A DNA stretch of 64,000 nucleotides from Halobacterium noricense (lineage in GTDB: Archaea > Halobacteriota > Halobacteria > Halobacteriales > Halobacteriaceae): positions 124,001 to 188,000 of the forward strand of contig NZ_CP089468.1 of the NCBI RefSeq assembly GCF_021233435.1, written 5' to 3'. The notes under the pieces are model-generated. The model did no database searches, had not been told where the DNA came from, and saw nothing but the letters and a program-made list of their open reading frames with translations. This document shows, in pieces, positions 1 to 64,000 of the stretch; the first letter of the stretch is position 1, and each line of letters begins with the position of its first letter. The position numbers and the translations under genes are program-made.

Positions 1-249
1 GTCGACGGTTTCTTCGACGGTTTCCTCGACGGTGTCGCTGACGGCCTGGGTCATCCAGTCGGGGTCGAAGCGCGCCATCTTCCACGCGATGTGGATGACG
101 AACGACGCCAACACCCCGAGCCCGAACGCCAGCCCGGTCTGGGTCCCGACGACCGAGAACAGCACCACGGAGACGAAGATGAGCACGCCGTACGCGAGGT
201 CCGTGAGGCTGTCCACGCGATTCGGGTTCACGCGCCCACCCCCGGCCAC
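1..249 (-). CDS. Partial small membrane protein, unknown family
   Basis: The gene runs off the left edge, so its C-terminus is missing. The visible 83 codons start with GTG at 249; a second in-frame GTG at 231 overlaps a TGA in another frame and is an equally possible start. After a short polar N-terminus (NPNRVDSLTD) there are two hydrophobic stretches, roughly residues 17-35 and 38-54, then a hydrophilic tail with a repeated VEET motif. This looks like a two-helix integral membrane protein. I do not recognise the family and no function can be given. Confidence 0.6.
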   Translation of the reverse strand, partial: MAGGGRVNPNRVDSLTDLAYGVLIFVSVVLFSVVGTQTGLAFGLGVLASFVIHIAWKMARFDPDWMTQAVSDTVEETVEETVD

Positions 250-513
250 GCGACCGCGCCGCTCTCGCTCGCTGTGTGGGCCGTTTGCAATTCACGAGGC
301 CGTGTGTAGCCCGGCGCTAGCGGGCTACGCTGAACGAGAAATGTGATACTAGAACAGAGGGCGCGCACGGAGAAAGGGATTCCGATGGGTGGGGTGTCGC
401 CGCGCCGGGCGCGCGCCACGCTTCGAGGTGCGCGACGTCGAATTCCACTAACCGTCCCGCCGCCGCAATCGTACACCCCAACCGATAAGTAGTCGGTTGT
501 ATCACTAGAGAAT
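250..513. other. Divergent intergenic region upstream of thi4
   Basis: No gene is evident in these 264 bases between the divergently transcribed membrane gene and thi4. A perfect 7-bp stem lies at 307-327 (TAGCCCG ... CGGGCTA, 7-base loop). The thi4 promoter lies at the right end and is described separately. Confidence 0.5.
480..498 (+). promoter_or_regulatory. Palindrome overlapping the thi4 TATA box
   Basis: AACCGA and TCGGTT form a perfect 6-bp inverted repeat around a 7-base centre (TAAGTAG). A TATA-like GATAAGTA sits about 27 bases before the thi4 ATG, so the palindrome covers the expected core promoter of a near-leaderless transcript. An operator for a thiamine-responsive repressor is an inference; the palindrome and spacing are seen directly. 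Confidence 0.4.
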
Positions 514-1443
514 ATGTCGTTCGACTCGTTCGCCGACGCCGACGAAGCACAGGTCACGCGCGCAATCGCCCGCCAGTGGACCGAGGAGTTCATCGACGAC
601 ACCGAGACCGACGTCATCATCGTCGGCGGCGGCCCCTCCGGGCTGATGGCCGCCAAAGAACTCGCCGAACGCGACGTCGACGTCACCGTCGTCGAGAAGA
701 ACAACTACCTCGGTGGCGGGTTCTGGCTCGGTGGCTTCCTGATGAACAAGCTCACCGTCCGCGCGCCCGCCGACGACGTCCTCGACGACCTCGGCGTCCC
801 CTACGAGTACGACGACGAGACCGAGGGCCTGGCGGTCGCGGACGGCCCGCACGCGTGCTCGTCCCTCATCAAGGCCGCCTGCGACGCCGGTGCGCGCATC
901 CAGAACATGACCGAGTTCACCGACGTCGTCGTGCGCGACGACCACGAGGTCGCGGGCATCGTGATGAACTGGACGCCCGTCCACGCGCTCCCCCGCGAAC
1001 TCACGTGCGTCGACCCCATCGCCGTCGAATCCGACGTGGTCGTCGACGCCACCGGCCACGACGCCGTCGTCGTCTCCAAACTCCAGGAGCGCGGCGTCGT
1101 CGATGCGGCGGGCATCGAGCACGCCGACGAGAACAACACGGGCATGGACAAGACCGAGGACGGCGAGTACGGCGCGCCCGGCCACGACTCCCCCGGTCAC
1201 GACTCGATGTGGGTCGCCGACAGCGAGGACAAGGTCGTCGAACAGACCGGCAAGGTCCACGACGGCCTGATTACCGCCGGCCTCTCCACGGCGACCGTCC
1301 ACGGCCTCACGCGCATGGGCCCGACGTTCGGCGCGATGCTGCTCTCGGGGAAGGCCGCCGCGAACGCCGTCCTCGACGAACTCGGGTCGGACGAACCCGC
1401 GGTCGAACTGCCGTCGCGGGCAGCGCCCGCCGCCGACGACTGA
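514..1443 (+). CDS. thi4: Thiamine thiazole synthase Thi4
   Basis: 309 aa. Thi4 makes the ADP-thiazole half of thiamine from NAD, glycine and a sulfur donor. The N-terminal dinucleotide-binding motif GGGPSG is at residues 38-43, and the family DATGHD motif follows at about 178-183. Residue 165 is a cysteine in the segment RELTCVDP, the position of the sacrificial sulfur-donor Cys in yeast and Haloferax Thi4; sulfide-using methanogen enzymes carry His there. The protein is therefore expected to be a single-turnover (suicide) enzyme, as is known for the family, not shown here. ATG 514 has a TATA-like box at good leaderless spacing. Its TGA overlaps the ATG of thiDN, so the two thiamine genes are coupled. 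Confidence 0.95.
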
Positions 1444-2819
1444 TGCGCCCCGTCGCGCTCACGGTCGCCGGGTCGGACAGCGGCGGCGGCGCGGGCGCAC
1501 AGGCCGACCTGAAGACGTTCGAAGCCTGCGGCGCGTTCGGTACCTCGGCGCTCACCGCCGTCACCGCGCAGAACACCACGGGCGTCACCCACAGCACCGT
1601 CCTCGACCCCGCGGCCGTCCGCGCGCAGCACGACGCCGTCGTCGCGGACTTCGACGTCGCCGCCGCGAAGACCGGGATGCTCGGGGACGCGGACGTCGCC
1701 GCCGAAGTCGCGGATGCCCTCGGGGAGTCGGACTTCCCGGTCGTCGTCGACCCCGTCGTCGTCGCGCAGTCCGGCGACCGCCTGCTCACCGAGCGCGGCG
1801 TCGACGCCGTGCGCGACCGGCTCCTCCCGGAAGCGACGGTCGCCACGCCGAACGTCCCCGAGGCCGAACTGCTCGCGGACGTCGAAATCGAAGCCGAGGC
1901 CGACCTCCGCGAAGCCGCCGAGGCCGTCCGCGACCTCGGCCCGGATGCGGTCCTCCTGACCGGCGGCCACCTCGACGGCGACCCCGTAGACGTCTACGCT
2001 GGCGAGACGACCCGGGCGTTCACCCGCGAGCGCGTCGACACCGACGACACGCACGGCTCCGGCTGCACGCTCTCGGCGGCCATCGCCGCGCACCTCGCCA
2101 GCGGCGACGACCTCGAAGTGGCTGTCGAGCGCGGCGTCGACGCGACCGCGCGTGCCATCGCGTCGCCCCTCTCGCTCGGGTCGGGCGCTGGCCCCGTCGA
2201 CCACGCCGCAATCGCGGACGGGCGTCGTGCCATCGCGGACGGCGAACGTGCCGGCGTGAGTCGTAGCTACGGCACGACCGACGCCATCGAAGCGGTCCGC
2301 GACGTCGTCGCCGCGCTCGAACGCGAGTGGCCGCCCGAACTCGTTCCCGAGGTCGGGACGACCGTCGCGGTCGCACCTGCCGACGCGACTGTCCCCGACG
2401 ACGTGGTCGCTGTCGACGGCCGCCTGCACGCGACGAGCCGCGGCGTGCGTGCCACGGGCGGCGTCGCGCCGGGCGCGTCGAGCCACATCGCGCGCTTCCT
2501 GCTCGGCGTCCGCGAGCACGACTTACGGAGTTCCGCGGCCGGGAACGTCCGCTGGAGCCGAGCGCGCGAGTCGGCGCTGCGCGAGCGCTGGGACGTCGAA
2601 CTCACCGACCGCACCGACGAGCCCGCGGACGCGGACGGAACGATGGACTGGGCCGCCCGCGAGGCGATGACCGACCGGGAGCGCGCGCCCGACGCCGTCG
2701 TCGACCGCGGCGCAATCGGGAAGGAAGCGATGATTCGCGTGGTCGCAAAAGATGCCGACGCGCTGCTGGAGAAGTTCAGCGAGGTTGCGTCACTCGAACG
2801 TGACGCCGACGTCGTGTAG
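1443..2819 (+). CDS. thiD: ThiD-ThiN fusion: HMP(-P) kinase / thiamine-phosphate synthase
   Basis: 458 aa, starting at the ATG that overlaps the thi4 stop (TGATG); the frame stays open far upstream but that part is a shadow of thi4. Residues 1-265 are ThiD, which phosphorylates hydroxymethylpyrimidine and its monophosphate: N-terminal VAGSDSGGGAGAQAD and the anion-hole/catalytic DTHGSGCTLSAA at about 199-210. The C-terminal part (about 285-458) matches ThiN, the archaeal thiamine-phosphate synthase that replaces ThiE. Together with Thi4 it covers both branches and their condensation. The last 30 bases overlap the 3' end of the convergent npdG. Confidence 0.92.
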   Translation: MRPVALTVAGSDSGGGAGAQADLKTFEACGAFGTSALTAVTAQNTTGVTHSTVLDPAAVRAQHDAVVADFDVAAAKTGMLGDADVAAEVADALGESDFPVVVDPVVVAQSGDRLLTERGVDAVRDRLLPEATVATPNVPEAELLADVEIEAEADLREAAEAVRDLGPDAVLLTGGHLDGDPVDVYAGETTRAFTRERVDTDDTHGSGCTLSAAIAAHLASGDDLEVAVERGVDATARAIASPLSLGSGAGPVDHAAIADGRRAIADGERAGVSRSYGTTDAIEAVRDVVAALEREWPPELVPEVGTTVAVAPADATVPDDVVAVDGRLHATSRGVRATGGVAPGASSHIARFLLGVREHDLRSSAAGNVRWSRARESALRERWDVELTDRTDEPADADGTMDWAAREAMTDRERAPDAVVDRGAIGKEAMIRVVAKDADALLEKFSEVASLERDADVV

Positions 2820-3458
2820 GCCCTCGTTGTGGAGCGCGAGGTCGACGAGGAGTGGCGTCAGCGACTCCACCTCTGCGGCGTTCGCCAGCGGGCCCGCGTC
2901 GAGCATGCGGATGCCCTCGATGCCCGCCGCGAGGTCGACGACGTTCTGCTTGGCGTCGCCGTCGTCGCCGACGACGAGCGTGTCGAGGTCCAGTTCGACG
3001 TCGAGGTTCGCCAGCCGGTCGGCCGCGAGGTTCTGGAACGCGCCCACCACGGACACCTCCTCAGGTGCGGCGTCCGCGACGAGTTCGGTGACGCTGCCCG
3101 CGCTCGGCGGGTTGTAGTCGAAGCCGCCATCGCGCTTCTTCATGCCGACGGCGGGCGAAATCAGGAGCGTGTCCTCGTCGAGGCGGTCCGCGATATCCGC
3201 CACGAGATCGGCGACGTGGTACGGCGGTACCGCCAGCACCACGACGTCCGCGCGGTCGGCCGCCATCCCGTTGGCGAACCCCGTGATTTTCTCGTCGACG
3301 CCGCGGCTATCCAGCTCGGTCTCGTACTCCTCGGCCTTCGCGCGGGCCCGTTCGGGGTCCCGCGAGCCGACGACGACGTCGTGGTTGGTGTCGTACGCCC
3401 ACCGCAGCGCCAGCCCTTCGCCGATGTCGCCAGTCCCGCCGAGTAACGCGATTCGCAT
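2790..3458 (-). CDS. npdG: NADPH-dependent F420 reductase
   Basis: 222 aa. It exchanges hydride between coenzyme F420 and NADP. The N-terminal nucleotide-binding loop GGTGDIGEG is at residues 7-15, followed by GSRDPERA, the arginine-containing segment typical of NADP-specific members. The length matches the Fno/NpdG family. ATG at 3458 is the first start in the frame. Its 3' end overlaps the end of thiDN by 30 bases on the opposite strand. It could also be called an F420:NADP oxidoreductase-like dinucleotide-binding protein; the preferred direction in vivo cannot be read from sequence. Confidence 0.9.
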   Translation of the reverse strand: MRIALLGGTGDIGEGLALRWAYDTNHDVVVGSRDPERARAKAEEYETELDSRGVDEKITGFANGMAADRADVVVLAVPPYHVADLVADIADRLDEDTLLISPAVGMKKRDGGFDYNPPSAGSVTELVADAAPEEVSVVGAFQNLAADRLANLDVELDLDTLVVGDDGDAKQNVVDLAAGIEGIRMLDAGPLANAAEVESLTPLLVDLALHNEGLHDVGVTFE

Positions 3459-3501
3459 ACCTCACTGTCTCCCGGCGCGCGGTTAAGAATTGTGTGGGCG
3501 A

Positions 3502-3786
3502 CTATCCAATATGGGTCTCGACGTCCACGCCCGTGAGTTTCCCGAGTTCCTCCCACTCGTCGTCGCGGGCGTGGCGGCGCTCGACGGTCACGTACTCGTC
3601 GCTGGTCTTCGGCGTCGTGAACCGGAACAGGACGTTGTCGGCTTCCAGGTCTCGGCCTTCCGCGTAGAACCCCTGTTCGCCCTCCTCGGCTTCTTCGAGT
3701 TCGACGTCGTGCTCCCACTCGTCGTCGACTTCGATGTGCACTGGGCCGGCTTCCTGCTCGCGGAGAATCGTCACGAGTTCGTCCAT
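3502..3786 (-). CDS. Conserved-looking small acidic protein, unknown function
   Basis: 94 aa, very acidic, no transmembrane segment and no cysteines. The pattern of alternating hydrophobic residues (GPVHIEVDDEWEH ... VLFRFTTPKTSDEYVTVERRH) suggests a small beta-rich fold. It lies between npdG and the HAD hydrolase on the same strand, 43 bases upstream of npdG and separated by 44 bases from the HAD gene. I do not recognise the family. Codon usage and acidity are as in its neighbours, so it is likely a real haloarchaeal gene. Confidence 0.7.
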   Translation of the reverse strand: MDELVTILREQEAGPVHIEVDDEWEHDVELEEAEEGEQGFYAEGRDLEADNVLFRFTTPKTSDEYVTVERRHARDDEWEELGKLTGVDVETHIG

Positions 3787-3830
3787 GTGGGTGGCTGCGA
3801 CGGCCAGCGTGTTATGCCATGTGGCCGTCG

Positions 3831-4706
3831 CTACCGCGGGTCGACGGCGCCGTGGAGGTCGTTCACGGAGTCGAGCACGCCGTCCGCGCCCGCGTCCTCG
3901 TACTTCCGGCGGCCCTCCGGTCCCGTCAGCCCGCCCGTGAGCACGCCGAACGCGTAGTACGTCCGGTTGGGGTCGGCCTCCCGGGCGTTCACCACCGTCT
4001 CGACGTCGTCGAGGGTGTCCCCGACGAACGCGACCGACTCCGCACCGGTGCGTTCGGCGAGCGCAATCAGCGCCCGCGGATTCGGCTTCCCCTTCTCCCA
4101 GTCGTCCATCGTGAACCGGTACTCGTCGGGCACGTCCAGCCCCACGCGGCCCAGCGCGATTTCGGCCTCCGCCTCGGGGCGACCCGTCAGTACGCAGACC
4201 GGGAACGCGCTGGTGAGCGCGTCGACGGTCTCGGGGGTCACGATGACCGGCTCGTCGTTGATGTAGCCCTCCTCCGCGGCGAGGTCGGGCTCCGCGCCTT
4301 CCAGTTCTTCGTAGCGGTCGGTGCCGAGGTACAGCTGCTGGAACACCTCGCGGAGCCGGTCGGGGTGCCAGTCCTCGCGCACGCGTTCGACGCCGCCCGG
4401 GTCGAGGTGGGACTCGACGACTTCCTCCGCGCCCACCAGCCCGCCGCCGTGTGCGGCGACCTGGTCCGTGAACTCGCCGACGTCACCGGTGTACCCCTCG
4501 CGTCGGGCGAGCACGAACAGCGCCGCCGCGTCCGTCAGCGTCCAATCGTTGTTGAACCCGCCCGCGTCCTTGAACTGCTGGACCGCGGCCTTCTCGATGG
4601 TGTCCCCGTAGACGTACTGGACCGACTCTACGATGGCGCGCCGGTAGGAGTCCGCGACGTCCACGAGCACGCCGTCGACGTCGAGCACGACCGCGTCCAC
4701 TTCCAT
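3831..4706 (-). CDS. HAD-superfamily phosphatase (TIGR01548-type)
   Basis: 291 aa. The start is the ATG at 4706, giving [16 protein letters not shown], which places HAD motif I (D9, D11) at the N-terminus; the frame is open further upstream but that part is not conserved in type. Motif II is the Thr in VLTGRPE, motif III the Lys in KGKPNP and motif IV GDTLDD. A helical cap of about 110 residues sits between motifs I and II. This pattern fits the haloarchaeal HAD family TIGR01548. The substrate is unknown. It follows the UPF0146 gene on the same strand after 32 bases and may be cotranscribed with it. Confidence 0.85.
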
Positions 4707-4738
4707 ACCACCACCGACGCGGCCCGCCGAAAAGACAG

Positions 4739-5149
4739 TTACGTCCCCGGGCGCACCGACTCGCCGCGCTCCCGTGCGACGTACAGCGTCCCCGAGGCGA
4801 CAGTCCGGCGCTTGACGGGGACCGCGGGCTGGTCGCCGCCCAGCGTCGTGAACAGGCACGCCGCGTCCGCCGCCTCCGCCACGGCCACGAGCGCGCTGTG
4901 GAGTTCGGGCGGGCAGTTCAGGGCGTACACGGCGTCTGCATCCGCGTACACCGACGGCTCCGGGTCGGTCACGTCGTCCCGCACGAACGCGACGTTCTCG
5001 GGGACCTCGCGTTCGTGGACGTCCGTCGCGGTCACGTCCCGCCCGCGCGCCGCTAACTCGGCTGCCACGTCCGGTCGCTTGCCCACGCCGACTTCCACGA
5101 GTCGCTCGTAGCCAGCGAGCACGTCCACGACCGCGGGTGGGTTACCCAT
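4739..5149 (-). CDS. UPF0146 family protein
   Basis: 136 aa from ATG 5149 ([13 protein letters not shown]). It carries [17 protein letters not shown] followed by VTATDVHE, like motifs I and II of a Rossmann SAM-dependent methyltransferase, but it is short and lacks an obvious C-terminal substrate domain, as is usual for UPF0146. No reaction is assigned to the family. It is divergent from the archaemetzincin gene with only 40 bases between the two starts, so the promoters overlap. Confidence 0.85.
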
Positions 5150-5157
5150 GCCGGGAT

Positions 5158-5164
5158 GTTTATG
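5158..5164 (+). promoter_or_regulatory. TATA box of amzA
   Basis: GTTTATG lies 26-32 bases before the ATG at 5190, the spacing expected for a leaderless haloarchaeal transcript. It supports 5190 rather than the upstream in-frame ATG at 5148 as the start. Confidence 0.5.
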
Positions 5165-5189
5165 CCTCACGCCGCTTAACTTCGTCTTG

Positions 5190-5711
5190 ATGCGGGTCGA
5201 CATCGTGCCCGTCGGCGACGTTCCCGCGAACGTCAAACGCGAGGCCTCCGCCAGCCTTCGGAGTATCTACGACTGCGACGTCGTCGTCGCGACAGAACAA
5301 CCCGTCCCCGAGAGCGCCTACGACGACGCCCGCGGCCAGTACCGCGCCGCCGAATTCATCGACGTCGCCACCCGCGCCGGCAGCGGCGACAAGACTATCG
5401 CCGTCACCCCCGAAGACCTCTACTACCGCCGCCGCAACTACGTCTTCGGGCTCGCGTACCTCGACGGCCGCGGCTGCGTCGTCTCCACGTACCGCCTCCA
5501 GACGTCCAGCGACGGCGGCTTCTCCGAACGCCCCGCCAGCGACGTCTTCGCGGACCGCGTCCGCAAAGAGGTCGTCCACGAACTCGGGCACACGCTCGGC
5601 CTCGAACACTGCGACAACAACCGCTGCGCGATGAACTTCTCCCCCACGGTTCAGGAAGTCGACCGCAAGGAACAGCACCTCTGCGGCAGCTGCCAGCGTA
5701 CTGTTTTCTAG
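5190..5711 (+). CDS. amzA: Archaemetzincin, zinc metalloprotease
   Basis: 173 aa from ATG 5190. The archaemetzincin signature is complete: HELGHTLGLEHC with ligands H130, H134 and H140 and catalytic E131, then C141 and C146, M148 as the Met-turn residue, and CxxC at C165/C168 for the second zinc site. The protein is cytosolic by sequence, with no signal peptide. Its physiological substrate is unknown. It is divergent from UPF0146. Downstream is a repeat-rich non-coding stretch. Confidence 0.95.
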   Translation: MRVDIVPVGDVPANVKREASASLRSIYDCDVVVATEQPVPESAYDDARGQYRAAEFIDVATRAGSGDKTIAVTPEDLYYRRRNYVFGLAYLDGRGCVVSTYRLQTSSDGGFSERPASDVFADRVRKEVVHELGHTLGLEHCDNNRCAMNFSPTVQEVDRKEQHLCGSCQRTVF

Positions 5712-6024
5712 AACGCACTTTTTCCAGCGTTCGGCGCGCTCCGCGCGCCTCACTTGCAAAAACTTGCGGAAAAAGCGCCGTTACCCCACCTCCGGTGGGG
5801 TTCGGCGCCCGCGCTCCCTCCGGTCGCGCGGTGAACCGCTCGCCTCGGGACCTTCGGACCGCTCACGGGTCACTGCGTTCCCCGTTCGCGCAGTCCGAGG
5901 CGCTCGTTCCTCGCGCCTCGCGCCGCTCGGCTCGCGCATGCTCGTTGTCGGCTGCTTCGCTCTGCTGTCCATCTATGTTCGGTGAGTAGCGCGAAGAAGA
6001 GCCGACTGCGACCGTACGACCCGG
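5712..6024. repeat. Intergenic repeat family C, copy 1
   Basis: There is no credible gene in these 313 bases. The part from about 5715 to 5880 is clearly related to 60765-60930: both share CACTTTTT, then a GCG-rich inverted repeat, CAAAAAC, GAAAAAGC and a block reading CCGCGCTCCCT(C/A)CGGTCGCG. Local palindromes include CCCCACCTCCGGTGGGG at 5784-5800. The rest is made of short CGCTCGC-like words. Function is unknown; it may combine termination with a decayed mobile palindrome. Confidence 0.55.
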
Positions 6025-6993
6025 TCAGGGGAGCAGCGGGGCGAGCACGCTCAGGTCGATGAGCGGGCCGTTCCCGTTACCGTTGCCGGGATTGTCCGGC
6101 GGCCCGGGTTCGTCGCTCGTCTCGTTGGTTACGTTCGCGCCAGGTCCGTTACCGGACGCGCCCGGCGAGTTTCCCGGCGTATCACCCTCGCCGGGGCTCG
6201 TGGCTGTCTCGTTTTTGCCGTCCTCTTCAACGGGTGCGTCGGGTCCGGTCCCGGGGTTGTCGGGCGCGCCGCCCTCGCCGGGATTCGTCTCGTTGTAAGC
6301 CGTCTCGTTCTCCTCGTCACCGGGGGTCGCCGGCGTGTCGACTGGTGGGCCGGCCATGCCGTTCCCGAACGGCGGTCCCGTGCTGTTGTTCCCCGGCACA
6401 CCGGCGATGTTCCGGGCGATAGCCGCGACCTCGGGGCCCGAGAGGTTGCTCGCGGACGTCCGGAGGCGTTCGAGCGCGGAGACGTTCACGCCGCGCTCGG
6501 CGAGCGCCTCCTCGGGCAGGCTACGCGCGGTCTCGGCGGTCTCGTTGGTCATCGACTGGAGCGTCGAAACCCGGGCGGCCAGTCCTGCCATCTCGGCGCG
6601 GTAGCGGCCCTCGGAAATCGAGCCGTTCTCGCGGGCTGCCTCCAGCTCCTGCTTGCGCTCCCGGAGCGCTTCGAGGCGCTGGTCGAGAGTCTGCGTGTGG
6701 TTGGCGACGACCGACGCCTTCGAGGCGTTCGAGTTCGCCGCCGCGACCTGCAGGCCGAACGACCGCTGCTCGACCTCGCCCTCGACCTCGGCTCCCTGTA
6801 CGTCGACGACGCCGGCGAGCTGGGCACCGGGCGCTGTCTCGGTCTCGTTGTCGGTTTCGTTCGCTGCGTCCCCGTCCTGCACTGCCACGGACCCGGCTGC
6901 TGCCGGTCCGTCGGCCGTCGACGCGGCGACCGCCATCGGCGCAGCGGCGCCGACGACGAGGAGTGCAGTCACGAGCAGTACGGTCGCTTTCAT
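6025..6993 (-). CDS. Secreted protein with coiled coil and glycosylation-rich low-complexity tail
   Basis: 322 aa. Residues 1-23 are a Sec signal peptide (MKATVLLVTALLVVGAAA). A middle region of about 95-165 is helical and likely coiled coil (LEALRERKQELEAARENG). The C-terminal 120 residues are rich in Gly, Pro, Asn and acidic residues and contain many N-x-S/T sequons (NET, NST, NVT), so it is probably N-glycosylated outside the cell. The end, PLIDLSVLAPLLP, is hydrophobic but lacks the arginine cluster of a PGF-CTERM signal. A TATA box lies about 31 bases upstream on the minus strand (7024-7029). The family resembles haloarchaeal DUF7096-type proteins, but I am not sure. Confidence 0.75.
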   Translation of the reverse strand: MKATVLLVTALLVVGAAAPMAVAASTADGPAAAGSVAVQDGDAANETDNETETAPGAQLAGVVDVQGAEVEGEVEQRSFGLQVAAANSNASKASVVANHTQTLDQRLEALRERKQELEAARENGSISEGRYRAEMAGLAARVSTLQSMTNETAETARSLPEEALAERGVNVSALERLRTSASNLSGPEVAAIARNIAGVPGNNSTGPPFGNGMAGPPVDTPATPGDEENETAYNETNPGEGGAPDNPGTGPDAPVEEDGKNETATSPGEGDTPGNSPGASGNGPGANVTNETSDEPGPPDNPGNGNGNGPLIDLSVLAPLLP

Positions 6994-7164
6994 CTCGACC
7001 GGTCGTTGGGCGTCCCGGGGCTTATACCCGCGGGACCGTGCACGCGACTTCCGTACAATTAACGCCGATTAAGTCGGGTTAAGCGGCTGTCCGGCCCGAA
7101 CAGGCGACTCAGCGCGTGAGCACTCGTCGAATCCTATCGGGGACGAACTGCGCGCGGCGACGAC

Positions 7165-7200
7165 TCGCGCAAAAACCTGCTCCAAAAAACCGCAAGCGGC
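7165..7200 (-). terminator. T-tract terminator after rli1
   Basis: Read on the minus strand just after the rli1 stop, the sequence has GGTTTTTTGG followed by GGTTTTTGCG, two uridine runs in a GC-rich setting. This is typical of archaeal intrinsic termination. Confidence 0.45.
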
Positions 7201-7211
7201 GCGCCGGCGCG

Positions 7212-9047
7212 CTACTCGGTGGTGTAGTAGTATTCGCCTTCGCGCTTCTGTTGCTTGTCGAGTTGGCTGCCGGGCTTGTTGATGCGCGGGCGGCCGAGGT
7301 TCTCGTCGCGGCGGAAGGTGACGTCGAGGTTCGCGAGGAACTCGTTCATGCCCGAGCGCATCGGCTGCGGCGTGGACGCGCGGCCGTGTTCGGCGGGCTC
7401 GCCGTCGAACACCATCAGGCGGTCGCTCACGAGGTCGATCATATAGATGTCGTGGTCGATGACCATCACGGTGGTCTCGCGGTTCTCCGCGAACCGCCGG
7501 ATGGCGCGGGTCGCGAGCACGCGCTGCTCGACGTCGAGGTGCGCGCTCGGCTCGTCCAGCAGGTAGAGGTCGGCGTCCTTCGAGAGCGTCGCGGCGATGG
7601 CGACGCGCTGGCGCTCCCCGCCGGAGAGGTCCGTGAGGTTCTGTTCGAGAATCGGGTCCAGTTGGAGCGGGTCGCCGATTTCCGTGTTCCAGTAGCTCGT
7701 GCCGAAGTCGTCGGTAATCGAGGAGAGGAACGCGTCCACGCGGATGTGCTGGTCGGCCTCGACGTACTGGGGCTTGTACGCGATGTCCAGGCCGACGTCG
7801 AGGTCCGCGCCCGCCTCGCCGTCGACGGTCGTCGGGTCGAGGTCGCCCGCGAGCAGTTGGGCGAACGTGGACTTCCCGATGCCGTTCGGGCCGACGACAC
7901 CCAGCACTTCGTTGCTGTGGATGTCGCCGCCGTCGACCGTGAGCGTGAACTCGCCCTCGCCGTAGGACTTCGTGAGGTCCGGATAGGAGACCAGCGTCTC
8001 CTCGCGGGAGGCCTCCCGTGGCGCGTGCTCCTCGAACGTGATGGCCTCCGGCCGGATGCGCATGTTCTCGTTGTCGAGGTACCCCTTCAGGTACTCGTTG
8101 ATGCCGTTGCGCACGCTCTTCGGCGGCGTGACGACGCCGTACACCGAGGGTTCACCGTACGCGACGTGGATGGAGTCCGCGAGCAGGTCCAGCACGGCGA
8201 GGTCGTGCTCGACGACGAGCACGGCCTTGTCCTCTTCTTCGGCGAGTTCGCGGACGATGCGCGCCGCGGTGACGCGCTGGCCGATGTCGAGGTACGGCGT
8301 GAGCTCGTCCACGAAGTAGAAGTCCGCGTCGCGGGCGAGCGTCGCCGCGAGCGCGACTCGCTGGAGCTCGCCGCCCGAGAGCGAGTCGATGGACTGGTCG
8401 ATGACCGGGCGAATCGAGAGCCGGTCGACCAGGTCATCGAGGACGCCGCGCTCGTCCGTGCGTTCGAGCAGTTCCCGGGTGGTGCCGTCGAACTGGTCGG
8501 GAATCTGGTCGACGTACTGGGGTTTGCGCGCGACCTCGATGTCGCCGGCGCGGACGGCTTCGAGGTAGTCCTGGAGTTCCGTGCCGCGGTACTCGTCGAC
8601 GACCTCGTCCCACGACGGTTCGTCCTCGTGGCGGCCGAGGTTCGGCGTGATTTCGCCGGCGAGAATCTTCACCGCGGTGGACTTCCCGATGCCGTTCGGG
8701 CCGAGCAGGCCCGTGACCTTCCCGGACTCGGGGACCGGGAGGCCGTACAGCGAGAACGCGTTCTCGCCGTAGCGGTGGGTGGGCTCGTCCTCGAGCTCCT
8801 GCGGGAGGTTGATGATTTCGATGGCGTCGAAGGGACACTTCTCGACGCAGATGCCGCAGGTCTCCCCGAGACAGATTTCCTCGGAGATACGAATCTGGTC
8901 GGGGTCGCCGTCCTCGGCCTCCTCCCCGCGGAGCGTGATGCACTCCTTGCCCGTCCGGTTGGGCGGGCAGTAGTTCGAGCACTCGTAGTTACAACGGTCG
9001 GGCTGGCACCTGTCCAGGTCCACGACCGCGATGCTGTCCTCGGCCAT
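7212..9047 (-). CDS. rli1: Ribosome recycling ATPase Rli1/ABCE1
   Basis: 611 aa. ABCE1 splits ribosomal subunits after termination. The N-terminal iron-sulfur domain has eight or more cysteines, beginning C14, C19, C23, C27 and C36 and then the ferredoxin-like CLGETCGICVEKCP. Two nucleotide-binding domains follow, each with GPNGIGKST and signatures LSGGELQR and LSGGERQR, plus Walker B VDELTPYLD and LLDEPSAHLD. ATG 9047 gives the conserved MAEDSIAVVDLDRC start; upstream codons belong to the preceding gene. It lies two bases after the EMC6-like gene and is probably cotranscribed with it. Confidence 0.97.
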   Translation of the reverse strand: MAEDSIAVVDLDRCQPDRCNYECSNYCPPNRTGKECITLRGEEAEDGDPDQIRISEEICLGETCGICVEKCPFDAIEIINLPQELEDEPTHRYGENAFSLYGLPVPESGKVTGLLGPNGIGKSTAVKILAGEITPNLGRHEDEPSWDEVVDEYRGTELQDYLEAVRAGDIEVARKPQYVDQIPDQFDGTTRELLERTDERGVLDDLVDRLSIRPVIDQSIDSLSGGELQRVALAATLARDADFYFVDELTPYLDIGQRVTAARIVRELAEEEDKAVLVVEHDLAVLDLLADSIHVAYGEPSVYGVVTPPKSVRNGINEYLKGYLDNENMRIRPEAITFEEHAPREASREETLVSYPDLTKSYGEGEFTLTVDGGDIHSNEVLGVVGPNGIGKSTFAQLLAGDLDPTTVDGEAGADLDVGLDIAYKPQYVEADQHIRVDAFLSSITDDFGTSYWNTEIGDPLQLDPILEQNLTDLSGGERQRVAIAATLSKDADLYLLDEPSAHLDVEQRVLATRAIRRFAENRETTVMVIDHDIYMIDLVSDRLMVFDGEPAEHGRASTPQPMRSGMNEFLANLDVTFRRDENLGRPRINKPGSQLDKQQKREGEYYYTTE

Positions 9048-9049
9048 CG

Positions 9050-9349
9050 TTAGAAGGTGATGCCTTCGGAGAGCAGTACGCCCCACGTGATGAACCAGAG
9101 GGCGAACGACATGAAGCCGACGTAGAGGTGGTCTTTCGCCGAGAAGTCGGTGACGTCGACGCCGGCGACGCGCATCAGCCCGAGTTCGACGGCGACCACG
9201 GCGAGCAACACGAGCAGCCCCGTGCGGCTGGTCGCGTCGGCGACGACCGCCTCCGAGGCGAACGCCGCGACGACGCCGCCGAGGGTGGCGATTGTGGTCA
9301 CCTTCAGGCTGCGCCGGTGGGCAGCCGTCGGGTCCACGGTTTCTGTCAT
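9050..9349 (-). CDS. EMC6-like small membrane protein
   Basis: 99 aa from ATG 9349. After a short soluble N-terminus it has three hydrophobic segments, about residues 18-38, 43-60 and 75-95, including GFMSFALWFITWGVLLSEG. This matches archaeal EMC6-like proteins, homologous to a subunit of the eukaryotic ER membrane insertase complex. It sits directly upstream of rli1 on the same strand, separated by two bases. The role in membrane insertion is inferred from the family. A longer reading frame to 9439 exists but has no typical start context. Confidence 0.75.
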   Translation of the reverse strand: MTETVDPTAAHRRSLKVTTIATLGGVVAAFASEAVVADATSRTGLLVLLAVVAVELGLMRVAGVDVTDFSAKDHLYVGFMSFALWFITWGVLLSEGITF

Positions 9350-9438
9350 ACCCACACGTCCGGGAGCCGCGGTCAAAAGGTGTTCGCTTGCAGCACGGCC
9401 GCTTCCGCCGTCGGTGGTCCGTGGGAGCGTCTCCCGCA

Positions 9439-9446
9439 CTTTTAAG
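9439..9446 (+). promoter_or_regulatory. TATA box of the HTH gene
   Basis: CTTTTAAG lies about 25-31 bases before ATG 9470, supporting a leaderless transcript with that start. Confidence 0.45.
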
Positions 9447-9469
9447 CTCGTGGAGTGTTTCGAAACGTA

Positions 9470-9748
9470 ATGATGGCTGAAGACGACAGTGTGCTGGAGG
9501 GCCTCCCGCCGAGTGCCAAGCTCGTCTACAAGGTGCTCGAGTACGACGGCCCCCTCACGCAGAAGCGAATCGTCGAGGAAACCATGCTCTCCGCGCGCAC
9601 CGTCCGGTACGCGCTCGAACGGCTCGAAGACCGCGGCGTCGTCGACGAGGACATCTACTTCGCCGACGCTCGCCAGAGCCTCTACCAGTTGACTCGCGAG
9701 AAGGAAAGCGAGGACGCGGCTGCGGACGCCGACGCCGAAGCCGCCTGA
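9470..9748 (+). CDS. Winged helix-turn-helix transcriptional regulator
   Basis: 92 aa from ATG 9470; a second ATG follows immediately at 9473. The core reads LPPSAKLVYKVLEYDGPLTQKRIVEETMLSARTV in separate helices, with the recognition helix around SARTVRYALERLEDRG and a beta wing at VVDEDIYFADARQ. The acidic Glu/Ala-rich C-terminal tail is typical for a small haloarchaeal MarR-like regulator. The target is unknown. It is divergent from the EMC6-like/rli1 pair and convergent with the lipoprotein gene downstream. Confidence 0.85.
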   Translation: MMAEDDSVLEGLPPSAKLVYKVLEYDGPLTQKRIVEETMLSARTVRYALERLEDRGVVDEDIYFADARQSLYQLTREKESEDAAADADAEAA

Positions 9749-9767
9749 TTCACGCCCACGAAGCGGC

Positions 9768-10538
9768 CTACTTCTCGACCTGTATGGTTCGACTACCGCC
9801 GTCGCTGCCCCAGGTGTAGTTCACGCGCTCCTCGTTCTCGCCGTAGATTGGAACCCGCAGTTCCAGTCGACCGGTCGCGTCCGGTTGGACCGTGACGGCC
9901 TCTAGCCCCCACCCGCTGATGGATTCTGAGGTCGCCGCTGCCCGGAATGTCCCAGGGCTGCCACCGCTGTTCTTGACGGTCACCGTGACCGTGGTGTGGC
10001 TACCGGACTGCACGGACTCCGGGGCTGCCACGTCGGTCACCGAGAACTCGGGTGGGTCCGAGAGGAACGCCAGCTGTTCGGCATCGAGCGCGGCGTCCCC
10101 GTCCGACCCGCTCGCGGCGTCGACGGGCTCCGGTAGTTCGTAGGACACCACCCTGCGGTCGTCGGTGTCCCGCCGGGAGAAGACAGCATCGGCTCCCGTG
10201 CTGCCCGGAAGCTCGTCGGCTGGCTCGTGAGACTCTCCGTCGAGTACGAGCGACGGTGGCTCACCGTCACCGACGAGCGCGAACACGAAGACGGGACCGT
10301 CGCCGGTCACCGTGTAGGCGTTGTAGTGCGCGCCGGCGTACAGGTAGGTGAACGAGCGGTCGATCCAGACGTCGCTGTCCACGGGAGCCGCGGTGGTCGC
10401 GTGAGTAGTCGAATCCGTTGTCGTCCCGCTCGCCGACCGCCCCGTCGTACTGGTTGTCGCGTCGTCCCCACTGGTACAGCCAGCGACGACTACCGTGGAG
10501 AGACTGGCAGCAGCGGCGAGAACCTCGCGGCGTTGCAT
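9768..10538 (-). CDS. Lipoprotein with CARDB-like beta domain
   Basis: 256 aa. The N-terminus MQRREVLAAAAS is a twin-arginine-type signal and ends in the lipobox VVAGC, so the mature protein is expected to be a lipid-anchored surface protein. A Ser/Thr-rich linker of about 30 residues follows. The C-terminal 100 residues (FSVTDVAAPESVQSG, then VTVTVKNSGGSPGTF) look like a CARDB/Ig-like adhesion domain. No enzymatic motif is seen. It is convergent with the HTH gene and lies 55 bases after the end of the PIN-ATPase gene. Confidence 0.8.
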   Translation of the reverse strand: MQRREVLAAAASLSTVVVAGCTSGDDATTSTTGRSASGTTTDSTTHATTAAPVDSDVWIDRSFTYLYAGAHYNAYTVTGDGPVFVFALVGDGEPPSLVLDGESHEPADELPGSTGADAVFSRRDTDDRRVVSYELPEPVDAASGSDGDAALDAEQLAFLSDPPEFSVTDVAAPESVQSGSHTTVTVTVKNSGGSPGTFRAAATSESISGWGLEAVTVQPDATGRLELRVPIYGENEERVNYTWGSDGGSRTIQVEK

Positions 10539-10593
10539 GGCGTTATCGACTGGGCGGATCGGTAAGTGCTTTCAGTGGATGGCCCCAGCGAAG

Positions 10594-12441
10594 TCACTCG
10601 TTCGGCACGACCGTAATCGTCCGCTCGCGGTCGATGGCGCGCTCTAGTTCCTCAGCGATGGCCGACCCCCGCGAGACCTGGATGTCGCCGCCGCGGCCGA
10701 CCGTCGCCGTGAACAGATACTCGCCGTCGGCCTGCACTTCGACGGTCTCGCCCGCGCGGTCGCCGGACAGCGGCAGGATGATGTGCCGGGACGTGACCTC
10801 CGGGGTCACGATTTGGCCGGCCTCCTGTTCGTTGCTCCCGCCGCCCGAGGTCTCGGTGGTGCGTTCGCCGAGCGTGCGCACGTCGATGTTGATGCCGAGG
10901 CGGTCCTCGATGTCCGAGATACGGCCGCCGCCCTTCCCGATGACGTGGCTGATTTCGTCCTCGGAGACGTACACCACGGCCTCGTTCGGGCCGCGGATGT
11001 CCACCTCGACGGGGCCGCGGGTCGCGGACTGAATCTCGCGTTCGACCTCCTGTTTCGCGAGTTTGTCCACGCCGGATTCGGGGGCCTCCTCGGTCTCCTC
11101 GAGGGGGACCGTGACGACCTGGCGGTTGAACGTGTAAATCTCGTAGGCGGGCGTCCCGGTCGCGAAGTCCTTGACCTGGATGACCGGGCGCGCGAGGTCC
11201 TCCTCCATGAGCCCCTCCGGCACCTTCACCTCCGTCGTCACGTCGTAGACGGTCTCCACGTCGCCCTCCTCGATGTAGACGACGGTGTCCACGATTTGCG
11301 GAATCATGCCGAGTTCGACGCGGCCGACGAGCCGCTGGAGCGCGTCGATGGGGCGGGTGGCGTGCACGACGCCGACCATGCCGACGCCAGCAAGGCGCAT
11401 GTCCGCGAACACCTCGAAGTCGTCGGTCTTCCGGACCTCGTCGTAGATGGTGTAGTCCGGCCGCACCATCAGCAGGGAGTCGGCGGTCTTGGACATCTCG
11501 CCGCCCAGTTCCGTGTACTGGGTGACCTCCTTGCCGACCTGCAGGTCGCGGGGCTTCTCCATCGTCTTCACGACGTTGTCGTGCTCGGAGAGGAACTCCG
11601 CGACGGCCTGCGCGAACGTCGACTTCCCGGCACCCGGCGCGCCCGCGATGAGCACGCCGCGGTCCCGTTCGAGCAGCCGCTCGCGGAGCTCGTCGGCGTG
11701 CTCGTAGTCCTCCATCGTCGTCTTCACGATGGGGCGCACGGCGGTGATTTCGACGGCCTCCGAGAACGGCGGCCGCGAGATGGCGATGCGCATGTCCCGC
11801 ACCTGCGCGATGGTCATCCCCTCCTCGGAGAGCTCCACGAACGCGTCGTCGGCGCGCTTCGCGGTCGTAATCACTTCGTTGGCGTACTCCTCGACGGTCT
11901 CGCGGTCGATTTCCTCCTCGCTTGCGGGCTGGTATTCGATTTCGCCGACCTCGCCGCGCTTGACCATCGGCACCATCTCCTCTTTGAGGTGGACGCTCAT
12001 CGTGAGCTCGTCGAAGTACTGCTCCAGGCCGAGCTCGCCGAGTTCGCGCTCGAGCGGTTCGAGGTACTCCACGTCGATGCCCTTCCCCTTTGCGACCTCG
12101 GCCTGCACGATGTCGCTGGTGAGCAGGCGCGCGTCGTGGGCCATCGCTACGTCCCGGATGATGGCGTCGATGGCGCCCGCCGCCGCCCGCTGGATGTCCT
12201 CCTCGCCGGCGCGCTCGCCGACGTACTTGATGCTGATTTTGCCGTCGTCCGCGAGTTCGACGAGCCGCTGGAGCTCCTCCAGGGCGTCCCACCCGGTCTG
12301 TCGGCCGCTGTTCGCCTGCGCTTCGACCTCGCCGACGACCGCCTCCGGAATGTAGACGGTGTCGCCGTCGTACTCGCCGTCCTCGACCCGCTGAGAGATG
12401 CGGCCGTCGACGACGACGCTCGTGTCGGGCACGATGTTCAT
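10594..12441 (-). CDS. PINc-VirB11-type ATPase-KH protein
   Basis: 615 aa from ATG 12441; the open frame upstream is not conserved in type. Residues 1-140 are a PIN nuclease domain (MNIVPDTSVVVDG with D6 and D12, plus later acidic residues). Residues 230-480 are a PilT/VirB11-like secretion ATPase domain with Walker A GAPGAGKST at 267-275 and the HATRP box. After this comes a KH-type RNA-binding domain with VIGKGGGRISDIE at about 530. This three-domain layout is widespread in archaea (PINc/VapC family ATPase). An RNA-processing or ribosome-linked role is suspected, but none is established. Confidence 0.9.
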   Translation of the reverse strand: MNIVPDTSVVVDGRISQRVEDGEYDGDTVYIPEAVVGEVEAQANSGRQTGWDALEELQRLVELADDGKISIKYVGERAGEEDIQRAAAGAIDAIIRDVAMAHDARLLTSDIVQAEVAKGKGIDVEYLEPLERELGELGLEQYFDELTMSVHLKEEMVPMVKRGEVGEIEYQPASEEEIDRETVEEYANEVITTAKRADDAFVELSEEGMTIAQVRDMRIAISRPPFSEAVEITAVRPIVKTTMEDYEHADELRERLLERDRGVLIAGAPGAGKSTFAQAVAEFLSEHDNVVKTMEKPRDLQVGKEVTQYTELGGEMSKTADSLLMVRPDYTIYDEVRKTDDFEVFADMRLAGVGMVGVVHATRPIDALQRLVGRVELGMIPQIVDTVVYIEEGDVETVYDVTTEVKVPEGLMEEDLARPVIQVKDFATGTPAYEIYTFNRQVVTVPLEETEEAPESGVDKLAKQEVEREIQSATRGPVEVDIRGPNEAVVYVSEDEISHVIGKGGGRISDIEDRLGINIDVRTLGERTTETSGGGSNEQEAGQIVTPEVTSRHIILPLSGDRAGETVEVQADGEYLFTATVGRGGDIQVSRGSAIAEELERAIDRERTITVVPNE

Positions 12442-12576
12442 GTTACCTCGGCGTAGTCGCGGCGTACTGATAAGGGTACTTGCCTCGGCCCGCTGCCGTC
12501 CCCGTGCGGGCCGTGATTCTCGGGAATCTCGCTCCCGCCGAAGCCGACTAACCCCTCGAACGCGTCGGGCCGCGTG

Positions 12577-13701
12577 ATGGGCGAACTCCGCGACCTCACC
12601 GAATGCCTCGTCTCGATTCCGAGCCACGACGACGAGACCGCCGCCGGCGACGCCATCGCGTCGTGGCTCCGCGAGGAGACCGACGCCGACGTGGAGCGCG
12701 ACGACGTCGGGAACGTCCTCGCGTGGCGCAACCCCGAGGCCGACGGCGACAGTCTCGCGCTCGTCGGCCACCACGACGTCGTGCCGCCGGACGAATCACA
12801 GATGGAAGACGGCGTCGCGACGGAGTCGCAACGAGACGGAGGCGGTGAAACCGCCGCTGGCGACTACGTGATTTTCGAGGACGAGGGCCGCCTCTACGGC
12901 CGCGGCACGGCGGACATGAAGGGAGCGGTCGCGGCGATGCTGCTGGCGTTCCGGGACGCCGACCCCGACGGCCCGCTCGCGTTCGCGTCGTTCGTCGGCG
13001 AGGAGTTGGGCGGCGTGGGCGTCCAGCAGGCCATCGACGAGGGGTTCGCACCCGACTACGCCGTCGTCGGCGAGGGGTCGACGGGGTACTCCGCGCCCGG
13101 CGTGCTGGACGTCGCGGTCGCGCACAAGGGCCGCCGCGCGAGCACCGTCACGGCGGCCGGCGAGGCCGCGCACGCCAGCGAGGTCGAATCGGGGAAGAAC
13201 GCTGTCTACCGTGCCTGCGACGCGGTGGACGTGCTCCGCGACCTCGACGCGCCCGACGCCGACGTGCTCGGCCAGCACCTTGCGGGGAGTCTTGCAGTCA
13301 CGGAAATCGAGGGCGGAACGGCGTGGAACGTGATTCCCGAGTCCTGCGAGGTCACGGTCGACGAGCGTGCGGTCCCGGGCGAGCGCGCGGACCTCGAACG
13401 CGTCGAAGCCGTCGACGGCGTCTCGTGGACGGTGGACCAGGACCTCCCGCCGATGGCCTGCGACGACCCCGGGTTCGCCGACAGCGTGCTCGACGTCGTG
13501 CAGACCGTACAGGATGGCGCTGGCGAGCACGTCGCCAAGCCCCACGCGACGGACGCGGGCTGGCTCGCGGCCGCAGGGACGACGTGTCTAATCTGCGGGC
13601 CGGCCGAACCGGGCGAGGCGCACACGGCCGACGAGAGCGTCTCGTTGGACGTGCTCGCGCGGTGTCGTCGGGTGTATGCAGACGTCGCGGGAGCGTGGTA
13701 G
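12577..13701 (+). CDS. M20 family metallopeptidase (DapE/ArgE-like)
   Basis: 374 aa from ATG 12577; a GTG lies one codon earlier. Metal-binding motifs are GHHDVVPP (H65/H66, D67), GRGTADMKGA and the catalytic pair in FVGEELGG; the C-terminal His is in KPHATDAGW. The likely substrate is an N-acylated amino acid such as N-succinyl-diaminopimelate or N-acetylornithine/lysine, which sequence alone does not settle. Residues about 74-93 form an extra polar segment encoded by DNA with two hairpins (12817-12829 and 12841-12855), looking like an in-frame insertion into the loop before the second metal motif. Transcribed in the same direction as the M32 peptidase downstream. Confidence 0.88.
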   Translation: MGELRDLTECLVSIPSHDDETAAGDAIASWLREETDADVERDDVGNVLAWRNPEADGDSLALVGHHDVVPPDESQMEDGVATESQRDGGGETAAGDYVIFEDEGRLYGRGTADMKGAVAAMLLAFRDADPDGPLAFASFVGEELGGVGVQQAIDEGFAPDYAVVGEGSTGYSAPGVLDVAVAHKGRRASTVTAAGEAAHASEVESGKNAVYRACDAVDVLRDLDAPDADVLGQHLAGSLAVTEIEGGTAWNVIPESCEVTVDERAVPGERADLERVEAVDGVSWTVDQDLPPMACDDPGFADSVLDVVQTVQDGAGEHVAKPHATDAGWLAAAGTTCLICGPAEPGEAHTADESVSLDVLARCRRVYADVAGAW

Positions 13702-13767
13702 ACCGCAGGGAGACCACGCAGCTCCGGGAGGGCAATCCTGATAGGCCACGCCGCGTACGCCTAGGGT

Positions 13768-15279
13768 ATGTCGACGCAGGCCTCCGAGGAGACGCCCGAC
13801 GCCTACGCGGCGCTCCTCGACCACTACGAACAGATTTCGAACGTCAACGACGCCAACAGCCTGCTCTCCTGGGACCAGGAAGTGATGATGCCGGAGGGCG
13901 GCACGCCCGCCCGCTCGAAGCAGAAGTCCGCGCTCTCCGAACTCTCCCACGACCTGCTCACCGAGGACAAGGTCGGCGAATGGCTGGACGAACTCGAGGA
14001 TGCGGACCTCGACGACGAGCAGGCCGCCGTCGTCCGCGAGATTCGACGCGAGTACGAGCGCGCCGACCGCGTGCCCAGCGAGCTCGTCGCGGAAATTTCG
14101 GAGACGACCTCCGAGGCGCTCCCGAAGTGGAAAGAAGCGAAGGAAGCGGACGACTTCTCGGTGTTCGCGTCGATTCTCGAAGACCTCGTGGAACTCAAGA
14201 AGGAGTACGCCGAGCACATCGACCCCGACGCCGACGCCTACGAGGTGTTGTTCGCGGACTACGAGCCGTACCTCGACCTCGACACCGCCGAGCGCGTGCT
14301 CGAACGCCTCCGTGAGGAACTCGTCCCGCTCATCGAGGACGTTCGCGAGAGCGACGTCGAACTCGCCGACCCCTTCCAGAGCGAGTTCGACGTCGACACG
14401 CAGGAGGAACTGGCGCGGGACGTGCTCGACACGCTCGGCTACGACTTCGAGCACGGCCGCCTCGACACCGCGCCGCACCCGTTCTCGACGGGCAACCAGT
14501 TCGACGCCCGCGTCACCACGCGGTTCAGCGAGGACGACCCCGTGGACGCCCTGATGAGCACGATTCACGAGTTCGGGCACGCCCGCTACACGCTCGGCCT
14601 CCCCCGCGAGGAGTACGGGAATCCGCTCGGCGAGTCCCGCGACCTCACCGTTCACGAGTCACAGAGCCGCCTCTGGGAGAACCACGTCGGACGCTCCCGC
14701 GTCTTCTGGGAGAAGTTCCTGCCTGCGATGAAGGAGCGCTTCCCGCAAATCGAGGACGCCACGCCGGAGGAGGCCTACGAGGCCGCCAACGAGGTGTACG
14801 AGGACAACCTCATCCGGGTCGAGGCGGACGAACTCACCTACCACATGCATATCATCGTGCGCTTCGAAATCGAGCGCGAACTCATCGAGGGCGACCTCGA
14901 CGTCGAGGACGTGCCCGAGCGCTGGAACGACAAGTACGAGGAGTACCTCGGCGTCCGCCCGGAGACGGACGCGGAGGGCTGCCTGCAGGACATCCACTGG
15001 AGCCACGGCTCGTTCGGTTACTTCCCGACGTACTCGCTGGGGAGCGTGCTCGCTGCCCAGATTTACGACGCCCTCGAAGCCGACGTCGGCGACGTCGACG
15101 AGAAAGTCCGGAACGGGAACTTCGACGTCATCGCCGACTGGCTCGAAGAGAACGTCCACCAGCACGGCGCGAAGTACACCACGCCCGAACTCGTCGAGGA
15201 GGCGACCGGCGAGGCGTACAACGCCGACCACTTCGTGGACTACGTCACCGAGAAGTACACCGAGCTGTACGACCTGTAG
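13768..15279 (+). CDS. M32 carboxypeptidase Taq
   Basis: 503 aa, the normal family length. The zinc motif HEFGH is at residues 267-271, with the third ligand Glu in the helix RDLTVHESQSRLWEN about 30 residues later. Family blocks SLLSWDQEVMMPEGG (N-terminal), IRVEADELTYHMHIIVRFE and DIHWSHGSFGYFPTYSLG (C-terminal) are intact. It removes C-terminal residues from peptides, probably in the cytosol as no signal is present. It lies 66 bases after the M20 gene, suggesting a peptide-turnover pair. Confidence 0.95.
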   Translation: MSTQASEETPDAYAALLDHYEQISNVNDANSLLSWDQEVMMPEGGTPARSKQKSALSELSHDLLTEDKVGEWLDELEDADLDDEQAAVVREIRREYERADRVPSELVAEISETTSEALPKWKEAKEADDFSVFASILEDLVELKKEYAEHIDPDADAYEVLFADYEPYLDLDTAERVLERLREELVPLIEDVRESDVELADPFQSEFDVDTQEELARDVLDTLGYDFEHGRLDTAPHPFSTGNQFDARVTTRFSEDDPVDALMSTIHEFGHARYTLGLPREEYGNPLGESRDLTVHESQSRLWENHVGRSRVFWEKFLPAMKERFPQIEDATPEEAYEAANEVYEDNLIRVEADELTYHMHIIVRFEIERELIEGDLDVEDVPERWNDKYEEYLGVRPETDAEGCLQDIHWSHGSFGYFPTYSLGSVLAAQIYDALEADVGDVDEKVRNGNFDVIADWLEENVHQHGAKYTTPELVEEATGEAYNADHFVDYVTEKYTELYDL

Positions 15280-15370
15280 CGGCACTCGCCGCGCCTGTGA
15301 CGAGCGCCGATTCCGGCGAGACCGTCGCCGGCCGGGTGGCTTTTTCCGCGCTCCGCACTCAGTCGTAGCC

Positions 15371-16411
15371 ATGCGTGCAGCAACCTACCAGGGTCCCGGC
15401 GACATCACCGTCGAGGACGTCCCGAAGCCCGAAGTCGAGTCGCCAAGCGACGCCGTCGTCCGCGTCACACACACCGCCGTCTGCGGGTCGGACCTCTGGT
15501 TCTACCGCGGGGAGAGCGACCGCGAGGAGGGGTCGCGCGTCGGCCACGAGCCGATGGGCATCGTCGAAGCTGTCGGCGACGACGTGACCTCCGTCGAGCC
15601 CGGCGACCGCGTGCTCGCGCCGTTCGCGATTAGCTGCGGGGAGTGCGAGTTCTGCCGGAAGGGCCTGTACACGTCCTGCGTGGCCGAGGAGTCGTGGAGC
15701 GGCGAGAACGGCGGCGGGCAGGGCGAGTACGTGAAGTGCCCGTACGCGGACGGCACGCTCGTCCGGGTGCCGGACCGCTACGCCGACGACGAGGAGACGC
15801 TCGAAGCGCTGCTGCCGCTGACGGACGTGATGGGGACGGGCCACCACGCCGCGGTCAGCGCGGGCGTCGGCGAGGGCGACACCGCCGTCGTCATCGGAGA
15901 CGGCGCAGTCGGGCTCTGTGGCGTGCTCGCCGCCCAGCGCCTCGGCGCCGAGCGCATCATCGCGATGGGCCACCACGAGGAACGCCTCGAACTCGCCGAG
16001 GAGTTCGGCGCGACGGACACCATCGCCGCCCGGGGCGAGGAGGCCATCGAGCGTGCGACGGAACTCACGCACGGCGGCGCGAACCACGTCATGGAGTGCG
16101 TCGGTGCGGCGTCCGCGATGGACACGGCCATCGCCATCGCGCGGCCCGGCGGGACGGTCGGCTACGTCGGCGTGCCGTACGGCGTCACCGAGGAAGGGCT
16201 GGACGTGTTCACGATGTTCAGCGACAACATCACGCTGAACGGCGGCGTCGCGCCGGTGCGTGCGTACGCGGAGGAACTGATGGACGACGTCTTGCAGGGA
16301 ACGCTGGACCCGTCGCCCATCTTCACGAAGACCGTTGGCCTCGACGACGTGGACGAGGGCTACCGCGCGATGGACGAGCGCGAAGCCATCAAGGTGCTCG
16401 TGAAGACCTGA
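15371..16411 (+). CDS. Zinc-dependent alcohol dehydrogenase family protein
   Basis: 346 aa, MDR superfamily. Catalytic zinc ligands C38 (AVCGSD) and H59-E60 (GHE) are present, and four structural-zinc cysteines at C89, C92, C95 and C103. The Rossmann loop GDGAVG lies around residue 177. Substrate is unknown: it could act on an alcohol, polyol or threonine-type compound. It is followed by two independent small zinc-finger genes and preceded by a 91-base gap after the M32 gene, so it is probably its own transcription unit. Confidence 0.88.
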   Translation: MRAATYQGPGDITVEDVPKPEVESPSDAVVRVTHTAVCGSDLWFYRGESDREEGSRVGHEPMGIVEAVGDDVTSVEPGDRVLAPFAISCGECEFCRKGLYTSCVAEESWSGENGGGQGEYVKCPYADGTLVRVPDRYADDEETLEALLPLTDVMGTGHHAAVSAGVGEGDTAVVIGDGAVGLCGVLAAQRLGAERIIAMGHHEERLELAEEFGATDTIAARGEEAIERATELTHGGANHVMECVGAASAMDTAIAIARPGGTVGYVGVPYGVTEEGLDVFTMFSDNITLNGGVAPVRAYAEELMDDVLQGTLDPSPIFTKTVGLDDVDEGYRAMDEREAIKVLVKT

Positions 16412-16474
16412 CGTTGTCCGTGGCTGTCACCTCGATAGATTCAAGTGGTGGTATGACATAGCGTACCACGTATC

Positions 16475-16651
16475 ATGTCGAGCGCATCGACGCCGGACGA
16501 CGACTCGCTTCTGGACGAATTCCTCGAAGACCGCGGCCACGAGACACAGACGTGGGAGGAGAGCTACAACAAGAAGCAGTGTCCGGAGTGCGGTGGGCTC
16601 CACGACGGCAACGCGCGAACCTGTACAGTGTGTGGCTGGTCGCCCGCGTAG
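16475..16651 (+). CDS. HVO_0416-type zinc finger microprotein
   Basis: 58 aa (ATG 16475, TAG 16649-16651). The C-terminal half holds a zinc ribbon, QCPECGG ... ARTCTVCGW, after an acidic N-terminus (DDDSLLDEFLEDRGHE). This agrees with the haloarchaeal HVO_0416 family of very small CPxCG zinc-finger proteins as I remember it. Such proteins are often regulatory, but this one has no assigned role. It stands alone between the alcohol dehydrogenase and another zinc microprotein. Confidence 0.8.
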   Translation: MSSASTPDDDSLLDEFLEDRGHETQTWEESYNKKQCPECGGLHDGNARTCTVCGWSPA

Positions 16652-16719
16652 TCGGTCAGCCCCTTCCTTCGACGGCCAGCACACCTAAGACGAACCCCGA
16701 GAAAGGTTGGCGTGAAGTC

Positions 16720-16878
16720 ATGCCGGAGTGCCAGAACTGTGGGTCGTTCGTGACCGACGCGTACGCGAGAGTGTTCACGCCGAACGAACAAGGCGCCCCG
16801 CGCGTGTGTCCCAACTGCGAGGACAAGATTCGCGACGGCGCGGAAGTACGGGAGGCGAGGTCTACTCGCCGGACGTAG
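16720..16878 (+). CDS. DUF7563-type zinc finger microprotein
   Basis: 52 aa (ATG 16720). Two CxxC pairs, MPECQNCGSFV and RVCPNCEDKI, bracket a conserved YARVFTP segment and are followed by a basic tail EVREARSTRRT. This fits the haloarchaeal DUF7563 family. The gene sits 70 bases before the UvrD-like helicase and 68 bases after the first zinc microprotein. Function is unknown; a nucleic-acid or protein contact through the zinc ribbon is likely. Confidence 0.8.
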   Translation: MPECQNCGSFVTDAYARVFTPNEQGAPRVCPNCEDKIRDGAEVREARSTRRT

Positions 16879-16917
16879 CTCCTCCGTCCTGTCTGTGTAG
16901 CGGAGAATTTCAAGCGG

Positions 16918-16923
16918 TTTATA
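16918..16923 (+). promoter_or_regulatory. TATA box of the helicase gene
   Basis: TTTATA ends 26 bases before ATG 16949, ideal for a leaderless transcript. It marks the helicase plus M24-like pair as a unit separate from the zinc microproteins. Confidence 0.55.
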
Positions 16924-16948
16924 CCGTTTCGGTTCCTCTAGTTGTCTA

Positions 16949-18778
16949 ATGACGGACTCGGAGCCGGAAGTCACGCGGCTGTTCGGTGGTCCGGGGAGCG
17001 GGAAGACGACCGCGCTCCTCGACCACGTCGAGGAAATTCTTGAGGACGACGGCGTAGACGTACGCGACATTCTCGTCGTCTCGTACACGCGTGCCGCAGC
17101 GGCCGAGGTCCGCGAACGGCTCGCCGAGCGACTCGACATCAACCCGCGCTCGCTGCGCGGGAACGTCGCCACGATGCACGCCAAAGCGTACGAACTGCTC
17201 GGGCTGTCGCGTGGCGACGTTGTCGGCGAGGACGCCAAAGAGGAGTTCTGCGAGGAGTACGGCATCCCCTTCGAGGACGAGTACTCCTCGGGGTCGCGGC
17301 GCACCGCGCGCTCGACCACGCTCGGGAACAAGGTCATCGCGACCTCCCAGTGGCTCCAGCGAACCAGCCGCGACGTCGCCGACTGGTACGACGTCCCGTT
17401 CCGCTGGAACGACGAGGAAGTGCGGCTCCCGCCGGAGATCGACGAGAACGCGCAGGTCGGCAACAAGTACACGCCGACGTGGCCGTCCAGCGACGAGCGC
17501 TACGACATCCCCGAGGCGATTCGGGCGTGGCGCGCGTACAAGGGCGAGAACGAGCTCGTCGGGTTCGCGGACATGCTCGAACGCGTCCAGCAGCGCTCGC
17601 TGCTCCCCGACGTCGACTACCTCGTCATCGACGAGTTCCAGGACATCACCAGCCTCCAGTACGACGTCTACGAGGAGTGGCGGCCGCACATGGAGCGCGT
17701 GCTCATCGCGGGCGACGACGACCAGGTCGTCTACGCGTGGCAGGGCGCCGACCCCGAACTCCTCCTGAACACGAAGGTCACCGACGACGTCGTGCTCCCG
17801 AACTCCTACCGACTGCCCTCTGAAGTGCTGAAGATCGTCCAACAGGAGATTAGCCACATCGAGACCCGCCAGGAGAAGGACCTCGAACCCCGCAAGGAGG
17901 GCGGCAGCGTCGAGGCCGTCGAGAGCCCGTCGATGCTGGACCTCGTGCGGAACGTCCGCCGCACCGTCGAGGGCTCCGAGGACGAGACCGTGATGGTGCT
18001 GTTCCGCGCGCGCTACCAGCTGTTCGACTTCGTCGACGAGTTCATCGGCGAGGGCATCCCGTTCAAGGCGCTGACCGACCAGCGGCTGTGGACGGACCGC
18101 CTCCAGCAGTACATCTCCGCGGTCGAAGCCCTCGAAAACGACGACCCCGTCGACGGCCTGCAGGCCCGCCGCCTGATGGACATGCTGCAGGACTCGGCGT
18201 TCGGCACCCGCGAGCGCAACGACCTCCGGGAAGCCATCGACGAGGCCCAGGGCGAGGACACCGACCTCACGGAGCTCACGTTCACCGCGGAGTTCATCCG
18301 CGACTACGTGCCGTTCGTGCCCGGCCCCTCGGCCGCCGCGGACATGCTCCGGAAGGTCACGCGCTACCAGCGCCGCAGCATCGACGCGTACTTCCAGGGC
18401 GACTACCGCGGCATGGACCCCGACCGCGTGCGCGTCGGCACCATCCACTCCGCGAAGGGTCGCGAGGCCGACCACGTCTTCGTCTCGACGGACCTCACCG
18501 AGAAGGTCGTCGAGCAGATGGCCGCGACCGCCGACCCCGAGGACGTGCCGGAGGACATGGAGTTCACCTCGAAAACCAGTCCAGTCCCGATTCTGACGGA
18601 CAACGAGCGCCGCGTGTTCTACGTCGGCATGAGCCGGGCCCGCGAACGCCTCGTGCTCCTCCAGAACCTCATCAACGGCGCGCCGACGCTCCCCATCGAC
18701 GTACTGTTGTACGGCGAGCAGACCGGGCGGTCCCTCGACGAGGCCCTCGAAGCCGATACCCCCGTTCACCTCCCGTGA
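16949..18778 (+). CDS. UvrD/Rep-like superfamily 1 DNA helicase
   Basis: 609 aa. Walker A GGPGSGKTT is at residues 13-21, motif Ia VVSYTRAAAAEV, Walker B YLVIDEFQD, motif III GDDDQVVYAWQGA, motif V VGTIHSAKGREADHVF and motif VI VFYVGMSRARERL. All helicase motifs are present, so it should be active. It is shorter than bacterial UvrD (about 700 aa) and has no recognisable nuclease domain. The likely role is 3'-5' unwinding in repair or replication restart. Its stop codon is directly followed by the ATG of the M24-like gene, so translation is coupled. Confidence 0.93.
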   Translation: MTDSEPEVTRLFGGPGSGKTTALLDHVEEILEDDGVDVRDILVVSYTRAAAAEVRERLAERLDINPRSLRGNVATMHAKAYELLGLSRGDVVGEDAKEEFCEEYGIPFEDEYSSGSRRTARSTTLGNKVIATSQWLQRTSRDVADWYDVPFRWNDEEVRLPPEIDENAQVGNKYTPTWPSSDERYDIPEAIRAWRAYKGENELVGFADMLERVQQRSLLPDVDYLVIDEFQDITSLQYDVYEEWRPHMERVLIAGDDDQVVYAWQGADPELLLNTKVTDDVVLPNSYRLPSEVLKIVQQEISHIETRQEKDLEPRKEGGSVEAVESPSMLDLVRNVRRTVEGSEDETVMVLFRARYQLFDFVDEFIGEGIPFKALTDQRLWTDRLQQYISAVEALENDDPVDGLQARRLMDMLQDSAFGTRERNDLREAIDEAQGEDTDLTELTFTAEFIRDYVPFVPGPSAAADMLRKVTRYQRRSIDAYFQGDYRGMDPDRVRVGTIHSAKGREADHVFVSTDLTEKVVEQMAATADPEDVPEDMEFTSKTSPVPILTDNERRVFYVGMSRARERLVLLQNLINGAPTLPIDVLLYGEQTGRSLDEALEADTPVHLP

Positions 18779-19804
18779 ATGCGGCCCGCGGTTCTCGACA
18801 GCGCGCTCGCCGATGCGAGCGCTGACGCCTTCGTTTTCGTCGGCCCGGCCGGTGACCCGCTCGTTCGCGCCCTGAGCGATGCCGCTCTCCCGTGTCGTGC
18901 GGCCGTCGTCTACGCCGGCCGCGTCGCCGTCGTCCCCGAGCGCCCGCTCCCCGACTACGTCTCCGTCCACGACGACGCAACCGTCCTCGACCCCGCGGCG
19001 ACGCCCGCCGAGCGCCTCCCCGGCCTCGTCGGGGACTCGGTGTTAGCGCCGCGGACGCTCCCGCACGACGCCGCGCTCTACCTCGACAACGCGGGCGTGA
19101 ACGTTTCTTCGACGGACGCCCACCTGCGAGCGCGCGAGCGGAAGACCGGCGGCGAACTCGCCGCGCTGCGCGACGCGCAGGCCGCCGCCGAGGACGGGAT
19201 GGCGGCTGCCGCCGCACTCCTCGCCAACGCTGCTGGCGACCCGCTCGCGGACGACGCGGGCGACGTGACTGCCGAGCGCGTGCGCCGCATCGCGAACGCG
19301 GCGATGGCGCAGGCCGGCGCGAACCCCGAAACCGTCGTCGCCGCAGACGGGCCGATTGCCGCCAGCGACCCCGTCCCGATTCGCGTCACCCCACAAATCG
19401 ACGGCTACCACGGCTGGCTCGCGCGCACGTTCGTCGCGGACAGCGACGGTGGCTGGGAGCGCCGCGCGACGCTCGCCGGCGAGTACGCCGTCGACGCCGG
19501 CATCGACATCGTGGACGTCGGCGAGACGACCGTCGACGCAGCCGCCGACGAAGTCACCGCAGAACTCGGCTCGTACGGCTTCCAACCGACCGCCGGCACT
19601 GGCACTGTTCACGGCGTCGGCCTCGAACGCCGCGAACTCCCCGCCGGCGACGACGTCATCGAGCCGGGCGCGGTGCTGACGGTGCGCGCGGAACTGGACG
19701 GCGAGAAGACGGTGTGGGTCGCGGACCTCGGGGTCGCCACCGACGACGGCGTCGAGCGAGTCGGCGACTTCCCGCGCTCGGTCGTCCCGAAGCCCGACTA
19801 CTGA
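18779..19804 (+). CDS. M24 (aminopeptidase P-like) protein with degenerate metal site
   Basis: 341 aa, starting directly after the helicase stop with no gap. The fold is that of Xaa-Pro dipeptidase: an N-terminal creatinase-like domain, then a pita-bread region with KTGGELAALRDAQAAAEDGM and a C-terminal part ending TGTVHGVGLERREL. The usual ligand aspartates in the segment Gx(Y)xSDxxR are replaced (here IDGYHGWLARTF), although His in VHGVGL is kept. It is therefore probably catalytically weak or inactive. The last 7 bases overlap the convergent small membrane gene. Confidence 0.8.
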   Translation: MRPAVLDSALADASADAFVFVGPAGDPLVRALSDAALPCRAAVVYAGRVAVVPERPLPDYVSVHDDATVLDPAATPAERLPGLVGDSVLAPRTLPHDAALYLDNAGVNVSSTDAHLRARERKTGGELAALRDAQAAAEDGMAAAAALLANAAGDPLADDAGDVTAERVRRIANAAMAQAGANPETVVAADGPIAASDPVPIRVTPQIDGYHGWLARTFVADSDGGWERRATLAGEYAVDAGIDIVDVGETTVDAAADEVTAELGSYGFQPTAGTGTVHGVGLERRELPAGDDVIEPGAVLTVRAELDGEKTVWVADLGVATDDGVERVGDFPRSVVPKPDY

Positions 19805-20034
19805 TTCTCGTCGTCCGGCTCTTCGACGACCGCGTCCGTGGCCTTCTGCGCGGCGAGAATCGGCACGTCCGTCGGCATCGTCACGTACTGCTCGAAGGCG
19901 ACGATGCCCGCGGCGAATCCGAGGAACACCCAGCCCGTGGAGTCGCCCGCGAGCAGCGTTTCGACGCCGAACAGCGCGGCTGGCGCGGCGAACGCCACCG
20001 CGACGGCCAGCGAGACGGCGTCGAGGAGCTTCAT
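19798..20034 (-). CDS. Small two-helix membrane protein (DUF7533-like)
   Basis: 78 aa from ATG 20034. Two hydrophobic segments, about 7-27 (AVAVAFAAPAALFGVETLL) and 34-51 (GWVFLGFAAGIVAFEQYV), are followed by TMPTDVPILAAQKATDAV and an acidic tail. The arrangement resembles the haloarchaeal DUF7533 family as I recall it. Function unknown. Its stop overlaps the end of the M24-like gene by 7 bases, and a MITE begins about 40 bases upstream of its start. Confidence 0.75.
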   Translation of the reverse strand: MKLLDAVSLAVAVAFAAPAALFGVETLLAGDSTGWVFLGFAAGIVAFEQYVTMPTDVPILAAQKATDAVVEEPDDENQ

Positions 20035-20075
20035 AGCTGTTCGTGGGCACTCGGCGCACATAAGCCCGTCCGCCC

Positions 20076-20356
20076 GGCGGTGTTCAGATAAGGACTGAAA
20101 CTGGCTTGATGTGCTCGCCGATACAGCCGGTAATCCTGGCGGTCGCCGGGAGAGCAACGCTCTCCCGAGGCCTCGGAAATCGGAGATTTCCGGCGGATTG
20201 AAAGGGCGAGGCGTCTCGGCGAACCCCGGCGACACAAGCACGTGAGCGACCAGCGGGAGCGAACGCGCGCAGCGAGCCGCGGGAGCCGAGACAGCCGAGG
20301 GCTTTCAGCTGTTCCCCACAACTCTGCTGCTGGAAACTGCTTATCTGAACACTACC
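20076..20356. mobile_element. MITE-like element copy 1, 281 bp
   Basis: Terminal inverted repeats of 17 bp: GGCGGTGTTCAGATAAG at the left end and the complement of GGTAGTGTTCAGATAAG at the right. A perfect 8-bp direct repeat, GTCCGCCC, flanks the element (20068-20075 and 20357-20364). There is no transposase. The interior has a long imperfect inverted repeat running from about 20195 to 20308, bounded by TTGAAAGGGC and GGGCTTTCA. The copy at 44712-44939 shares both termini and interior. The right end lies 55 bases upstream of the riboflavin synthase GTG. Confidence 0.85.
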
Positions 20357-20411
20357 GTCCGCCCGTGCCGAAACCCACAGCGTTTTTGTTACGAGTCACG
20401 AATTTGACGGC

Positions 20412-21002
20412 GTGTTCACCGGCATCATCGAGGAGACGGGCACCGTCGAGCGCGTCGCCGACGAGCCCGACGGCCGCCGCATCCGTATCGCAACCGACGA
20501 CCTGCGCGGATTCGGCCACGGCGACAGCATCAGCGTCGGCGGCGTTTGCCTCACCGTCGAAGAGTTCGGGGACGGTTGGTTCACGGCGTTCACCGCCACG
20601 GAGACCCTCGAAGCGACCACCTTAGATTCGGTCCACGAGGGCGACGAGGTCAACCTCGAACGCGCGCTCCCCGCCGAGGGCCGCCTCGACGGCCACATCG
20701 TGCAGGGGCACGTCGACACCACCACGGAAGTCGTCGCTGTCGAGGAAGTCGGCGAGGACTGGACGTACACGTTCGCGCTCCCAGAGGGCCACGAGCAGTA
20801 CGTCGCGCAGAAGGGTTCGATTACGCTCGACGGCATCAGCCTCACCGTCGCGAGCGTGGACGACCAGGCTGGGACGTTCTCGGTCGCCGTGGTGCCGACG
20901 ACCGACGACCTCACGACGCTCTCCGAGCGCGCGCCCGGCGACCGCGTGAACGTCGAAGTCGACGTCGTCGCGAAGTACGTCGAACGCCTCGACACCTACT
21001 GA
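20412..21002 (+). CDS. ribE: Riboflavin synthase (trimeric, lumazine-binding type)
   Basis: 196 aa with a GTG start giving the diagnostic MFTGIIEETG. It consists of two lumazine-binding beta-barrel repeats, about 1-95 and 96-190; the second begins GHIVQGHVDTTTEV, and GVCLTV and GISLTV recur at equivalent places. It dismutates 6,7-dimethyl-8-ribityllumazine to riboflavin. This is the bacterial/eukaryotic-type enzyme, which haloarchaea use in place of the archaeal RibC. No other rib genes are nearby. Its 3' end overlaps the convergent prsW by 7 bases. A MITE inserted just upstream may affect its promoter. Confidence 0.93.
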   Translation: MFTGIIEETGTVERVADEPDGRRIRIATDDLRGFGHGDSISVGGVCLTVEEFGDGWFTAFTATETLEATTLDSVHEGDEVNLERALPAEGRLDGHIVQGHVDTTTEVVAVEEVGEDWTYTFALPEGHEQYVAQKGSITLDGISLTVASVDDQAGTFSVAVVPTTDDLTTLSERAPGDRVNVEVDVVAKYVERLDTY

Positions 21003-22078
21003 CGGTCGTTCTCTGATTCGAGGTCGCTGACGAGGAACTCGACGTCTTCCCGCTCGCGCTCGGGTTCAGATTCCTCGAACATGCTGGCTCCCGTGCGCTC
21101 GTACGCCGCGCGGTACGCGACGAGCTTCCGGTAGAGCACGTAGAACAGCGTGCCGTCGTAGACGACGACGAACCCGATGAACGCGAGGCCGGGCGCGACG
21201 CCGAGCGTGTCCGTCAGGATGCCGAGGTTCGTCACGACCGTGTTGTACGTCGCGTGGATGACCGCGGCGATGACCAGCCCCTTCACGACGATGGGGCCGG
21301 CGTCGTCGGGGTTGAATTTCGCGAGCCCGAGGTAGTAGCCCGCGAACGCCGAGTAGATGACGTGGCCGGGGCCCGCGAGCGTGCGCACCGCGGCCGTCTG
21401 GAGGCCGACGTCGATGGCCGCGGTGCCGCCCGTGGCGCTGGCGGCCATCACCACCTCGCGGCCGATGTAGATGGCGTTCTCGATGGTGGCGAACCCGAGG
21501 CCGGCGACCGCGCCGTACACCGCGCCGTCGACGACCGCGTCGAAGCGGTCGCTGCGGAACGCGTACAGCCGAATCGCGAGCCACTTCACGGTCTCCTCGA
21601 CCGGGCCGACGATGAGGAAGTAGTACAGTGCGGGCGCCAAGACGGCAATCCACAGCGGCGCGTCCGCCGTCACCGACCCGAGGAACAGCCCCGAGAAGAC
21701 GGTGTTCAGGATGGCGGCGAACCCCGCGAACAGGAACCCGAACGCGAACGTCACCACGAGCAACTCGATTGGCTCGCGTCTCGTCGCGTCCGCCTTCCAG
21801 ACGAACCCCGCCATCGCCAGCGCCGGCACCACCGACAGCAGGACGTAGAGCGCGACGGCCGGCCTGTCGACGAACACCAGCCCGAGCGCGGCCGCGAACT
21901 GCGCGACGACGATGAGCACCGCGAGCGCGACGACGCCCGCCCGCGCGCTCGTCACGATGCCGCCGTACAGCCACGACGAGAAGCGGTCGAGCGCCGTGCG
22001 TGGCTCCCACGTCGCCACGTCGTAGAGGTCTTCGCCGCCCTCGCTCGCGCGCTGGACTGGGTCTCGTTCGGCCGACAT
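20996..22078 (-). CDS. PrsW-family intramembrane metalloprotease
   Basis: 360 aa from ATG 22078. About eight hydrophobic segments. PrsW motifs are present: PVEETVKW (E161, E162, K165), FATIEN (E200, N201), GHVIYSAFAGYYLG (H239) and VIHATYN (H275), forming the presumed zinc site in the membrane. In Bacillus, PrsW cleaves an anti-sigma factor; archaea have no such sigma system, so the substrate here is unknown. A 27-residue soluble acidic N-terminus and an acidic C-terminal tail flank the membrane part. A longer open frame upstream to 22150 exists but starts in unlikely sequence. Confidence 0.9.
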   Translation of the reverse strand: MSAERDPVQRASEGGEDLYDVATWEPRTALDRFSSWLYGGIVTSARAGVVALAVLIVVAQFAAALGLVFVDRPAVALYVLLSVVPALAMAGFVWKADATRREPIELLVVTFAFGFLFAGFAAILNTVFSGLFLGSVTADAPLWIAVLAPALYYFLIVGPVEETVKWLAIRLYAFRSDRFDAVVDGAVYGAVAGLGFATIENAIYIGREVVMAASATGGTAAIDVGLQTAAVRTLAGPGHVIYSAFAGYYLGLAKFNPDDAGPIVVKGLVIAAVIHATYNTVVTNLGILTDTLGVAPGLAFIGFVVVYDGTLFYVLYRKLVAYRAAYERTGASMFEESEPEREREDVEFLVSDLESENDRQ

Positions 22079-22198
22079 GGGCGTCCCGTTTCTTGGCCTC
22101 CCCCTTGAGTGTGTTCGCGGAACCAGGTCTCGCCCCTTGTATGTTACCATGTACCTTAAGGGGCAGCCTTATGGGTGCTTGCGGGCTCCCGCAGGAGT

Positions 22199-22330
22199 AT
22201 GGCATACAGTCCCAGCCGCGGCCTGCTGTACTCCGCGCCCCCAGCACCCGAATCGGAACGACGAGACGACGCCGAAGCCGAGGAACCCGACGCGAGCGCC
22301 GAACCGACGCCCGCCGCCGCCGACGACTGA
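22199..22330 (+). CDS. Possible 43-aa microprotein
   Basis: Short reading frame (ATG 22199, TGA 22328-22330) encoding MAYSPSRGLLYSAPPAPE followed by an acidic, Ala/Pro-rich tail. The ATG is preceded by GCAGGAG, a possible Shine-Dalgarno, and by a 6-bp hairpin TGCGGG/CCCGCA at 22179-22193. Its acidity is like that of real haloarchaeal proteins. I do not recognise it. It is too short to exclude chance. Confidence 0.4.
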   Translation: MAYSPSRGLLYSAPPAPESERRDDAEAEEPDASAEPTPAAADD

Positions 22331-22583
22331 CGCCGTACTACGTTTTCTGCGAATTCGACGGCCGGCAGCGACAGCGCCGACGACACTGCTGTCCTGGCGG
22401 ATGAAAGGGCGAGGGTGGCTCGCGTTCACTCGCTCGCTGCACGACATATCGCTCGCTGCGCTCGCGATAGGGGTCGTGCAGCGTGCGCGAGCCGCCCGAG
22501 GGCTTTCCAGACATCAGTTGGTCCCTCGGTCATTCATTCGCCTAGGCGGCAACGCTCAAAACCCCGCGCGTCGAAGGACGGGT
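22331..22583. repeat. Intergenic palindromic repeat related to the MITE interior
   Basis: No gene seen. From about 22394 to 22505 the sequence reads GGCGGATGAAAGGGCGAG ... CGAGGGCTTTC, matching the interior of both MITEs (GGCGGATTGAAAGGGCGAG ... CGAGGGCTTTC), but the outer inverted repeats are absent. Inside is a nested palindrome with an 11-bp stem, CGCTGCACGAC and GTCGTGCAGCG. It is either a decayed copy or a separate member of the palindrome family the MITEs carry. Confidence 0.55.
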
Positions 22584-22976
22584 ATGCTCTTCGACCAGCG
22601 GACCCGGGCGGCGCTCCGGGACGCCGGACTCTCGCGGGACGACATCGCCGAAATCGAGGCCGACGTGGCCGAGCAGGCGCGGGAGGACGCCCGCCGTGTC
22701 GAGTCCTTCTTCGAGGGCCACGCGGTCGTCTACTCGGACATGGACCTCACGCACTCGCGCTCTGACTACCCCGAACACGACTTCGACTACGTCGACCTGT
22801 TCACGCACAGCGAAGACATCCGCGGATTCGTGCGCTTCGAGACGTGGGGCGCGTACGTCGAGGGAGCGCGCGTGCTGGAGGAAGCGGACGGCGAGCCGAC
22901 GGTGGTGGAGTTGACGCTCGGGCCGACCGTCGACGCCCGGGTGCGCTTCGCCGGCGAACGGAGACAACTCGAATGA
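22584..22976 (+). CDS. Conserved haloarchaeal protein (DUF7532-like)
   Basis: 130 aa from ATG 22584; the frame is open upstream but runs through the repeat region. It begins MLFDQRTRAALRDAGLS with a helical N-terminal half, then AVVYSDMDLTHSRSDYPEH and RFETWGAYVEGARVL. It resembles what I recall as DUF7532; no function is known. The ATG of the FAU-1 gene overlaps its stop (ATGA), so the two are translationally coupled, which hints at an RNA-related role. Confidence 0.75.
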   Translation: MLFDQRTRAALRDAGLSRDDIAEIEADVAEQAREDARRVESFFEGHAVVYSDMDLTHSRSDYPEHDFDYVDLFTHSEDIRGFVRFETWGAYVEGARVLEEADGEPTVVELTLGPTVDARVRFAGERRQLE

Positions 22977-24397
22977 CCCGGGTTCGCGTCCGCGGCATCT
23001 ACAGCACCGCGCTCACCCGCCGACTGCTCGACGCCGGCTTCGACGTGGTGGACGCGTCACCGCCGATTCGCGAGCGCTTCGACGCCGACTTCGACACCGA
23101 GGAATACGACGTCGACGTCTGGATGACGCCCGACCGGCAGGGCGTCGGCATCTCCGGGCAGCCCGACGCTGCCGACGACGTGCTGGACGTGGTCGGGGAC
23201 ACCGGCATCGACACGTTCGTCTGGCCGGACCGCGCGGCCCGCGGCGCCATCTTCAACGGCGTCGTCGAGCGCACCGTCCGAGGTGGTGCGGTCGTCGCGC
23301 TCGCTGACGACCACGAGGGCTACCTGCCGTTCGACGCCGCCGACCGGCACGTCGAAGAGGGCGACCACGTCCGCGTGCAGGTTCACGACACGAACCCGTG
23401 GTGGCTCGACGACCGCCCGGTCGTCGGCACGGACCTGCACGCCATCGGCGGGCTCGCGAGCCTCGAACGCGGCGTGGACGCGCTCGTCGCTGGGACGCCG
23501 GACGGCTCGCGGAACCACGAACTCGCGCGCACCACCGAACTGCTCACGCCCGACGTCCCCGACCAGTGGGGCGTCCAGTGGCACTACGCCGCGGACGGCG
23601 CGAGCATGGACGCGCTCGGCGACGGCCTCGACGACGTCGTCGTGCTGGCGAACCGCCTGGAGGAGGCGATTTCGGACGCGCCAGCGCCGAGCGACACCGC
23701 GCCCTACCGCGTCGTTGCGCCCGAGCGCACCGTCTGGACGTGGTTCGGTCGCGACTCCCGGTTCGCGCTCGACGACGCGCGCCGCACCGTCACGGAGACG
23801 ATGGACGGCCACCACCGCATCAAGGCCGGCAGCGAGGCCGCCAGCGGCGCGGTCGACTTCGCGGAGGCGCTCGGCGCGAGCACGGACGGCTTCCCGTTCG
23901 GCGCGGTCACCGACCAGTTCGGGCCGACCGAGGGCGACCTCGTCGCCATCGAGCACGGCAAGCCCGACGGCCGCCTCATCACCATCGGCCGCGGCGAAGT
24001 CACGGACCGCGACCGCGACGCCGGCCGCGTCACCGTCCGCCGCGAGATGAGTCCCGGTGGCGCCTACGACGCGCTGGGCGTCGAACGCGAGCGCGGCGAC
24101 GTCGCCACCACGCGGTTCACGGAAGGGAACTGGTGGTATCCGACCGTCTACAAGGGCACGGACGGCCACGTCAAGGGGACGTACCTCAACATCTCCACGC
24201 CCGTTGAGGTGTTCCCGGACGCGGTGCGCTACGTCGACCTCCACGTCGATGTCGTGAAACACGCCGACGGCACGGTCGAAGTCGTCGACGAGGACGAACT
24301 TCAGGGGTGCGTGAACGCGGGACTGGTCAGCGAGGCTCTCTCGGAGAAAGCGCTCTCGGTCGCCGAACGCGTTCGTGCCGCCGTCAGCGACGACTAG
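22973..24397 (+). CDS. FAU-1 family RNA-binding protein / ribonuclease
   Basis: 474 aa. FAU-1 binds AU-rich RNA and has been described as an RNase E/G-like endoribonuclease that acts on rRNA precursors. The N-terminal 300 residues include an S1-like part (GVVERTVRGGAVVALADDHEGYLPF). The C-terminal DUF402 domain carries the motif EGNWWYPTVYKGTDGHVKGTYLNI and the strand YVDLHVDVV. Length and layout fit the family. ATG 22973 overlaps the preceding stop. The stop shares a CTAG tetramer with the stop of the convergent NifU-like gene. Confidence 0.88.
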   Translation: MTRVRVRGIYSTALTRRLLDAGFDVVDASPPIRERFDADFDTEEYDVDVWMTPDRQGVGISGQPDAADDVLDVVGDTGIDTFVWPDRAARGAIFNGVVERTVRGGAVVALADDHEGYLPFDAADRHVEEGDHVRVQVHDTNPWWLDDRPVVGTDLHAIGGLASLERGVDALVAGTPDGSRNHELARTTELLTPDVPDQWGVQWHYAADGASMDALGDGLDDVVVLANRLEEAISDAPAPSDTAPYRVVAPERTVWTWFGRDSRFALDDARRTVTETMDGHHRIKAGSEAASGAVDFAEALGASTDGFPFGAVTDQFGPTEGDLVAIEHGKPDGRLITIGRGEVTDRDRDAGRVTVRREMSPGGAYDALGVERERGDVATTRFTEGNWWYPTVYKGTDGHVKGTYLNISTPVEVFPDAVRYVDLHVDVVKHADGTVEVVDEDELQGCVNAGLVSEALSEKALSVAERVRAAVSDD

Positions 24398-24765
24398 AAG
24401 TGGGAGTCGGAGTTCGGGCTGCCCTCGCCGCGGCCGCCGCGGCCGCCCTCGTTGCGGTCGACGCCCATGTAGCTCTCGGGCTGATCGCCGCCCCAGCCGC
24501 CGCCGTCGCCGTCGGTGAACCGGACGACCACATCGTCGACCTCGTCGAACTCCGCGGCGAGATCCATCTTGATGCGCTGGGCGGTCCGAGGGCTGATGCC
24601 ACAGCCCGAGCACGCGCCGCCGAGTTCGACGACGACCTCGCCGTCCGAGGGATCGGCCTTCCGGATGGCGCTGGTGCCGCCGTGGCTCCTGATAATGGGC
24701 ATCTGGGCGGTGAGCCACGTCTCGACGCGCTCGTGGAGACTCCCCGCTCCCGCTGTCTCGCTCAT
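24394..24765 (-). CDS. NifU-like iron-sulfur scaffold protein
   Basis: 123 aa from ATG 24765. It contains the NifU C-terminal domain with the cluster-binding pair C52-x-x-C55 (GGACSGCGISPRTAQRIK) preceded by LTAQMPIIRSHGG. The C-terminal 40 residues are Gly-rich and polar (GGGWGGDQPESYMGVDRN). It probably carries or transfers Fe-S clusters in the cytosol. No suf or nif genes are nearby. An upstream in-frame ATG at 24819 would add 18 residues, but the conserved part begins with MSETAG. Confidence 0.85.
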   Translation of the reverse strand: MSETAGAGSLHERVETWLTAQMPIIRSHGGTSAIRKADPSDGEVVVELGGACSGCGISPRTAQRIKMDLAAEFDEVDDVVVRFTDGDGGGWGGDQPESYMGVDRNEGGRGGRGEGSPNSDSHF

Positions 24766-24897
24766 AGTCGGCTCTTCGGGCTCGACGGGTGATGTACTTT
24801 CGGTTAAGACACTAGGCATCGTTCGTGTTGGACCCGTCCGTTTCGACTGGACTCGCGGAAAAACGCAGTCGGCTCTTCGCTTCTCGACGTTCGCGTG

Positions 24898-26343
24898 TCA
24901 GGCGTCGTCGTTCCGCCGCCACGCCGCTAGCGCCGCCCCCGAGACGCCAGCGAGCGCGGCGAGCGCGCCGAACCCGGGGACGCTACTCCCTGACTCGCCG
25001 GTCGTCGTGGTCTCGGTCGCCGTCGGCGTCGCCGCCTCAGTCGCCGTGGTCGTCTCCGTCGCGGTGCTCGTCGGCACCGTCGTCGTTTCGAGCGTCGGCG
25101 GGTCGGGCTGCTCGCCCGCGCGATTCGGGAACGTGTAGACGCCGGCCGCGTACGTCTGCCCGCCCATGTTCCCCGCGACGAACGCCTCGTCGGTGGCGTA
25201 CTGCGCGGTCCAGAACCGTGCTTCCTCGGGCTGCCGCCACCACGCCAACTCCTCGGGATTGGCGGGGTCGCTCACGTCGTGCAGCTTCACGCCGCCCTGG
25301 TACCAGGACGTGTACAGCCGGTCGCCGTGGAACTCGAAGTTGTGGCTGGTCGTCCACGTCCCCTGGCGGGTGCCGTCGGGTGTCGGCGGTGGCGCGATGA
25401 ACGCCAGTTTCTCAGGATTCCGCGGGTCGCTGACGTCCCAGAGGTCGATGCCGCCCTGCCCCGGGTCGGAGTCGTCGGTGTCGACGTCCCACGCCTCCGC
25501 GCCGGACGCGAGCACGGACGCGTCCTCGTTCACCGCGACGTAGTGGGCGTTCCCGGGAACGGAGAGGCTCTCGGCGCCGGCCTCTCCCGCGGGAATATCC
25601 TGTAGGTCCTCGACGCTGTAGTGCCCGAAGTGGTTGACGTACTCGGGGTTCGCGGGGTCGCTGACGTCCACCAGCCACGTGCCCGCGTCCCAGTACGCGA
25701 TGTAGAGCGTGTCCTCGTGCACGTAGAGGTCGTGGCACGCTCGCATTCCCGCGTAGACGTCCTGCCAGCGCTCGTCGTAGTCGACGTTCGACCACCTGCC
25801 GACCTCCTCGACGGTGTCCCCGGAGACGTCGACGAAGACGGCGGGATTCTTCGCGCCGTCGTTCTCCGTGAGGTACGCGACGCCGTCCTGCAGGTAGGCG
25901 TTGTGAATCGGGAACTCGGTCTCGTGGAACCCCGTTTGCCGGGGGTTCGCGGGGTCGCTGACGTCGAAGACGACCACGCCCTGCACGGTCTCGGTCTGCG
26001 TCGGGTTCGCTGGCCCGACCGCGATGAGTGTATCCCCTTCCAGTTTCACGTCGTAGACCATCCGCATCGGCCCGTTTTCGTGGTCGTCTAGCAGCGGCGC
26101 GACGCCAGCGAGCTGTTCTGGATTGGCGGGGTCGGAGATGTCGACGGTCGCGATGCCGTCGGTCGTCGCCACGTACGCCGTCTCCCCGGCGTCGCCGACC
26201 ACGACCTCTTTGGTTCCGTCGAGGGCGAGCACGCCCAGCGGATCGAACGCCGACTGCTGGCCGGTGGTAGATGAAACAGTCGTACTCGCGAGCGGGAGGG
26301 CGGCCGTAGCGGCACTCGCGCGGAGCACGTCTCGTCGTCGCAT
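24898..26343 (-). CDS. LVIVD beta-propeller surface protein with PGF-CTERM anchor
   Basis: 481 aa. The N-terminus MRRRDVLRASAATAALPL is a Tat signal. The body has several propeller repeats, each with the signature VDVSDPANPE (or DISDPANPE, DVSDPRNPE), typical of LVIVD proteins. A long Thr-rich stalk (TETTTATEAATPTATETTT) precedes the end SSVPGFGALAALAGVSGAALAAWRRNDDA-type segment, a PGF-CTERM sorting signal for archaeosortase. The protein is thus expected to be exported folded and anchored to the cell surface. Ligand or partner unknown. An open frame upstream to 26529 runs through a repeat and is rejected. Confidence 0.88.
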   Translation of the reverse strand: MRRRDVLRASAATAALPLASTTVSSTTGQQSAFDPLGVLALDGTKEVVVGDAGETAYVATTDGIATVDISDPANPEQLAGVAPLLDDHENGPMRMVYDVKLEGDTLIAVGPANPTQTETVQGVVVFDVSDPANPRQTGFHETEFPIHNAYLQDGVAYLTENDGAKNPAVFVDVSGDTVEEVGRWSNVDYDERWQDVYAGMRACHDLYVHEDTLYIAYWDAGTWLVDVSDPANPEYVNHFGHYSVEDLQDIPAGEAGAESLSVPGNAHYVAVNEDASVLASGAEAWDVDTDDSDPGQGGIDLWDVSDPRNPEKLAFIAPPPTPDGTRQGTWTTSHNFEFHGDRLYTSWYQGGVKLHDVSDPANPEELAWWRQPEEARFWTAQYATDEAFVAGNMGGQTYAAGVYTFPNRAGEQPDPPTLETTTVPTSTATETTTATEAATPTATETTTTGESGSSVPGFGALAALAGVSGAALAAWRRNDDA

Positions 26344-26646
26344 ACGCCCCCTCCGGCGGTTGCGTGGAAAAGTCCTGCGGGCATTCGCTCTGCTTGATTT
26401 GCTGGTGTTCTCGCTCTTGCTCTTCTCGTTCACGTTGTTTCCTCCTCGAAAGCCCCGGCGCGGTCGCGTCCGCTCGCTCGCTGCGCTCCTCGGCCTTCGG
26501 CCTGCGGTGCTTGCGTCGCGAGCGAACAAGTGAACGCGACCGTGCCGCCCCTTTCAGTCCACCCCGCGGCCGTCGGTTGGTCCATTCGCTACTGTCGTGC
26601 GGTTACTCGCTTGGGCGACGGAGAGATGAGAAGTCGGAGAAGGGGG
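26344..26646. repeat. Intergenic inverted repeat, minus-strand version of the MITE interior
   Basis: No gene seen in 303 bases. From 26448 to 26560 the sequence starts GAAAGCCCCGGCGCGGTCGCGT and ends ACGCGACCGTGCCGCCCCTTTCAGTCC in split form, giving a long imperfect stem around an inner palindrome CGGCCTTCGGCCTGCGG. On the minus strand this reads TGAAAGGGGCGG ... GGGGCTTTC, the same frame as the core of the two MITEs and of 22394-22505. Confidence 0.5.
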
Positions 26647-27615
26647 TTATCGCGTTCGCTCGCCCGTACCACCAGTGATGGCGGAAGCGACGGCGCCGTG
26701 GAGCACGACGTCGTCGCCGAGCGAGGTGAGCCGGACCTCGGGGACGTTGTTGAACACGCCGTCGTCGAGGTACTCGCGGATGGGGTCGAGGACGCGGTCG
26801 GGGTTGTTGAGCGCGACCGCGCCGCCGACGTAGACGACCAGCGGGGCGTACGACTGCACGAGGTTCGTGATGCCCATCGCGTTCCAGAAGCCCACTTGGT
26901 CGACGACGTGGCGGGCGAACTCGTCGGTGCCCGCGTGCTCGAAGACGTGCTTCGCGGAGAACTCCGGGTCGTCCAGCGGGAGCGCGGTCTCGACGCTGGC
27001 GTCCTCCTCGGCGAGCATGCGGGCGTACTCGGGGATGTTGTTCCCCGAGCAGTACGCCTCCCAGTGGCCGTCGCGCCCGCAGCCACACGTCCGCCGGCCC
27101 TGCGGGTCGACGAGCATGTGGCCGAGTTCGCCGGCGTTGCCGTCCCACCCTTCGAGGACGTTGCCGTCGACGGCGACACCCGCGCCGATGCCCGAGGAGA
27201 TGGTGACGTACGCCATGTCGTCGGGGTTGCTGTCGGCGTGGAAGCGCTCGCCGATGACGCCCGCGACGGTGTCGTTGTGGAGGTAGACGCGCTCGGAGTC
27301 GATGAGGTTCGAAATCGGCCCGACGAGCGGGACCGTCCCGACCGAGTCCGGGAGGTTCGCGGGGCCGTCGATGGTGCCCTCCGCGAGGTCCAGCGGGCCG
27401 ATGCTGCCGATTCCAGCGGCCCGCACCTCTGCGGGGTCGACGCTGGCGTCCTCGCAGGCCGCGCGCACGGCGTCGAGGACGGCTTCCGTGACGTGAATCC
27501 CCGTCGGCCCACGGGGCGTCGGCCGCTTGTCGCTGGCGACGACGGTCGCGTCGTCGTTTGCGACGGCGGCGCGTAGGTTCGTCGCGCCGAGGTCAACGCC
27601 GACGTAGTACGGCAT
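26647..27615 (-). CDS. ROK family sugar kinase, probable glucokinase
   Basis: 322 aa. The N-terminal phosphate loop GVDLGATNLRAAV and the second ATP motif SSGIGAGVAVDGNVLEGWDGNAGELGHM are typical of ROK kinases. The zinc/substrate motif reads CGCGRDGHWEAYCSG; the usual third Cys of the ROK consensus is replaced by His. It should phosphorylate a hexose in the cytosol, with glucose likeliest from the family. It is transcribed alone, upstream of the LVIVD gene with a 303-base repeat region between, and 57 bases downstream of the AIM24 gene on the same strand. Confidence 0.9.
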   Translation of the reverse strand: MPYYVGVDLGATNLRAAVANDDATVVASDKRPTPRGPTGIHVTEAVLDAVRAACEDASVDPAEVRAAGIGSIGPLDLAEGTIDGPANLPDSVGTVPLVGPISNLIDSERVYLHNDTVAGVIGERFHADSNPDDMAYVTISSGIGAGVAVDGNVLEGWDGNAGELGHMLVDPQGRRTCGCGRDGHWEAYCSGNNIPEYARMLAEEDASVETALPLDDPEFSAKHVFEHAGTDEFARHVVDQVGFWNAMGITNLVQSYAPLVVYVGGAVALNNPDRVLDPIREYLDDGVFNNVPEVRLTSLGDDVVLHGAVASAITGGTGERTR

Positions 27616-27672
27616 CTACCTCGATTAGGGCCGGCATCGCACTTAACTACACAGTTTTCACTCGCAGCCGCG

Positions 27673-28284
27673 TTAGTTCGTCGCGCCGGGCGCGGGCCGC
27701 GTCGCCGTCCAGACGGTCGCCGGCCCGCGAATCCGACAGACCGGCGCTGCGTCCTCGATTGCGCCGACGCGCTCCACGGAGACCGCCGCGTCCGTGTCGA
27801 AGGCGACGACGTTCGCGGCTGCGACGACGCGCTCCTCGCCCTCGGGTAGCGGCACGCGTTCGACGCGCCCGCGGCCCGCGAGGTACGCCGTTCCGCCGCC
27901 GGAGACGGTCGTGAGGAAGAGGCCGCTGCCGCGAGCGGGGGCGTCGCCGACGCGGTCGGCACCCACGCGGACGTCGCCGGTCGCCGCGACGAACGCCTCG
28001 CGGGTCGCTGCCACGTCGTCGTCGGCGAGGTCCGCGGCGACGACGTTGCCGTGGTGGGGCGGCGCGAACCGCACGGTCGTCGCCGCGTCGGCGGTCACGC
28101 GAATGGGCGTGCGCTGGCGCTCGCGGGCGTTCGCCACCGACCGCAGCACGCCCTCGCGAGCGCGCTCGACGCGGAGCTTCCCGACGTAGTCCACGAGCGC
28201 GCCGGACGCTGCGAGCAGGGACTCCCCGGCGTCCAGTTCCACGACGAGCAGCCCGCCCGTGCCGCCCTCGGCGGTCGCGTCCAT
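27673..28284 (-). CDS. AIM24/TIGR00266-type protein
   Basis: 203 aa. The region LLVVELDAGESLLAASGALVDY, then TTVRFAPPHHGNVVAADL and GLFLTTVSGGGTAYLAGRGRV is the beta-helical AIM24 (DUF124) pattern, including the conserved turn G-x-G-x-A-x-L-A. The biochemical role is unknown; the mitochondrial relative affects inner-membrane organisation. ATG 28284 lies one base after the stop of the universal stress gene, so the two form an operon that may be stress-linked. Confidence 0.82.
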   Translation of the reverse strand: MDATAEGGTGGLLVVELDAGESLLAASGALVDYVGKLRVERAREGVLRSVANARERQRTPIRVTADAATTVRFAPPHHGNVVAADLADDDVAATREAFVAATGDVRVGADRVGDAPARGSGLFLTTVSGGGTAYLAGRGRVERVPLPEGEERVVAAANVVAFDTDAAVSVERVGAIEDAAPVCRIRGPATVWTATRPAPGATN

Positions 28285-28285
28285 C

Positions 28286-28738
28286 TCAGTGGTCGCTGCG
28301 CACGAACGTCACCGGGCACGGGGCCGACAGCAGCACGGTCTGAGCGGTGCTGCCGAAGACGGCCTTCCCGGCGGGCGAGCGCTTCCGCCCGCCGACGACC
28401 GCGATGTCGGCGTTCACGTCGTCCGCGAGCGCGACGATGCTCTCGCCGTGCTCGCCGATGTGGCCGCGCACGCCGTAGTCGACGCCCGCGTCGCTCAGGT
28501 GGTCTTCGAGGTCCCGAATCGTCGCGTGGCGGCGCGCCACGACGTCGGCAGTCACCTCGTCGCCCTCCTCGAAGCCGAGGTTGTCGGCGATGTCCTCGTA
28601 CTCCTCGCGCGTGAAGACGTGCGCGAGCGTCACCGTCGCACCCGCAGGGCCGGCGATGTCCGTCGCTGTGCGCGCCAGCGGCTCGATTCGCTGGTCGTCC
28701 GTCGGCCCGACCGCCAACAACAGGTTCTCGATTGCCAT
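28286..28738 (-). CDS. Universal stress protein UspA family
   Basis: 150 aa. It begins MAIENLLLAVGPTDD, with ADIAVVGGRKRSPAGKAVFGSTAQTVLLSAPCPVTFVR at the end in the family order; the ATP-binding pattern GxxG...GS is intact in this region. It is probably an ATP-binding dimer. It is the first gene of the pair with AIM24 and is divergent from the SDR gene, sharing a 60-base promoter region that contains CATAAGAATATCC. Confidence 0.88.
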   Translation of the reverse strand: MAIENLLLAVGPTDDQRIEPLARTATDIAGPAGATVTLAHVFTREEYEDIADNLGFEEGDEVTADVVARRHATIRDLEDHLSDAGVDYGVRGHIGEHGESIVALADDVNADIAVVGGRKRSPAGKAVFGSTAQTVLLSAPCPVTFVRSDH

Positions 28739-28763
28739 GTTTCCGGCCTGTCCCGGCAACCCC

Positions 28764-28777
28764 ATAAGAATATCCCG
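28764..28777. promoter_or_regulatory. AT-rich core between usp and SDR genes
   Basis: CATAAGAATATCCC is the only AT-rich block in the 60 bases between the divergent starts at 28738 and 28799. It lies about 22-35 bases from either ATG, fitting TATA positions for both leaderless transcripts. Confidence 0.4.
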
Positions 28778-28798
28778 GCCCACACGGGAGTACGACGC

Positions 28799-29539
28799 AT
28801 GCTCGCTCCCGACTTGACCGACCGCACCGCGCTGGTCACCGGCGGCGCGAAGGGACTGGGTCGCGCGCTCTGCCTGTCGCTGGCCGACTGCGGTGCCAGC
28901 GTCGCCGTCCACTACCACAGCAGCGACGTCGCCGCCAGCGAGACCGCCGCCGACGCCCGCGAACGCGGCGCGCCCGCCGCCGCGCCCGTCCAGGGCGACG
29001 TGACGAACCCGGAGGGCGTGGACGCCATCTTCGACGCCGCGGAAACCCAACTCGGCACCGTGGACGTGCTCGTGAACAACGTCGGCGACTTCGCGCCCGC
29101 CCACTGGGAGGACATCGACTTCGAGACGTGGAACCGCGTCCTCCACACGAACCTCACGGGGACGTACCTCTGCTCGAAGCGCGCGCTCGACGGGATGCGC
29201 GGCCAGCAGTGGGGCCGCATCGTCAACGTCGGCTACGCGTCCGCCGAGAAGGGCCTCGTCGCCCCGAAGAACTTCCCGTACTTCGCCGCGAAACAGGGCG
29301 TGCTCATGTTCACGCGGATGCTCGCCGCGGACACCCAGGACGACGGCATCACCGTCAACGCCGTCTCCCCGTACGTCGTCGAGACCTCCGACAAGTTCCC
29401 CGAGGACGCGCCACGCGGCCGCTGGGCCTCCATCGACGACATCGCGCAGGCAGTCCGGTTCTTCTGCGACGAGGACTCCGACTACATCTCCGGCGAAAAT
29501 ATCGAAGTGGACGGCGGGTGGCTGCCCGAGGACGTGTAG
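28799..29539 (+). CDS. Short-chain dehydrogenase/reductase (3-oxoacyl-ACP reductase-like)
   Basis: 246 aa from ATG 28799. NADP-binding loop TGGAKGLG at residues 14-21, NNVGDF, the Ser in NVGYASAEKG and the catalytic Y-F-A-A-K motif are present. The C-terminus IEVDGGWLPEDV is the usual SDR ending. The substrate is unknown. The last 25 bases before the stop (29511-29535) occur again at 29689-29713, after a 153-base palindromic insertion, and that second copy would end the same protein as GGWLPEDV with TGA. The present TAG comes from the inserted element. Confidence 0.88.
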   Translation: MLAPDLTDRTALVTGGAKGLGRALCLSLADCGASVAVHYHSSDVAASETAADARERGAPAAAPVQGDVTNPEGVDAIFDAAETQLGTVDVLVNNVGDFAPAHWEDIDFETWNRVLHTNLTGTYLCSKRALDGMRGQQWGRIVNVGYASAEKGLVAPKNFPYFAAKQGVLMFTRMLAADTQDDGITVNAVSPYVVETSDKFPEDAPRGRWASIDDIAQAVRFFCDEDSDYISGENIEVDGGWLPEDV

Positions 29540-29688
29540 CGCTGTTCAGCGCCTACGAGCATCCGCGAGCGAAGCGAGCGGTTCGCTGCCGGAGCGGGGC
29601 GCAGCCCCGCGGAGGCAGGTGTTTTTAGCGTAGATTTTTGCGAGGAGTGGTCGCCGGAGGCGACCCGACGAAGTAAAAAGGTACGTGT
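29536..29688. repeat. Palindromic element (family B, copy 1) flanked by a 25-bp duplication
   Basis: The 153-base segment holds two strong hairpins (GCGGGGC-gca-GCCCCGC at 29594-29610; GGTCGCC-gga-GGCGACC at 29649-29665) and the family B frame TTTTTAGCGTAGATTTTTGC ... CGAAGTAAAAAGG at 29622-29681. It is flanked by 25-bp direct repeats (29511-29535 and 29689-29713). T-runs on both strands could terminate the convergent SDR and small membrane genes. Confidence 0.65.
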
Positions 29689-29723
29689 ACGGCGGGTGGC
29701 TGCCCGAGGACGTCTGAATTCAG

Positions 29724-29909
29724 TTAGTGACTGCTCCACGGGCCGACGCCGAAGACGTTCCCGAGCACCCAGCCGACGAGGAACGGCGTGACGACGGCCA
29801 GACACGCGAGCCCGACCCAGCGCGCGGGCGGCGGCTGCGTCGCGAGGTAGACGAGGTACGCCGTCCCGGCTGCCGGGAGCAGGCGGGCGAGCACGGAATC
29901 GGTTGCCAT
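29724..29909 (-). CDS. Small two-helix membrane protein
   Basis: 61 aa (ATG 29909). Two hydrophobic segments, about residues 7-22 (ARLLPAAGTAYLVYLA) and 31-54 (VGLACLAVVTPFLVGWVLGNVFG), separated by a Pro-rich turn QPPPARW. No charged active-site pattern. Function unknown. It is convergent with the SDR gene, with the family B element between them. Confidence 0.65.
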   Translation of the reverse strand: MATDSVLARLLPAAGTAYLVYLATQPPPARWVGLACLAVVTPFLVGWVLGNVFGVGPWSSH

Positions 29910-30008
29910 ACGCCGACTACCGCGCTCGCACGGAAGAACCCACTTCTCCCCGTCCGTCGATTGCGCAGAACGGTACGCCTTTGCTCTCGCACTCAGTCAC
30001 GCCGGTAC

Positions 30009-30479
30009 ATGCACGAGCGAGCCGCGGAGTTCGTCGAGCGGGCGCGCGAGGAGTACGGCGTCGACGTGGACGTCCACGAGTTCGACGAGGGGACGAAGAC
30101 GGCGGCGGACGCGGCGGACGCGGTCGGCTGCGACGTCGCACAAATCGCGTCCAGCATCGTCGTGGTGGCCGACAACGAGCCCGTCGTCGTGGTGACCAGC
30201 GGTGCGAACCGCGTGGACCTCTCGAAGGTTGCGGTCTACGAAGACGCCAGCGACGCGCGCATGGCCGAAGCCGACGAGGTGAAGGAGGCGACGGGCTGGA
30301 GCATCGGCGGCGTGCCGCCCATCTGCCACGCGACGGACGTGCCCGTCCTGCTGGACGACACGCTCCTCGACCACGACGGCGTGTGGGCGGCGGCCGGCAC
30401 GCCGACCGCGGTCTGGCCAATCGAGCCCGAGCGCTTGCGCGACCTCGCGGACGCCGAGGCGGTCGACGTCGCAGAGTGA
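30009..30479 (+). CDS. YbaK/EbsC-type aminoacyl-tRNA deacylase
   Basis: 156 aa from ATG 30009. The YbaK domain is visible from ADAVGCDVAQIASSIVV through PVVVVTSGANRVDLSKVA to WSIGGVPPICHATDVPVLLD, including the conserved GGVPP loop. Such proteins remove wrong amino acids from tRNA, for example Cys- or Ala-tRNA(Pro). There is no fusion to a synthetase. The gene stands alone between the small membrane gene and uvrA. Confidence 0.9.
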   Translation: MHERAAEFVERAREEYGVDVDVHEFDEGTKTAADAADAVGCDVAQIASSIVVVADNEPVVVVTSGANRVDLSKVAVYEDASDARMAEADEVKEATGWSIGGVPPICHATDVPVLLDDTLLDHDGVWAAAGTPTAVWPIEPERLRDLADAEAVDVAE

Positions 30480-30649
30480 GCGCTGCCGGCAGCCCGACCT
30501 TTTCGCTGCCATCACGCGACTGTCACGTATGGATGACGACGTGTACACGGGTTCGCGACGATGCTGTCGTCACCGGACCTCTCCCGCGCGCACGAGGCGG
30601 CCACCGCGACCGACAGACCTTCACTGGCTCGTGCGGTACTAGACGCCTA

Positions 30650-33616
30650 ATGAGCGATGACTACATCGAGGTCCGCGGGGCCGAGGAGAACAACCTCGCC
30701 GACCTCGACGTACAGATTCCACGCGAGGCGCTGAACGTGGTGACCGGCCTCTCCGGGTCGGGGAAATCGTCGCTGGCCTTCCAGACCATCTACGCGGAGG
30801 GCCAGCGCCGCTACATCGAGAGCCTGTCGGCGTACGCCCGGAACTTCCTCGGGCAGATGGACAAGCCACAGGTCGAGTCCGTCGAGGGCCTCTCGCCCGC
30901 CATCAGTATCGACCAGAAGAACGCCGCGAACAACCCCCGGTCGACGGTCGGCACCGTCACGGAACTCCACGACTATCTCCGCCTGCTGTACGCCCGCGTC
31001 GGCGTCCCGCACTGTCCGGAGTGCGGCCGCGAGGTCGGCGAGCAGTCCGCCCAGCAGATGGTCCGCCGCATCCTCGAACTCCCCGAGGGCACGAAGGCGA
31101 AAATCGCAGCGCCGGTCGTCCGCGACCAGAAGGGCGCCTTCGAGGACCGCTTCGACGACCTCGTCAGCGAGGGGTACTCTCGCGTGGAGGTCGACGGCGA
31201 GAGCTACGACCTCGCGTACGACCGCCCCGACCTCGACGAGAACTACGACCACACCGTCGACGTCGTCGTCGACCGCGTCGCAGTCAGCGAGGACACCCGC
31301 TCGCGCATCAACGACAGCGTCGAGACCGCCCTCGACGAAGCCGACGGCGTCCTGAAAGTCATCGTCCCCGACGCTGACGACGACCTCGAACTCGGCGGCG
31401 CGACGGCGCGCTCGACGGGCGATTTGGCCGGCGAGGCGCGCGACCGCTTCGTCGTGGAGTTCAGCGAGGACCTGGCCTGTACGCACTGCGGCATCGACAT
31501 CAGCGAAATCGAGACGCGCTCGTTCTCCTTCAACAGCCCGCACGGGGCGTGCCCGGAGTGTGAGGGCATCGGAAACACGAAGGAGGTCAGCGAGGACCTC
31601 GTCGTCGTCGACGAGAGAAAGCCCGTCAAGCACGTCTTCGAGGCGTGGAGCTACAACCGCTCGTACTACCAGACGCGCCTCGACTCGGTCGCCGAGCACT
31701 TCGGCATCAGTCTCGACACGCCGTTCGAGGACCTCGACGCGAACGTCCAGCAGGCGTTCCTCTACGGCACCACCGAGGACGTCGTCTTCAAGCGCAACAC
31801 GAAGAACGGCGTGCGACGCAAGGAGAAGCCCTTCGAGGGCGTCATCCCGAACCTCGAACGCCGCTACGTCGAGACCGACTCCGAGAGCACCCGCGACCAC
31901 ATCGAGGAGTACATGTCCGTCACAACGTGCCCGGCGTGTGACGGCACGCGCCTCAAGCCCGAGTCCCGCGCGGTGCTCGTCGACGACACGCCCATCACCG
32001 AAGTCAACCGCATGAGCATCGGCGACGCCCTCAAACACTTCGAGGGGATGGAGGCGCGCTTCGACGACCGTGACCGCAAGATCGCCGAGGAGATTCTCAA
32101 GGAGATTCGCGCGCGCCTCGGCTTCATGACCGAGGTCGGCCTGGAGTACCTCACGCTCGACCGCGAGGCCTCCACGCTCTCCGGCGGGGAGAGCCAGCGC
32201 ATCCGGCTCGCCACCCAGATTGGCTCGGGGCTCGTGGGCGTGCTGTACGTCCTCGACGAGCCCTCGATTGGGCTCCACCAGCGCGACAACGACCGCCTCC
32301 TGAACACCCTCGAAGAACTCCGCGACCTCGGGAACACGCTCGTCGTCGTCGAGCACGACGAGGAGACGATGCGGCGCGCGGACAACGTCGTGGACATGGG
32401 CCCTGGGCCGGGCCGGCACGGCGGCGACGTCGTCGCGAACGGCGACGTCGAGGACCTCATGGCCGCCGAGGACTCCATCACCGGGGACTACCTCGCGGGC
32501 CGCAAGCAAATTCCCGTCCCCGAGGAGCGCCGCGACTGGGAGGACGCGATCACCATCGAGGGCGCGCGCCAGCACAACCTCCGCGACCTCGACATCGACC
32601 TCCCCATCGGCGCATTCACCGCGATTACGGGTGTTTCGGGCTCCGGGAAATCCACGCTGATGCACGACATCCTCTACAAGGGCCTCGCCCGCGAGATGAA
32701 CGACAACACCAGCGTCGACCCCGGCGAACACGACGCCATCGAGGGAATCGACAACGTCGAGACGGTGCGGCTCATCGACCAGTCGCCCATCGGCCGCACG
32801 CCCCGCTCCAACCCCGCGACGTACACGGGCATCTTCGACTACATCCGCGAGAAGTTCGCCGAAACCAAGCTCGCCAAGCAGCGCGGCTACGAGAAGGGCC
32901 GGTTCTCGTTCAACGTGAAGGGCGGGCGCTGTGAGGCCTGCGGCGGGCAGGGCACCCAGAAGATCGAGATGAACTTCCTCTCGGACGTCCACGTCCCCTG
33001 CGAGGAGTGTGGGGGCGCGCGCTACAACGACGAGACGCTGGACGTCACGTTCAAGGACGCGACCATCGCGGACGTCCTCGACATGAGCGTCGAGGAGGCT
33101 CACGACTTCTTCGAGGCGGACAGCCGCCTGGGCCGCCGCCTCAAACTCCTGATGGACGTCGGCCTCGACTACATGAAGCTCGGCCAGCCGTCGACCACCC
33201 TGTCGGGCGGGGAGGCCCAGCGCGTCAAGCTCGCCGAGGAACTCGGGAAGAAGGACTCCGGCGACACCCTCTACCTGCTGGACGAGCCCACGACGGGCCT
33301 CCACAGCGCCGACGAGCGCAAGCTCGTCGAAGTCCTCCAGCGGCTCACCGACCGCGGCAACACCGTGGTCGTCATCGAGCACGAGCTCGACCTCGTGAAG
33401 AACGCCGACCACGTCGTCGACCTCGGCCCCGAGGGCGGCGAACACGGCGGCGACCTCGTGGCCGCCGGCACCCCGGAGGAAGTCGCGCGCAACGACGCCA
33501 GCCACACCGGGCGCTACCTCCGCGACAAACTCCCGAGCGTGGACCTCGAAGGCCCGCGCAGCGACCGTGAGAAGCCCGCGAAGGACGAACAAGCGGCGCC
33601 GGCGGTCGACGATTAA
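30650..33616 (+). CDS. uvrA: Excinuclease ABC subunit A
   Basis: 988 aa. UvrA finds DNA damage and loads UvrB in nucleotide excision repair. Two ATPase modules: Walker [10 protein letters not shown] at residues 33-41 and GVSGSGKST from 661. Signatures LSGGESQR and LSGGEAQR each precede a Walker B ([18 protein letters not shown]). Zinc modules are CPECGR and CTHCGI ... CPECEG in the first half, CPACDG, and CEACGG ... CEECGG in the second. The ATG at 30650 is preceded by a GC-rich 170-base gap with no clear SOS-like box. In haloarchaea uvrA came from bacteria. Confidence 0.97.
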
Positions 33617-33701
33617 CCACGTTCGGTCTTCCTCGCTTATCGACGAGTCGCACGGTCACCTCCTCCGAAGGCTTTAGATCGGAGGATCCGAAGCGGACGC
33701 C

Positions 33702-34412
33702 ATGTCGCGATGGCGCCGCGTCGTCCGGCGGGAACTCGCTCGGTACCGCGACGACACTGGGTGGCGGGTCGTCGAGTTACAGGAACTGTACGATCAGATG
33801 CTCCCGGTGCTCCGTAATGAGTTCCCCGACAACCACAATCGGGAGGCGAAGCTCCGTCAGGTACTTCAACAGCTCGGCGAGCGCGGCGAGATTGCGTTCG
33901 TCGACGGCGACGGCACCTACCGGATCCTTGAATTGGACGACGCAGCGGAACCAGTCGGCGCCGATGGACCGGGTGGTAGCGCCGACTCGGATGACGATGG
34001 CTGGGCGTACGAGGCCCGCGAATACGAAACGGCAGTCGGTGCTCGGTCGTTGCCGACGGCATTTCGGGAGGCTGTCCTCGCACGATACGACGCCATGTGC
34101 CCGGTTTCCGGCGTCGATCACCCGCGACTGCTCGATGTCGCACACGTGCTGTCTTGGAGCGACCACGAGTCGCTACGCACGGACCCGGGCAACGTCGTCG
34201 CACTCGACAAGACCCACCACGCGGCGTTCGACGCGGGACTGTACACGCTCGATACCGACTTCCGCCTCCGCGTTGCTCCGTCCTTTGAGACGGACAGCGA
34301 CCTTCTCCGCCGAACACTCGTTCAACGGGACGGCGAACGTGTCGACGTCGGTTCCGACCTCCTCGACCCGACGTACCTCGAACGGCGAAATCAGTTGCTC
34401 GACTGGTGGTAA
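33702..34412 (+). CDS. HNH endonuclease domain protein with N-terminal winged helix
   Basis: 236 aa. Residues 1-75 (LQELYDQMLPVLRNEFPDN, then REAKLRQVLQQLGERGEIAFV) look like a winged-helix module as in Dam-replacing/DpnI-type proteins. The C-terminal half contains CPVSGVDHPRLLDVAHVLSWS from C133, then NVVALDKTHHAAFDAG, an HNH (HNH_2-like) fold with a zinc-free single Cys. It could be a restriction or modification-dependent nuclease. Codon usage is less GC-biased than its neighbours (several TTG, ATT, GAT codons), suggesting transfer. No methyltransferase gene is next to it. Confidence 0.82.
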   Translation: MSRWRRVVRRELARYRDDTGWRVVELQELYDQMLPVLRNEFPDNHNREAKLRQVLQQLGERGEIAFVDGDGTYRILELDDAAEPVGADGPGGSADSDDDGWAYEAREYETAVGARSLPTAFREAVLARYDAMCPVSGVDHPRLLDVAHVLSWSDHESLRTDPGNVVALDKTHHAAFDAGLYTLDTDFRLRVAPSFETDSDLLRRTLVQRDGERVDVGSDLLDPTYLERRNQLLDWW

Positions 34413-34505
34413 CTCCGTACTAACCCGGTGACGCCGGGGTTACTCGTTCGGGCGCGACTCGCCGATGCCCGCACGTTCTTTCCCGCGAAGCCACACTGCT
34501 CGTAC

Positions 34506-35162
34506 GTGAGCCAGCAGAAAGCCGACTACGTCGACGACGTCGACGTGGACGACGACTGGGATAGCCACCCGACAGCCGACGAACTTACGGAAGCCGTCGA
34601 GAACCTCGAAGCCCACGGCTTCGACGTCGAAGTCGTCGAGGACGCCGCGGCGGCCCTCGACGTGCTCGTCGACGAGATTCCCGACGGCGCGTCCGTGATG
34701 AACGGCCACTCCACGACCCTCGAAGAAGTCGGGTTCGACGAATACCTCGACGACGGCGACCACGATTGGGAGGACCTCGCCGCGGAGATCTGGAGCATCG
34801 ACGACGACGAGGAGCGCGACGCCGCGCGCCGCGACGCCCAGACCGCGGACTACTTCCTCGGCGGCGTGAACGGCGTCGCCCAGACGGGCGCGCTCGTCGC
34901 CGCGGACCTCTCCGGGAGTCGCGTCGGCGCGTACCCGTTCGCCGCGAAGCACCTCCTGCTCGTCGCCGGCGTCAACAAGGTCGTCGAGGACGTCGAGGCC
35001 GCCCGCGAGCGCCTCCACGAGTACGCCTACGAGTTCGAGAACCAGCGCGCCCAGGACGCCTACGGCGTCGAGAGCGCGCCCTCGAAGGAACTCATCTACC
35101 GTCAGGAGGGGACCGAGGGTCGCACGACCGTCGTGCTCGTCGAGGAGACGCTCGGCTACTAA
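34506..35162 (+). CDS. LUD domain protein (lactate utilisation LutC-like)
   Basis: 218 aa from GTG 34506; an ATG at 34428 in the same frame would add 26 residues of untypical sequence. The LUD core is visible: DGASVMNGHSTTLEEVGF, ADYFLGGVNGVAQTGALV and AKHLLLVAGVNKVVEDVEAA. LutC-type proteins act with LutA and LutB in lactate oxidation, but no partners lie nearby, so the role here is open. It lies 39 bases before the geranylgeranyl reductase gene on the same strand. Confidence 0.85.
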   Translation: MSQQKADYVDDVDVDDDWDSHPTADELTEAVENLEAHGFDVEVVEDAAAALDVLVDEIPDGASVMNGHSTTLEEVGFDEYLDDGDHDWEDLAAEIWSIDDDEERDAARRDAQTADYFLGGVNGVAQTGALVAADLSGSRVGAYPFAAKHLLLVAGVNKVVEDVEAARERLHEYAYEFENQRAQDAYGVESAPSKELIYRQEGTEGRTTVVLVEETLGY

Positions 35163-35201
35163 GCGAAGCCTCTTTTCGCTCTCGCGCCGTACGCGACAGT
35201 A

Positions 35202-36335
35202 ATGTACGACTTCGCGGTCGTCGGCGTCGGCCCCGCGGGTGCGCGGTTCGCGCGCCGTGCGGCCGAACGCGGCTACGACGTGGTCGCCTTCGAGCAGGGC
35301 GAACTCGGGAAGCCGCTGGCGTGCTCGGGCCACGTCAGCCTCGACGTCTGGGACTACGTTCCAGAATCCCGGGACTCTGGAGCTCGGCAGAACTCGGAGC
35401 GTTCTGGCGGTGTTCCCGAAGATGCCCGCGATGACCTCTTCCAGAACGAGATTCGGGGCGCGCGCTTCCACCTCGGCGGCGCGGACTCCGAGGCGTACCC
35501 GTTCTACGAGGACGAGGCAATCTCGAACGCCGTCGACCGCGTGCAGTTGGACAAGGTGCTCGCCGACGCCGCCCGCGACGCGGGTGCCGACGTCCGCGAG
35601 CAGCATACGGTCACGGAAGTCTCGGAGTTCAACGACCGCGTTGAACTCACCGTGCGCGGCCCCGACGAGACCTTCGACGTCACCGCGAAGATGGTCGCAG
35701 GGAGCGACGGCCCGCGCTCGCGCGTTCGGGACGCACTCGGCCTCCCGGAACCGGACGAGTTCCTGCACGGCGCGCTCGCGTTCGACCCCGAGCCCGACCA
35801 CGAGGCGTTCGTGGACGTCCACCTCACGGTCCCGGAGTTCTTCGCGTGGCGCATCCCCCGCGGCGAGGGCGGCGTCGAGTACGGGCTCGCGGCCGCGCCC
35901 GGCGAGGACGTCCCCGGGCTGTTCGACGCGTTCGTCGAGGACTACGGCGTCGACATCGAGCACCGCTGCTCGGGCATCATTCCAATCGGTCCCCCGGACA
36001 TCGTCACGAGCACGCGGGGGTTCCTGCTCGGGGACGCCGCCGGTCAGACGAAGCCGTTCACGGGCGGCGGCATCCTCTACGGGATGACGGCCGCGGACTG
36101 CGCCGCGCGCGAAATCGACCCCGACCGCCCCACGACGCTCACCGCCTACGAGGACGCGTGGCGCGACGAACTCGGGCGCGACATCCAACTGGGCCACCTC
36201 GTCCGCAAGGGGTACTCCGCACCCCAACCGATTCAGCGCGCGGGGATGCGACTGTTCGAGGGGGAAATCGGCGTCCACATGGACCAGCCGACGAGCCTCT
36301 TCTCCGCCGAACAGTTGCGCGCGCTGCTGCGATAA
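35202..36335 (+). CDS. Geranylgeranyl reductase family flavoprotein
   Basis: 377 aa. FAD-binding GVGPAG at residues 8-13, the second FAD motif GFLLGDAAGQTKPFTGGGI and PIGPPDIVTS fit the family that saturates isoprenoid chains of archaeal lipids or menaquinone. Residues 55-72 are an extra segment (ESRDSGARQNSERSGG and flanking VP) between WDYVP and EDARDDL. It is encoded by a palindromic 54-base insertion with near-identical 9-base borders at 35358-35366 and 35412-35420. The reading frame is kept. The TAA directly abuts the stop of the convergent YgfZ-like gene. Confidence 0.88.
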   Translation: MYDFAVVGVGPAGARFARRAAERGYDVVAFEQGELGKPLACSGHVSLDVWDYVPESRDSGARQNSERSGGVPEDARDDLFQNEIRGARFHLGGADSEAYPFYEDEAISNAVDRVQLDKVLADAARDAGADVREQHTVTEVSEFNDRVELTVRGPDETFDVTAKMVAGSDGPRSRVRDALGLPEPDEFLHGALAFDPEPDHEAFVDVHLTVPEFFAWRIPRGEGGVEYGLAAAPGEDVPGLFDAFVEDYGVDIEHRCSGIIPIGPPDIVTSTRGFLLGDAAGQTKPFTGGGILYGMTAADCAAREIDPDRPTTLTAYEDAWRDELGRDIQLGHLVRKGYSAPQPIQRAGMRLFEGEIGVHMDQPTSLFSAEQLRALLR

Positions 36336-37421
36336 TTAGTTCTCGTACGTCGGGAGGCGCGCCGAGCGCCCCGTGCACTCGACGAACGGCAGGTCCGTAA
36401 TCTCCGCAGCGGCGTCGCCGTCGTCGGTTTCGACGGTCACGCTGCCGGCATCGACGTCGTAGTTCACTTCGGCGAACGCGATTGGCTCCTCGCGCAGCGG
36501 GCTGACGACTGCGCGCGTGATTTCGCCGACGTCGTCGCCGTCCTGCGCGACGGCTGCGCCCGCGTCGGGAAGTTCCTCGGCGACGAGCCCCACCAGCCGG
36601 CTGCTCGGCCGGCCGCGGTTCTTCACCTTCGAGACGACCTCCTGCCCGACGAAACAGCCCTTCTCGTAGTCGACGGCGTTGCCGAGGCCGAGCACGTTCG
36701 GGACCCGGCCTTCCAGTTCCGTCTCGAACAGCGGCGTCCCGGCCTCCAGCGTGAGCGTCTCCCACGTCCGCCGGCCGAACGGCGTGGCGTTCAGCCCGCG
36801 GACGACCAGCGTCTCGAAGACGGGGTCGGCGTCGGCGGCCGCGCAGACGACGAGGTAGCCCTCCTCGCCCGCGAGGTCGTCGTCGCGGATGACCGTCACG
36901 CCCTCCTCCATCGCGCCGCGCACGAACGTCAGCGGCTCCTCGGGCGGGCTCGCGCCGCCGAGCACGCTCGCTATCTTCTCCGTGGCTTTCGGGCCGTGCG
37001 CGCCGAAGACGCCGAAGCGGTCGGTCGCGTGCTCGACGTCGACGTCCTGGACGAACGTCCGCTCGCTCCACTCCTCAGCGATGGCCTCGCCCTCGCCGGC
37101 CGGGAAGAACACGAGCAGGCTGTCGCCGGTCGCGAACGCGTAACAGTCCACGCGAATCCGGCCCTGCGGGTCCAACAGAAGCGCGTACGCCCCCTCGCCG
37201 TCCGCCGTGGGGACGTGGTTGGTGACGGTGTCGTCGACGAACTCGTGGCGGTCCTCGCCCGTGACGACGACCACGTCGAAGGCGTGCTCGGTGACGCCGA
37301 CGACGTTGCGCACCGCGCGGTGCGTGCGCTCGGGCCGGCCGTACTCCTCGGGGAGCGCGCGACCCGCGACGTCGCGGAACGACGCGCCGTGGTCCTCGTG
37401 GAGGTCCCTGACGACTGTCAT
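36336..37421 (-). CDS. YgfZ/GcvT-type folate-binding protein
   Basis: 361 aa from ATG 37421. It has the aminomethyltransferase fold and the YgfZ signature KGCFVGQE near residue 260, with the conserved Cys. YgfZ uses tetrahydrofolate to help repair or assemble certain Fe-S enzymes, so this is likelier than a true glycine-cleavage T protein. No gcvH or gcvP is nearby. The gene is followed end to end by the convergent geranylgeranyl reductase, with no base between the two stops. A longer frame to 37457 is possible but has a poor start. Confidence 0.85.
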   Translation of the reverse strand: MTVVRDLHEDHGASFRDVAGRALPEEYGRPERTHRAVRNVVGVTEHAFDVVVVTGEDRHEFVDDTVTNHVPTADGEGAYALLLDPQGRIRVDCYAFATGDSLLVFFPAGEGEAIAEEWSERTFVQDVDVEHATDRFGVFGAHGPKATEKIASVLGGASPPEEPLTFVRGAMEEGVTVIRDDDLAGEEGYLVVCAAADADPVFETLVVRGLNATPFGRRTWETLTLEAGTPLFETELEGRVPNVLGLGNAVDYEKGCFVGQEVVSKVKNRGRPSSRLVGLVAEELPDAGAAVAQDGDDVGEITRAVVSPLREEPIAFAEVNYDVDAGSVTVETDDGDAAAEITDLPFVECTGRSARLPTYEN

Positions 37422-37476
37422 TACCCGTAGAGTCGGCGCTCGCGCGGGTAAACCCACCGGGTTCCGGTGTCCGTTG

Positions 37477-37770
37477 CTACAGCCCGATGCGCCGCCGGAG
37501 TTCGTCCAGAATCGACGGCTCGGTCTGCTCGTCGCCGTCGGGGAAGATGCGGTCGTCGGCGGTGAACACCGTCCGGCCGTCGGTCTCCTCTGCGTCGATG
37601 AGGTCGTCGGCCTTCAGCGCGCCGAGCGCGTCCTCCAGGTCGTCGATGCTCGCGTCGACGTGCGAGCGCAGCTCGAACAGCGTCATCCCCTCGCTCGGCC
37701 GGTCGACGAGCGCGTCGAGTACCGCCACCTCCGTCTCCGGTCGGTCGCGATACTCGGGTTTGACGTGCAT
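37477..37770 (-). CDS. DUF6432-type winged-helix protein
   Basis: 97 aa. The sequence PETEVAVLDALVDRPSEGMTLFELRSHVD, split over two helices, followed by DLEDALGALKADDLIDAEE, is a winged helix fitting the haloarchaeal DUF6432 family. It may bind DNA; no target is known. It lies 55 bases upstream of the YgfZ-like gene on the same strand and is divergent from the DUF7093 gene. Confidence 0.82.
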   Translation of the reverse strand: MHVKPEYRDRPETEVAVLDALVDRPSEGMTLFELRSHVDASIDDLEDALGALKADDLIDAEETDGRTVFTADDRIFPDGDEQTEPSILDELRRRIGL

Positions 37771-37851
37771 ACGTCGACCGATGGCCGCCGTCGCCTTAGC
37801 AGTATCCCCGAGCGGTAGTCTTTTGCCGCTGGCTCGGATACTGCCGTCCTA

Positions 37852-38760
37852 ATGGGTCTCAGGTGCTCCCTGCTCGGACACGACTACGGCGAGGCGTTCG
37901 TCGAGCGGGACCGCGAGGAGCGCGGCGACGAAGTGGTCGTGACTGAACGCGAGCTCAAGGAGTGCGCGCGGTGTGGCTCCGAGAAGGTCACTGCGGAGAA
38001 CACGGAGGTCCGGTCTCTCCAGGCCGAGCGACGCGAGCGCGCCGACGCGGCCCCGGAGCCTGACCAGTCGACGACCGAAGAGTCGACGAGTGAACCCGCG
38101 ACGGCCGCCGACGACGGCGGCGCGGCGAGCGGCGCGTTCACGTCGGCGACCGACGCCATCGAACAGGCCGAGGCCGGGATGGAGACCGACGACGCGCTGG
38201 CGGGCGAACCCGACGAGGACGACGCGGTTATCCTCGACGGCGACGCCGGCGACGAGCCGGGGAGCGACCAGTGGGAGGAGCCAGCCGAACCGGAAGCCGA
38301 CCCCGACCCGGAGCCCGTCGAGGACGACGCGGAAGTCGTCGACGCGGGCCCGGCCAGCGAGCCCGAATCGTCGGGCACACAAACCGAGTACGTCGAACAG
38401 CCCCAGTCCCAGCCGGAGTCGGAATCCACGGACCTCGACCGCGAGCGCGGCGCGTGGCCGGACGCCGACGGCGAGGACGAGGGCTTCGACGCGACCGAGA
38501 CCGCCGACGTCGACGCGGAAGTGAGTGCCACCGAGACCGACGATTCGACGTTCGAGTTCGGTGCCGAGGAGGGCGTCGTCGAAGCCGACACCGGGTTCAC
38601 GAGCGCGGGGCCGCTGGACAACGACGAGTCCGCCGACGAACTCGACTTCGCGCTGTACTGTCCGGAGTGTGGCTTCGAGCGCTACGCCGCCGGCTCCAGC
38701 CTGCGCGCCGGCGACATCTGCCCGGAGTGCCAGCGCGGCTACCTGGCCGAAGACCGGTGA
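37852..38760 (+). CDS. DUF7093-type zinc ribbon protein with long acidic linker
   Basis: 302 aa. The N-terminus MGLRCSLLGHDYGEAFVERD leads to CARCGSE, half of a zinc ribbon. The C-terminus has CPECGFERYAAGSSLRAGDICPECQRG, a complete ribbon. Between them lie about 190 residues rich in Glu, Asp, Pro and Ser, probably disordered. This arrangement matches the haloarchaeal DUF7093 family as I remember it. Function unknown. It lies 37 bases before the DUF5611 gene. Confidence 0.82.
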   Translation: MGLRCSLLGHDYGEAFVERDREERGDEVVVTERELKECARCGSEKVTAENTEVRSLQAERRERADAAPEPDQSTTEESTSEPATAADDGGAASGAFTSATDAIEQAEAGMETDDALAGEPDEDDAVILDGDAGDEPGSDQWEEPAEPEADPDPEPVEDDAEVVDAGPASEPESSGTQTEYVEQPQSQPESESTDLDRERGAWPDADGEDEGFDATETADVDAEVSATETDDSTFEFGAEEGVVEADTGFTSAGPLDNDESADELDFALYCPECGFERYAAGSSLRAGDICPECQRGYLAEDR

Positions 38761-38797
38761 CGAAGCCGTTAAACCCCTCGCTGTCCTTCTCGCGTTC

Positions 38798-39193
38798 ATG
38801 AAAGAGTACAAGATGCGACGTGGCGAGTACCTCGAAGAGCGGATGCCCGACCTCAAGTCGGAAATCGAGGGTTACTTCGGCGAAATCACAGACACGGAGG
38901 GGTTCAAGGGCAGCGACCTCTACGTCGTCGAAGACCCCGACAACCCGGTCTTCGAGCGCATCACCGCCGGCGCAGTCGAGTACTCGGGGAAGAAGGACAA
39001 GCTCGCGGTCGACTTCGAGGAGCGCCCCGCCGAGGAAGTCATCGCGGAGGGCGACGCCGAGGCCGCCGCGGACGCCGTCGACGCGAAAAACGACTTCCTC
39101 CTCGAAGCGACTGGCCGTGACGCCAAGTCCCGCCGCGACTCGATGAAGCGCTCCGTCGAAGACGACGCCGACACTCCCGACGACGTCTCGTAA
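38798..39193 (+). CDS. DUF5611 family protein
   Basis: 131 aa. The start MKEYKMRRGEYLEERMPDL with EGYFGEITDTEGFKGSDLYVVEDPDNP matches the DUF5611 family; a TTAAA block about 25 bases upstream fits a TATA box. The C-terminal 30 residues are acidic and disordered. It shows no transmembrane segment or catalytic motif. Function unknown. It is the last chromosomal gene before the IS200/IS605 element. Confidence 0.82.
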   Translation: MKEYKMRRGEYLEERMPDLKSEIEGYFGEITDTEGFKGSDLYVVEDPDNPVFERITAGAVEYSGKKDKLAVDFEERPAEEVIAEGDAEAAADAVDAKNDFLLEATGRDAKSRRDSMKRSVEDDADTPDDVS

Positions 39194-39282
39194 CCCGAAT
39201 TTCGAGAACAGTACTGTCGTTCTTCTCGCGGACGATGCGACGCTCGGTAGCTGCCCGCTTACAGGAATTCGAGGAGAAAGCC

Positions 39283-39298
39283 CACGACTTCAGTCGTG
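39283..39298 (+). repeat. Left-end transposase recognition hairpin
   Basis: Seven base pairs with a two-base loop. It equals the core of the right-end hairpin except for the loop and one flanking pair, and is the presumed TnpA binding site. Confidence 0.6.
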
Positions 39299-39397
39299 AG
39301 ATGAATCCAACCACATACGCCACGATCAATTCTCGATAGCCGACTAGGGGTTGATGGAACCATAACACCTAATATAGAATGATGTCTATCTAACGGT

Positions 39398-39787
39398 ATG
39401 CCACGTGGGTATAGTCGAGAGCGAACGTCGGTACACAACCTCCACTACCACTTCGTGTGGTGCCCGAAGTACCGTAAGCCGGTGCTGACCGACGAGGTTG
39501 CCGACCGCCTCGAAGTCCTCATTAAGGAGAAAGCCGACGAACTCGACCTCGACATCCTCCAGCTGGCAATCCAGCCCGACCACGTCCACTTGTTCATCAC
39601 GGGCAATCCGAAACTCGCCCCGAACAAAATCATCCAACAGGTCAAGGGCTACACCTCGCGCAACCTCCGCGAGGAGTTCGACTTCGGCCTTCCGTCGCTG
39701 TGGACGCGCTCGTACTTCGTCTCCAGTGCGGGCGAGGTGTCAGGCGAGGTCATCGAGGAATACATCGAAGCACAGACCGGCCAATAA
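39398..39787 (+). CDS. tnpA: IS200/IS605 family Y1 transposase TnpA
   Basis: 129 aa, full length for the family. HUH motif DHVHL with H62 and H64, catalytic tyrosine Y122 in EEYIEAQ. N-terminal HNLHYHFVWCPKYRKPVL is diagnostic. It excises and inserts the element as single-stranded DNA. A TATA-like AATATAG lies about 27-21 bases before ATG 39398. There is no frameshift, so the enzyme is probably active. The tnpB ATG follows two bases after the stop. Confidence 0.95.
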   Translation: MPRGYSRERTSVHNLHYHFVWCPKYRKPVLTDEVADRLEVLIKEKADELDLDILQLAIQPDHVHLFITGNPKLAPNKIIQQVKGYTSRNLREEFDFGLPSLWTRSYFVSSAGEVSGEVIEEYIEAQTGQ

Positions 39788-39789
39788 CG

Positions 39790-40968
39790 ATGCACCGCGA
39801 CGTCACCACAACGGTAAGGGTGAAACTCCACTCGCTCACCGAGCGGAAAGCCCGACTCGTCGAACGCGAATACGCCGCGTTCCAAGATGCCGTCGACGGT
39901 GACAACAACGCGAATCTCTACTCCGCCACCAGCCAACAGGCGGGGAAAGTCCGGTCGAACAAGAACCCACGCGAGGACACCGAGCAACCGGTTGTCCTCC
40001 GCAACGACTGTATCGCCATCGAACACGACGAAGAAACGGTTCTGTCGTCGTGGTGGTTCAAACTCCCTGTCTACAATCCCGTCAAAGAACAGGGTGACAG
40101 CATCTGGGTGCCCGTTCATGTCCCCGAGAAGGACACGCACTTGCTCCGCGAGGAGTACATCTGTGATTCGGAACTCGTCTATCGAGACGGCGAGTGGTAC
40201 GTCCACCTCGTTTGCGAACGGTCTGTGGCCGTTGCAGACGAGTATGACGACGTTCTCGCCGTTGATATGGGCGCGAAGTGGATCGCCGTCAGTACGTTCC
40301 TCTCCGACCGCGACACGCAGTTCCACGGCGCTGAAGTCCGGCGTGTCCGTGAACACTACAAACAACTCCGCAAAAGCATCGGGAAAGAGAAAGTCCGCTC
40401 GGGAGCGCAGGTCATCGAACGCATCGGTGACAAGGAGTCGCGGACGGTCGAGCACGAGTTGCATCAGGTGGCGAACGAACTCGTCGCTCGCGCTCGCGAG
40501 CGTAACGCGGTTATTGTGTTCGGTGATATGACTGGGTTGCGCTTCGACAACGATGAGGGACGGTACGTCAACGACAAGACCCACAAGATGCCGTATGCGA
40601 AGCTGGCGAATATCCTCACGTACAAAGCCCACCTCGACGGTCGAGAGTGCATTCCAGTCGAAGAGTACAATACATCTGTGACGTGCTGGCGATGTGGCTC
40701 CCAGAACACGCGTCGTGAGGTTCAGGGGCGTCTCGAGTGCCATGACTGTGGGTTAGAGGATAATGCGGACAAGAATGGCGCGTCGAACATCGGTCAACGA
40801 GCCGTCGGTAAGGACATCCAGAGCCCGCTATCGACGGCGGGGGCTGTTGTGGCTCAGCCCGAAACGCAGGTCGTACTCAAGGGACCAAACGGTGAGACAG
40901 AACCTGCGAACTCCCTAGATCCAGAAGACGTGGGCCTAACCCTCAGTGAGGGAAGTCCACGACTTTAG
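39790..40968 (+). CDS. tnpB: RNA-guided nuclease TnpB family protein
   Basis: 392 aa from ATG 39790. RuvC-I Asp is D159 (AVDMGAK), the zinc ribbon is C299-C302 and C317-C320, and RuvC-III Asp is D327 (NADKNGASNI). At the RuvC-II position, where TnpB has Glu in a pattern like (I/V)EDL, this protein reads VFGDMTGL, so residue 245 is Gly and the next is D246. Either D246 substitutes, a clade-specific variant, or the nuclease is impaired. The TAG stop lies inside the right-end hairpin. TnpB normally cuts the empty donor site guided by an RNA from the element's right end. Confidence 0.9.
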   Translation: MHRDVTTTVRVKLHSLTERKARLVEREYAAFQDAVDGDNNANLYSATSQQAGKVRSNKNPREDTEQPVVLRNDCIAIEHDEETVLSSWWFKLPVYNPVKEQGDSIWVPVHVPEKDTHLLREEYICDSELVYRDGEWYVHLVCERSVAVADEYDDVLAVDMGAKWIAVSTFLSDRDTQFHGAEVRRVREHYKQLRKSIGKEKVRSGAQVIERIGDKESRTVEHELHQVANELVARARERNAVIVFGDMTGLRFDNDEGRYVNDKTHKMPYAKLANILTYKAHLDGRECIPVEEYNTSVTCWRCGSQNTRREVQGRLECHDCGLEDNADKNGASNIGQRAVGKDIQSPLSTAGAVVAQPETQVVLKGPNGETEPANSLDPEDVGLTLSEGSPRL

Positions 40969-40980
40969 TCGTGGGAGAAG
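40800..40980 (+). ncRNA. Predicted omega (right-end) guide RNA of TnpB
   Basis: TnpB systems process a guide RNA from the 3' end of tnpB through the right end. Here this stretch contains two hairpins, CCTCA-g-TGAGG at 40941-40951 and the right-end hairpin at 40957-40974. The guide part would be the flanking sequence after the element, i.e. the 3' end of sepF on the complementary strand. The 5' limit is a guess. Confidence 0.35.
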
Positions 40981-41337
40981 TCACTGCCGGTTGAGTTTCG
41001 TCCGGCTGATGGCGAGCCCGTTCGGCACGACGATGAGCTGGTCGTCGCCCTTCTGGACGATGTCGCCGCCGACCTCCTGGGCGACCTGCCGGAGTTCGTC
41101 GACGATGTGTTCGACCGTGCGGTCCTCCGTGCGGAGGCGCGTGATGTCCGCGATGACCACGTCGCCGTCGTAGACGGCGTCCTTGATGGCGATGACGTCC
41201 TCCTGTCCGTCGATTTCCGCGATGTGGACGGTGACGCTCGCCTCGCCGCCGTTCGTGTCGAAGTCCTCGACGTCTAGTTCCACGTAATCCTCGGTGGAAC
41301 TCCCGCTCCCGCCGAGAATCTTGTCCATGAAGCCCAT
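40981..41337 (-). CDS. sepF: Cell division protein SepF
   Basis: 118 aa. The N-terminal MGFMDKILGG is the amphipathic membrane-targeting helix, followed by an acidic linker and the SepF fold (VHIAEIDGQEDVIAIKDAVYDGDVVIADIT ... DELRQVAQEVGGDIVQKGDDQLIVVPNGLAI in parts). In haloarchaea SepF anchors the FtsZ ring to the membrane. The C-terminus is intact even though the IS element ends exactly at its TGA. It lies 51 bases after the rhodanese gene's end on the same strand. Confidence 0.92.
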   Translation of the reverse strand: MGFMDKILGGSGSSTEDYVELDVEDFDTNGGEASVTVHIAEIDGQEDVIAIKDAVYDGDVVIADITRLRTEDRTVEHIVDELRQVAQEVGGDIVQKGDDQLIVVPNGLAISRTKLNRQ

Positions 41338-41388
41338 GGCGGAAAGAGGGGGTCGCCGCGTGCATAGTTCTTGCGTCAGACGCGGCAG

Positions 41389-41724
41389 TCAGTCGGCGTT
41401 CGCGAGCGGTTCGACGTCCTCTGCCCACGTCTCGTAGCCGCCGTCCATGCTCGCGACGGCGTCGGCGTTCCCGTACTCCTCGACGAGGCGCGCGGCCTGC
41501 ACCGAGGTCTGGCCGACGTAACAGTAGACGACGACCTCGTCGTTCCAGTCGCGCTCGGCGACCACGGCTTCGAGTTCTTCGACGGTGAGATGTTCGGCCC
41601 CCGGGAGGTGGCCGTCCTCGTAGGCGTCGGCTTCGCGGATGTCCACGAGGTCGAAGTCGTCGTCGCCGGCGTCGAGGCGCTCGCGAACCGTTTCCGGGTC
41701 GACGGTGTCGACGTCCCCGCTCAT
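41389..41724 (-). CDS. Single-domain rhodanese-like sulfurtransferase
   Basis: 111 aa from ATG 41724, which overlaps the TusA stop (ATGA). It has the rhodanese pattern DLVDIREADAYEDGHLPGAEH and the active-site loop C68-YVGQTS. It forms a persulfide on C68 and passes sulfane sulfur. Next to TusA and a YeeE/YedE transporter, it probably takes part in moving imported sulfur to acceptors. Confidence 0.9.
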   Translation of the reverse strand: MSGDVDTVDPETVRERLDAGDDDFDLVDIREADAYEDGHLPGAEHLTVEELEAVVAERDWNDEVVVYCYVGQTSVQAARLVEEYGNADAVASMDGGYETWAEDVEPLANAD

Positions 41725-42014
41725 CGCTTTTCGAGGTAGATGCGGTAGACGCCGTCGCCGCTGCGCCAGACGCGGGCGTCGGCGTCGTCGCCGACGGCGC
41801 GTGGGACGTTCTCCGTGCACGGGACGTGGTCGGTCTCCTGCACGAGGAGGTCGCCCTCGTCGAGGTTCTGGAGCCCTTTCTTCGCCTCGACCTGCGGGTA
41901 CGGGCAGACTTCGCCCATCATGTCCTGGACTTCGTCGGCCTGCTCGAACAGCGACTGGGCTTCTTCGTCGGACAGTTCGTCGGGTGCGTCGGTGACGTCG
42001 TCGATGGATGGCAT
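41721..42014 (-). CDS. TusA family sulfur carrier
   Basis: 97 aa. The family motif C37-P-Y-P followed by QVEAKKGLQNL holds the persulfide-bearing Cys. An acidic N-terminal helix of about 30 residues precedes it. TusA relays sulfur between a donor and enzymes of thio-modification or sulfur oxidation. It lies between the membrane transporter (34 bases upstream) and the rhodanese (4-base overlap), one operon. Confidence 0.9.
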   Translation of the reverse strand: MPSIDDVTDAPDELSDEEAQSLFEQADEVQDMMGEVCPYPQVEAKKGLQNLDEGDLLVQETDHVPCTENVPRAVGDDADARVWRSGDGVYRIYLEKR

Positions 42015-42048
42015 GAGTGTGTGTTGGTGTGGTCAGTTGGCGGGCGAT

Positions 42049-43221
42049 TCAGATCGCGCAGCCGACTTCGCGGTAGATCCAGTGGGTCATCACGTAGACG
42101 CCGAGCACGATGCCGGCGGCCGCGATAAAGGAGTGCACCGACAGTTCGGCGATGCCGGAGTAGATGTTCCCGATGTTGCAGCCGGGGGCGAGCCGGGAGC
42201 CCGCGCCCATCATGAAGCCGCCGACGATTGCGTTCGGGAGCCGGCGGCGCTTCGGCACGCGAATCGAGAAGTCGCCGCTCCACGCGGCCGCGAGGCCGGC
42301 ACCGACGATGACGAACCCGATCATCACCATGTCGGTGGTGACGCCGACGCCCGCGCCGCGGAAGAGGATGGCCCCCCAGTACTCGAAGCTCCCGGCGTCG
42401 ACGCCGACCTGCGAGAGCAGGTATCCGGTCCAGCGGGCTTCCGGCCCGGTAACGCCGACGATGGAGACCTGCGTGAACCAGAGGACGGCGACCGTGGTGA
42501 TGCCGAGCGCGGCGGTCCGCGGGTCCCACGGCCGCTTGCTGGACGCGACGGGCGTTCGCCACGCCGCCGCGAGGCCGCGGACGTACTGGCGGGTGCCGCG
42601 GGCGAACTGCCGAGCGCCGACGACCGGCGCGAGCAGCCCCGAGAGCTGGGCGGACGCGACCGTCGCGCGCTCCTCGGGGTCGCCCTTCTTCGCCGCGCCG
42701 CGACCGACGAGCGTCGCGTACACGAGCGTGACGCCGGCGGCGACGAGCAGCGCGAGCAGCCCCGCGGGAATCGGCGAGACGGTGAAGAGGCTGACGCCCT
42801 CGCCGAACTGCAGCGGGCCGAAGTACGTGCTCTGGAGCGTCGGGAACGCGACGGTGAACACCGCGTAGCCGACGCCCATGAATGCGAGCGTGAGCCAGAA
42901 CTGGAGGTAGCCCTCGCCGGCGCGGTACAGCGTGCCGCTCGCACAGCCGCCGGCGTAGGTCATGCCGACGCCGAAGATGAAGCCGCCGACGAGTCCGGTG
43001 AGGCCCCACGCTGGCGTCCAGAGCCCCTGGTAGTACCCTAGTTGGTAGGCGATGCCCCAGAACACCATCGTGAGGAGGGTCGCCGCGAGCACGCCCTTCG
43101 TCACCCGGGAGTCCTTGTACGCGAAGAAGTCCCGGAAGGCGTTCACGAAGCAGAATCGCCCCTTCTGGAGGAACGCGCCGAGGCCGAGTCCGACGACCGC
43201 TGCCACGAGCAGACTGTTCAC
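42049..43221 (-). CDS. YeeE/YedE family transporter of thiosulfate or related sulfur compound
   Basis: 390 aa, GTG start (a TGA lies two codons upstream in frame). About nine to ten hydrophobic segments. Conserved cysteines are C24 in GRFCFVNAF, the one in TYAGGCASGTLYRAG and the one in RLAPGCNIGNIYSG, the TsuA/YeeE pattern in which cysteines relay thiosulfate through the pore. The basic loop around KKRPWDPR-like SSKRPWDP is cytosolic. First gene of the sulfur operon with tusA and rhodanese. Confidence 0.9.
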   Translation of the reverse strand: MNSLLVAAVVGLGLGAFLQKGRFCFVNAFRDFFAYKDSRVTKGVLAATLLTMVFWGIAYQLGYYQGLWTPAWGLTGLVGGFIFGVGMTYAGGCASGTLYRAGEGYLQFWLTLAFMGVGYAVFTVAFPTLQSTYFGPLQFGEGVSLFTVSPIPAGLLALLVAAGVTLVYATLVGRGAAKKGDPEERATVASAQLSGLLAPVVGARQFARGTRQYVRGLAAAWRTPVASSKRPWDPRTAALGITTVAVLWFTQVSIVGVTGPEARWTGYLLSQVGVDAGSFEYWGAILFRGAGVGVTTDMVMIGFVIVGAGLAAAWSGDFSIRVPKRRRLPNAIVGGFMMGAGSRLAPGCNIGNIYSGIAELSVHSFIAAAGIVLGVYVMTHWIYREVGCAI

Positions 43222-43462
43222 GATGTCTCACGTACACGCGCTCGGGGCAGTTAACGGGCGTCGAATCGGGAAGCGCTGCCCAGGTACGGGACGCGACAGA
43301 ATCGCCGAAAGAGAGACTGTCCGGCCCAAATCTGGGCGCTGCGACGGCTCCACGGCCACAGAGGCGTCCGAGATACCGGCAAATCCCACGCATTCCGAGC
43401 GAATCCGGCGGTTGGCGTGCCGGAGGACCGGGCTTATTTCACCGGAGTGACTCGGTCCGGCC
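43222..43462. other. Divergent promoter region, no gene seen
   Basis: 241 bases between the sulfur operon and the DUF1028 gene. I see no reading frame with coding character and no strong palindrome. A TTATTTC block at 43434-43440 lies about 25 bases before GTG 43463 and may be its TATA box. Confidence 0.4.
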
Positions 43463-44176
43463 GTGACCTTCAGCATCTGCGTTCGGGAATCCTACGAGGA
43501 CGACGGCGACCAGCAGTACCGCTTCGGCATCGCCATCACGACCCGGCTGCCCGCGGTCGGCGTGCCGTGCCCGCACGTCAACGAACACGGCGCTGTGGCC
43601 ACGCAGAGCGTCACGAACGAGCGACTCGGGTCGAAGGGCATCGAGTACCTCGCGGACGGCCTCGGCGTCGAGGACGCCCTGCAGGCGCTGTTGAACGCCG
43701 ACGAAGGCAGCCCGAGCCGCCAACTGCACGGCGTCTCCCGGGACGGCGCGTTCACGTTCTCCGGCGACGAGTGCAACGGCTGGTACGGCCACACGAGCGG
43801 CGAGAACTACACTGTCGCGGGCAACCTCCTCACCGGGGAGGCGGTCGTCGAGCGTACTGCGGAGACGTACGAGGACGTCGCGTTCGGCGACGAACCGCTC
43901 GCCAAGCGCCTAATCGACGCGCTCGGCGCGGGGCAGGCCGCGGGTGGCGACAAGCGCGAGGACCTCACGATTCAGAGCGCGGCCGTCACAGTCGTCGACA
44001 CCGGCGAGGACGAGCGCCCGTACTACGACGACCTCCGCGTGGACGCCAGCGAGGACCCTATCGTCGACCTCCGTGAAACCTACCGGCTCGCGAAACAGGG
44101 CTACGAGGACGCGCTCGAACGCTACGAAGAGAGCGAGGAAGCAGACCGTGAGGACGAAGAAGAACGCGACGCGTAG
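43463..44176 (+). CDS. DUF1028 family (Ntn-hydrolase-like) protein
   Basis: 237 aa with GTG start. The DUF1028 blocks are present: FGIAITTRLPAVG, then GAVATQSVTNERLGSKGIEYLADGL, RQLHGVSRDG, YTVAGNLLTGEAVV and DLTIQSAAVTVV. The family has an Ntn-type fold; a specific reaction is not established, though a peptide- or amide-hydrolase is suspected. The C-terminus is an acidic helical tail. Its stop directly abuts the stop of the convergent PUA gene. Confidence 0.87.
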   Translation: MTFSICVRESYEDDGDQQYRFGIAITTRLPAVGVPCPHVNEHGAVATQSVTNERLGSKGIEYLADGLGVEDALQALLNADEGSPSRQLHGVSRDGAFTFSGDECNGWYGHTSGENYTVAGNLLTGEAVVERTAETYEDVAFGDEPLAKRLIDALGAGQAAGGDKREDLTIQSAAVTVVDTGEDERPYYDDLRVDASEDPIVDLRETYRLAKQGYEDALERYEESEEADREDEEERDA

Positions 44177-44656
44177 CTAGACGGTGAACTCGTAAAGTTC
44201 GTCGCCGACGTGGTGGCGGTTCTCGACGACCTTCCCGGAGTCCCCGACCATGTCGTCACCGCTCGTGAGTGCGCGGCCGACCGCCAGCGCCTTCCCGTGG
44301 TTCTCCTCCTCGACGACGACGAGGTCGCCCGCTTCGATGCCGTCGTCGGCCTCGGTGATGCCGGGGCGCATGATGTCGGCCCCGTCGCTGACGAACGAGA
44401 TGGCGCCCGAGTCGACCGTGACGACGCCCGTCGACGGGTCGAACTCGTTGGCGCCCTGCACGGTGACGAACGGCTCGCCCTCCGGATACCACACCAGCGG
44501 GTCGCCGTCGACGAGCACGACGTCGAAGTCCTCGTCGGCGATCTCCACGAGTTCGAACGAGTCCGCGTCCAGTTCGACGCTCAGCCCCTCCCGGAGCGCG
44601 TCGGCAATCTCGCGCACGGCGTCGCTCCGCAGGTGGTGACGAGAGGACACTTCCAT
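44177..44656 (-). CDS. PUA domain RNA-binding protein
   Basis: 159 aa. The N-terminal half (SSRHHLRSDAVREIADALREGL, ending DVVLVDGDPLVWYP) is the pre-PUA domain of MCT-1/Tma20-like proteins, the C-terminal half from about residue 77 the PUA domain with VDSGAISFVSDGADIMRPGI and GKALAVGRAL. Eukaryotic relatives act in ribosome recycling and re-initiation, so a translation-linked role is likely. MITE copy 2 lies about 55 bases upstream of its start. Confidence 0.9.
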   Translation of the reverse strand: MEVSSRHHLRSDAVREIADALREGLSVELDADSFELVEIADEDFDVVLVDGDPLVWYPEGEPFVTVQGANEFDPSTGVVTVDSGAISFVSDGADIMRPGITEADDGIEAGDLVVVEEENHGKALAVGRALTSGDDMVGDSGKVVENRHHVGDELYEFTV

Positions 44657-44711
44657 ACCGTGGGTTCGGGCGGCTCCACGCTTAAAACCGCCGCTCCGTC
44701 GGCGTTCGCGT

Positions 44712-44939
44712 GGTGGTGTTCAGATAAGGATTGGTCTGACTGCAGCTTCAGCCGGCGAATCAGCCGGTTCCCTGGTGGATTGAAAGGGCGAGGTGGTCTC
44801 GACGAACCCCGGCGAAGTAAGCACGTGAGCGACCAACGGGAGCGAACGTGCGCAGCGAGCCGCGGGAGTCGAGACTGCCGAGGGCTTTCAAAAGGCAACG
44901 TCGTCTCCGCTACTTTCGTCTGCTTATCTGAACACTGCC
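44712..44939. mobile_element. MITE-like element copy 2, 228 bp
   Basis: Termini GGTGGTGTTCAGATAAG (left) and the complement of GGCAGTGTTCAGATAAG (right). A perfect 8-bp duplication, GTTCGCGT, flanks it at 44704-44711 and 44940-44947. The interior from 44774 to 44890 matches copy 1 closely (GATTGAAAGGGCGAGG ... AAGCACGTGAGCGACCA ... GAGGGCTTTCA), while the segments next to the termini differ. It contains no gene. It separates the divergent PUA and DUF7562 genes. Confidence 0.85.
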
Positions 44940-44987
44940 GTTCGCGTCGGCCAAACCGCTAAGTGCACGGCCGGGCAACCACCGCGT

Positions 44988-45266
44988 ATGCTGGGGTCCG
45001 GGGACGAGTCAGTCTCCTGTATCGCCTGCGGAGCGTCCGTGCCCCGCGAGGACGCCCGCGAGTACGACAAGCACGGCGACCGCTGGGACCGCGACGGCAA
45101 GCGCTTCGAACACCTCTGCAAGCCGTGTTTCCGCGACCTCGCCAAGCAGCCCCGGCGCGGACTCGAAGCCACGCTCGAAGCCGCGGGGGCGGGGCGCGTC
45201 GACGACGCGGAGTTCGTCGCGCGATTCCTCGACGCCGCTGGCGAGGAACAGCCGGGCCGGGAGTGA
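44988..45266 (+). CDS. DUF7562-type zinc finger protein
   Basis: 92 aa. CIACGASVPREDAREYDKHG and HLCKPCFRDL give two CxxC pairs, a treble-clef-like zinc site, followed by a helical C-terminus. It fits the haloarchaeal DUF7562 family. Function unknown. It lies 43 bases before the RNase R-like gene on the same strand, so a link to RNA turnover is possible. Confidence 0.8.
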   Translation: MLGSGDESVSCIACGASVPREDAREYDKHGDRWDRDGKRFEHLCKPCFRDLAKQPRRGLEATLEAAGAGRVDDAEFVARFLDAAGEEQPGRE

Positions 45267-45309
45267 CCACGGCGACACGCCTAACTGCGGGTGCCGGCTA
45301 CACTGTAGT

Positions 45310-46596
45310 ATGTCAAACGACGCAGAGGCGGCGCAGGGGTCCATCGAGGACCAGGGCCCCGTGGAGATTTCCCCGGAGCTCGACCGCCAAATCGAGAACA
45401 AGCGCGACGACCTCCTGGAGAAGTTCGAACTCCACGACGGCTTCGCGCCCGAGGTCATCGAGGAAGCCGAGGAGCGCGTCGAGGACGTGCAGGCCGAGAT
45501 TCAGGACGAGGTCGAGGAGCGCGCGGACATGCGGCCGCTGCCCACGTGGACGACCGACCCCGTGGACGCCCAGGACTTCGACGACGCCGTCAGCGTCCTC
45601 GAACGCGACGAGGAATACGTCGTCTGGGTACACATCGCCGACGTCACCCACTACGTCCACCCCGGCTCGAAGATGTGGGACGCCGCGATGGAGCGCGGGA
45701 ACACCATCTACCTCCCCGGCTACACGATTCACATGCTCCCGCCGGTGCTCGCGGAGACGGTCTGCTCGCTGGTCCCCAACGAGGACCGCCTCGCGCACAC
45801 CGTCGAGATGCACCTCGACAAGGAGGACCTCTCGTATCGCAACATCGAGATTTACAAGTCCGTCATCCACAGCGACGAGCGCCTGACGTACAAGGAGACG
45901 GAGGCGCGCCTCGACGACGAGGACGCCCCGCTGCACGACGAAATATCGCTCGTCTTCGAGCTCGCCGACCAGATGCACGAACAGCGCAAGGAGGAGGGGA
46001 GCCTCGTCCTGAACCCGCGTCGGGACCGCGCGCACACCATCATCGAGGAGTGCATGCTGAAGGCGAACAAGGCCGTCACGCACGAACTCATGTGGGACCG
46101 CGGCGTCGAAGCCGTCTACCGCGTCCACCCGCAGCCGTCGCCCGACGAGTGGGACGACGCGCTCCGCGAGATTCAGGAGCTCGACGGCGTCTCCATCCCC
46201 GGCGACTCCTGGGATGACCCCCGGAAGGCGGTCAACGCCACCCTCGAACAGGCGCCCGAGCGCCAACTCGGGAAGATCCAGTGGGCGGTGATGAAGGTGA
46301 TGCCCCGCGCCCGCTACATGAACGACCCGTTCGGCGGCCACCACGCGCTCAATTTCGAGATCTACGGCCACTTCACCAGCCCCATCCGCCGGATGAGCGA
46401 CCTCGTCAACCACTGGATCGTCTACCAGAACGACGTCCCCGAGACCCTCGTGGAACTGTGCGACCACGCCAGCGACCAGCAGAAAGCCGGCGAGTCCGCG
46501 GAACGCGAGTACCGCAACTTCCTCGAAGAGGTCGGCCTCGACCCCGACGCGGTGAACAACCGCGGCGTCGAGGTCGTCGACGAGGACGAGGCGTAG
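45310..46596 (+). CDS. rnr: RNase R-like RNB domain ribonuclease
   Basis: 428 aa. The RNB catalytic site is present: TTDPVDAQDFDDAV at residues 81-94 supplies the metal-binding aspartates. Further blocks are HIADVTHYVHPGS, RGNTIYLPGYTIHMLPP and GHFTSPIRRMSDLVNH. Compared with bacterial RNase R it lacks cold-shock and S1 domains, as is usual for haloarchaea, in which this enzyme stands in for the absent exosome. It is a 3'-5' exoribonuclease. An acidic helical N-terminus of 70 residues is present. Confidence 0.93.
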   Translation: MSNDAEAAQGSIEDQGPVEISPELDRQIENKRDDLLEKFELHDGFAPEVIEEAEERVEDVQAEIQDEVEERADMRPLPTWTTDPVDAQDFDDAVSVLERDEEYVVWVHIADVTHYVHPGSKMWDAAMERGNTIYLPGYTIHMLPPVLAETVCSLVPNEDRLAHTVEMHLDKEDLSYRNIEIYKSVIHSDERLTYKETEARLDDEDAPLHDEISLVFELADQMHEQRKEEGSLVLNPRRDRAHTIIEECMLKANKAVTHELMWDRGVEAVYRVHPQPSPDEWDDALREIQELDGVSIPGDSWDDPRKAVNATLEQAPERQLGKIQWAVMKVMPRARYMNDPFGGHHALNFEIYGHFTSPIRRMSDLVNHWIVYQNDVPETLVELCDHASDQQKAGESAEREYRNFLEEVGLDPDAVNNRGVEVVDEDEA

Positions 46597-46622
46597 TCTC
46601 GACGAGTAATCGTTTCTCCCGC

Positions 46623-47654
46623 TCACCACGTGCCCGCTGGCGGGTGCTCGTTCGACCGGAACGGCCCCGGGACGCCGTTCGTCCACAGCGACTTGCCCAG
46701 CCAGTAGCCCGCGTGCCAGCCGGCGCGGTCGTGGCCGTCGAGTGCGACGACGATGCGGACGTCCGTGTAGTACTCCGGTATCCCGTCGTCGTCGACGTCC
46801 GGGCCGTCCCAGTGCGCGCACGAGGAGTCGACGCCGAGGACGTCACAGTGAACGGACTCCTGGAGCGCCACGACGACGTCCGCGTTCTCGGGGTCGTCGA
46901 CCATCTCGAACTCCGGCGGGAGCGCGACGGTGCCGTCCGCGCCGCGCTCGTAGTACCCGACGGCTTCCCGGACTTGTTCGCGTGCCGCGTCCGTCGTTGT
47001 CACCTCCGAGACGACGGCGACCTGCAGCGTGTCCGACGCCCACGAGTACGTCCGCGCGGCCGCGTCGGCGACGTCGCCGTCCACGCGCGACGAGAGGTTC
47101 GGTGCCATCACGTCCCCCGGTCCCTCGCCGTGGTGGAAGCCGAGCACGTGGCCGAACTCGTGTTTCAGGATGGCGCGCATCGTCGCCGGCGTGTGCCCGG
47201 CGCGCACCTGTACGGTCACCTCGTCGGTCACGGTCGCGTTCGTCGGGACGACCGGCGCGCACCCGAGCGCGACGTCGTCCTCGTGGACGCTACACCGCTC
47301 GACTGCGGCTTCGACCGTCACGCGGACGTCCGCTGACTCGTTCCCCTCGACCAGTTCGAACTCCGGCCGGTAGCGGTTGCCCGCGTAGACCGCGTTCTCC
47401 CAGAACGTCAGCGTCTCCCGGACTGCCGGCCGGACGTCGCGGGTCGCGCCCGTGTGGTCGTCGACGACGACCGTAATCGGTCCCGGCCCCCACGGGTTCG
47501 TGGTCCGGTCGACGGTCCGGTCGGGCACCGTGAACGGCGCGTCTGCCGTCGGTTCCGTCGGGCCGTCCGGCCCGACGGCTGCCGGCTCCGCCGTCAGACA
47601 GCCCGCCGCGACGACGAGCGCGAGCACCGCGAGTACCGGCAGGACGCGCGTCAT
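46623..47654 (-). CDS. Matrixin-type metalloprotease lipoprotein
   Basis: 343 aa. Signal peptide with lipobox VAAGC (C19), so anchored outside the cell. The zinc motif HEFGHVLGFHH has ligands H165, H169 and H175 with catalytic E166, and M183 is the Met-turn (GDVM). The N-terminal half reads NPWGPGPITVVVDD and FWENAVYAGNRYRPEFELVEG, typical of archaeal matrixins. A C-terminal repeat of the fold (QVREAVGYYERG onward) lacks the zinc motif. Its substrate is unknown. Convergent with the RNase gene. Confidence 0.88.
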   Translation of the reverse strand: MTRVLPVLAVLALVVAAGCLTAEPAAVGPDGPTEPTADAPFTVPDRTVDRTTNPWGPGPITVVVDDHTGATRDVRPAVRETLTFWENAVYAGNRYRPEFELVEGNESADVRVTVEAAVERCSVHEDDVALGCAPVVPTNATVTDEVTVQVRAGHTPATMRAILKHEFGHVLGFHHGEGPGDVMAPNLSSRVDGDVADAAARTYSWASDTLQVAVVSEVTTTDAAREQVREAVGYYERGADGTVALPPEFEMVDDPENADVVVALQESVHCDVLGVDSSCAHWDGPDVDDDGIPEYYTDVRIVVALDGHDRAGWHAGYWLGKSLWTNGVPGPFRSNEHPPAGTW

Positions 47655-47733
47655 CGTCTCAAATCTGTCGCGTGCTCCGCATTAACGCACCGCTCGTGTG
47701 CACGCCGTGCAGCCGAAAACAGGCGGGTGGCCG

Positions 47734-48798
47734 CTACGCGGGGACGGTCTGCTCGGCGATGGCCTCCGCGACGGCGCGCCCGAGCAGCGGCGGCACCGCG
47801 TTGCCCGTCATCTGGCGCTGTTTCGCGATGGGGCCCACGAACAGGTAGTCGTCGGGGAACGACTGCAGGCGCGCGCGCTCCCGGACGCTCAACCCCCTGT
47901 CGTCGGTCGGGTGCGCGAAGTGGTAGGTCGGCCGCGGGCCCGCCAGCAGCGTCGGCGCCGGCTCGCCGAATTCGAGGCGTCGCTTCTGGGACCAGCTGTC
48001 GTAGGGAATCTTCTCGCCGGGCGCGGTCTTCTCGATGCGGCCCGTGACCGTCTCCCCGTGGTTCGGCGCGCGGTGGTTGGTCAGCTCCGTCCCGTCGGCT
48101 CGCATCTCCGTCTGGTACTCGCCCTCGGGGTCGGCGGTGTAGGTCGTCTTCTCCTCGCCGGGGGCCAGCGACGGCAGGTCGCCGAACGCGTTCTGGACCG
48201 TCCGCGGCGGCCGGCGGTCCGCGAACAGCGTCTGCTGGTCTCTGGACTCCCGGAACGCCGCCTCCGGGAACTCGAACGCCTCGCCAGTCTTGTGGCCGAC
48301 GAAGAACGCCCGCCGGCGGCTCTGGGGCACCCCGTAGTCGGCCGCGTTCAGGACCGTCCACTCGGTGTCGTAGCCGATTTCCGCGAACTGGTCGAGCAGG
48401 TACTCCAGGACCTGGCCGTCCTCCATCGTGGTGATGCGGGGGACGTTCTCCATCACGAACCAGTCCGGGTCGATTTCGTACACCGACTTGACGAAGTTGG
48501 TGACGAGGAAGTTCCGCTCGTCCGCGGGGTTCGTCTTCGCGCCGGCCAGACTGAACCCCTGACAGGGCGGCCCCCCGATGACGCCGTCGAGGTCGCCGGG
48601 GTCGTAGCCGAGTTCGGCCAGAATCGCCTCGCCCGTGACCTTGCTCAGGTCGGCCTCGACGAACTGCGCGTCGTGGTTGTGCTCGAAGGTCTCCGCGAAC
48701 GCGTCCTCGTGGTCCACGCCGCCCACGACGTCGTAGCCCGCCTGGTCGAACCCCGCCGAGAGCCCGCCCGCGCCACAGAAGAGGTCCAGAACGGCCAT
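47734..48798 (-). CDS. DNA (cytosine-5-)-methyltransferase
   Basis: 354 aa from ATG 48798, preceded by GGGGAG; a GTG at 48813 is an alternative. Motif I DLFCGAGGLSAGF (4-16), motif IV GGPPCQGFS with catalytic C79, motif VI ENVPR (117-121), motif VIII QSRRRAFFVG and motif X TGNAVPPLLGRAVAEAI are complete, so it should be active. The target-recognition region between VIII and IX holds about 120 residues; the specificity cannot be read. It follows the C2H2 zinc finger gene by four bases and is divergent from the HTH and nuclease-like genes. Confidence 0.93.
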   Translation of the reverse strand: MAVLDLFCGAGGLSAGFDQAGYDVVGGVDHEDAFAETFEHNHDAQFVEADLSKVTGEAILAELGYDPGDLDGVIGGPPCQGFSLAGAKTNPADERNFLVTNFVKSVYEIDPDWFVMENVPRITTMEDGQVLEYLLDQFAEIGYDTEWTVLNAADYGVPQSRRRAFFVGHKTGEAFEFPEAAFRESRDQQTLFADRRPPRTVQNAFGDLPSLAPGEEKTTYTADPEGEYQTEMRADGTELTNHRAPNHGETVTGRIEKTAPGEKIPYDSWSQKRRLEFGEPAPTLLAGPRPTYHFAHPTDDRGLSVRERARLQSFPDDYLFVGPIAKQRQMTGNAVPPLLGRAVAEAIAEQTVPA

Positions 48799-48802
48799 CC
48801 GC

Positions 48803-48967
48803 TCACTCCCCACTGTCGTGTTGTTGGCCGCGGTGGATGTTCAGCCCCCGCTTCGAGTCGAACTCCCGCCCGCAGTCCGCACACGCGAACGACTCGTCCT
48901 CGTCGGCGTCGTCGCCCGCAAACGGATACCTCGAAATCACCTCGTCAGAATCACGCTTCTCGGCCAT
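48803..48967 (-). CDS. C2H2 zinc finger microprotein
   Basis: 54 aa from ATG 48967. A single classical C2H2 finger: C29, C32 (FACADCGREF) and H45, H50 (NIHRGQQH). The first 25 residues are charged (MAEKRDSDEVISRYPFAGDD). It lies four bases before the methyltransferase and is surely cotranscribed with it. It could bind DNA and regulate or guide the modification, but this is inference. Confidence 0.78.
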   Translation of the reverse strand: MAEKRDSDEVISRYPFAGDDADEDESFACADCGREFDSKRGLNIHRGQQHDSGE

Positions 48968-49060
48968 CTTGGCTGGGAGTTGTGCGCCACGGTTATTAGC
49001 TTTTGTGAGGTAGTCCGTCCCTCTCTCGTGTGTAATTCGTGTCCACTCTGACGCTAACGC

Positions 49061-49067
49061 TTATCTA
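49061..49067 (+). promoter_or_regulatory. TATA box of the wHTH-nuclease operon
   Basis: TTATCTA centred about 30 bases before ATG 49095 in the 127-base divergent region. It favours 49095 over the in-frame ATG at 49074. Confidence 0.45.
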
Positions 49068-49094
49068 TCCCGTGTGCATTCGTTCGTGCATACG

Positions 49095-49388
49095 ATGCCC
49101 GACGAGGCCGAACGCGATGGCCTGTCCGACGAGGAGTTAGACCGGTACGGCTACGTCTCCAGCAGCCAGCGACGCGTCGCCGTCGTCACCACCCTGAAGG
49201 ACAGCCCGCGGACACCGAAGCAGATATCAGAGCACACCGACATTCGACTGAACCACGTGAGCAACGTGCTAGCAGAACTCGCCGACGAAGACGTCGTGAC
49301 GTGCGTGAACCCCGACCGGAAGCGCGGCCGGGTGTACCGACTGACCGAGCTGGGCGACACCGTCTCCGCGGAGGTGGCCTCGCGGTGA
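49095..49388 (+). CDS. Winged helix-turn-helix regulator
   Basis: 97 aa from ATG 49095. The pattern SSSQRRVAVVTTLKDSPRTPKQISEHTDIRLNHVSNVLAEL, in three helices, followed by a wing VVTCVNPDRKRGRVYRLTELG is an ArsR-like winged helix common in haloarchaea. The stop overlaps the GTG of the next gene (GTGA). Being first in an operon with nuclease-like genes and opposite a methyltransferase, it may act as a controller of the locus. Confidence 0.85.
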   Translation: MPDEAERDGLSDEELDRYGYVSSSQRRVAVVTTLKDSPRTPKQISEHTDIRLNHVSNVLAELADEDVVTCVNPDRKRGRVYRLTELGDTVSAEVASR

Positions 49389-50368
49389 GCGACTACACGA
49401 TTGTCCACGACGCGATTCAGGAGGCGGACTGGTTCCAGCAGCTCGCCGACGAGCTCGCGGGCGCGGCCATCTCCCGGCTGGACGACGACGCCCCCGAAGC
49501 AGTCCTGGAGATTGCCAGCTACGACCGGCCGGACATCATCCTGCTCGACGGCGACGAGCCCGTGCTCGTCGTCGAGAAAACCGGCCACGTCCCGACCGGG
49601 AAGAACCCGATGCAGCGGGTCGCGCGGCTGGTGAAAGCCGCCGAACTCGGCGTCCCCGGCGTCTTCTTCGTCCCGTACGCCGCGAAGAAACACGGCGAGA
49701 ACGCCAGCAAGACGAACCTCAACTACCGCGCGATTCAGGCGCTGCGCCGCATCGAGGCGGTCAACGACACGCCGATGCTGATTCCGCCGTGGCCGACCGA
49801 CGACGACTACGAGCTGGTCCACGACGGCTCCGAGGACGAACTCATCGGCCGCTTCGTGACGCAGTTCCTGCGCAACGGCTGCGACGCGGACGTCCCCGCG
49901 GCCGAGGAAACCCGGGAACAGTCCGAGCGTGGCGCCGAACGCATCCTCTCGGAGTACGCCCCCTACGAGCAGCCGCCGAACTCCGTCGCCATCGAGCGGA
50001 CGGACGACGTGGTCGCCCGGGACGACGGCCTGCCCGGTGGGTCGTTCCGGACGGACCGCGCCGAGACCGTGGTCTGTGACTTCGGCTTCCGGACGCGACG
50101 CACGGACCCGTACATCGGCGCGCAGTTCGCCTACGACTACCTCTACTGCCGCACGGGCCCGTCCGTCAGTGACCGCGACCGGAACCTCGTGCTCCACATG
50201 CCGAAGCTCGACCGCGAGACGTGGTTCGACTACCATCCCTACAAGCCGGGCAACAAGACCGCGCTGTGGTACGCCTGCGCGGACGCCCTCGTCCTCTCGG
50301 ACGACGCGCTGACTGACTTCGACCAGTTCCGCCAGCGCGACGAAGGCCGCCTCGACCAGTACCGATGA
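49385..50368 (+). CDS. Putative PD-(D/E)XK-like nuclease, unknown family
   Basis: 327 aa, GTG start overlapping the preceding TGA. Residues 46-66 (YDRPDIILLDGDEPVLVVEK) look like the catalytic core of a PD-(D/E)XK nuclease, with D50 and E64, but K65 is adjacent to the Glu rather than two residues on; Q77-R78 follow in the expected helix. A second half (DPYIGAQFAYDYLYCRTGPS, then NLVLHMPKLDRETWFDYHPYKPGNK) is unassigned. I cannot place it in a named family. The four-base overlaps on both sides tie it to the HTH and the 173-aa nuclease-like gene. Confidence 0.7.
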   Translation: MSDYTIVHDAIQEADWFQQLADELAGAAISRLDDDAPEAVLEIASYDRPDIILLDGDEPVLVVEKTGHVPTGKNPMQRVARLVKAAELGVPGVFFVPYAAKKHGENASKTNLNYRAIQALRRIEAVNDTPMLIPPWPTDDDYELVHDGSEDELIGRFVTQFLRNGCDADVPAAEETREQSERGAERILSEYAPYEQPPNSVAIERTDDVVARDDGLPGGSFRTDRAETVVCDFGFRTRRTDPYIGAQFAYDYLYCRTGPSVSDRDRNLVLHMPKLDRETWFDYHPYKPGNKTALWYACADALVLSDDALTDFDQFRQRDEGRLDQYR

Positions 50369-50886
50369 CCGCCGAAGCGGAGGTGTACGTCTGGACCAAG
50401 CGCCTGTTCCGCGCGCGGGACTGGACCATCCTCGCCAGCGACCCGCCACGCGGGACCGACGTGCCACGCCTCGAAATCAAGGAACCCGGCGGCACGCAGA
50501 GCCGCACGAAGAACAAGAACGCCATCATCAACGACCTCGTCTACTGCAAGGACGGCACGCTTGCGCTCGTCGAGTGCAAGGACAGCGCCACCAAGACGTC
50601 GATGGACGTCGAGAAACTCGACCGGCTCCGCGAGGAGCGCGCGTGGCGCGACTCCCTCGTCACGGCGATGTCGGAACGCTCCCTGTTCGCCCGCGACGGC
50701 GCACCGAGTCCGAGCGCGGTCCGAAGCGGGGCGGCGTTGGTCCCCGTGCTCGCGTACCCCGGCGGCCCACAGCCAGGACTCTCCGAGTTCGTCCAATTGA
50801 CCTTCGACCAGGGCGACGAAACCGTCACGGTCGGAAGCGACCTTCCCGAGCGCGCCAGCGAACTGTTCGGCGCGCTCTCGGTCTGA
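50365..50886 (+). CDS. Small PD-(D/E)XK nuclease-like protein
   Basis: 173 aa from ATG 50365 overlapping the previous stop (ATGA). The core KNAIINDLVYCKDGTLALVECKDS contains D57, then E70-C-K72, a canonical D...ExK spacing, followed by a helix DVEKLDRLREER. The C-terminal third has a further beta strand and helix. No known restriction family was recognised. As the last gene of the operon it may form a complex with the 327-aa protein. Confidence 0.75.
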   Translation: MTAEAEVYVWTKRLFRARDWTILASDPPRGTDVPRLEIKEPGGTQSRTKNKNAIINDLVYCKDGTLALVECKDSATKTSMDVEKLDRLREERAWRDSLVTAMSERSLFARDGAPSPSAVRSGAALVPVLAYPGGPQPGLSEFVQLTFDQGDETVTVGSDLPERASELFGALSV

Positions 50887-51311
50887 ATCGCACGCGGCCA
50901 CTGGCGTCCGACCTCCGATTTCGACGCGAAGCGACAGACGCGTCGCTTCGCGGTCGAGTTCACAGACGGAGACTCGCTGGGGTTCTCGCGAGCGCCGAAA
51001 GAACGAATTCTTTCGAGCCCGCGTTCGCTTCGCTCACGCGGACGAAGCGAGCGAGAAGTCAGGGAGGAAACGAGACGAACGGAGTGAGTCGAGTGGACTC
51101 GCTGGAACTGAGCGAAACCAACAGTTTCTCGAAGGTCGGCAGACTCGCGTCGCGAATCTGCCAGGATTTGAACCCAGAGCCAGACGTTCCTGCTCGCTGG
51201 CGCTGCGCGGGCTGCGACTGGCAGGGCTTCAAATCCCAGCTTCGTCAACATTCACGCAGTGCCACCGACGAGCGACATAGACGTCGCTCGTCGATGGCGT
51301 ATTGAGAGAAG
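50887..51311. other. Gene-free stretch with tRNA-Ala 3'-end repeats
   Basis: 425 bases between the nuclease operon and tRNA-Ala. The tRNA 3' sequence recurs: AGTGGACTCGCTGG at 51092-51105 is identical to 51310-51323 (the tRNA end), and GACTCGCTGGG at 50971-50981 is a shorter copy. A T-arm-like word GGATTTGAACCCAG also lies at 51163-51176. Also present is a short open stretch encoding RCAGCDWQGFKSQLRQHS, perhaps a broken zinc finger. Low-GC inverted repeats are lacking. The repeats look like attachment-site relics. Confidence 0.6.
51092..51105. repeat. attR-like copy of the tRNA-Ala 3' end
   Basis: Fourteen bases identical to 51310-51323, covering the acceptor 3' strand and part of the T-arm, 218 bases away from the tRNA. 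This is the usual place and length for an integrase attachment repeat. Confidence 0.5.
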
Positions 51312-51383
51312 TGGACTCGCTGGGATTTGAACCCAGGGCCTCTTCCTTGCGAAGGAAGCGATCTACCACTGATCTACGAGCCC
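51312..51383 (-). tRNA. tRNA-Ala (CGC)
   Basis: A 72-base cloverleaf on the minus strand. Acceptor GGGCTCG pairs with CGAGTCC and contains the G3-U70 wobble that identifies alanine tRNA. The anticodon stem CTTCC/GGAAG encloses TTCGCAA, anticodon CGC at 51351-51349. The T-loop is GTTCAAATC; A73 ends it and no CCA is encoded. There is no intron. Confidence 0.95.
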
Positions 51384-51526
51384 GCACACGATTGAAGTCG
51401 ACCGACGTATTTCAGACTTCTGTTTCACGGCCCACCAGTGAACGACTCACGTACGTCGTAGTGGCGACACGGCTGGGGCTACGCGGTTCGAATAAAGCGA
51501 GGAAAGGCGCGTGTGACAGCCCGCGG

Positions 51527-51835
51527 TCAGTCTTCGAGAACGATCTCGATGCTGACTTCGTTGGGCACCTGAATCCGCATCAGCTGGCGGAGCGCGCGTT
51601 CGTCCGCATCGATGTCGATGAGACGCTTGTGGACGCGCATCTCCCAGTGCTCCCACGTGGCCGTCCCTTCGCCGTCGGGGGACTTCCGCGAGGGGACTTC
51701 GAGAGTCTTCGTCGGGAGCGGGACCGGCCCACTGAGCTTCACGCCGGTCTTGTCCGCGATTTCCCTGACGTCGTCGCAGATGTTGTCGAGGTCGTCGGGA
51801 TTGACGCCGGCGAGACGAACGCGTGCCTGCTGCAT
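51527..51835 (-). CDS. rpsJ: 30S ribosomal protein uS10
   Basis: 102 aa. [22 protein letters not shown] and [22 protein letters not shown] are the archaeal S10 blocks; the NusE-type loop and C-terminal [11 protein letters not shown] are intact. It lies three bases after the EF-1A stop and ends the tuf-rpsJ operon, followed by tRNA-Ala on the same strand after 143 bases. Confidence 0.97.
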
Positions 51836-51838
51836 GGA

Positions 51839-53104
51839 TTAGGCTTCGTTGACGTCGAGGACTTTGCCGGCGGCGATGGTCTGACCCATGTCGCGGACGG
51901 CGAACGAGCCCAGCTCCGGAATCTCGGAGGACGGCTCGATGCTGAGGGGCTTCTGCGGGCGCACGGTGACGACCGCAGCGTCGCCCGACTGGATGAAGTC
52001 CGGGTTCTCCTCCTGGGTCTCGCCCGAGGAGGGGTCCATCTTCTTGTCGATGGATTCGATGGTACACGCGACCTGCGCCGTGTGGGCGTGGAAGACCGGC
52101 GTGTAACCCGCCGTGATGACGGACGGGTGCTGCATCACGACGACCTGCGCCGTGAACGTCTCGGCGACGCTCGGCGGGTCGTCGGCCGGACCACAGACGT
52201 CACCGCGACGGATGTCGTCCTTGCCGATGCCGCGGACGTTGAACCCGACGTTGTCACCGGGTTCAGCCTTGTCCACCTCCTCGTGGTGCATCTCGATGGT
52301 CTTGACCTCGCCACCGACGTCGGACGGCTGGAAGCTGACGTTGTCGCCCATGTTCATGACACCGGTCTCGATACGTCCGACGGGGACGGTACCGATGCCG
52401 GAGATGGTGTAGACGTCCTGAATGGGCAGACGGAGGTCGGTGTCCGTCGGCGGGGACGGCTCCGGGAGGTTGTTGAGGGCCTCCAGCAGGGTCGGGCCGT
52501 CGTACCAGGGCGTGTTCTCGGAGTGCTCGGCGACGTTGTCGCCCTCGAACGCCGAGGTCGCGATGAACGACGCGTCCTCGGTCGCGAAGCCGACCTGACC
52601 GAACAGGTCCTTGACGTCGGAGACGACCTGGTTGTACTTGGACTCGTCGTAGTCGACGATGTCCATCTTGTTGACAGCGACGATGAGTTCGTCGATGCCG
52701 AGCGTCCGCGAGAGGAACACGTGCTCGCGGGTCTGGGGCGCGACACCGTCGTCGGCGGCGACGACGAGGACGGCGTTGTCGGCCTGGGACGCACCCGTAA
52801 TCATGTTCTTCACGAAGTCGCGGTGGCCAGGACAGTCGACGATGGTGAACTCGTACTCGTCGGTACTGAACTCCTGGTGGGCGATGTCGATGGTGACCCC
52901 GCGCTCACGCTCCTCGGCGAGGTTGTCCATGACGTAGGCGAACTCGAAGCCGCCCTTGCCCTTCTCCTCGGCTTCTTCTTTGTGCTGTTCGATGACGTGC
53001 TCGGGAACGCTCCCCGTTTCGTAGAGGAGTCGCCCGACCATCGTGCTCTTGCCGTGGTCGACGTGGCCGATGACGGCCAGGTTCTGGTGTCGTTCGTCGC
53101 TCAT
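51839..53104 (-). CDS. tuf: Translation elongation factor EF-1A
   Basis: 421 aa. Brings aminoacyl-tRNA to the ribosome. G1 GHVDHGKST (13-21), G2 RGVTID, G3 DCPGH, G4 NKMD and G5 TSAF are all present, followed by the two beta-barrel domains ([30 protein letters not shown] in parts). The archaeal signature is clear. It is preceded by a 142-base gap after hom. Confidence 0.98.
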
Positions 53105-53246
53105 TGTCTAGTATCGCGCGAAAGGCGCGCTCTGTGGGAATCATTCGTCAGTTCGCACTAAAACCATTTCGGTACGCGCTCAGTACGACCCCGCCGCACT
53201 CCGGGGGTTTGTGGGAACACGCCACACGAATCGGATGGCGCGTCGC

Positions 53247-54188
53247 TCACTCCAGCCGGTTCACGTCGCCCAGCACCGCGGTCGCCGTCTCGGGACCGCC
53301 GGCACCTCGCCCGGAGAGGTTCAGGCGGCCGGCGTGCTCGGTCTCCAGCTGGACGATGTTCATCGTCCCGGCCACCGCGAGCGTGTGGTTCTCGGGGACG
53401 AGCCGCGGGCCGACCCGGGCACCGTCCTCGGTCACTTCGCCGATGAGTCGGACCGTCCGGCCATCCTCGGCGGCGAGCTCCAGCGCGGACGGCGGGACGT
53501 CCGTGATGCCCTTGACGTCGACGTCGGCCAGTGAGTAGCCGCCGCCGTGGATGACGTTCGCGAGAATCGCGCACTTCAGCGCCGCGTCCGTTCCCTCCAC
53601 GTCGAAGGCCGGGTCGGCTTCCGCGACGCCGAGGTCCTGGGCTTCTGCGAGCACGTGTTCGTAGTCGAGGCCGTCGGTCGCCATCCGCGTCAGGATGAAG
53701 TTCGCCGTGCCGTTGAGTACGCCGCGCGCGGCAGTCACGCGTTCGGCACCGATGCCGTCGATGGTCGACAGCGCGGGGATTGCGCCCGCGACGGTCGCCT
53801 CGAATCGAATCGACCCCGCGCTGTCCGCTTCCAGCGCGCGGAGGTCGTCGTAGCGCTCGGCGACCGGGCCCTTGTTTGCGAGGACGACGTGGCGGTCGGT
53901 TTCCAGCGCCGCGCGTACGTGCTCGAAGCCCGGGTGGGCGTCGCCGAGCGTCGTCGGCGTCGCCTCCACGAGCGCGTCGTACGTCGCGCCGAGCGCGTCC
54001 GCGGGGTCGCCTTCGCCGACTCTGCCGACGCGCTCCTTGTGGTCGAGTGCGGCGTCGGCGTCGATGCCGTCGGGGTCGACGACGGCGCTCGTCGAGTCCG
54101 CGAACGCCGACACCGTGTGGCCGTATTCGTCGGCGAGGTCGACGACGGCGCGGCCGACGTCGCCGGCGCCCATCACTGCCAGTTTCAT
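53247..54188 (-). CDS. hom: Homoserine dehydrogenase
   Basis: 313 aa from ATG 54188. NAD(P)-binding GAGDVG at residues 7-12, then the catalytic region ATVAGAIPALSTIDG, RGVLNGTANFILTRM and AEADPAFDVEGTDAALKCAIL, the diagnostic homoserine-binding blocks including the catalytic Lys. It makes homoserine for Met, Thr and Ile. It lacks its own ACT domain; the ACT-domain gene directly upstream overlaps its start by four bases and may supply feedback control. Confidence 0.95.
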   Translation of the reverse strand: MKLAVMGAGDVGRAVVDLADEYGHTVSAFADSTSAVVDPDGIDADAALDHKERVGRVGEGDPADALGATYDALVEATPTTLGDAHPGFEHVRAALETDRHVVLANKGPVAERYDDLRALEADSAGSIRFEATVAGAIPALSTIDGIGAERVTAARGVLNGTANFILTRMATDGLDYEHVLAEAQDLGVAEADPAFDVEGTDAALKCAILANVIHGGGYSLADVDVKGITDVPPSALELAAEDGRTVRLIGEVTEDGARVGPRLVPENHTLAVAGTMNIVQLETEHAGRLNLSGRGAGGPETATAVLGDVNRLE

Positions 54189-54706
54189 AGTTCCCCCACG
54201 AGCGGCTCGACGATAGCGAGGTCCTTCTGTGCGGCCACGTCCCGGACCTGTTCGAGCGCGCGCTCCGTGCTCCCGGATTCGATGGCCAGCCGGACGCGAG
54301 CGCTGGAGACGCCCTTCGTCCCCTTCTCGGTGGTCAGCGAGAAGTCCGCGACCGTCGCACTCCCACAGCCCTCCAGTTCCGCGAGCGTATCGGAGAGGTC
54401 GGTGTCGACGAGGTCGCCGACCAGCAGGACGCTGAGCGCTTCGCCGTACCGCTCGGAGTCCGCCTGGATGATGGTGACGCCGGCATCCCGGAGCGCGTCG
54501 ACGACGTGCTCGAAGCGCTCGGGCGAACACTCCAGGTCGACCTCTACGGGGATGTGGCCGCGCGGCGTCAGCGACCCGCGCTCGTGGAAGATAGAGAGGA
54601 GGTTGCCGCCGTTGTCCGCGATGGGGGAGAGCGCGCGCAGCAGCTCGCCGGGCTCGTCGACGAGCTCTAGACGGAGCGTGTGCGCGCGGTCGTCGGCCTC
54701 ACTCAT
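54185..54706 (-). CDS. ACT domain regulatory protein
   Basis: 173 aa from ATG 54706. Residues 9-80 form an ACT domain (TLRLELVDEPGELLRALSPIADNGGN start and HIPVEVDLE), and a second ACT-like half follows (VRLAIESGSTERALEQVRDVAA). Overlap of stop and start (ATGA) with hom makes a two-gene operon; it probably binds threonine or another product to adjust homoserine dehydrogenase. A frame open upstream to 54913 and a TATA-like CTTATAG at 54836-54842 leave a longer leader or an alternative GTG start at 54784 possible. Confidence 0.85.
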   Translation of the reverse strand: MSEADDRAHTLRLELVDEPGELLRALSPIADNGGNLLSIFHERGSLTPRGHIPVEVDLECSPERFEHVVDALRDAGVTIIQADSERYGEALSVLLVGDLVDTDLSDTLAELEGCGSATVADFSLTTEKGTKGVSSARVRLAIESGSTERALEQVRDVAAQKDLAIVEPLVGEL

Positions 54707-55055
54707 CGTCTCCCCCCGCTGGCGACGCCCCGGCTGTTGTTGTCGGCTGCGAGCGCGAGTGCCGTCGCTCCGTGCCGATACCACGCCGGGCGCGTCTGCC
54801 TGCGTGCATACACTCTTACTGGGGGACGTTCGCGCTATAAGCCTTCGGCCCGCACAAATCCTACCGATTGCCGGATGGTACCGTACTGGTAGGCACTGAC
54901 GAGAAGACAGCATACGCGCGGCGGAGCCGCGGGTTTCACTGCGCGAACGAAGTGAGCGCAGGGAGTTTTTAGCGTAGATTTTTGCGAGGTGGATTCCCGC
55001 AGGGAGCGCCGTTAGGCGCTCCCGAGGAAACCCGCCGAAGTAAAAAGGTCCGACT
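54707..55055. other. Intergenic region with ACT-hom promoter and a palindromic element
   Basis: 349 bases without a gene. The right part is the family B element (listed separately). Left of it, CGCGGCGGAGCCGCG at 54916-54930 and CTGCGCGAACGAAGTGAGCGCAG at 54938-54960 are further inverted repeats. The TATA-like CTTATAG (minus strand, 54836-54842) would start a leader of about 100 bases before the ACT gene. Confidence 0.5.
54965..55049. repeat. Family B terminator-like palindromic element, copy 2
   Basis: Frame GTTTTTAGCGTAGATTTTTG ... CGAAGTAAAAAGGT as at 29621-29682, with a different 9-bp hairpin inside (GGGAGCGCC-gtta-GGCGCTCCC, 55002-55023). It ends six bases before the fusA stop. On the minus strand it offers CCTTTTTAC right after the stop codon, so it could end fusA transcription. 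Confidence 0.65.
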
Positions 55056-57245
55056 TTAGAAGTAGCCGATCTGCTCGGGCAGTTCGGTCTTCATGCCCTT
55101 GCGCTCTCGAATCTGCTTGATGATTTCGGGCTGGAGGTTGTCGGCCATGACGCGGAAGCCGGCGTTCTCGGTGTTCCAGGACGCGCGGCCTTCGGTGGCC
55201 GAGCGGATGTCGCTGGAGAAGCCGATCATCTCCTCGACGGGCGCGATGCCCTCGACGACCATCATGCCGCCTTCCTGGTACATGTCGTCGACGCGGCCAC
55301 GGCGACCCTGAATCTCGCCGGACGCGGCGCCCATGTGCTCGGAGGGGACGTCGATGCGGACGTCCTGAATCGGCTCGAGCAGGCGAATCTCGGCGTCCAT
55401 GAGGCCGCGGTGGACGGCGTCGCGGACGGCGGGGATGACCTGTGCGGGGCCGCGGTGGATGGCGTCCTCGTGGAGGCGGGCGTCGTGGAGGCGGATGAGT
55501 GCGCCTTCGACGGGCTCGGCGGCGAGCGGACCGTCGTCGAGGGCTTCTTCGAGGCCTTCGACGACGAGTTCCATCGTCTCGTTGAGGTGCTGGATACCCT
55601 TCGTGTCGTCGATGAAGACGTTCTTCCCGATGATGTTCTCGACGTTCTGGGAGGTATCCTTGTCCATGCCGGCATCCTGGAGCGCTTCGCGGCGCTCCTG
55701 TTCGGGCATGTCCATCGTGACGTTGCCGAGGCGGAGCTGCTCGAGGGCGTCGTCGTCGAGCTGATCGATGGTGATGTAGAACTTGTTGTGGCGGTTCGGG
55801 GAGACGCCCTCGACCTCGCGGGAGTCGCCGGTCGGGGACTCGCGGAAGACGACGATGGGCTCCCCGGTGTTGACGGGGATGCCCTGGTTGCGCTCGATGC
55901 GCTGGGTGATGACTTCGAGGTGGAGTTCACCCTGCCCGGAGATGAGGTGTTCGCCGGTGTCCTCGTTGATCTCGATCTGGATGGTCGGGTCCTCCTTGGC
56001 GACCTGCTGGAGCGTCTCGATGAGCTTCGGCAGGTCGTCCATGTTCTGCGCCTCGACGGACTTCGTGATGACCGGCTCCGAGATGTGCTCGATGGACTCG
56101 AACGGCGTCATCTCGATGCTGGACACCGTCGACCCCGCGATGGCGTCCTTGAGACCGGTGACGGCGGCGATGTTCCCTGCGGGGACTTCGTCGACTTCCT
56201 CGCGCTCGCCGCCCATGTAGATGCCGACGCTCTGGATGCGGTTCTTGCCCGCGGTCCCGGAGACGTACAGCTCCTGGCCCTTCTCCAGCGTGCCGGAGAA
56301 GACGCGACCCGCGGCGATTTCGCCGGCGTGCGGGTCGATACCGATGTCGGTGACCATCAGGACGACTTCGCCGTCCTCGTTGACCATCCGCATCGTGTCC
56401 GCGATTTCGGATTCGGGGTCGCCCCGCCAGATGCGCGGGATGCGGTGGGGCTGGGCGTCGATGGGGTCCGGGAAGTGCTTACAGACCATGTCGAGGACGA
56501 CGTCCGACAGCGGCGTGCGCTCGTGGAGCTCCTGGCGCTTGTCGGCGCGTTCGAGGTCCATGATGTCGCCGAAGTCCATGCCCGTGCGCTGCATCGACGG
56601 CATCGAGACGCCCCACTTGTAGAGCGCGGAGCCGAAGCCGACGGTGCCGCCTTCGACGGAGACCGTCCAGTCCTCAGTGATGTCGTCCATCTCCTCGGTC
56701 ATTCCGCGGATGAGCTCGTTGACCTCACGGATGACGCTCAGGAGCCGCTCCTGCATCTCCTCGGGCCCCTCCTGGAGCTCGGAGATGAGGCGGTCGACCT
56801 TGTTGATGAACAGCGTCGGCTTGACGCCCTCGCGGAGCGCCTGCCGGAGCACCGTCTCCGTCTGGGGCATCGCGCCCTCGACGGCGTCCACGACGACGAG
56901 CGCGCCGTCGACGGCGCGCATCGCCCGCGTCACGTCGCCGCCGAAGTCGACGTGGCCGGGGGTGTCGATGAGGTTGATGAGGTGGTCTTCGCCCTCGTAC
57001 TCGTGGGTCATGGAGACGTTCGCGGCGTCGATGGTGATGCCGCGTTCCTGTTCGTCCTCCTCGGTGTCCATCGCGAGCTGCTCGCCGGCGGTGTCCTCGG
57101 AAATCATGCCGGCGCCGGCCAGCAGGTTGTCGGTCAGCGTGGTTTTACCGTGGTCGACGTGCGCGGCGATGGCGATGTTCCGGATCTGCTCCGGCTCGTC
57201 CATCAGCCGTTCGCACTTCTCGACAATCTTCTTGCGTCGGCCCAT
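55056..57245 (-). CDS. fusA: Translation elongation factor EF-2
   Basis: 729 aa. Catalyses ribosomal translocation. G1 AHVDHGKTT (28-36), G3 DTPGH, G4 NKVD. The diphthamide histidine is H597 in [10 protein letters not shown], in the tip loop of domain IV. The length and C-terminal GYF fit archaeal EF-2. It is separated from rpsG in this genome by a PQQ-type dehydrogenase gene and the convergent DUF5781 gene, so the usual str operon is broken. Confidence 0.98.
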
Positions 57246-57410
57246 TAGGGATTCATACTGCTAGCGGGTTCAAAAGGATAGTGTTTTGCCGGGAGTACGG
57301 CACGCCGAAACACGAGGCGTAGCCGCCGACTCGTCTGGTTCCTCCCGGCGACAGTGGTGGCTGCCGCGGGCGAAAGAGTCTTTGCCGCGAGCACCATGTG
57401 AATATATACC

Positions 57411-58175
57411 ATGCAGTTGCGCGTGACGGGTGGGGGCCCCGCCGCACCGTTTCTCGGCGCTCGCGACGTCTTCGAGACCGAACACGACCTCGAACAGCCG
57501 GTCGAGGTGCGCGTCCGTGAGAACCCCGACGAGCGAACGTGGGCCGGCCACTACGATGACCACCACGTCCTCAACATCTCCCAGCAGGCCGCCACGTCCG
57601 CGATGGCCCGCGAGCTCGCCCTCCACGAGTTCGCGCACATGCACCGCCACGAACACGACCATCCGAGCCACGTCCTCTCGATGGACGAAGTCCTCTTTCT
57701 CGCGTTGACGGGGCGCAGCGTCGAGCGCCGCGTGCTCACGCACTGCTACCAGATTGCCAACCACGTCAAGGACATCTACGCCGACGACATCACGCTCTCG
57801 GTCGGCCCGACGGACAAGCTCGTCGCGTTCCTCGAATCCGAGCTCGCGGCCGCCGTCGCCGACCAGCCGGTCGTCGGCCCGTCAGTCGGCCAGCGGCTCA
57901 CCGCGGGCGCGGACCCCTCGATGACCGCCGTCAACGCCGCGTTCGCGCTCGCACTCCTCGAACGCCACGACGCCGTCCCCGACGACCACCGCATCTACGA
58001 CCTCGCGCACGCCGCCGCCGAGGACGCCCCCGAAATCGACGTCGAGGCATTCCGGGCGCGCTTCGCCGAACTCGCCGACGACCCCGACGAGAGCGAGTGC
58101 CGCCGCGGCCTCGTCGACGCCATCCGCACGTACGTCGACGCACAGGAGACCACGACCGGCCCGGCCGCGGACTGA
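57411..58175 (+). CDS. DUF5781 family protein with HExxH motif
   Basis: 254 aa. H72-E-F-A-H76 in ARELALHEFAHMHRHEHDH suggests a zinc metalloprotease of the gluzincin or minigluzincin type; more His follow within ten residues. The remainder is helical. It fits the archaeal DUF5781 family; no substrate is known. An AT-rich AATATATACC lies just before the ATG, too close for a normal TATA box of a leaderless gene. Divergent from fusA. Confidence 0.82.
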   Translation: MQLRVTGGGPAAPFLGARDVFETEHDLEQPVEVRVRENPDERTWAGHYDDHHVLNISQQAATSAMARELALHEFAHMHRHEHDHPSHVLSMDEVLFLALTGRSVERRVLTHCYQIANHVKDIYADDITLSVGPTDKLVAFLESELAAAVADQPVVGPSVGQRLTAGADPSMTAVNAAFALALLERHDAVPDDHRIYDLAHAAAEDAPEIDVEAFRARFAELADDPDESECRRGLVDAIRTYVDAQETTTGPAAD

Positions 58176-58191
58176 CCGCGCCGCCGACTGC

Positions 58192-59556
58192 TCACGCGGG
58201 CGTGATGCGGACGAGGCGGTCGTCGACCTCCCGCGGGAACTGCTCGCCCTGCGCGCGGCCGTCGCGATTCGACGTCACCGCGTACAGCGTGCCGTCGGGC
58301 CCCTGCTCGACGTGCCGGATGCGTCCGAGTTCGTCCTCCAGCGCCGTGTGGTGGGCCGCGCTGTACTCTGGGTCCATCCAGTCCGCGTCGAAGCGCGTGC
58401 CGCCGTTCTCCGCGGACGCCGGTTCGCCGTCCGTCGGGTAGATGGTGACGAGGTTGATGCGCTGGGAGATGAGGCCGCCGATGACGAGGCGGTTCTGCCA
58501 CGACGGCACCGCGTCGCCCGTGTAGAACACCGACCCCGGCGGCGCCCACGTCTCGTTGCCCGTGTTGACGAGCGGCCGCGCGTAGTCGGTGCCACGGTAC
58601 GTCTCTGCCGTGCGAGCGCGCTCGCCCTCCACGTCCCAGCCGTAGTTCTCGCCGGCGCTGAGGACGTTCACCTCGTCGTGGGCGGCCGGCCCGTGCTCGT
58701 TCTCCACGGGCGTCGCGTCCGGCATGAACGTGAGGCCCTGCGGGTTCCGGTGGCCGTACGTGAACACGCGCGGGTCGCCGCCGAGGTCCGGGTTGTCCTC
58801 GGGCGCGCTCCCGTCGGGGTTCAGCCGTAGCACCTTCCCCACCAGCGACGACGGGTCCTGTGCGAGGGCGGGCTGGCCGGCGTCCCCCATCGTCACCCAG
58901 AGGTAGTTCTCCGGGCCGAACGTGATGCGCGAGCCGTTGTGGTAGGACTCGCCCGGAATCCCCTCGATGACCGTCGTCGCGTCCGACTCGTCGCTGCTCA
59001 CGTCGTAGTAGACGAGCTTGTTCAGCGTCTCCCCCGACTCCACGTACGTGTAGAACGCGTACACGAGCGGGACTTCTGGGTAGTTCGGGTGGATGGCGTT
59101 GCCCATCAACCCACCCTCGCCGCCTGCGGCCCACCAGCCGCCCTCGTCGTCGACGTCGATGGCACGCGCGTCCACGATGTCGTTCGGCGACGCCACGCTC
59201 TCGACGGTCCCGGACTCGTAGCGCAGCAGCCGGCCCGGCCGCTCGGTGATGAACAGGTCGCCGTTCGGCGCGAACGAGAGGTCCCACGGGATCTTCAGGC
59301 CCTCGACGACGGTCTCGGTCGTCACGTCGAGGTTCGGCGCGGCGGTGGGATGCGACCAGTCGGGGTCGTATTTGGCCCACTCCTGGACGTCGTGGGTCAC
59401 GCCGAGGTCGTAGGCCGGGTCGTCGACGGTCGTGACCGGCGGTGCTTCTGTGGAGGTCGTCGTGTCGCTGGGTTCGTCTGGCGACGTACAGCCGGCGAGC
59501 CCGGCGACACCGGCCAAGCCGAGGGAAGCGAGAAACGAACGGCGGTTGTATCGCAT
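58192..59556 (-). CDS. PQQ-dependent sugar dehydrogenase-type lipoprotein
   Basis: 454 aa. N-terminus MRYNRRSFLASLGLAGVAG is a Tat signal ending in lipobox LAGC (C22), so it is exported folded and lipid-anchored. The body is a six-bladed propeller of the soluble glucose dehydrogenase family: LKIPWDLSFAPNGDLFITERPGRL, DARAIDV, ENYLWVTMGDAG, GHRNPQGLTFMPD and ENYGWDVEG. It probably oxidises a sugar aldose outside the membrane; whether this organism makes PQQ cannot be told. Convergent with DUF5781. Confidence 0.9.
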   Translation of the reverse strand: MRYNRRSFLASLGLAGVAGLAGCTSPDEPSDTTTSTEAPPVTTVDDPAYDLGVTHDVQEWAKYDPDWSHPTAAPNLDVTTETVVEGLKIPWDLSFAPNGDLFITERPGRLLRYESGTVESVASPNDIVDARAIDVDDEGGWWAAGGEGGLMGNAIHPNYPEVPLVYAFYTYVESGETLNKLVYYDVSSDESDATTVIEGIPGESYHNGSRITFGPENYLWVTMGDAGQPALAQDPSSLVGKVLRLNPDGSAPEDNPDLGGDPRVFTYGHRNPQGLTFMPDATPVENEHGPAAHDEVNVLSAGENYGWDVEGERARTAETYRGTDYARPLVNTGNETWAPPGSVFYTGDAVPSWQNRLVIGGLISQRINLVTIYPTDGEPASAENGGTRFDADWMDPEYSAAHHTALEDELGRIRHVEQGPDGTLYAVTSNRDGRAQGEQFPREVDDRLVRITPA

Positions 59557-59672
59557 ACCCGGTGCTTGCGGAATCCAGAGTTAACTGCTTTCAGGTATCG
59601 CGTCCGCGTCGGCGAAACGCCGCCGCTCGAAACTGAAGAAAGAACCGCAGAACCGAACCGAGTGGAACCGCG

Positions 59673-60287
59673 TTAGCGGGCCGCGGCCGCGACGCGTTCC
59701 TTCTCTTCTTTCTGCCCGACCGCGTACGTCTGCACGTCGTAGTCGGCGGCGCCGATGAGCTGGTTCGCCAGCGCTTCGGCGGCGTCGACGGGCGTCTTGA
59801 ACGACGACGAGTGAGCGCCGTCGGCGATGAACTTCAGCGCCTGGTCGACGCGGCGCTGGGGCGCGACGTCGACGGCCTTCGGGACGGAGATGCCACCGTA
59901 CTTCAGGCGGACGGTCTCCTCGCGGGGCGCGGAGTTCTCGACGGCACGCACGAGCACCTGAATCGGGTTCTCCTCGGTGCGCTCGTGGATGCTGTCGAAG
60001 GCGTCGCGGACGATGCCGAGCGACTGCTGCTTCTTGCCCGCGTTCGCGCCTGTCTTCATCAGGCGGTTCGCGAGCCGCTCGACGATACTAATCTCGCTCT
60101 TCTTGAACTGCTTCTGCGCGTGGCGACCCATCGTGTGCGCGACGGGCGTCACGGAGAGGTAGCGGCGCGTGCTCGGGTCACGGTACTGGATGTCCGTGAC
60201 GTCCCACTTGCCGAAGAGCTTCGCATTGACGTCCTCCTCGTCGGTGCCAGCGGGCGCGTCGGGTTCGGGGGCTTCTTCCTCGCTCAT
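59673..60287 (-). CDS. rpsG: 30S ribosomal protein uS7
   Basis: 204 aa. LFGKWDVTDIQYRDPSTRRY, the RLANRLMKTGANAGKKQQSL helix and PQRRVDQALKFIADGA are archaeal S7 blocks. An acidic haloarchaeal N-terminal extension of 20 residues is present. It starts two bases after the rpsL stop and is cotranscribed with it. Confidence 0.97.
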   Translation of the reverse strand: MSEEEAPEPDAPAGTDEEDVNAKLFGKWDVTDIQYRDPSTRRYLSVTPVAHTMGRHAQKQFKKSEISIVERLANRLMKTGANAGKKQQSLGIVRDAFDSIHERTEENPIQVLVRAVENSAPREETVRLKYGGISVPKAVDVAPQRRVDQALKFIADGAHSSSFKTPVDAAEALANQLIGAADYDVQTYAVGQKEEKERVAAAAR

Positions 60288-60289
60288 GA

Positions 60290-60718
60290 TTATCGCACCG
60301 GCTTCTCAGCGTTCCCGCGGACCAGTTCGATGAGGCTCACGCCGTTGACCTTCTCGACCTTGTAGTTCACGCCCGAGAGGTCGCCCATCGCACGACCCTT
60401 CGCACCGCCGATACCGGCGATGGTGACCTCGTCGTGCTCGTCGATGAACGAGATAGCGCCGTCACCGGGACAGAACGCGGTGACCTGCTTCCCGTTCTTG
60501 ATGAGCTGAACTCGCACGCACTTCCGAATCGCGGAGTTGGGCTGTTTTGCTTCGATACCTACCTTCTCGAGGACGATCCCGCGACCCTGCGGTGCACCCT
60601 CGAGGGGGTCGGACTCTTTGCCGAGCCCCCGTTCTCGCCGCGCGTACTCCGAGTCGGACCACCGGTGCTTCTGGCGGTCCTTCTTCAGTTTCCGAGCGGC
60701 GTACTTGCCGTTCGACAT
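60290..60718 (-). CDS. rpsL: 30S ribosomal protein uS12
   Basis: 142 aa from ATG 60718. [22 protein letters not shown], then [28 protein letters not shown] and [17 protein letters not shown]; the aspartylated loop PNSAIRKC and the decoding-site lysine are present. An in-frame ATG at 60763 is disfavoured. Upstream is a 478-base repeat region that separates it from nusA. Confidence 0.97.
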
Positions 60719-61196
60719 ACAGTCGTTTACCCAGCGGAGGCACTTAAACTCGGCCTTTCGCATCCACTTTTTGCTGCGCTCGCGGCCTACGGCCGCTCGC
60801 TGGCAAAAACGTGGTGAAAAAGCACTCCTCGCTCACTTCGCGCTCTTCGAGCGCTCCGTTCGCTCGTCGGCCCGCGCTCCCTACGGTCGCGCGGCGAACG
60901 GCTTCGCTCGGGTTCTTCGAACCGCTCGCTCGCCGATGCTTGCAGCAGGAGGTCAATCGACTGTTTTGCATTCGCGGCCCGAGTGGTCCGGAGGACCCGG
61001 AAGGGCCGCGATTCACCGAGCGCGAACGATGCGAGGCGCTACGCGCCTCGGAACATGCGAGCGGCGAGCGCAGCGAGCCGTAAGCAGTGAGCGCTCGGGC
61101 CGACGACTGAGGGACGGAACGGACCGAAGGAGGAGTGCTTTTAGCGTAGCTTTTGCCAGCGAGGGCGGCGAAGCCGCCCGAGTGCAGCAAAAGGTA
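60719..61196. repeat. 478-bp repeat block between nusA and rpsL
   Basis: No gene seen. It contains family C copy 2 (about 60765-60930), matching 5715-5880, then a middle part with AT-richer words (GGTCAATCGACTGTTTTGC at 60951-60969), and family B copy 3 at the right end. Several perfect palindromes lie here, e.g. CGCGGCCTACGGCCGCT around 60782. In other haloarchaea as I know them nusA and rpsL are close neighbours, so this is probably an accumulated insertion. Confidence 0.6.
61138..61195. repeat. Family B terminator-like palindromic element, copy 3
   Basis: CTTTTAGCGTAGCTTTTGC ... GAGG, then hairpin GGGCGGC-gaa-GCCGCCC at 61163-61179 and AGTGCAGCAAAAGGT, ending one base before the nusA stop codon. 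Same frame as copies 1 and 2 with a different stem. Confidence 0.6.
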
Positions 61197-61622
61197 CTAC
61201 GTGAGCTGAATGTCGTCGACGTCGAAGTGCCGTTTCGCGAGCTGTTTGGCGGCTTCGATGTTCTTCCCGCCGGTGCCGATGGCGACGCCCTTGTCTTCGT
61301 GGGCGACTTCGGCGTACGCGACCGTGGTGTCGTTCTTGCTGATGGTGACGTTGTAGACGGCCGCGGGGGAGAGCGCGTTCGCGACGAAGCCCTCCGGCGT
61401 GGGCGCATCCTCGACGAGCATCACGTCGCGGCCGAGTTTCGCTTCGAGCTCCTCGACGCGGCTGCCGCCGGGGCCGATGGCCGACCCCATCTCGCCGGCG
61501 GCGACGACGAAGATGACGCGCTCGTGTTCGTCGTCGACGACGCAGTCGACGGCGTCGGCGTCGGTCTCGTCCTCGAACGCGGCGATGAGGCGGCGCGCCT
61601 CGTCGGAGAGCCTGACTGTCAT
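61197..61622 (-). CDS. nusA: NusA-like KH domain transcription factor
   Basis: 141 aa. Two KH domains: GEMGSAIGPGGSRVEELEAKLG and the second GVAIGTGGKNIEAAKQLAK, each with the GxxG loop. Archaeal NusA lacks the bacterial N-terminal polymerase-binding and S1 domains, as here. Its ATG shares one base with the rpoA2 stop, so it is in the RNA polymerase operon. Confidence 0.95.
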   Translation of the reverse strand: MTVRLSDEARRLIAAFEDETDADAVDCVVDDEHERVIFVVAAGEMGSAIGPGGSRVEELEAKLGRDVMLVEDAPTPEGFVANALSPAAVYNVTISKNDTTVAYAEVAHEDKGVAIGTGGKNIEAAKQLAKRHFDVDDIQLT

Positions 61623-62809
61623 CAGTCGGACTTGCTGGCGCCCATCCGGAGGTCGACGTCGCCGGTGCCGAGCTGGACGGGCTTCCCGACGATGACGTTC
61701 TCGATGACGCCGTCGAGGTCGTCGGCCTCGCCGTAGATGGCGGCGTCCAGGAGGTGACTGACCGTCACCTCGAACGCCGCGCGGGCGAGCACGGAGTCCT
61801 TGTTCCCGGAGATGCCGTGTCGGCCGATGGACTGGATGGTGCCGTCGTTGGTCATGATGTCCGCGACCAGCATCAGGTGGCGGATGTTCACGTCGTCGAG
61901 GCCCTGCTCTTCGAGCGTGGTCATCGTCTCCTCGATGATGGCTTCGCGGGCGGCCTCGATGCCGAGGGTCTTGTGAACCTCGTGGATGTTGTTACACGAC
62001 GTGCGGGAGGCGTCGACGCCCTCGATGCTGAGCGCCTTCTTGAACGCCGACCCCTCCGTGTAGAGGACGAACTCCTCGCCGCGCTCGGTCTCCTCGCGGC
62101 GGATAACGACGCGAGAGACGTCCTCGATGCCCTTGAACACGATGTCGCGGAGCTGTTCGACGAGCTGGAGCAGCTCGCGGTACGACGGCTCGCTCGGGCC
62201 GAACTCCAGGACGGTCCCCTGCTGGGTGACCTGGACGCCGAGGCTCCCCTCGATGGTTTCGGCGATTTCGCCCGCGATTTCGTTCGTGGAGTCCTTGAGC
62301 GGCCACCGCTCCTGGAGCGTGTCCTCGTTGAGGTCGATCTGGACGACCATGTCGGCGACGTTCGTGGAGATGTCCCCGAGCGCGAGAATCTTCGTCGCCT
62401 CGATGCTCCACACGACCTCGTGGGCGCGTTCGCGCTCCTCGGCGTACTCGTCTTCGAGGTACACCGTCATGATGGGCGTGTCCGGGGTCTTTCGGGCGTC
62501 CACGAGCTCGATGAGCCGCGGCAGGCCCTGCGTCACGTCCATCTCCGCGACGCCCGCGTAGTGGAACGTGTTCATTGTCATCTGCGTCCCCGGCTCCCCG
62601 ATGGACTGCGCGGAGACGGTCCCCACGGGTTCGAGGGGGTCGACGCGCGTGTCGACGTACTGAGACTCGACTGCGGTCGCGATGTCCTTGGCTTCCGGGA
62701 TGGTGACGTCCTCGCGGCCCTCGATGGTGTCGTAGACGCGTTCCTTGAGGCGTCGCGGGAGCTCCGTGCCCTCGACGTGGTCGCGAATCGCTGGCGTGAT
62801 TTCAGTCAT
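61622..62809 (-). CDS. rpoA2: RNA polymerase subunit A''
   Basis: 395 aa. Archaeal C-terminal part of the largest subunit, including the bridge/trigger-helix region [21 protein letters not shown] (split at 20 residues) and [22 protein letters not shown]; the C-terminus has the conserved [12 protein letters not shown]. The start is ATG 62809, 44 bases after rpoA1, with a hairpin between. No frameshift. Confidence 0.97.
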
Positions 62810-62840
62810 CGTTCACCTCCGTGGCAACGGCTGTGAGCCT

Positions 62841-62859
62841 GATTGAACGGAGTTCAATC
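62841..62859 (-). other. Hairpin across the rpoA1 stop
   Basis: GATTGAA-cggag-TTCAATC, a perfect 7-bp stem that includes the rpoA1 stop codon and lies 32 bases before the rpoA2 start. It may adjust read-through translation or processing between the two subunits' messages. Confidence 0.45.
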
Positions 62860-64000
62860 ATCGGATTCCACCTCCCAGGACGCGCCGTGCTCGGAGAGGT
62901 TCGTCGGCGGCTCCTGGATGCCGAGGAACTCCTCTTTCTCCCCGGTGCTCTCGAATTCGGATTCGATGATGCGGTCGGCGATCTGTTCGACGTCGATGTC
63001 GACCTCCTCGCTGGAGGACACCTCGACGGGCGACGTGCCGTCCTCGCCGAACTCGAACTGGACGATGGTGTCGCTGGTGTCGCGGACCGTGCCGTCGTAC
63101 TGGGTCTCCAGCTCGGAGAGCGCGTTGATGAGGCGGCGCTGGAGGTAGCCGGACTTCGACGTCCGGACTGCCGTGTCCACCAGCCCCTCGCGGCCACCCA
63201 TCGCGTGGAAGAAGAACTCTTTCGGGGTGAGGCCGCTCGTGTAGGAGTTCTCCACGAAGCCGTGGGCTTCACTGGAGAGGTCGTTCGGCTCGAAGTGACT
63301 GAGCGTGCGGTCCTCGTAGCCGCGGTTGATGCGCTCGCCACGAACTGCCTGCTGGCCGACACAGCCGGCCATCTGCGTGAGGTTCAGCATCGACCCACGC
63401 GCGCCGGAGTCGGCCATGACGACTGCGGGGTTGTCCGCGTCGAAGTTCTCCGCGGCGACGTCGCCGGCGGAGTCGCGGGCCTTCCCGAGCGTCTGCATGA
63501 TTTTCATCTCGAGGGTCTCGTCGACGGTGCGGCCGGGCAGGGATTCGAGGTCGCCGTTCTCGTAGCTCTCGATGAGCTCCTGCACGCGGTCGTACGCCGA
63601 CCCGATGGCATCGTCGATGCGCTCGCGGGCTTCCGTGGAGACGGTCTCGTCGTCGATGCCGATGGAGAACCCGAAGTGCATGATCGAGCGCATCGCCAGC
63701 GAGGCGACCTCGTTGATGAAGATGCGCGCGCGGGTCTTCCCGTGGACCTTCGCGATGGTGTCGACGATTTCGCCGCCGAACCCACCGATTTCGTTCTCGG
63801 CGATGGTGCCTTCGAGGAGCTGGCCGTTCTCGATGACGACCGGCTCACCGACGGTCCCCGTGAAGTCGAGGTTGAGGTCGTCGGGCAGCAGTTCGCTGAA
63901 GATCTGTCGCCCCTCCCAGTAGGGCTCGCTGTCCTCCGTTCCGGCGGGCTCGGGGAGCTCGTCGATGCTGGTCTGGCGCAGCAGGTCCGACGCCTGCGTC
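62854..64000 (-). CDS. rpoA1: RNA polymerase subunit A', C-terminal part
   Basis: The gene continues beyond the right edge; 382 codons with the C-terminus are here. Conserved blocks are ADSGARGSMLNLTQMAGCVGQQ, GFVENSYTSGLTPKEFFFHAMGGREGL and DTAVRTSKSGYLQRRLINAL. These belong to the funnel and bridge-helix region of the largest subunit. It ends ESDD at TGA 62856-62854. The catalytic NADFDGD lies upstream, outside the window. Confidence 0.97.
   Translation of the reverse strand, partial: TQASDLLRQTSIDELPEPAGTEDSEPYWEGRQIFSELLPDDLNLDFTGTVGEPVVIENGQLLEGTIAENEIGGFGGEIVDTIAKVHGKTRARIFINEVASLAMRSIMHFGFSIGIDDETVSTEARERIDDAIGSAYDRVQELIESYENGDLESLPGRTVDETLEMKIMQTLGKARDSAGDVAAENFDADNPAVVMADSGARGSMLNLTQMAGCVGQQAVRGERINRGYEDRTLSHFEPNDLSSEAHGFVENSYTSGLTPKEFFFHAMGGREGLVDTAVRTSKSGYLQRRLINALSELETQYDGTVRDTSDTIVQFEFGEDGTSPVEVSSSEEVDIDVEQIADRIIESEFESTGEKEEFLGIQEPPTNLSEHGASWEVESDD

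What the first reader, a model, noticed from the sequence alone, without database searches (positions are those of the whole stretch)
47734..50886. Candidate restriction/defence locus: C5 methyltransferase and zinc finger opposite an HTH and two nuclease-like genes
Five small genes form two back-to-back operons: a C2H2 microprotein and a complete C5 methyltransferase on the minus strand, and a wHTH, a 327-aa protein and a 173-aa protein coupled by four-base overlaps on the plus strand. Both larger plus-strand proteins have PD-(D/E)XK-like cores (D50/E64-K65; D57/E70-K72). The block ends next to tRNA-Ala. Such a composition suggests a restriction-modification or modification-linked defence system whose nuclease families I cannot name.
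Basis: partly seen in the sequence, partly recalled or inferred. Interest (0 to 1): 0.75.

Follow-up and report, generated by a model that had tools for sequence, protein, structure and literature searches.

The report
Split BsmI-like restriction-modification cassette, haloarchaeal
The five genes form a mobile defence cassette in a salt-loving archaeon: one enzyme marks the cell's own DNA with methyl groups and a probable two-part molecular scissors, built like the laboratory enzyme BsmI cut into two proteins, cleaves unmarked foreign DNA.

Summary
Window 47734-50886 carries five genes in two divergent units: C5 methyltransferase M (359 aa) with an overlapping C2H2 microprotein on the minus strand; a winged-helix protein, R1 (327 aa) and R2 (173 aa), joined by 4-base overlaps, on the plus strand. 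The same five genes in the same order occur in three other haloarchaea. R1-R2 with an adjacent methyltransferase recurs across Bacteria and Archaea: 46 R1 loci, 43 with R2, 42 with a C5 methyltransferase, one with two N4/N6 methyltransferases instead. The predicted R1 structure matches residues 1-426 of the restriction enzyme BsmI (Z 16.2) and R2 matches residues 467-660 of the same chain (Z 10.6), so the pair looks like a BsmI-type endonuclease in two chains. This is a Type II restriction-modification system, probably a Type IIT heterodimer like BtsI/BsrDI in architecture. Not shown: cleavage, the recognition sequence, how a single C5 methyltransferase protects a possibly asymmetric site, and what the zinc finger does. 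The cassette sits between a matrixin gene and tRNA-Ala; a relative keeps a decayed fragment of M there, recording loss.

The parts
47734..48813 (-). M: C5-cytosine DNA methyltransferase, 359 aa, complete
   Evidence: PF00145 E=2e-69; NCBIfam dcm superfamily 5e-59; PADLOC MTase_II 6e-103; PC83-84, ENV122-124 and QxRxR motifs invariant among relatives
48803..48967 (-). C2H2 zinc-finger microprotein, 54 aa, overlaps M by 11 bp
   Evidence: zf-C2H2 E=9e-4, below gathering score; close full-length homologues only in the four five-gene cassettes; dN/dS 0.25-0.32
48968..49094 (.). Divergent promoter region, GC 0.52 against 0.677 for the window; GTGTGTA at 49028 and GTGTGCA at 49072; two such repeats in each of the four cassettes, a possible operator
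   Evidence: operator role is inference
49095..49388 (+). Winged-helix regulator (likely start ATG 49095; GTG 49074 also possible), candidate controller
   Evidence: PF25213 HVO_A0261_N E=2e-9; conserved in four cassettes
49385..50368 (+). R1: large endonuclease subunit, 327 aa; P49 D50 ... E64-x-T66, N74, Q77 R78; counterpart of BsmI residues 1-426
   Evidence: invariant columns; PADLOC PDLC03392 'Type II nicking endonuclease' 7.6e-5, 44 of 46 homologues; VIA Z 16.2, 286 aligned
50365..50886 (+). R2: small endonuclease subunit, 173 aa; D57/E70-x-K72; counterpart of BsmI residues 467-660
   Evidence: invariant columns; Hjc 32/46 and AHJR-like 8/46 homologues at E<=0.1; VIA Z 10.6, 146 aligned

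Best explanation
A complete, horizontally moving Type II restriction-modification cassette. M puts 5-methylcytosine on the host's recognition sites. R1 and R2 together form the endonuclease, a two-chain version of BsmI: R1 recognises the site and cuts one strand with its PD...E-x-T site; R2, a Hjc/AHJR-like PD-(D/E)XK nuclease without an evident recognition domain of its own, docks on R1 and cuts the other strand. The winged-helix protein, first gene of the R operon, most likely acts as the controller that delays R1/R2 until M has protected the genome, binding the repeated GTGTGTA boxes in the divergent promoter; the C2H2 protein, overlapping M, is a second regulator or an M accessory. Shown computationally: gene content, conserved linkage, co-inheritance, active-site conservation, BsmI fold match of both chains. 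Inferred: heterodimer formation, one strand per subunit, asymmetric site, regulation.
For: Fold: R1 to BsmI 9f38 Foldseek E 3.5e-7, VIA Z 16.2 over 286 residues, chain 1-426, next non-BsmI row Z 6.9; R2 to BsmI 467-660 Z 10.6, next SdaI Z 8.1: two adjacent genes match two adjacent, non-overlapping parts of one enzyme, in order. Linkage: R1 found by sequence in 46 public genome loci; R2 beside it in 43 and C5 M in 42, mostly with overlapping genes; one locus (L044, Woesearchaeota) has two N4/N6 methyltransferases instead. Distance matrices correlate: R1-R2 r=0.89, R1-M 0.72, R2-M 0.71, 0 of 2000 permutations as high. Catalytic residues: R1 PD-x13-E-x-[ST] in 41/46 loci, the other five mostly truncated or split ORFs; R2 D57, E70, K72 invariant. 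BtsIB's reported P57, D58, E72 has the same D-to-E spacing of 14, and BtsIB/BtsIA work out at about 38 and 19 kDa from the concentrations given (PMC2909958). A PADLOC REase profile hits in 391 haloarchaeal genomes only R1 genes of these loci, 4 genomes, and 0 of 14 controls. Bacterial relatives carry XRE-type HTH genes upstream of M and sometimes Vsr, usual R-M companions. Patchy spread: 6 of 391 haloarchaeal genomes have R1 at 43% identity or more; empty and scarred sites.
Against: No activity, methylome or complex was tested. No sequence search links R1 to BsmI; the relation rests on a predicted structure, pLDDT 79, with the C-terminal 18 residues poorly modelled. Type IIT systems generally have two methyltransferases, one per strand (PMC4081073); this locus has one. 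R1 lacks the usual lysine of PD-(D/E)XK. One locus (L043) has R1-R2 with no methyltransferase recognised within 5 kb.
Confidence: 0.83

Rival explanations
1. R1 and R2 assemble as a symmetric alpha2-beta2 heterotetramer on a palindromic site, as BslI does, so that a single C5 methyltransferase protects both strands.
For: Only one methyltransferase in the window cassette and in most bacterial loci; the review notes BslI is such a heterotetramer (PMC4081073).
Against: Both chains match BsmI, which has both active sites in one polypeptide; several relatives have two methyltransferases (L032, L044, L045, L072). BslI itself was not compared.
Confidence: 0.2
2. R1-R2 is a nicking or repair complex serving the methyltransferase (for example correcting T:G mismatches from 5mC deamination) rather than a restriction enzyme.
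For: R1's best library hit is named a nicking endonuclease; R2 resembles Hjc; relatives carry Vsr or HhH-GPD glycosylase genes or domains.
Against: Where Vsr or glycosylase occurs it is present in addition to R1-R2; L044 pairs R1-R2 with N4/N6 methyltransferases, where no 5mC repair is needed; both R1 and R2 active sites are preserved; BsmI makes double-strand cuts.
Confidence: 0.07
3. The cassette is a decaying, inactive remnant; only M is kept as an orphan methyltransferase.
For: Close relatives show decay: M frameshifted and a TnpB gene between R1 and R2 in L027; a 46-residue M relic in G235.
Against: In the window all five ORFs are intact and the genes are under purifying selection, dN/dS 0.13-0.32.
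Confidence: 0.05

Closest known systems
BsmI (PDB 9f38, 9ez5, 9ezd, 9ez7)
   Same: Fold of R1 (BsmI 1-426) and R2 (BsmI 467-660), order of domains; PDB titles describe top- and bottom-nicking mutants, i.e. two distinct nuclease sites
   Different: BsmI is one chain of about 676 residues; here two separate chains; only about 12-15% identity; companion methyltransferase is C5 type here
BtsI / BsrDI (Type IIT heterodimers, Nb.BtsI, Nb.BsrDI)
   Same: Large recognition-plus-nuclease subunit and small nuclease subunit of about the same sizes (BtsI); P-D-x13-E spacing identical in BtsIB (PMC2909958)
   Different: BtsI has two methyltransferases, one per strand; sequence homology could not be tested (sequences not held)
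R.BspD6I / Nt.BspD6I
   Same: Large plus small subunit; R2 aligns to the small subunit 2p14, Z 5.6
   Different: Large subunit 604 aa; weak match, not above common PD-(D/E)XK background
PADLOC PDLC03392, Type II nicking endonuclease
   Same: Matches the R1 nuclease domain, residues 37-136, and 44 of 46 R1 homologues
   Different: Only about 100 of 488 profile positions match; the recognition part is not covered

Membership tests
Type II restriction-modification system | DNA methyltransferase gene linked to endonuclease gene(s) | tested here: met
   M beside R1-R2 in the window and C5 M in 42 of 46 public R1 loci
Type II restriction-modification system | Endonuclease cleaves unmodified recognition sites; methylation blocks it | not testable with these tools
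   Needs purified enzyme and methylome
Type II restriction-modification system | No separate specificity subunit or ATP-dependent translocase | tested here: met
   No such gene in the cassette or in the conserved gene set
Type IIT (BtsI/BsrDI/BsmI-like) | Two different catalytic sites | tested here: met
   Distinct conserved sites in R1 (PD-x13-E-x-[ST]) and R2 (D-x12-E-x-K); catalysis itself not assayed
Type IIT (BtsI/BsrDI/BsmI-like) | Structural relation of both subunits to a known enzyme of this kind | tested here: met
   BsmI Z 16.2 and Z 10.6, from predicted models
Type IIT (BtsI/BsrDI/BsmI-like) | Asymmetric recognition sequence | not testable with these tools
   No recognition sequence known
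Type IIT (BtsI/BsrDI/BsmI-like) | Two methyltransferases (or a fused pair), one per strand; 'in general', PMC4081073 | tested here: inconclusive
   One C5 M in the window cassette; the genome's only other C5 M found is at C1:2637466-2638473, far from the window; N4/N6 methyltransferases elsewhere not surveyed; two in L032, L044, L045, L072
BslI-like heterotetramer | alpha2-beta2 assembly on a palindrome | not testable with these tools
   Complex prediction not available
C-protein controlled R-M | Controller HTH gene with operator between M and R | tested here: inconclusive
   wHTH heads the R operon; GTGTGTA-like pairs in all four promoters; binding not tested; the family differs from the XRE-type HTH genes of bacterial relatives

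The most novel reading that the evidence does not exclude
A widespread, unnamed family of two-chain BsmI-type endonucleases that works with a single C5 methyltransferase, so that either one-strand methylation suffices for protection or the site is palindromic and the BsmI fold has been turned to symmetric assembly; in haloarchaea it is run by a winged-helix plus C2H2 zinc-finger pair instead of a bacterial C protein.
Probability: 0.3. Interest if true: 0.6.

Novelty: new variant of a known kind. Interest (0 to 1): 0.42.

Why it matters
It explains by a solved structure two protein families that have no Pfam or NCBIfam model (R1 none at all, R2 only weak Hjc/AHJR-like hits) and that occur from haloarchaea to Bacteroidota and Neisseria. 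It offers a source of new salt-tolerant restriction and natural nicking enzymes, a case of one enzyme fold found as one chain (BsmI) or two, and a testable puzzle of how one C5 methyltransferase protects the target. The archaeal relatives with a DNA glycosylase joined to the methyltransferase, and the bacterial ones with Vsr, suggest that repair of deaminated 5mC is packaged with the system.

Tried and rejected
Sequence searches of R1 against Pfam, NCBIfam and PHROGs gave nothing; the PDB by sequence gave nothing useful for R1 and only weak Hjc matches for R2. Phage, viral-contig and plasmid collections hold no R1 relative by these searches, so I do not call it a phage or plasmid gene. The weak Glyco_transf_8 and Rho GTPase hits were set aside as chance. 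Modification-dependent (Type IV) cleavage was rejected because an active M in the same cassette would make it suicidal. tRNA-targeted integration was considered because of the tRNA-Ala neighbour; the tRNA is intact in relatives without the cassette, but I found no att duplication and did not pursue it. BtsI, BsrDI and BsmI sequences could not be fetched, so sequence homology to them is untested. The whole genome was not available as a file, so the recognition motif was not sought by k-mer avoidance. A literature search for HhH-GPD joined to cytosine methyltransferases returned nothing.

Full report
OBSERVATION. The window lies in a 3.32-Mb haloarchaeal genome of a genus that includes Halobacterium sp. 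CBA1126 (L040, the same contig as L027). The five genes are present as described: M 47734-48813 (-), a 54-residue C2H2 protein 48803-48967 (-), then wHTH, R1 49385-50368 and R2 50365-50886 (+) with 4-base overlaps. tRNA-Ala(CGC) is at 51311-51383. The genes are real: in unsaturated comparisons all five show dN/dS of 0.13-0.32 between cassettes.

CONSERVED CASSETTE. Searching 391 Halobacteria genomes, R1 at 43% identity or more occurs in six (G000, G353, G372, G220, G100, G040) and R2 in the same six; more distant R1 relatives occur in a few others. In G353, G372 and G220 all five genes keep the same order and divergent layout (L027, L028, L029). In G100 and G040 M, R1 and R2 are co-directional without the zinc finger and wHTH. 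M at 64% identity or more occurs only in the four five-gene genomes; close full-length zinc-finger homologues likewise.

WIDER FAMILY. A profile-guided scan of 84,980 species genomes gave 46 R1 loci in Bacteroidota, Bacillota, Neisseria, Campylobacterota, methanogens, Woesearchaeota and others. R2 is adjacent in 43, a C5 methyltransferase in 42, typically M-R1-R2 with overlapping genes. Several exceptions are contig ends or broken genes. L044 (Woesearchaeota) has R1-R2 beside two N6_N4_Mtase proteins (E 1e-19, 9e-49), which suggests that the constant part is the R1-R2 pair and that the modifying enzyme can change class. R1 and R2 distances correlate at r=0.89, each with M at about 0.71-0.72, in line with R1-R2 being the tighter unit.

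WHAT R1 AND R2 ARE. R1 has no Pfam or NCBIfam match; its only library hit worth noting is PADLOC PDLC03392, Type II nicking endonuclease (7.6e-5, residues 37-136), shared by 44 of 46 homologues. Among 391 haloarchaeal genomes that profile finds only R1 genes of these loci. R2 homologues match Hjc (32/46) and AHJR-like REase (8/46) weakly. Invariant columns include P49, D50, E64, N74, Q77, R78, R81 in R1 and D57, E70, K72 in R2. AlphaFold models from 46-row alignments have pLDDT 79 / pTM 0.83 (R1) and 93.5 / 0.89 (R2). Against the PDB, R1 hits only the four BsmI entries below E 0.001; VIA-align gives Z 16.2, 286 residues, rmsd 4.5 A, BsmI 1-426. R2's best match is the remainder of the same chain, 467-660, Z 10.6, 146 residues, rmsd 3.5 A. 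Two neighbouring genes thus correspond to consecutive parts of one restriction enzyme. [quoted passage not shown] BtsIB has its motif at P57, D58, E72, the same spacing as P49, D50, E64 (PMC2909958).

MECHANISM. Shown: linkage, predicted fold, conserved active sites, purifying selection. Inferred: R1 recognises and cuts one strand, R2 docks and cuts the other; M protects; wHTH controls the R operon. The low-GC divergent promoter (0.52 against 0.677) holds two GTGTGTA-like boxes in each of the four cassettes, a candidate operator only. Several bacterial relatives have XRE-type HTH genes immediately upstream of M, so a regulator in this place is usual although the family differs. One-domain zinc-finger micro-proteins are common in Haloferax and several matter for stress adaptation, biofilm and swarming (PMC6562870, title and abstract listed); this one is tied to the cassette, with unknown role.

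OPEN POINT. Type IIT systems generally have two methyltransferases; the window has one. The only other C5 methyltransferase found in the genome is at C1:2637466-2638473. Either M acts on both strands of a palindromic site, or one-strand methylation suffices, or an unlinked enzyme helps. Relatives with two methyltransferases exist (L032, L044, L045, L072).

HISTORY. In same-genus genomes without the cassette the matrixin gene (46623-47654 in the window) lies next to tRNA-Ala; in L089 the flanks corresponding to 47696 and 51092 are about 80 bp apart. In G235 (L087) a 46-residue relic of the M C-terminus, 83% identical, remains, so the cassette was probably once there and was lost. In G353 (L027) M is split by a frameshift and a TnpB-type gene sits between R1 and R2. 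This agrees with the patchy, transfer-and-loss pattern reported for haloarchaeal R-M genes (PMC6471742).

VERDICT. It is a new variant of a known kind, of moderate interest.

Noticed in passing
L030:10958-12796, L031:10810-12666, L032:7208-9040, L033:10441-12468: In four haloarchaeal relatives the C5 methyltransferase carries a C-terminal HhH-GPD glycosylase domain (PF00730 E 9e-6 and 4e-7 in the two tested; EndIII 4Fe-2S motif in L030), probably for repair of deaminated 5mC.
   Followed up: partly
L060:1695-2366: A separate 223-aa HhH-GPD glycosylase gene (PF00730 3.6e-10) lies between M and R1. By eye it has Tyr where EndoIII has its catalytic Lys, as I recall for the T:G glycosylase MIG (recall, not tested).
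   Followed up: partly
L057:2788-3201 and L065:6533-7162: Vsr mismatch endonuclease genes (PF03852 6e-32, 1e-28) next to M-R1-R2 in two bacteria.
   Followed up: partly
L072:3678-6119: M and an R1 copy are fused into one 813-aa ORF, followed by a second R1 and R2: a natural methyltransferase-endonuclease fusion.
   Followed up: no
L034:9458-10384 and L035:14967-15893: Short R1-like proteins (E-T-T site) with no C5 methyltransferase or R2 detected nearby; L035 lies close to a tyrosine-recombinase-like gene (by eye). Function unclear.
   Followed up: no
L043:4992-6406: R1-R2 pair in a Bacillota MAG without any methyltransferase recognised within 5 kb.
   Followed up: no
window 51100-51310: tRNA-like fragments and short repeats beside tRNA-Ala, possible traces of past integration.
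   Followed up: no
L033:13028-14359: An RNB-domain-like gene similar to window 45310-46596 also lies near the M-R1 locus of G088; coincidence or shared insertion spot.
   Followed up: no
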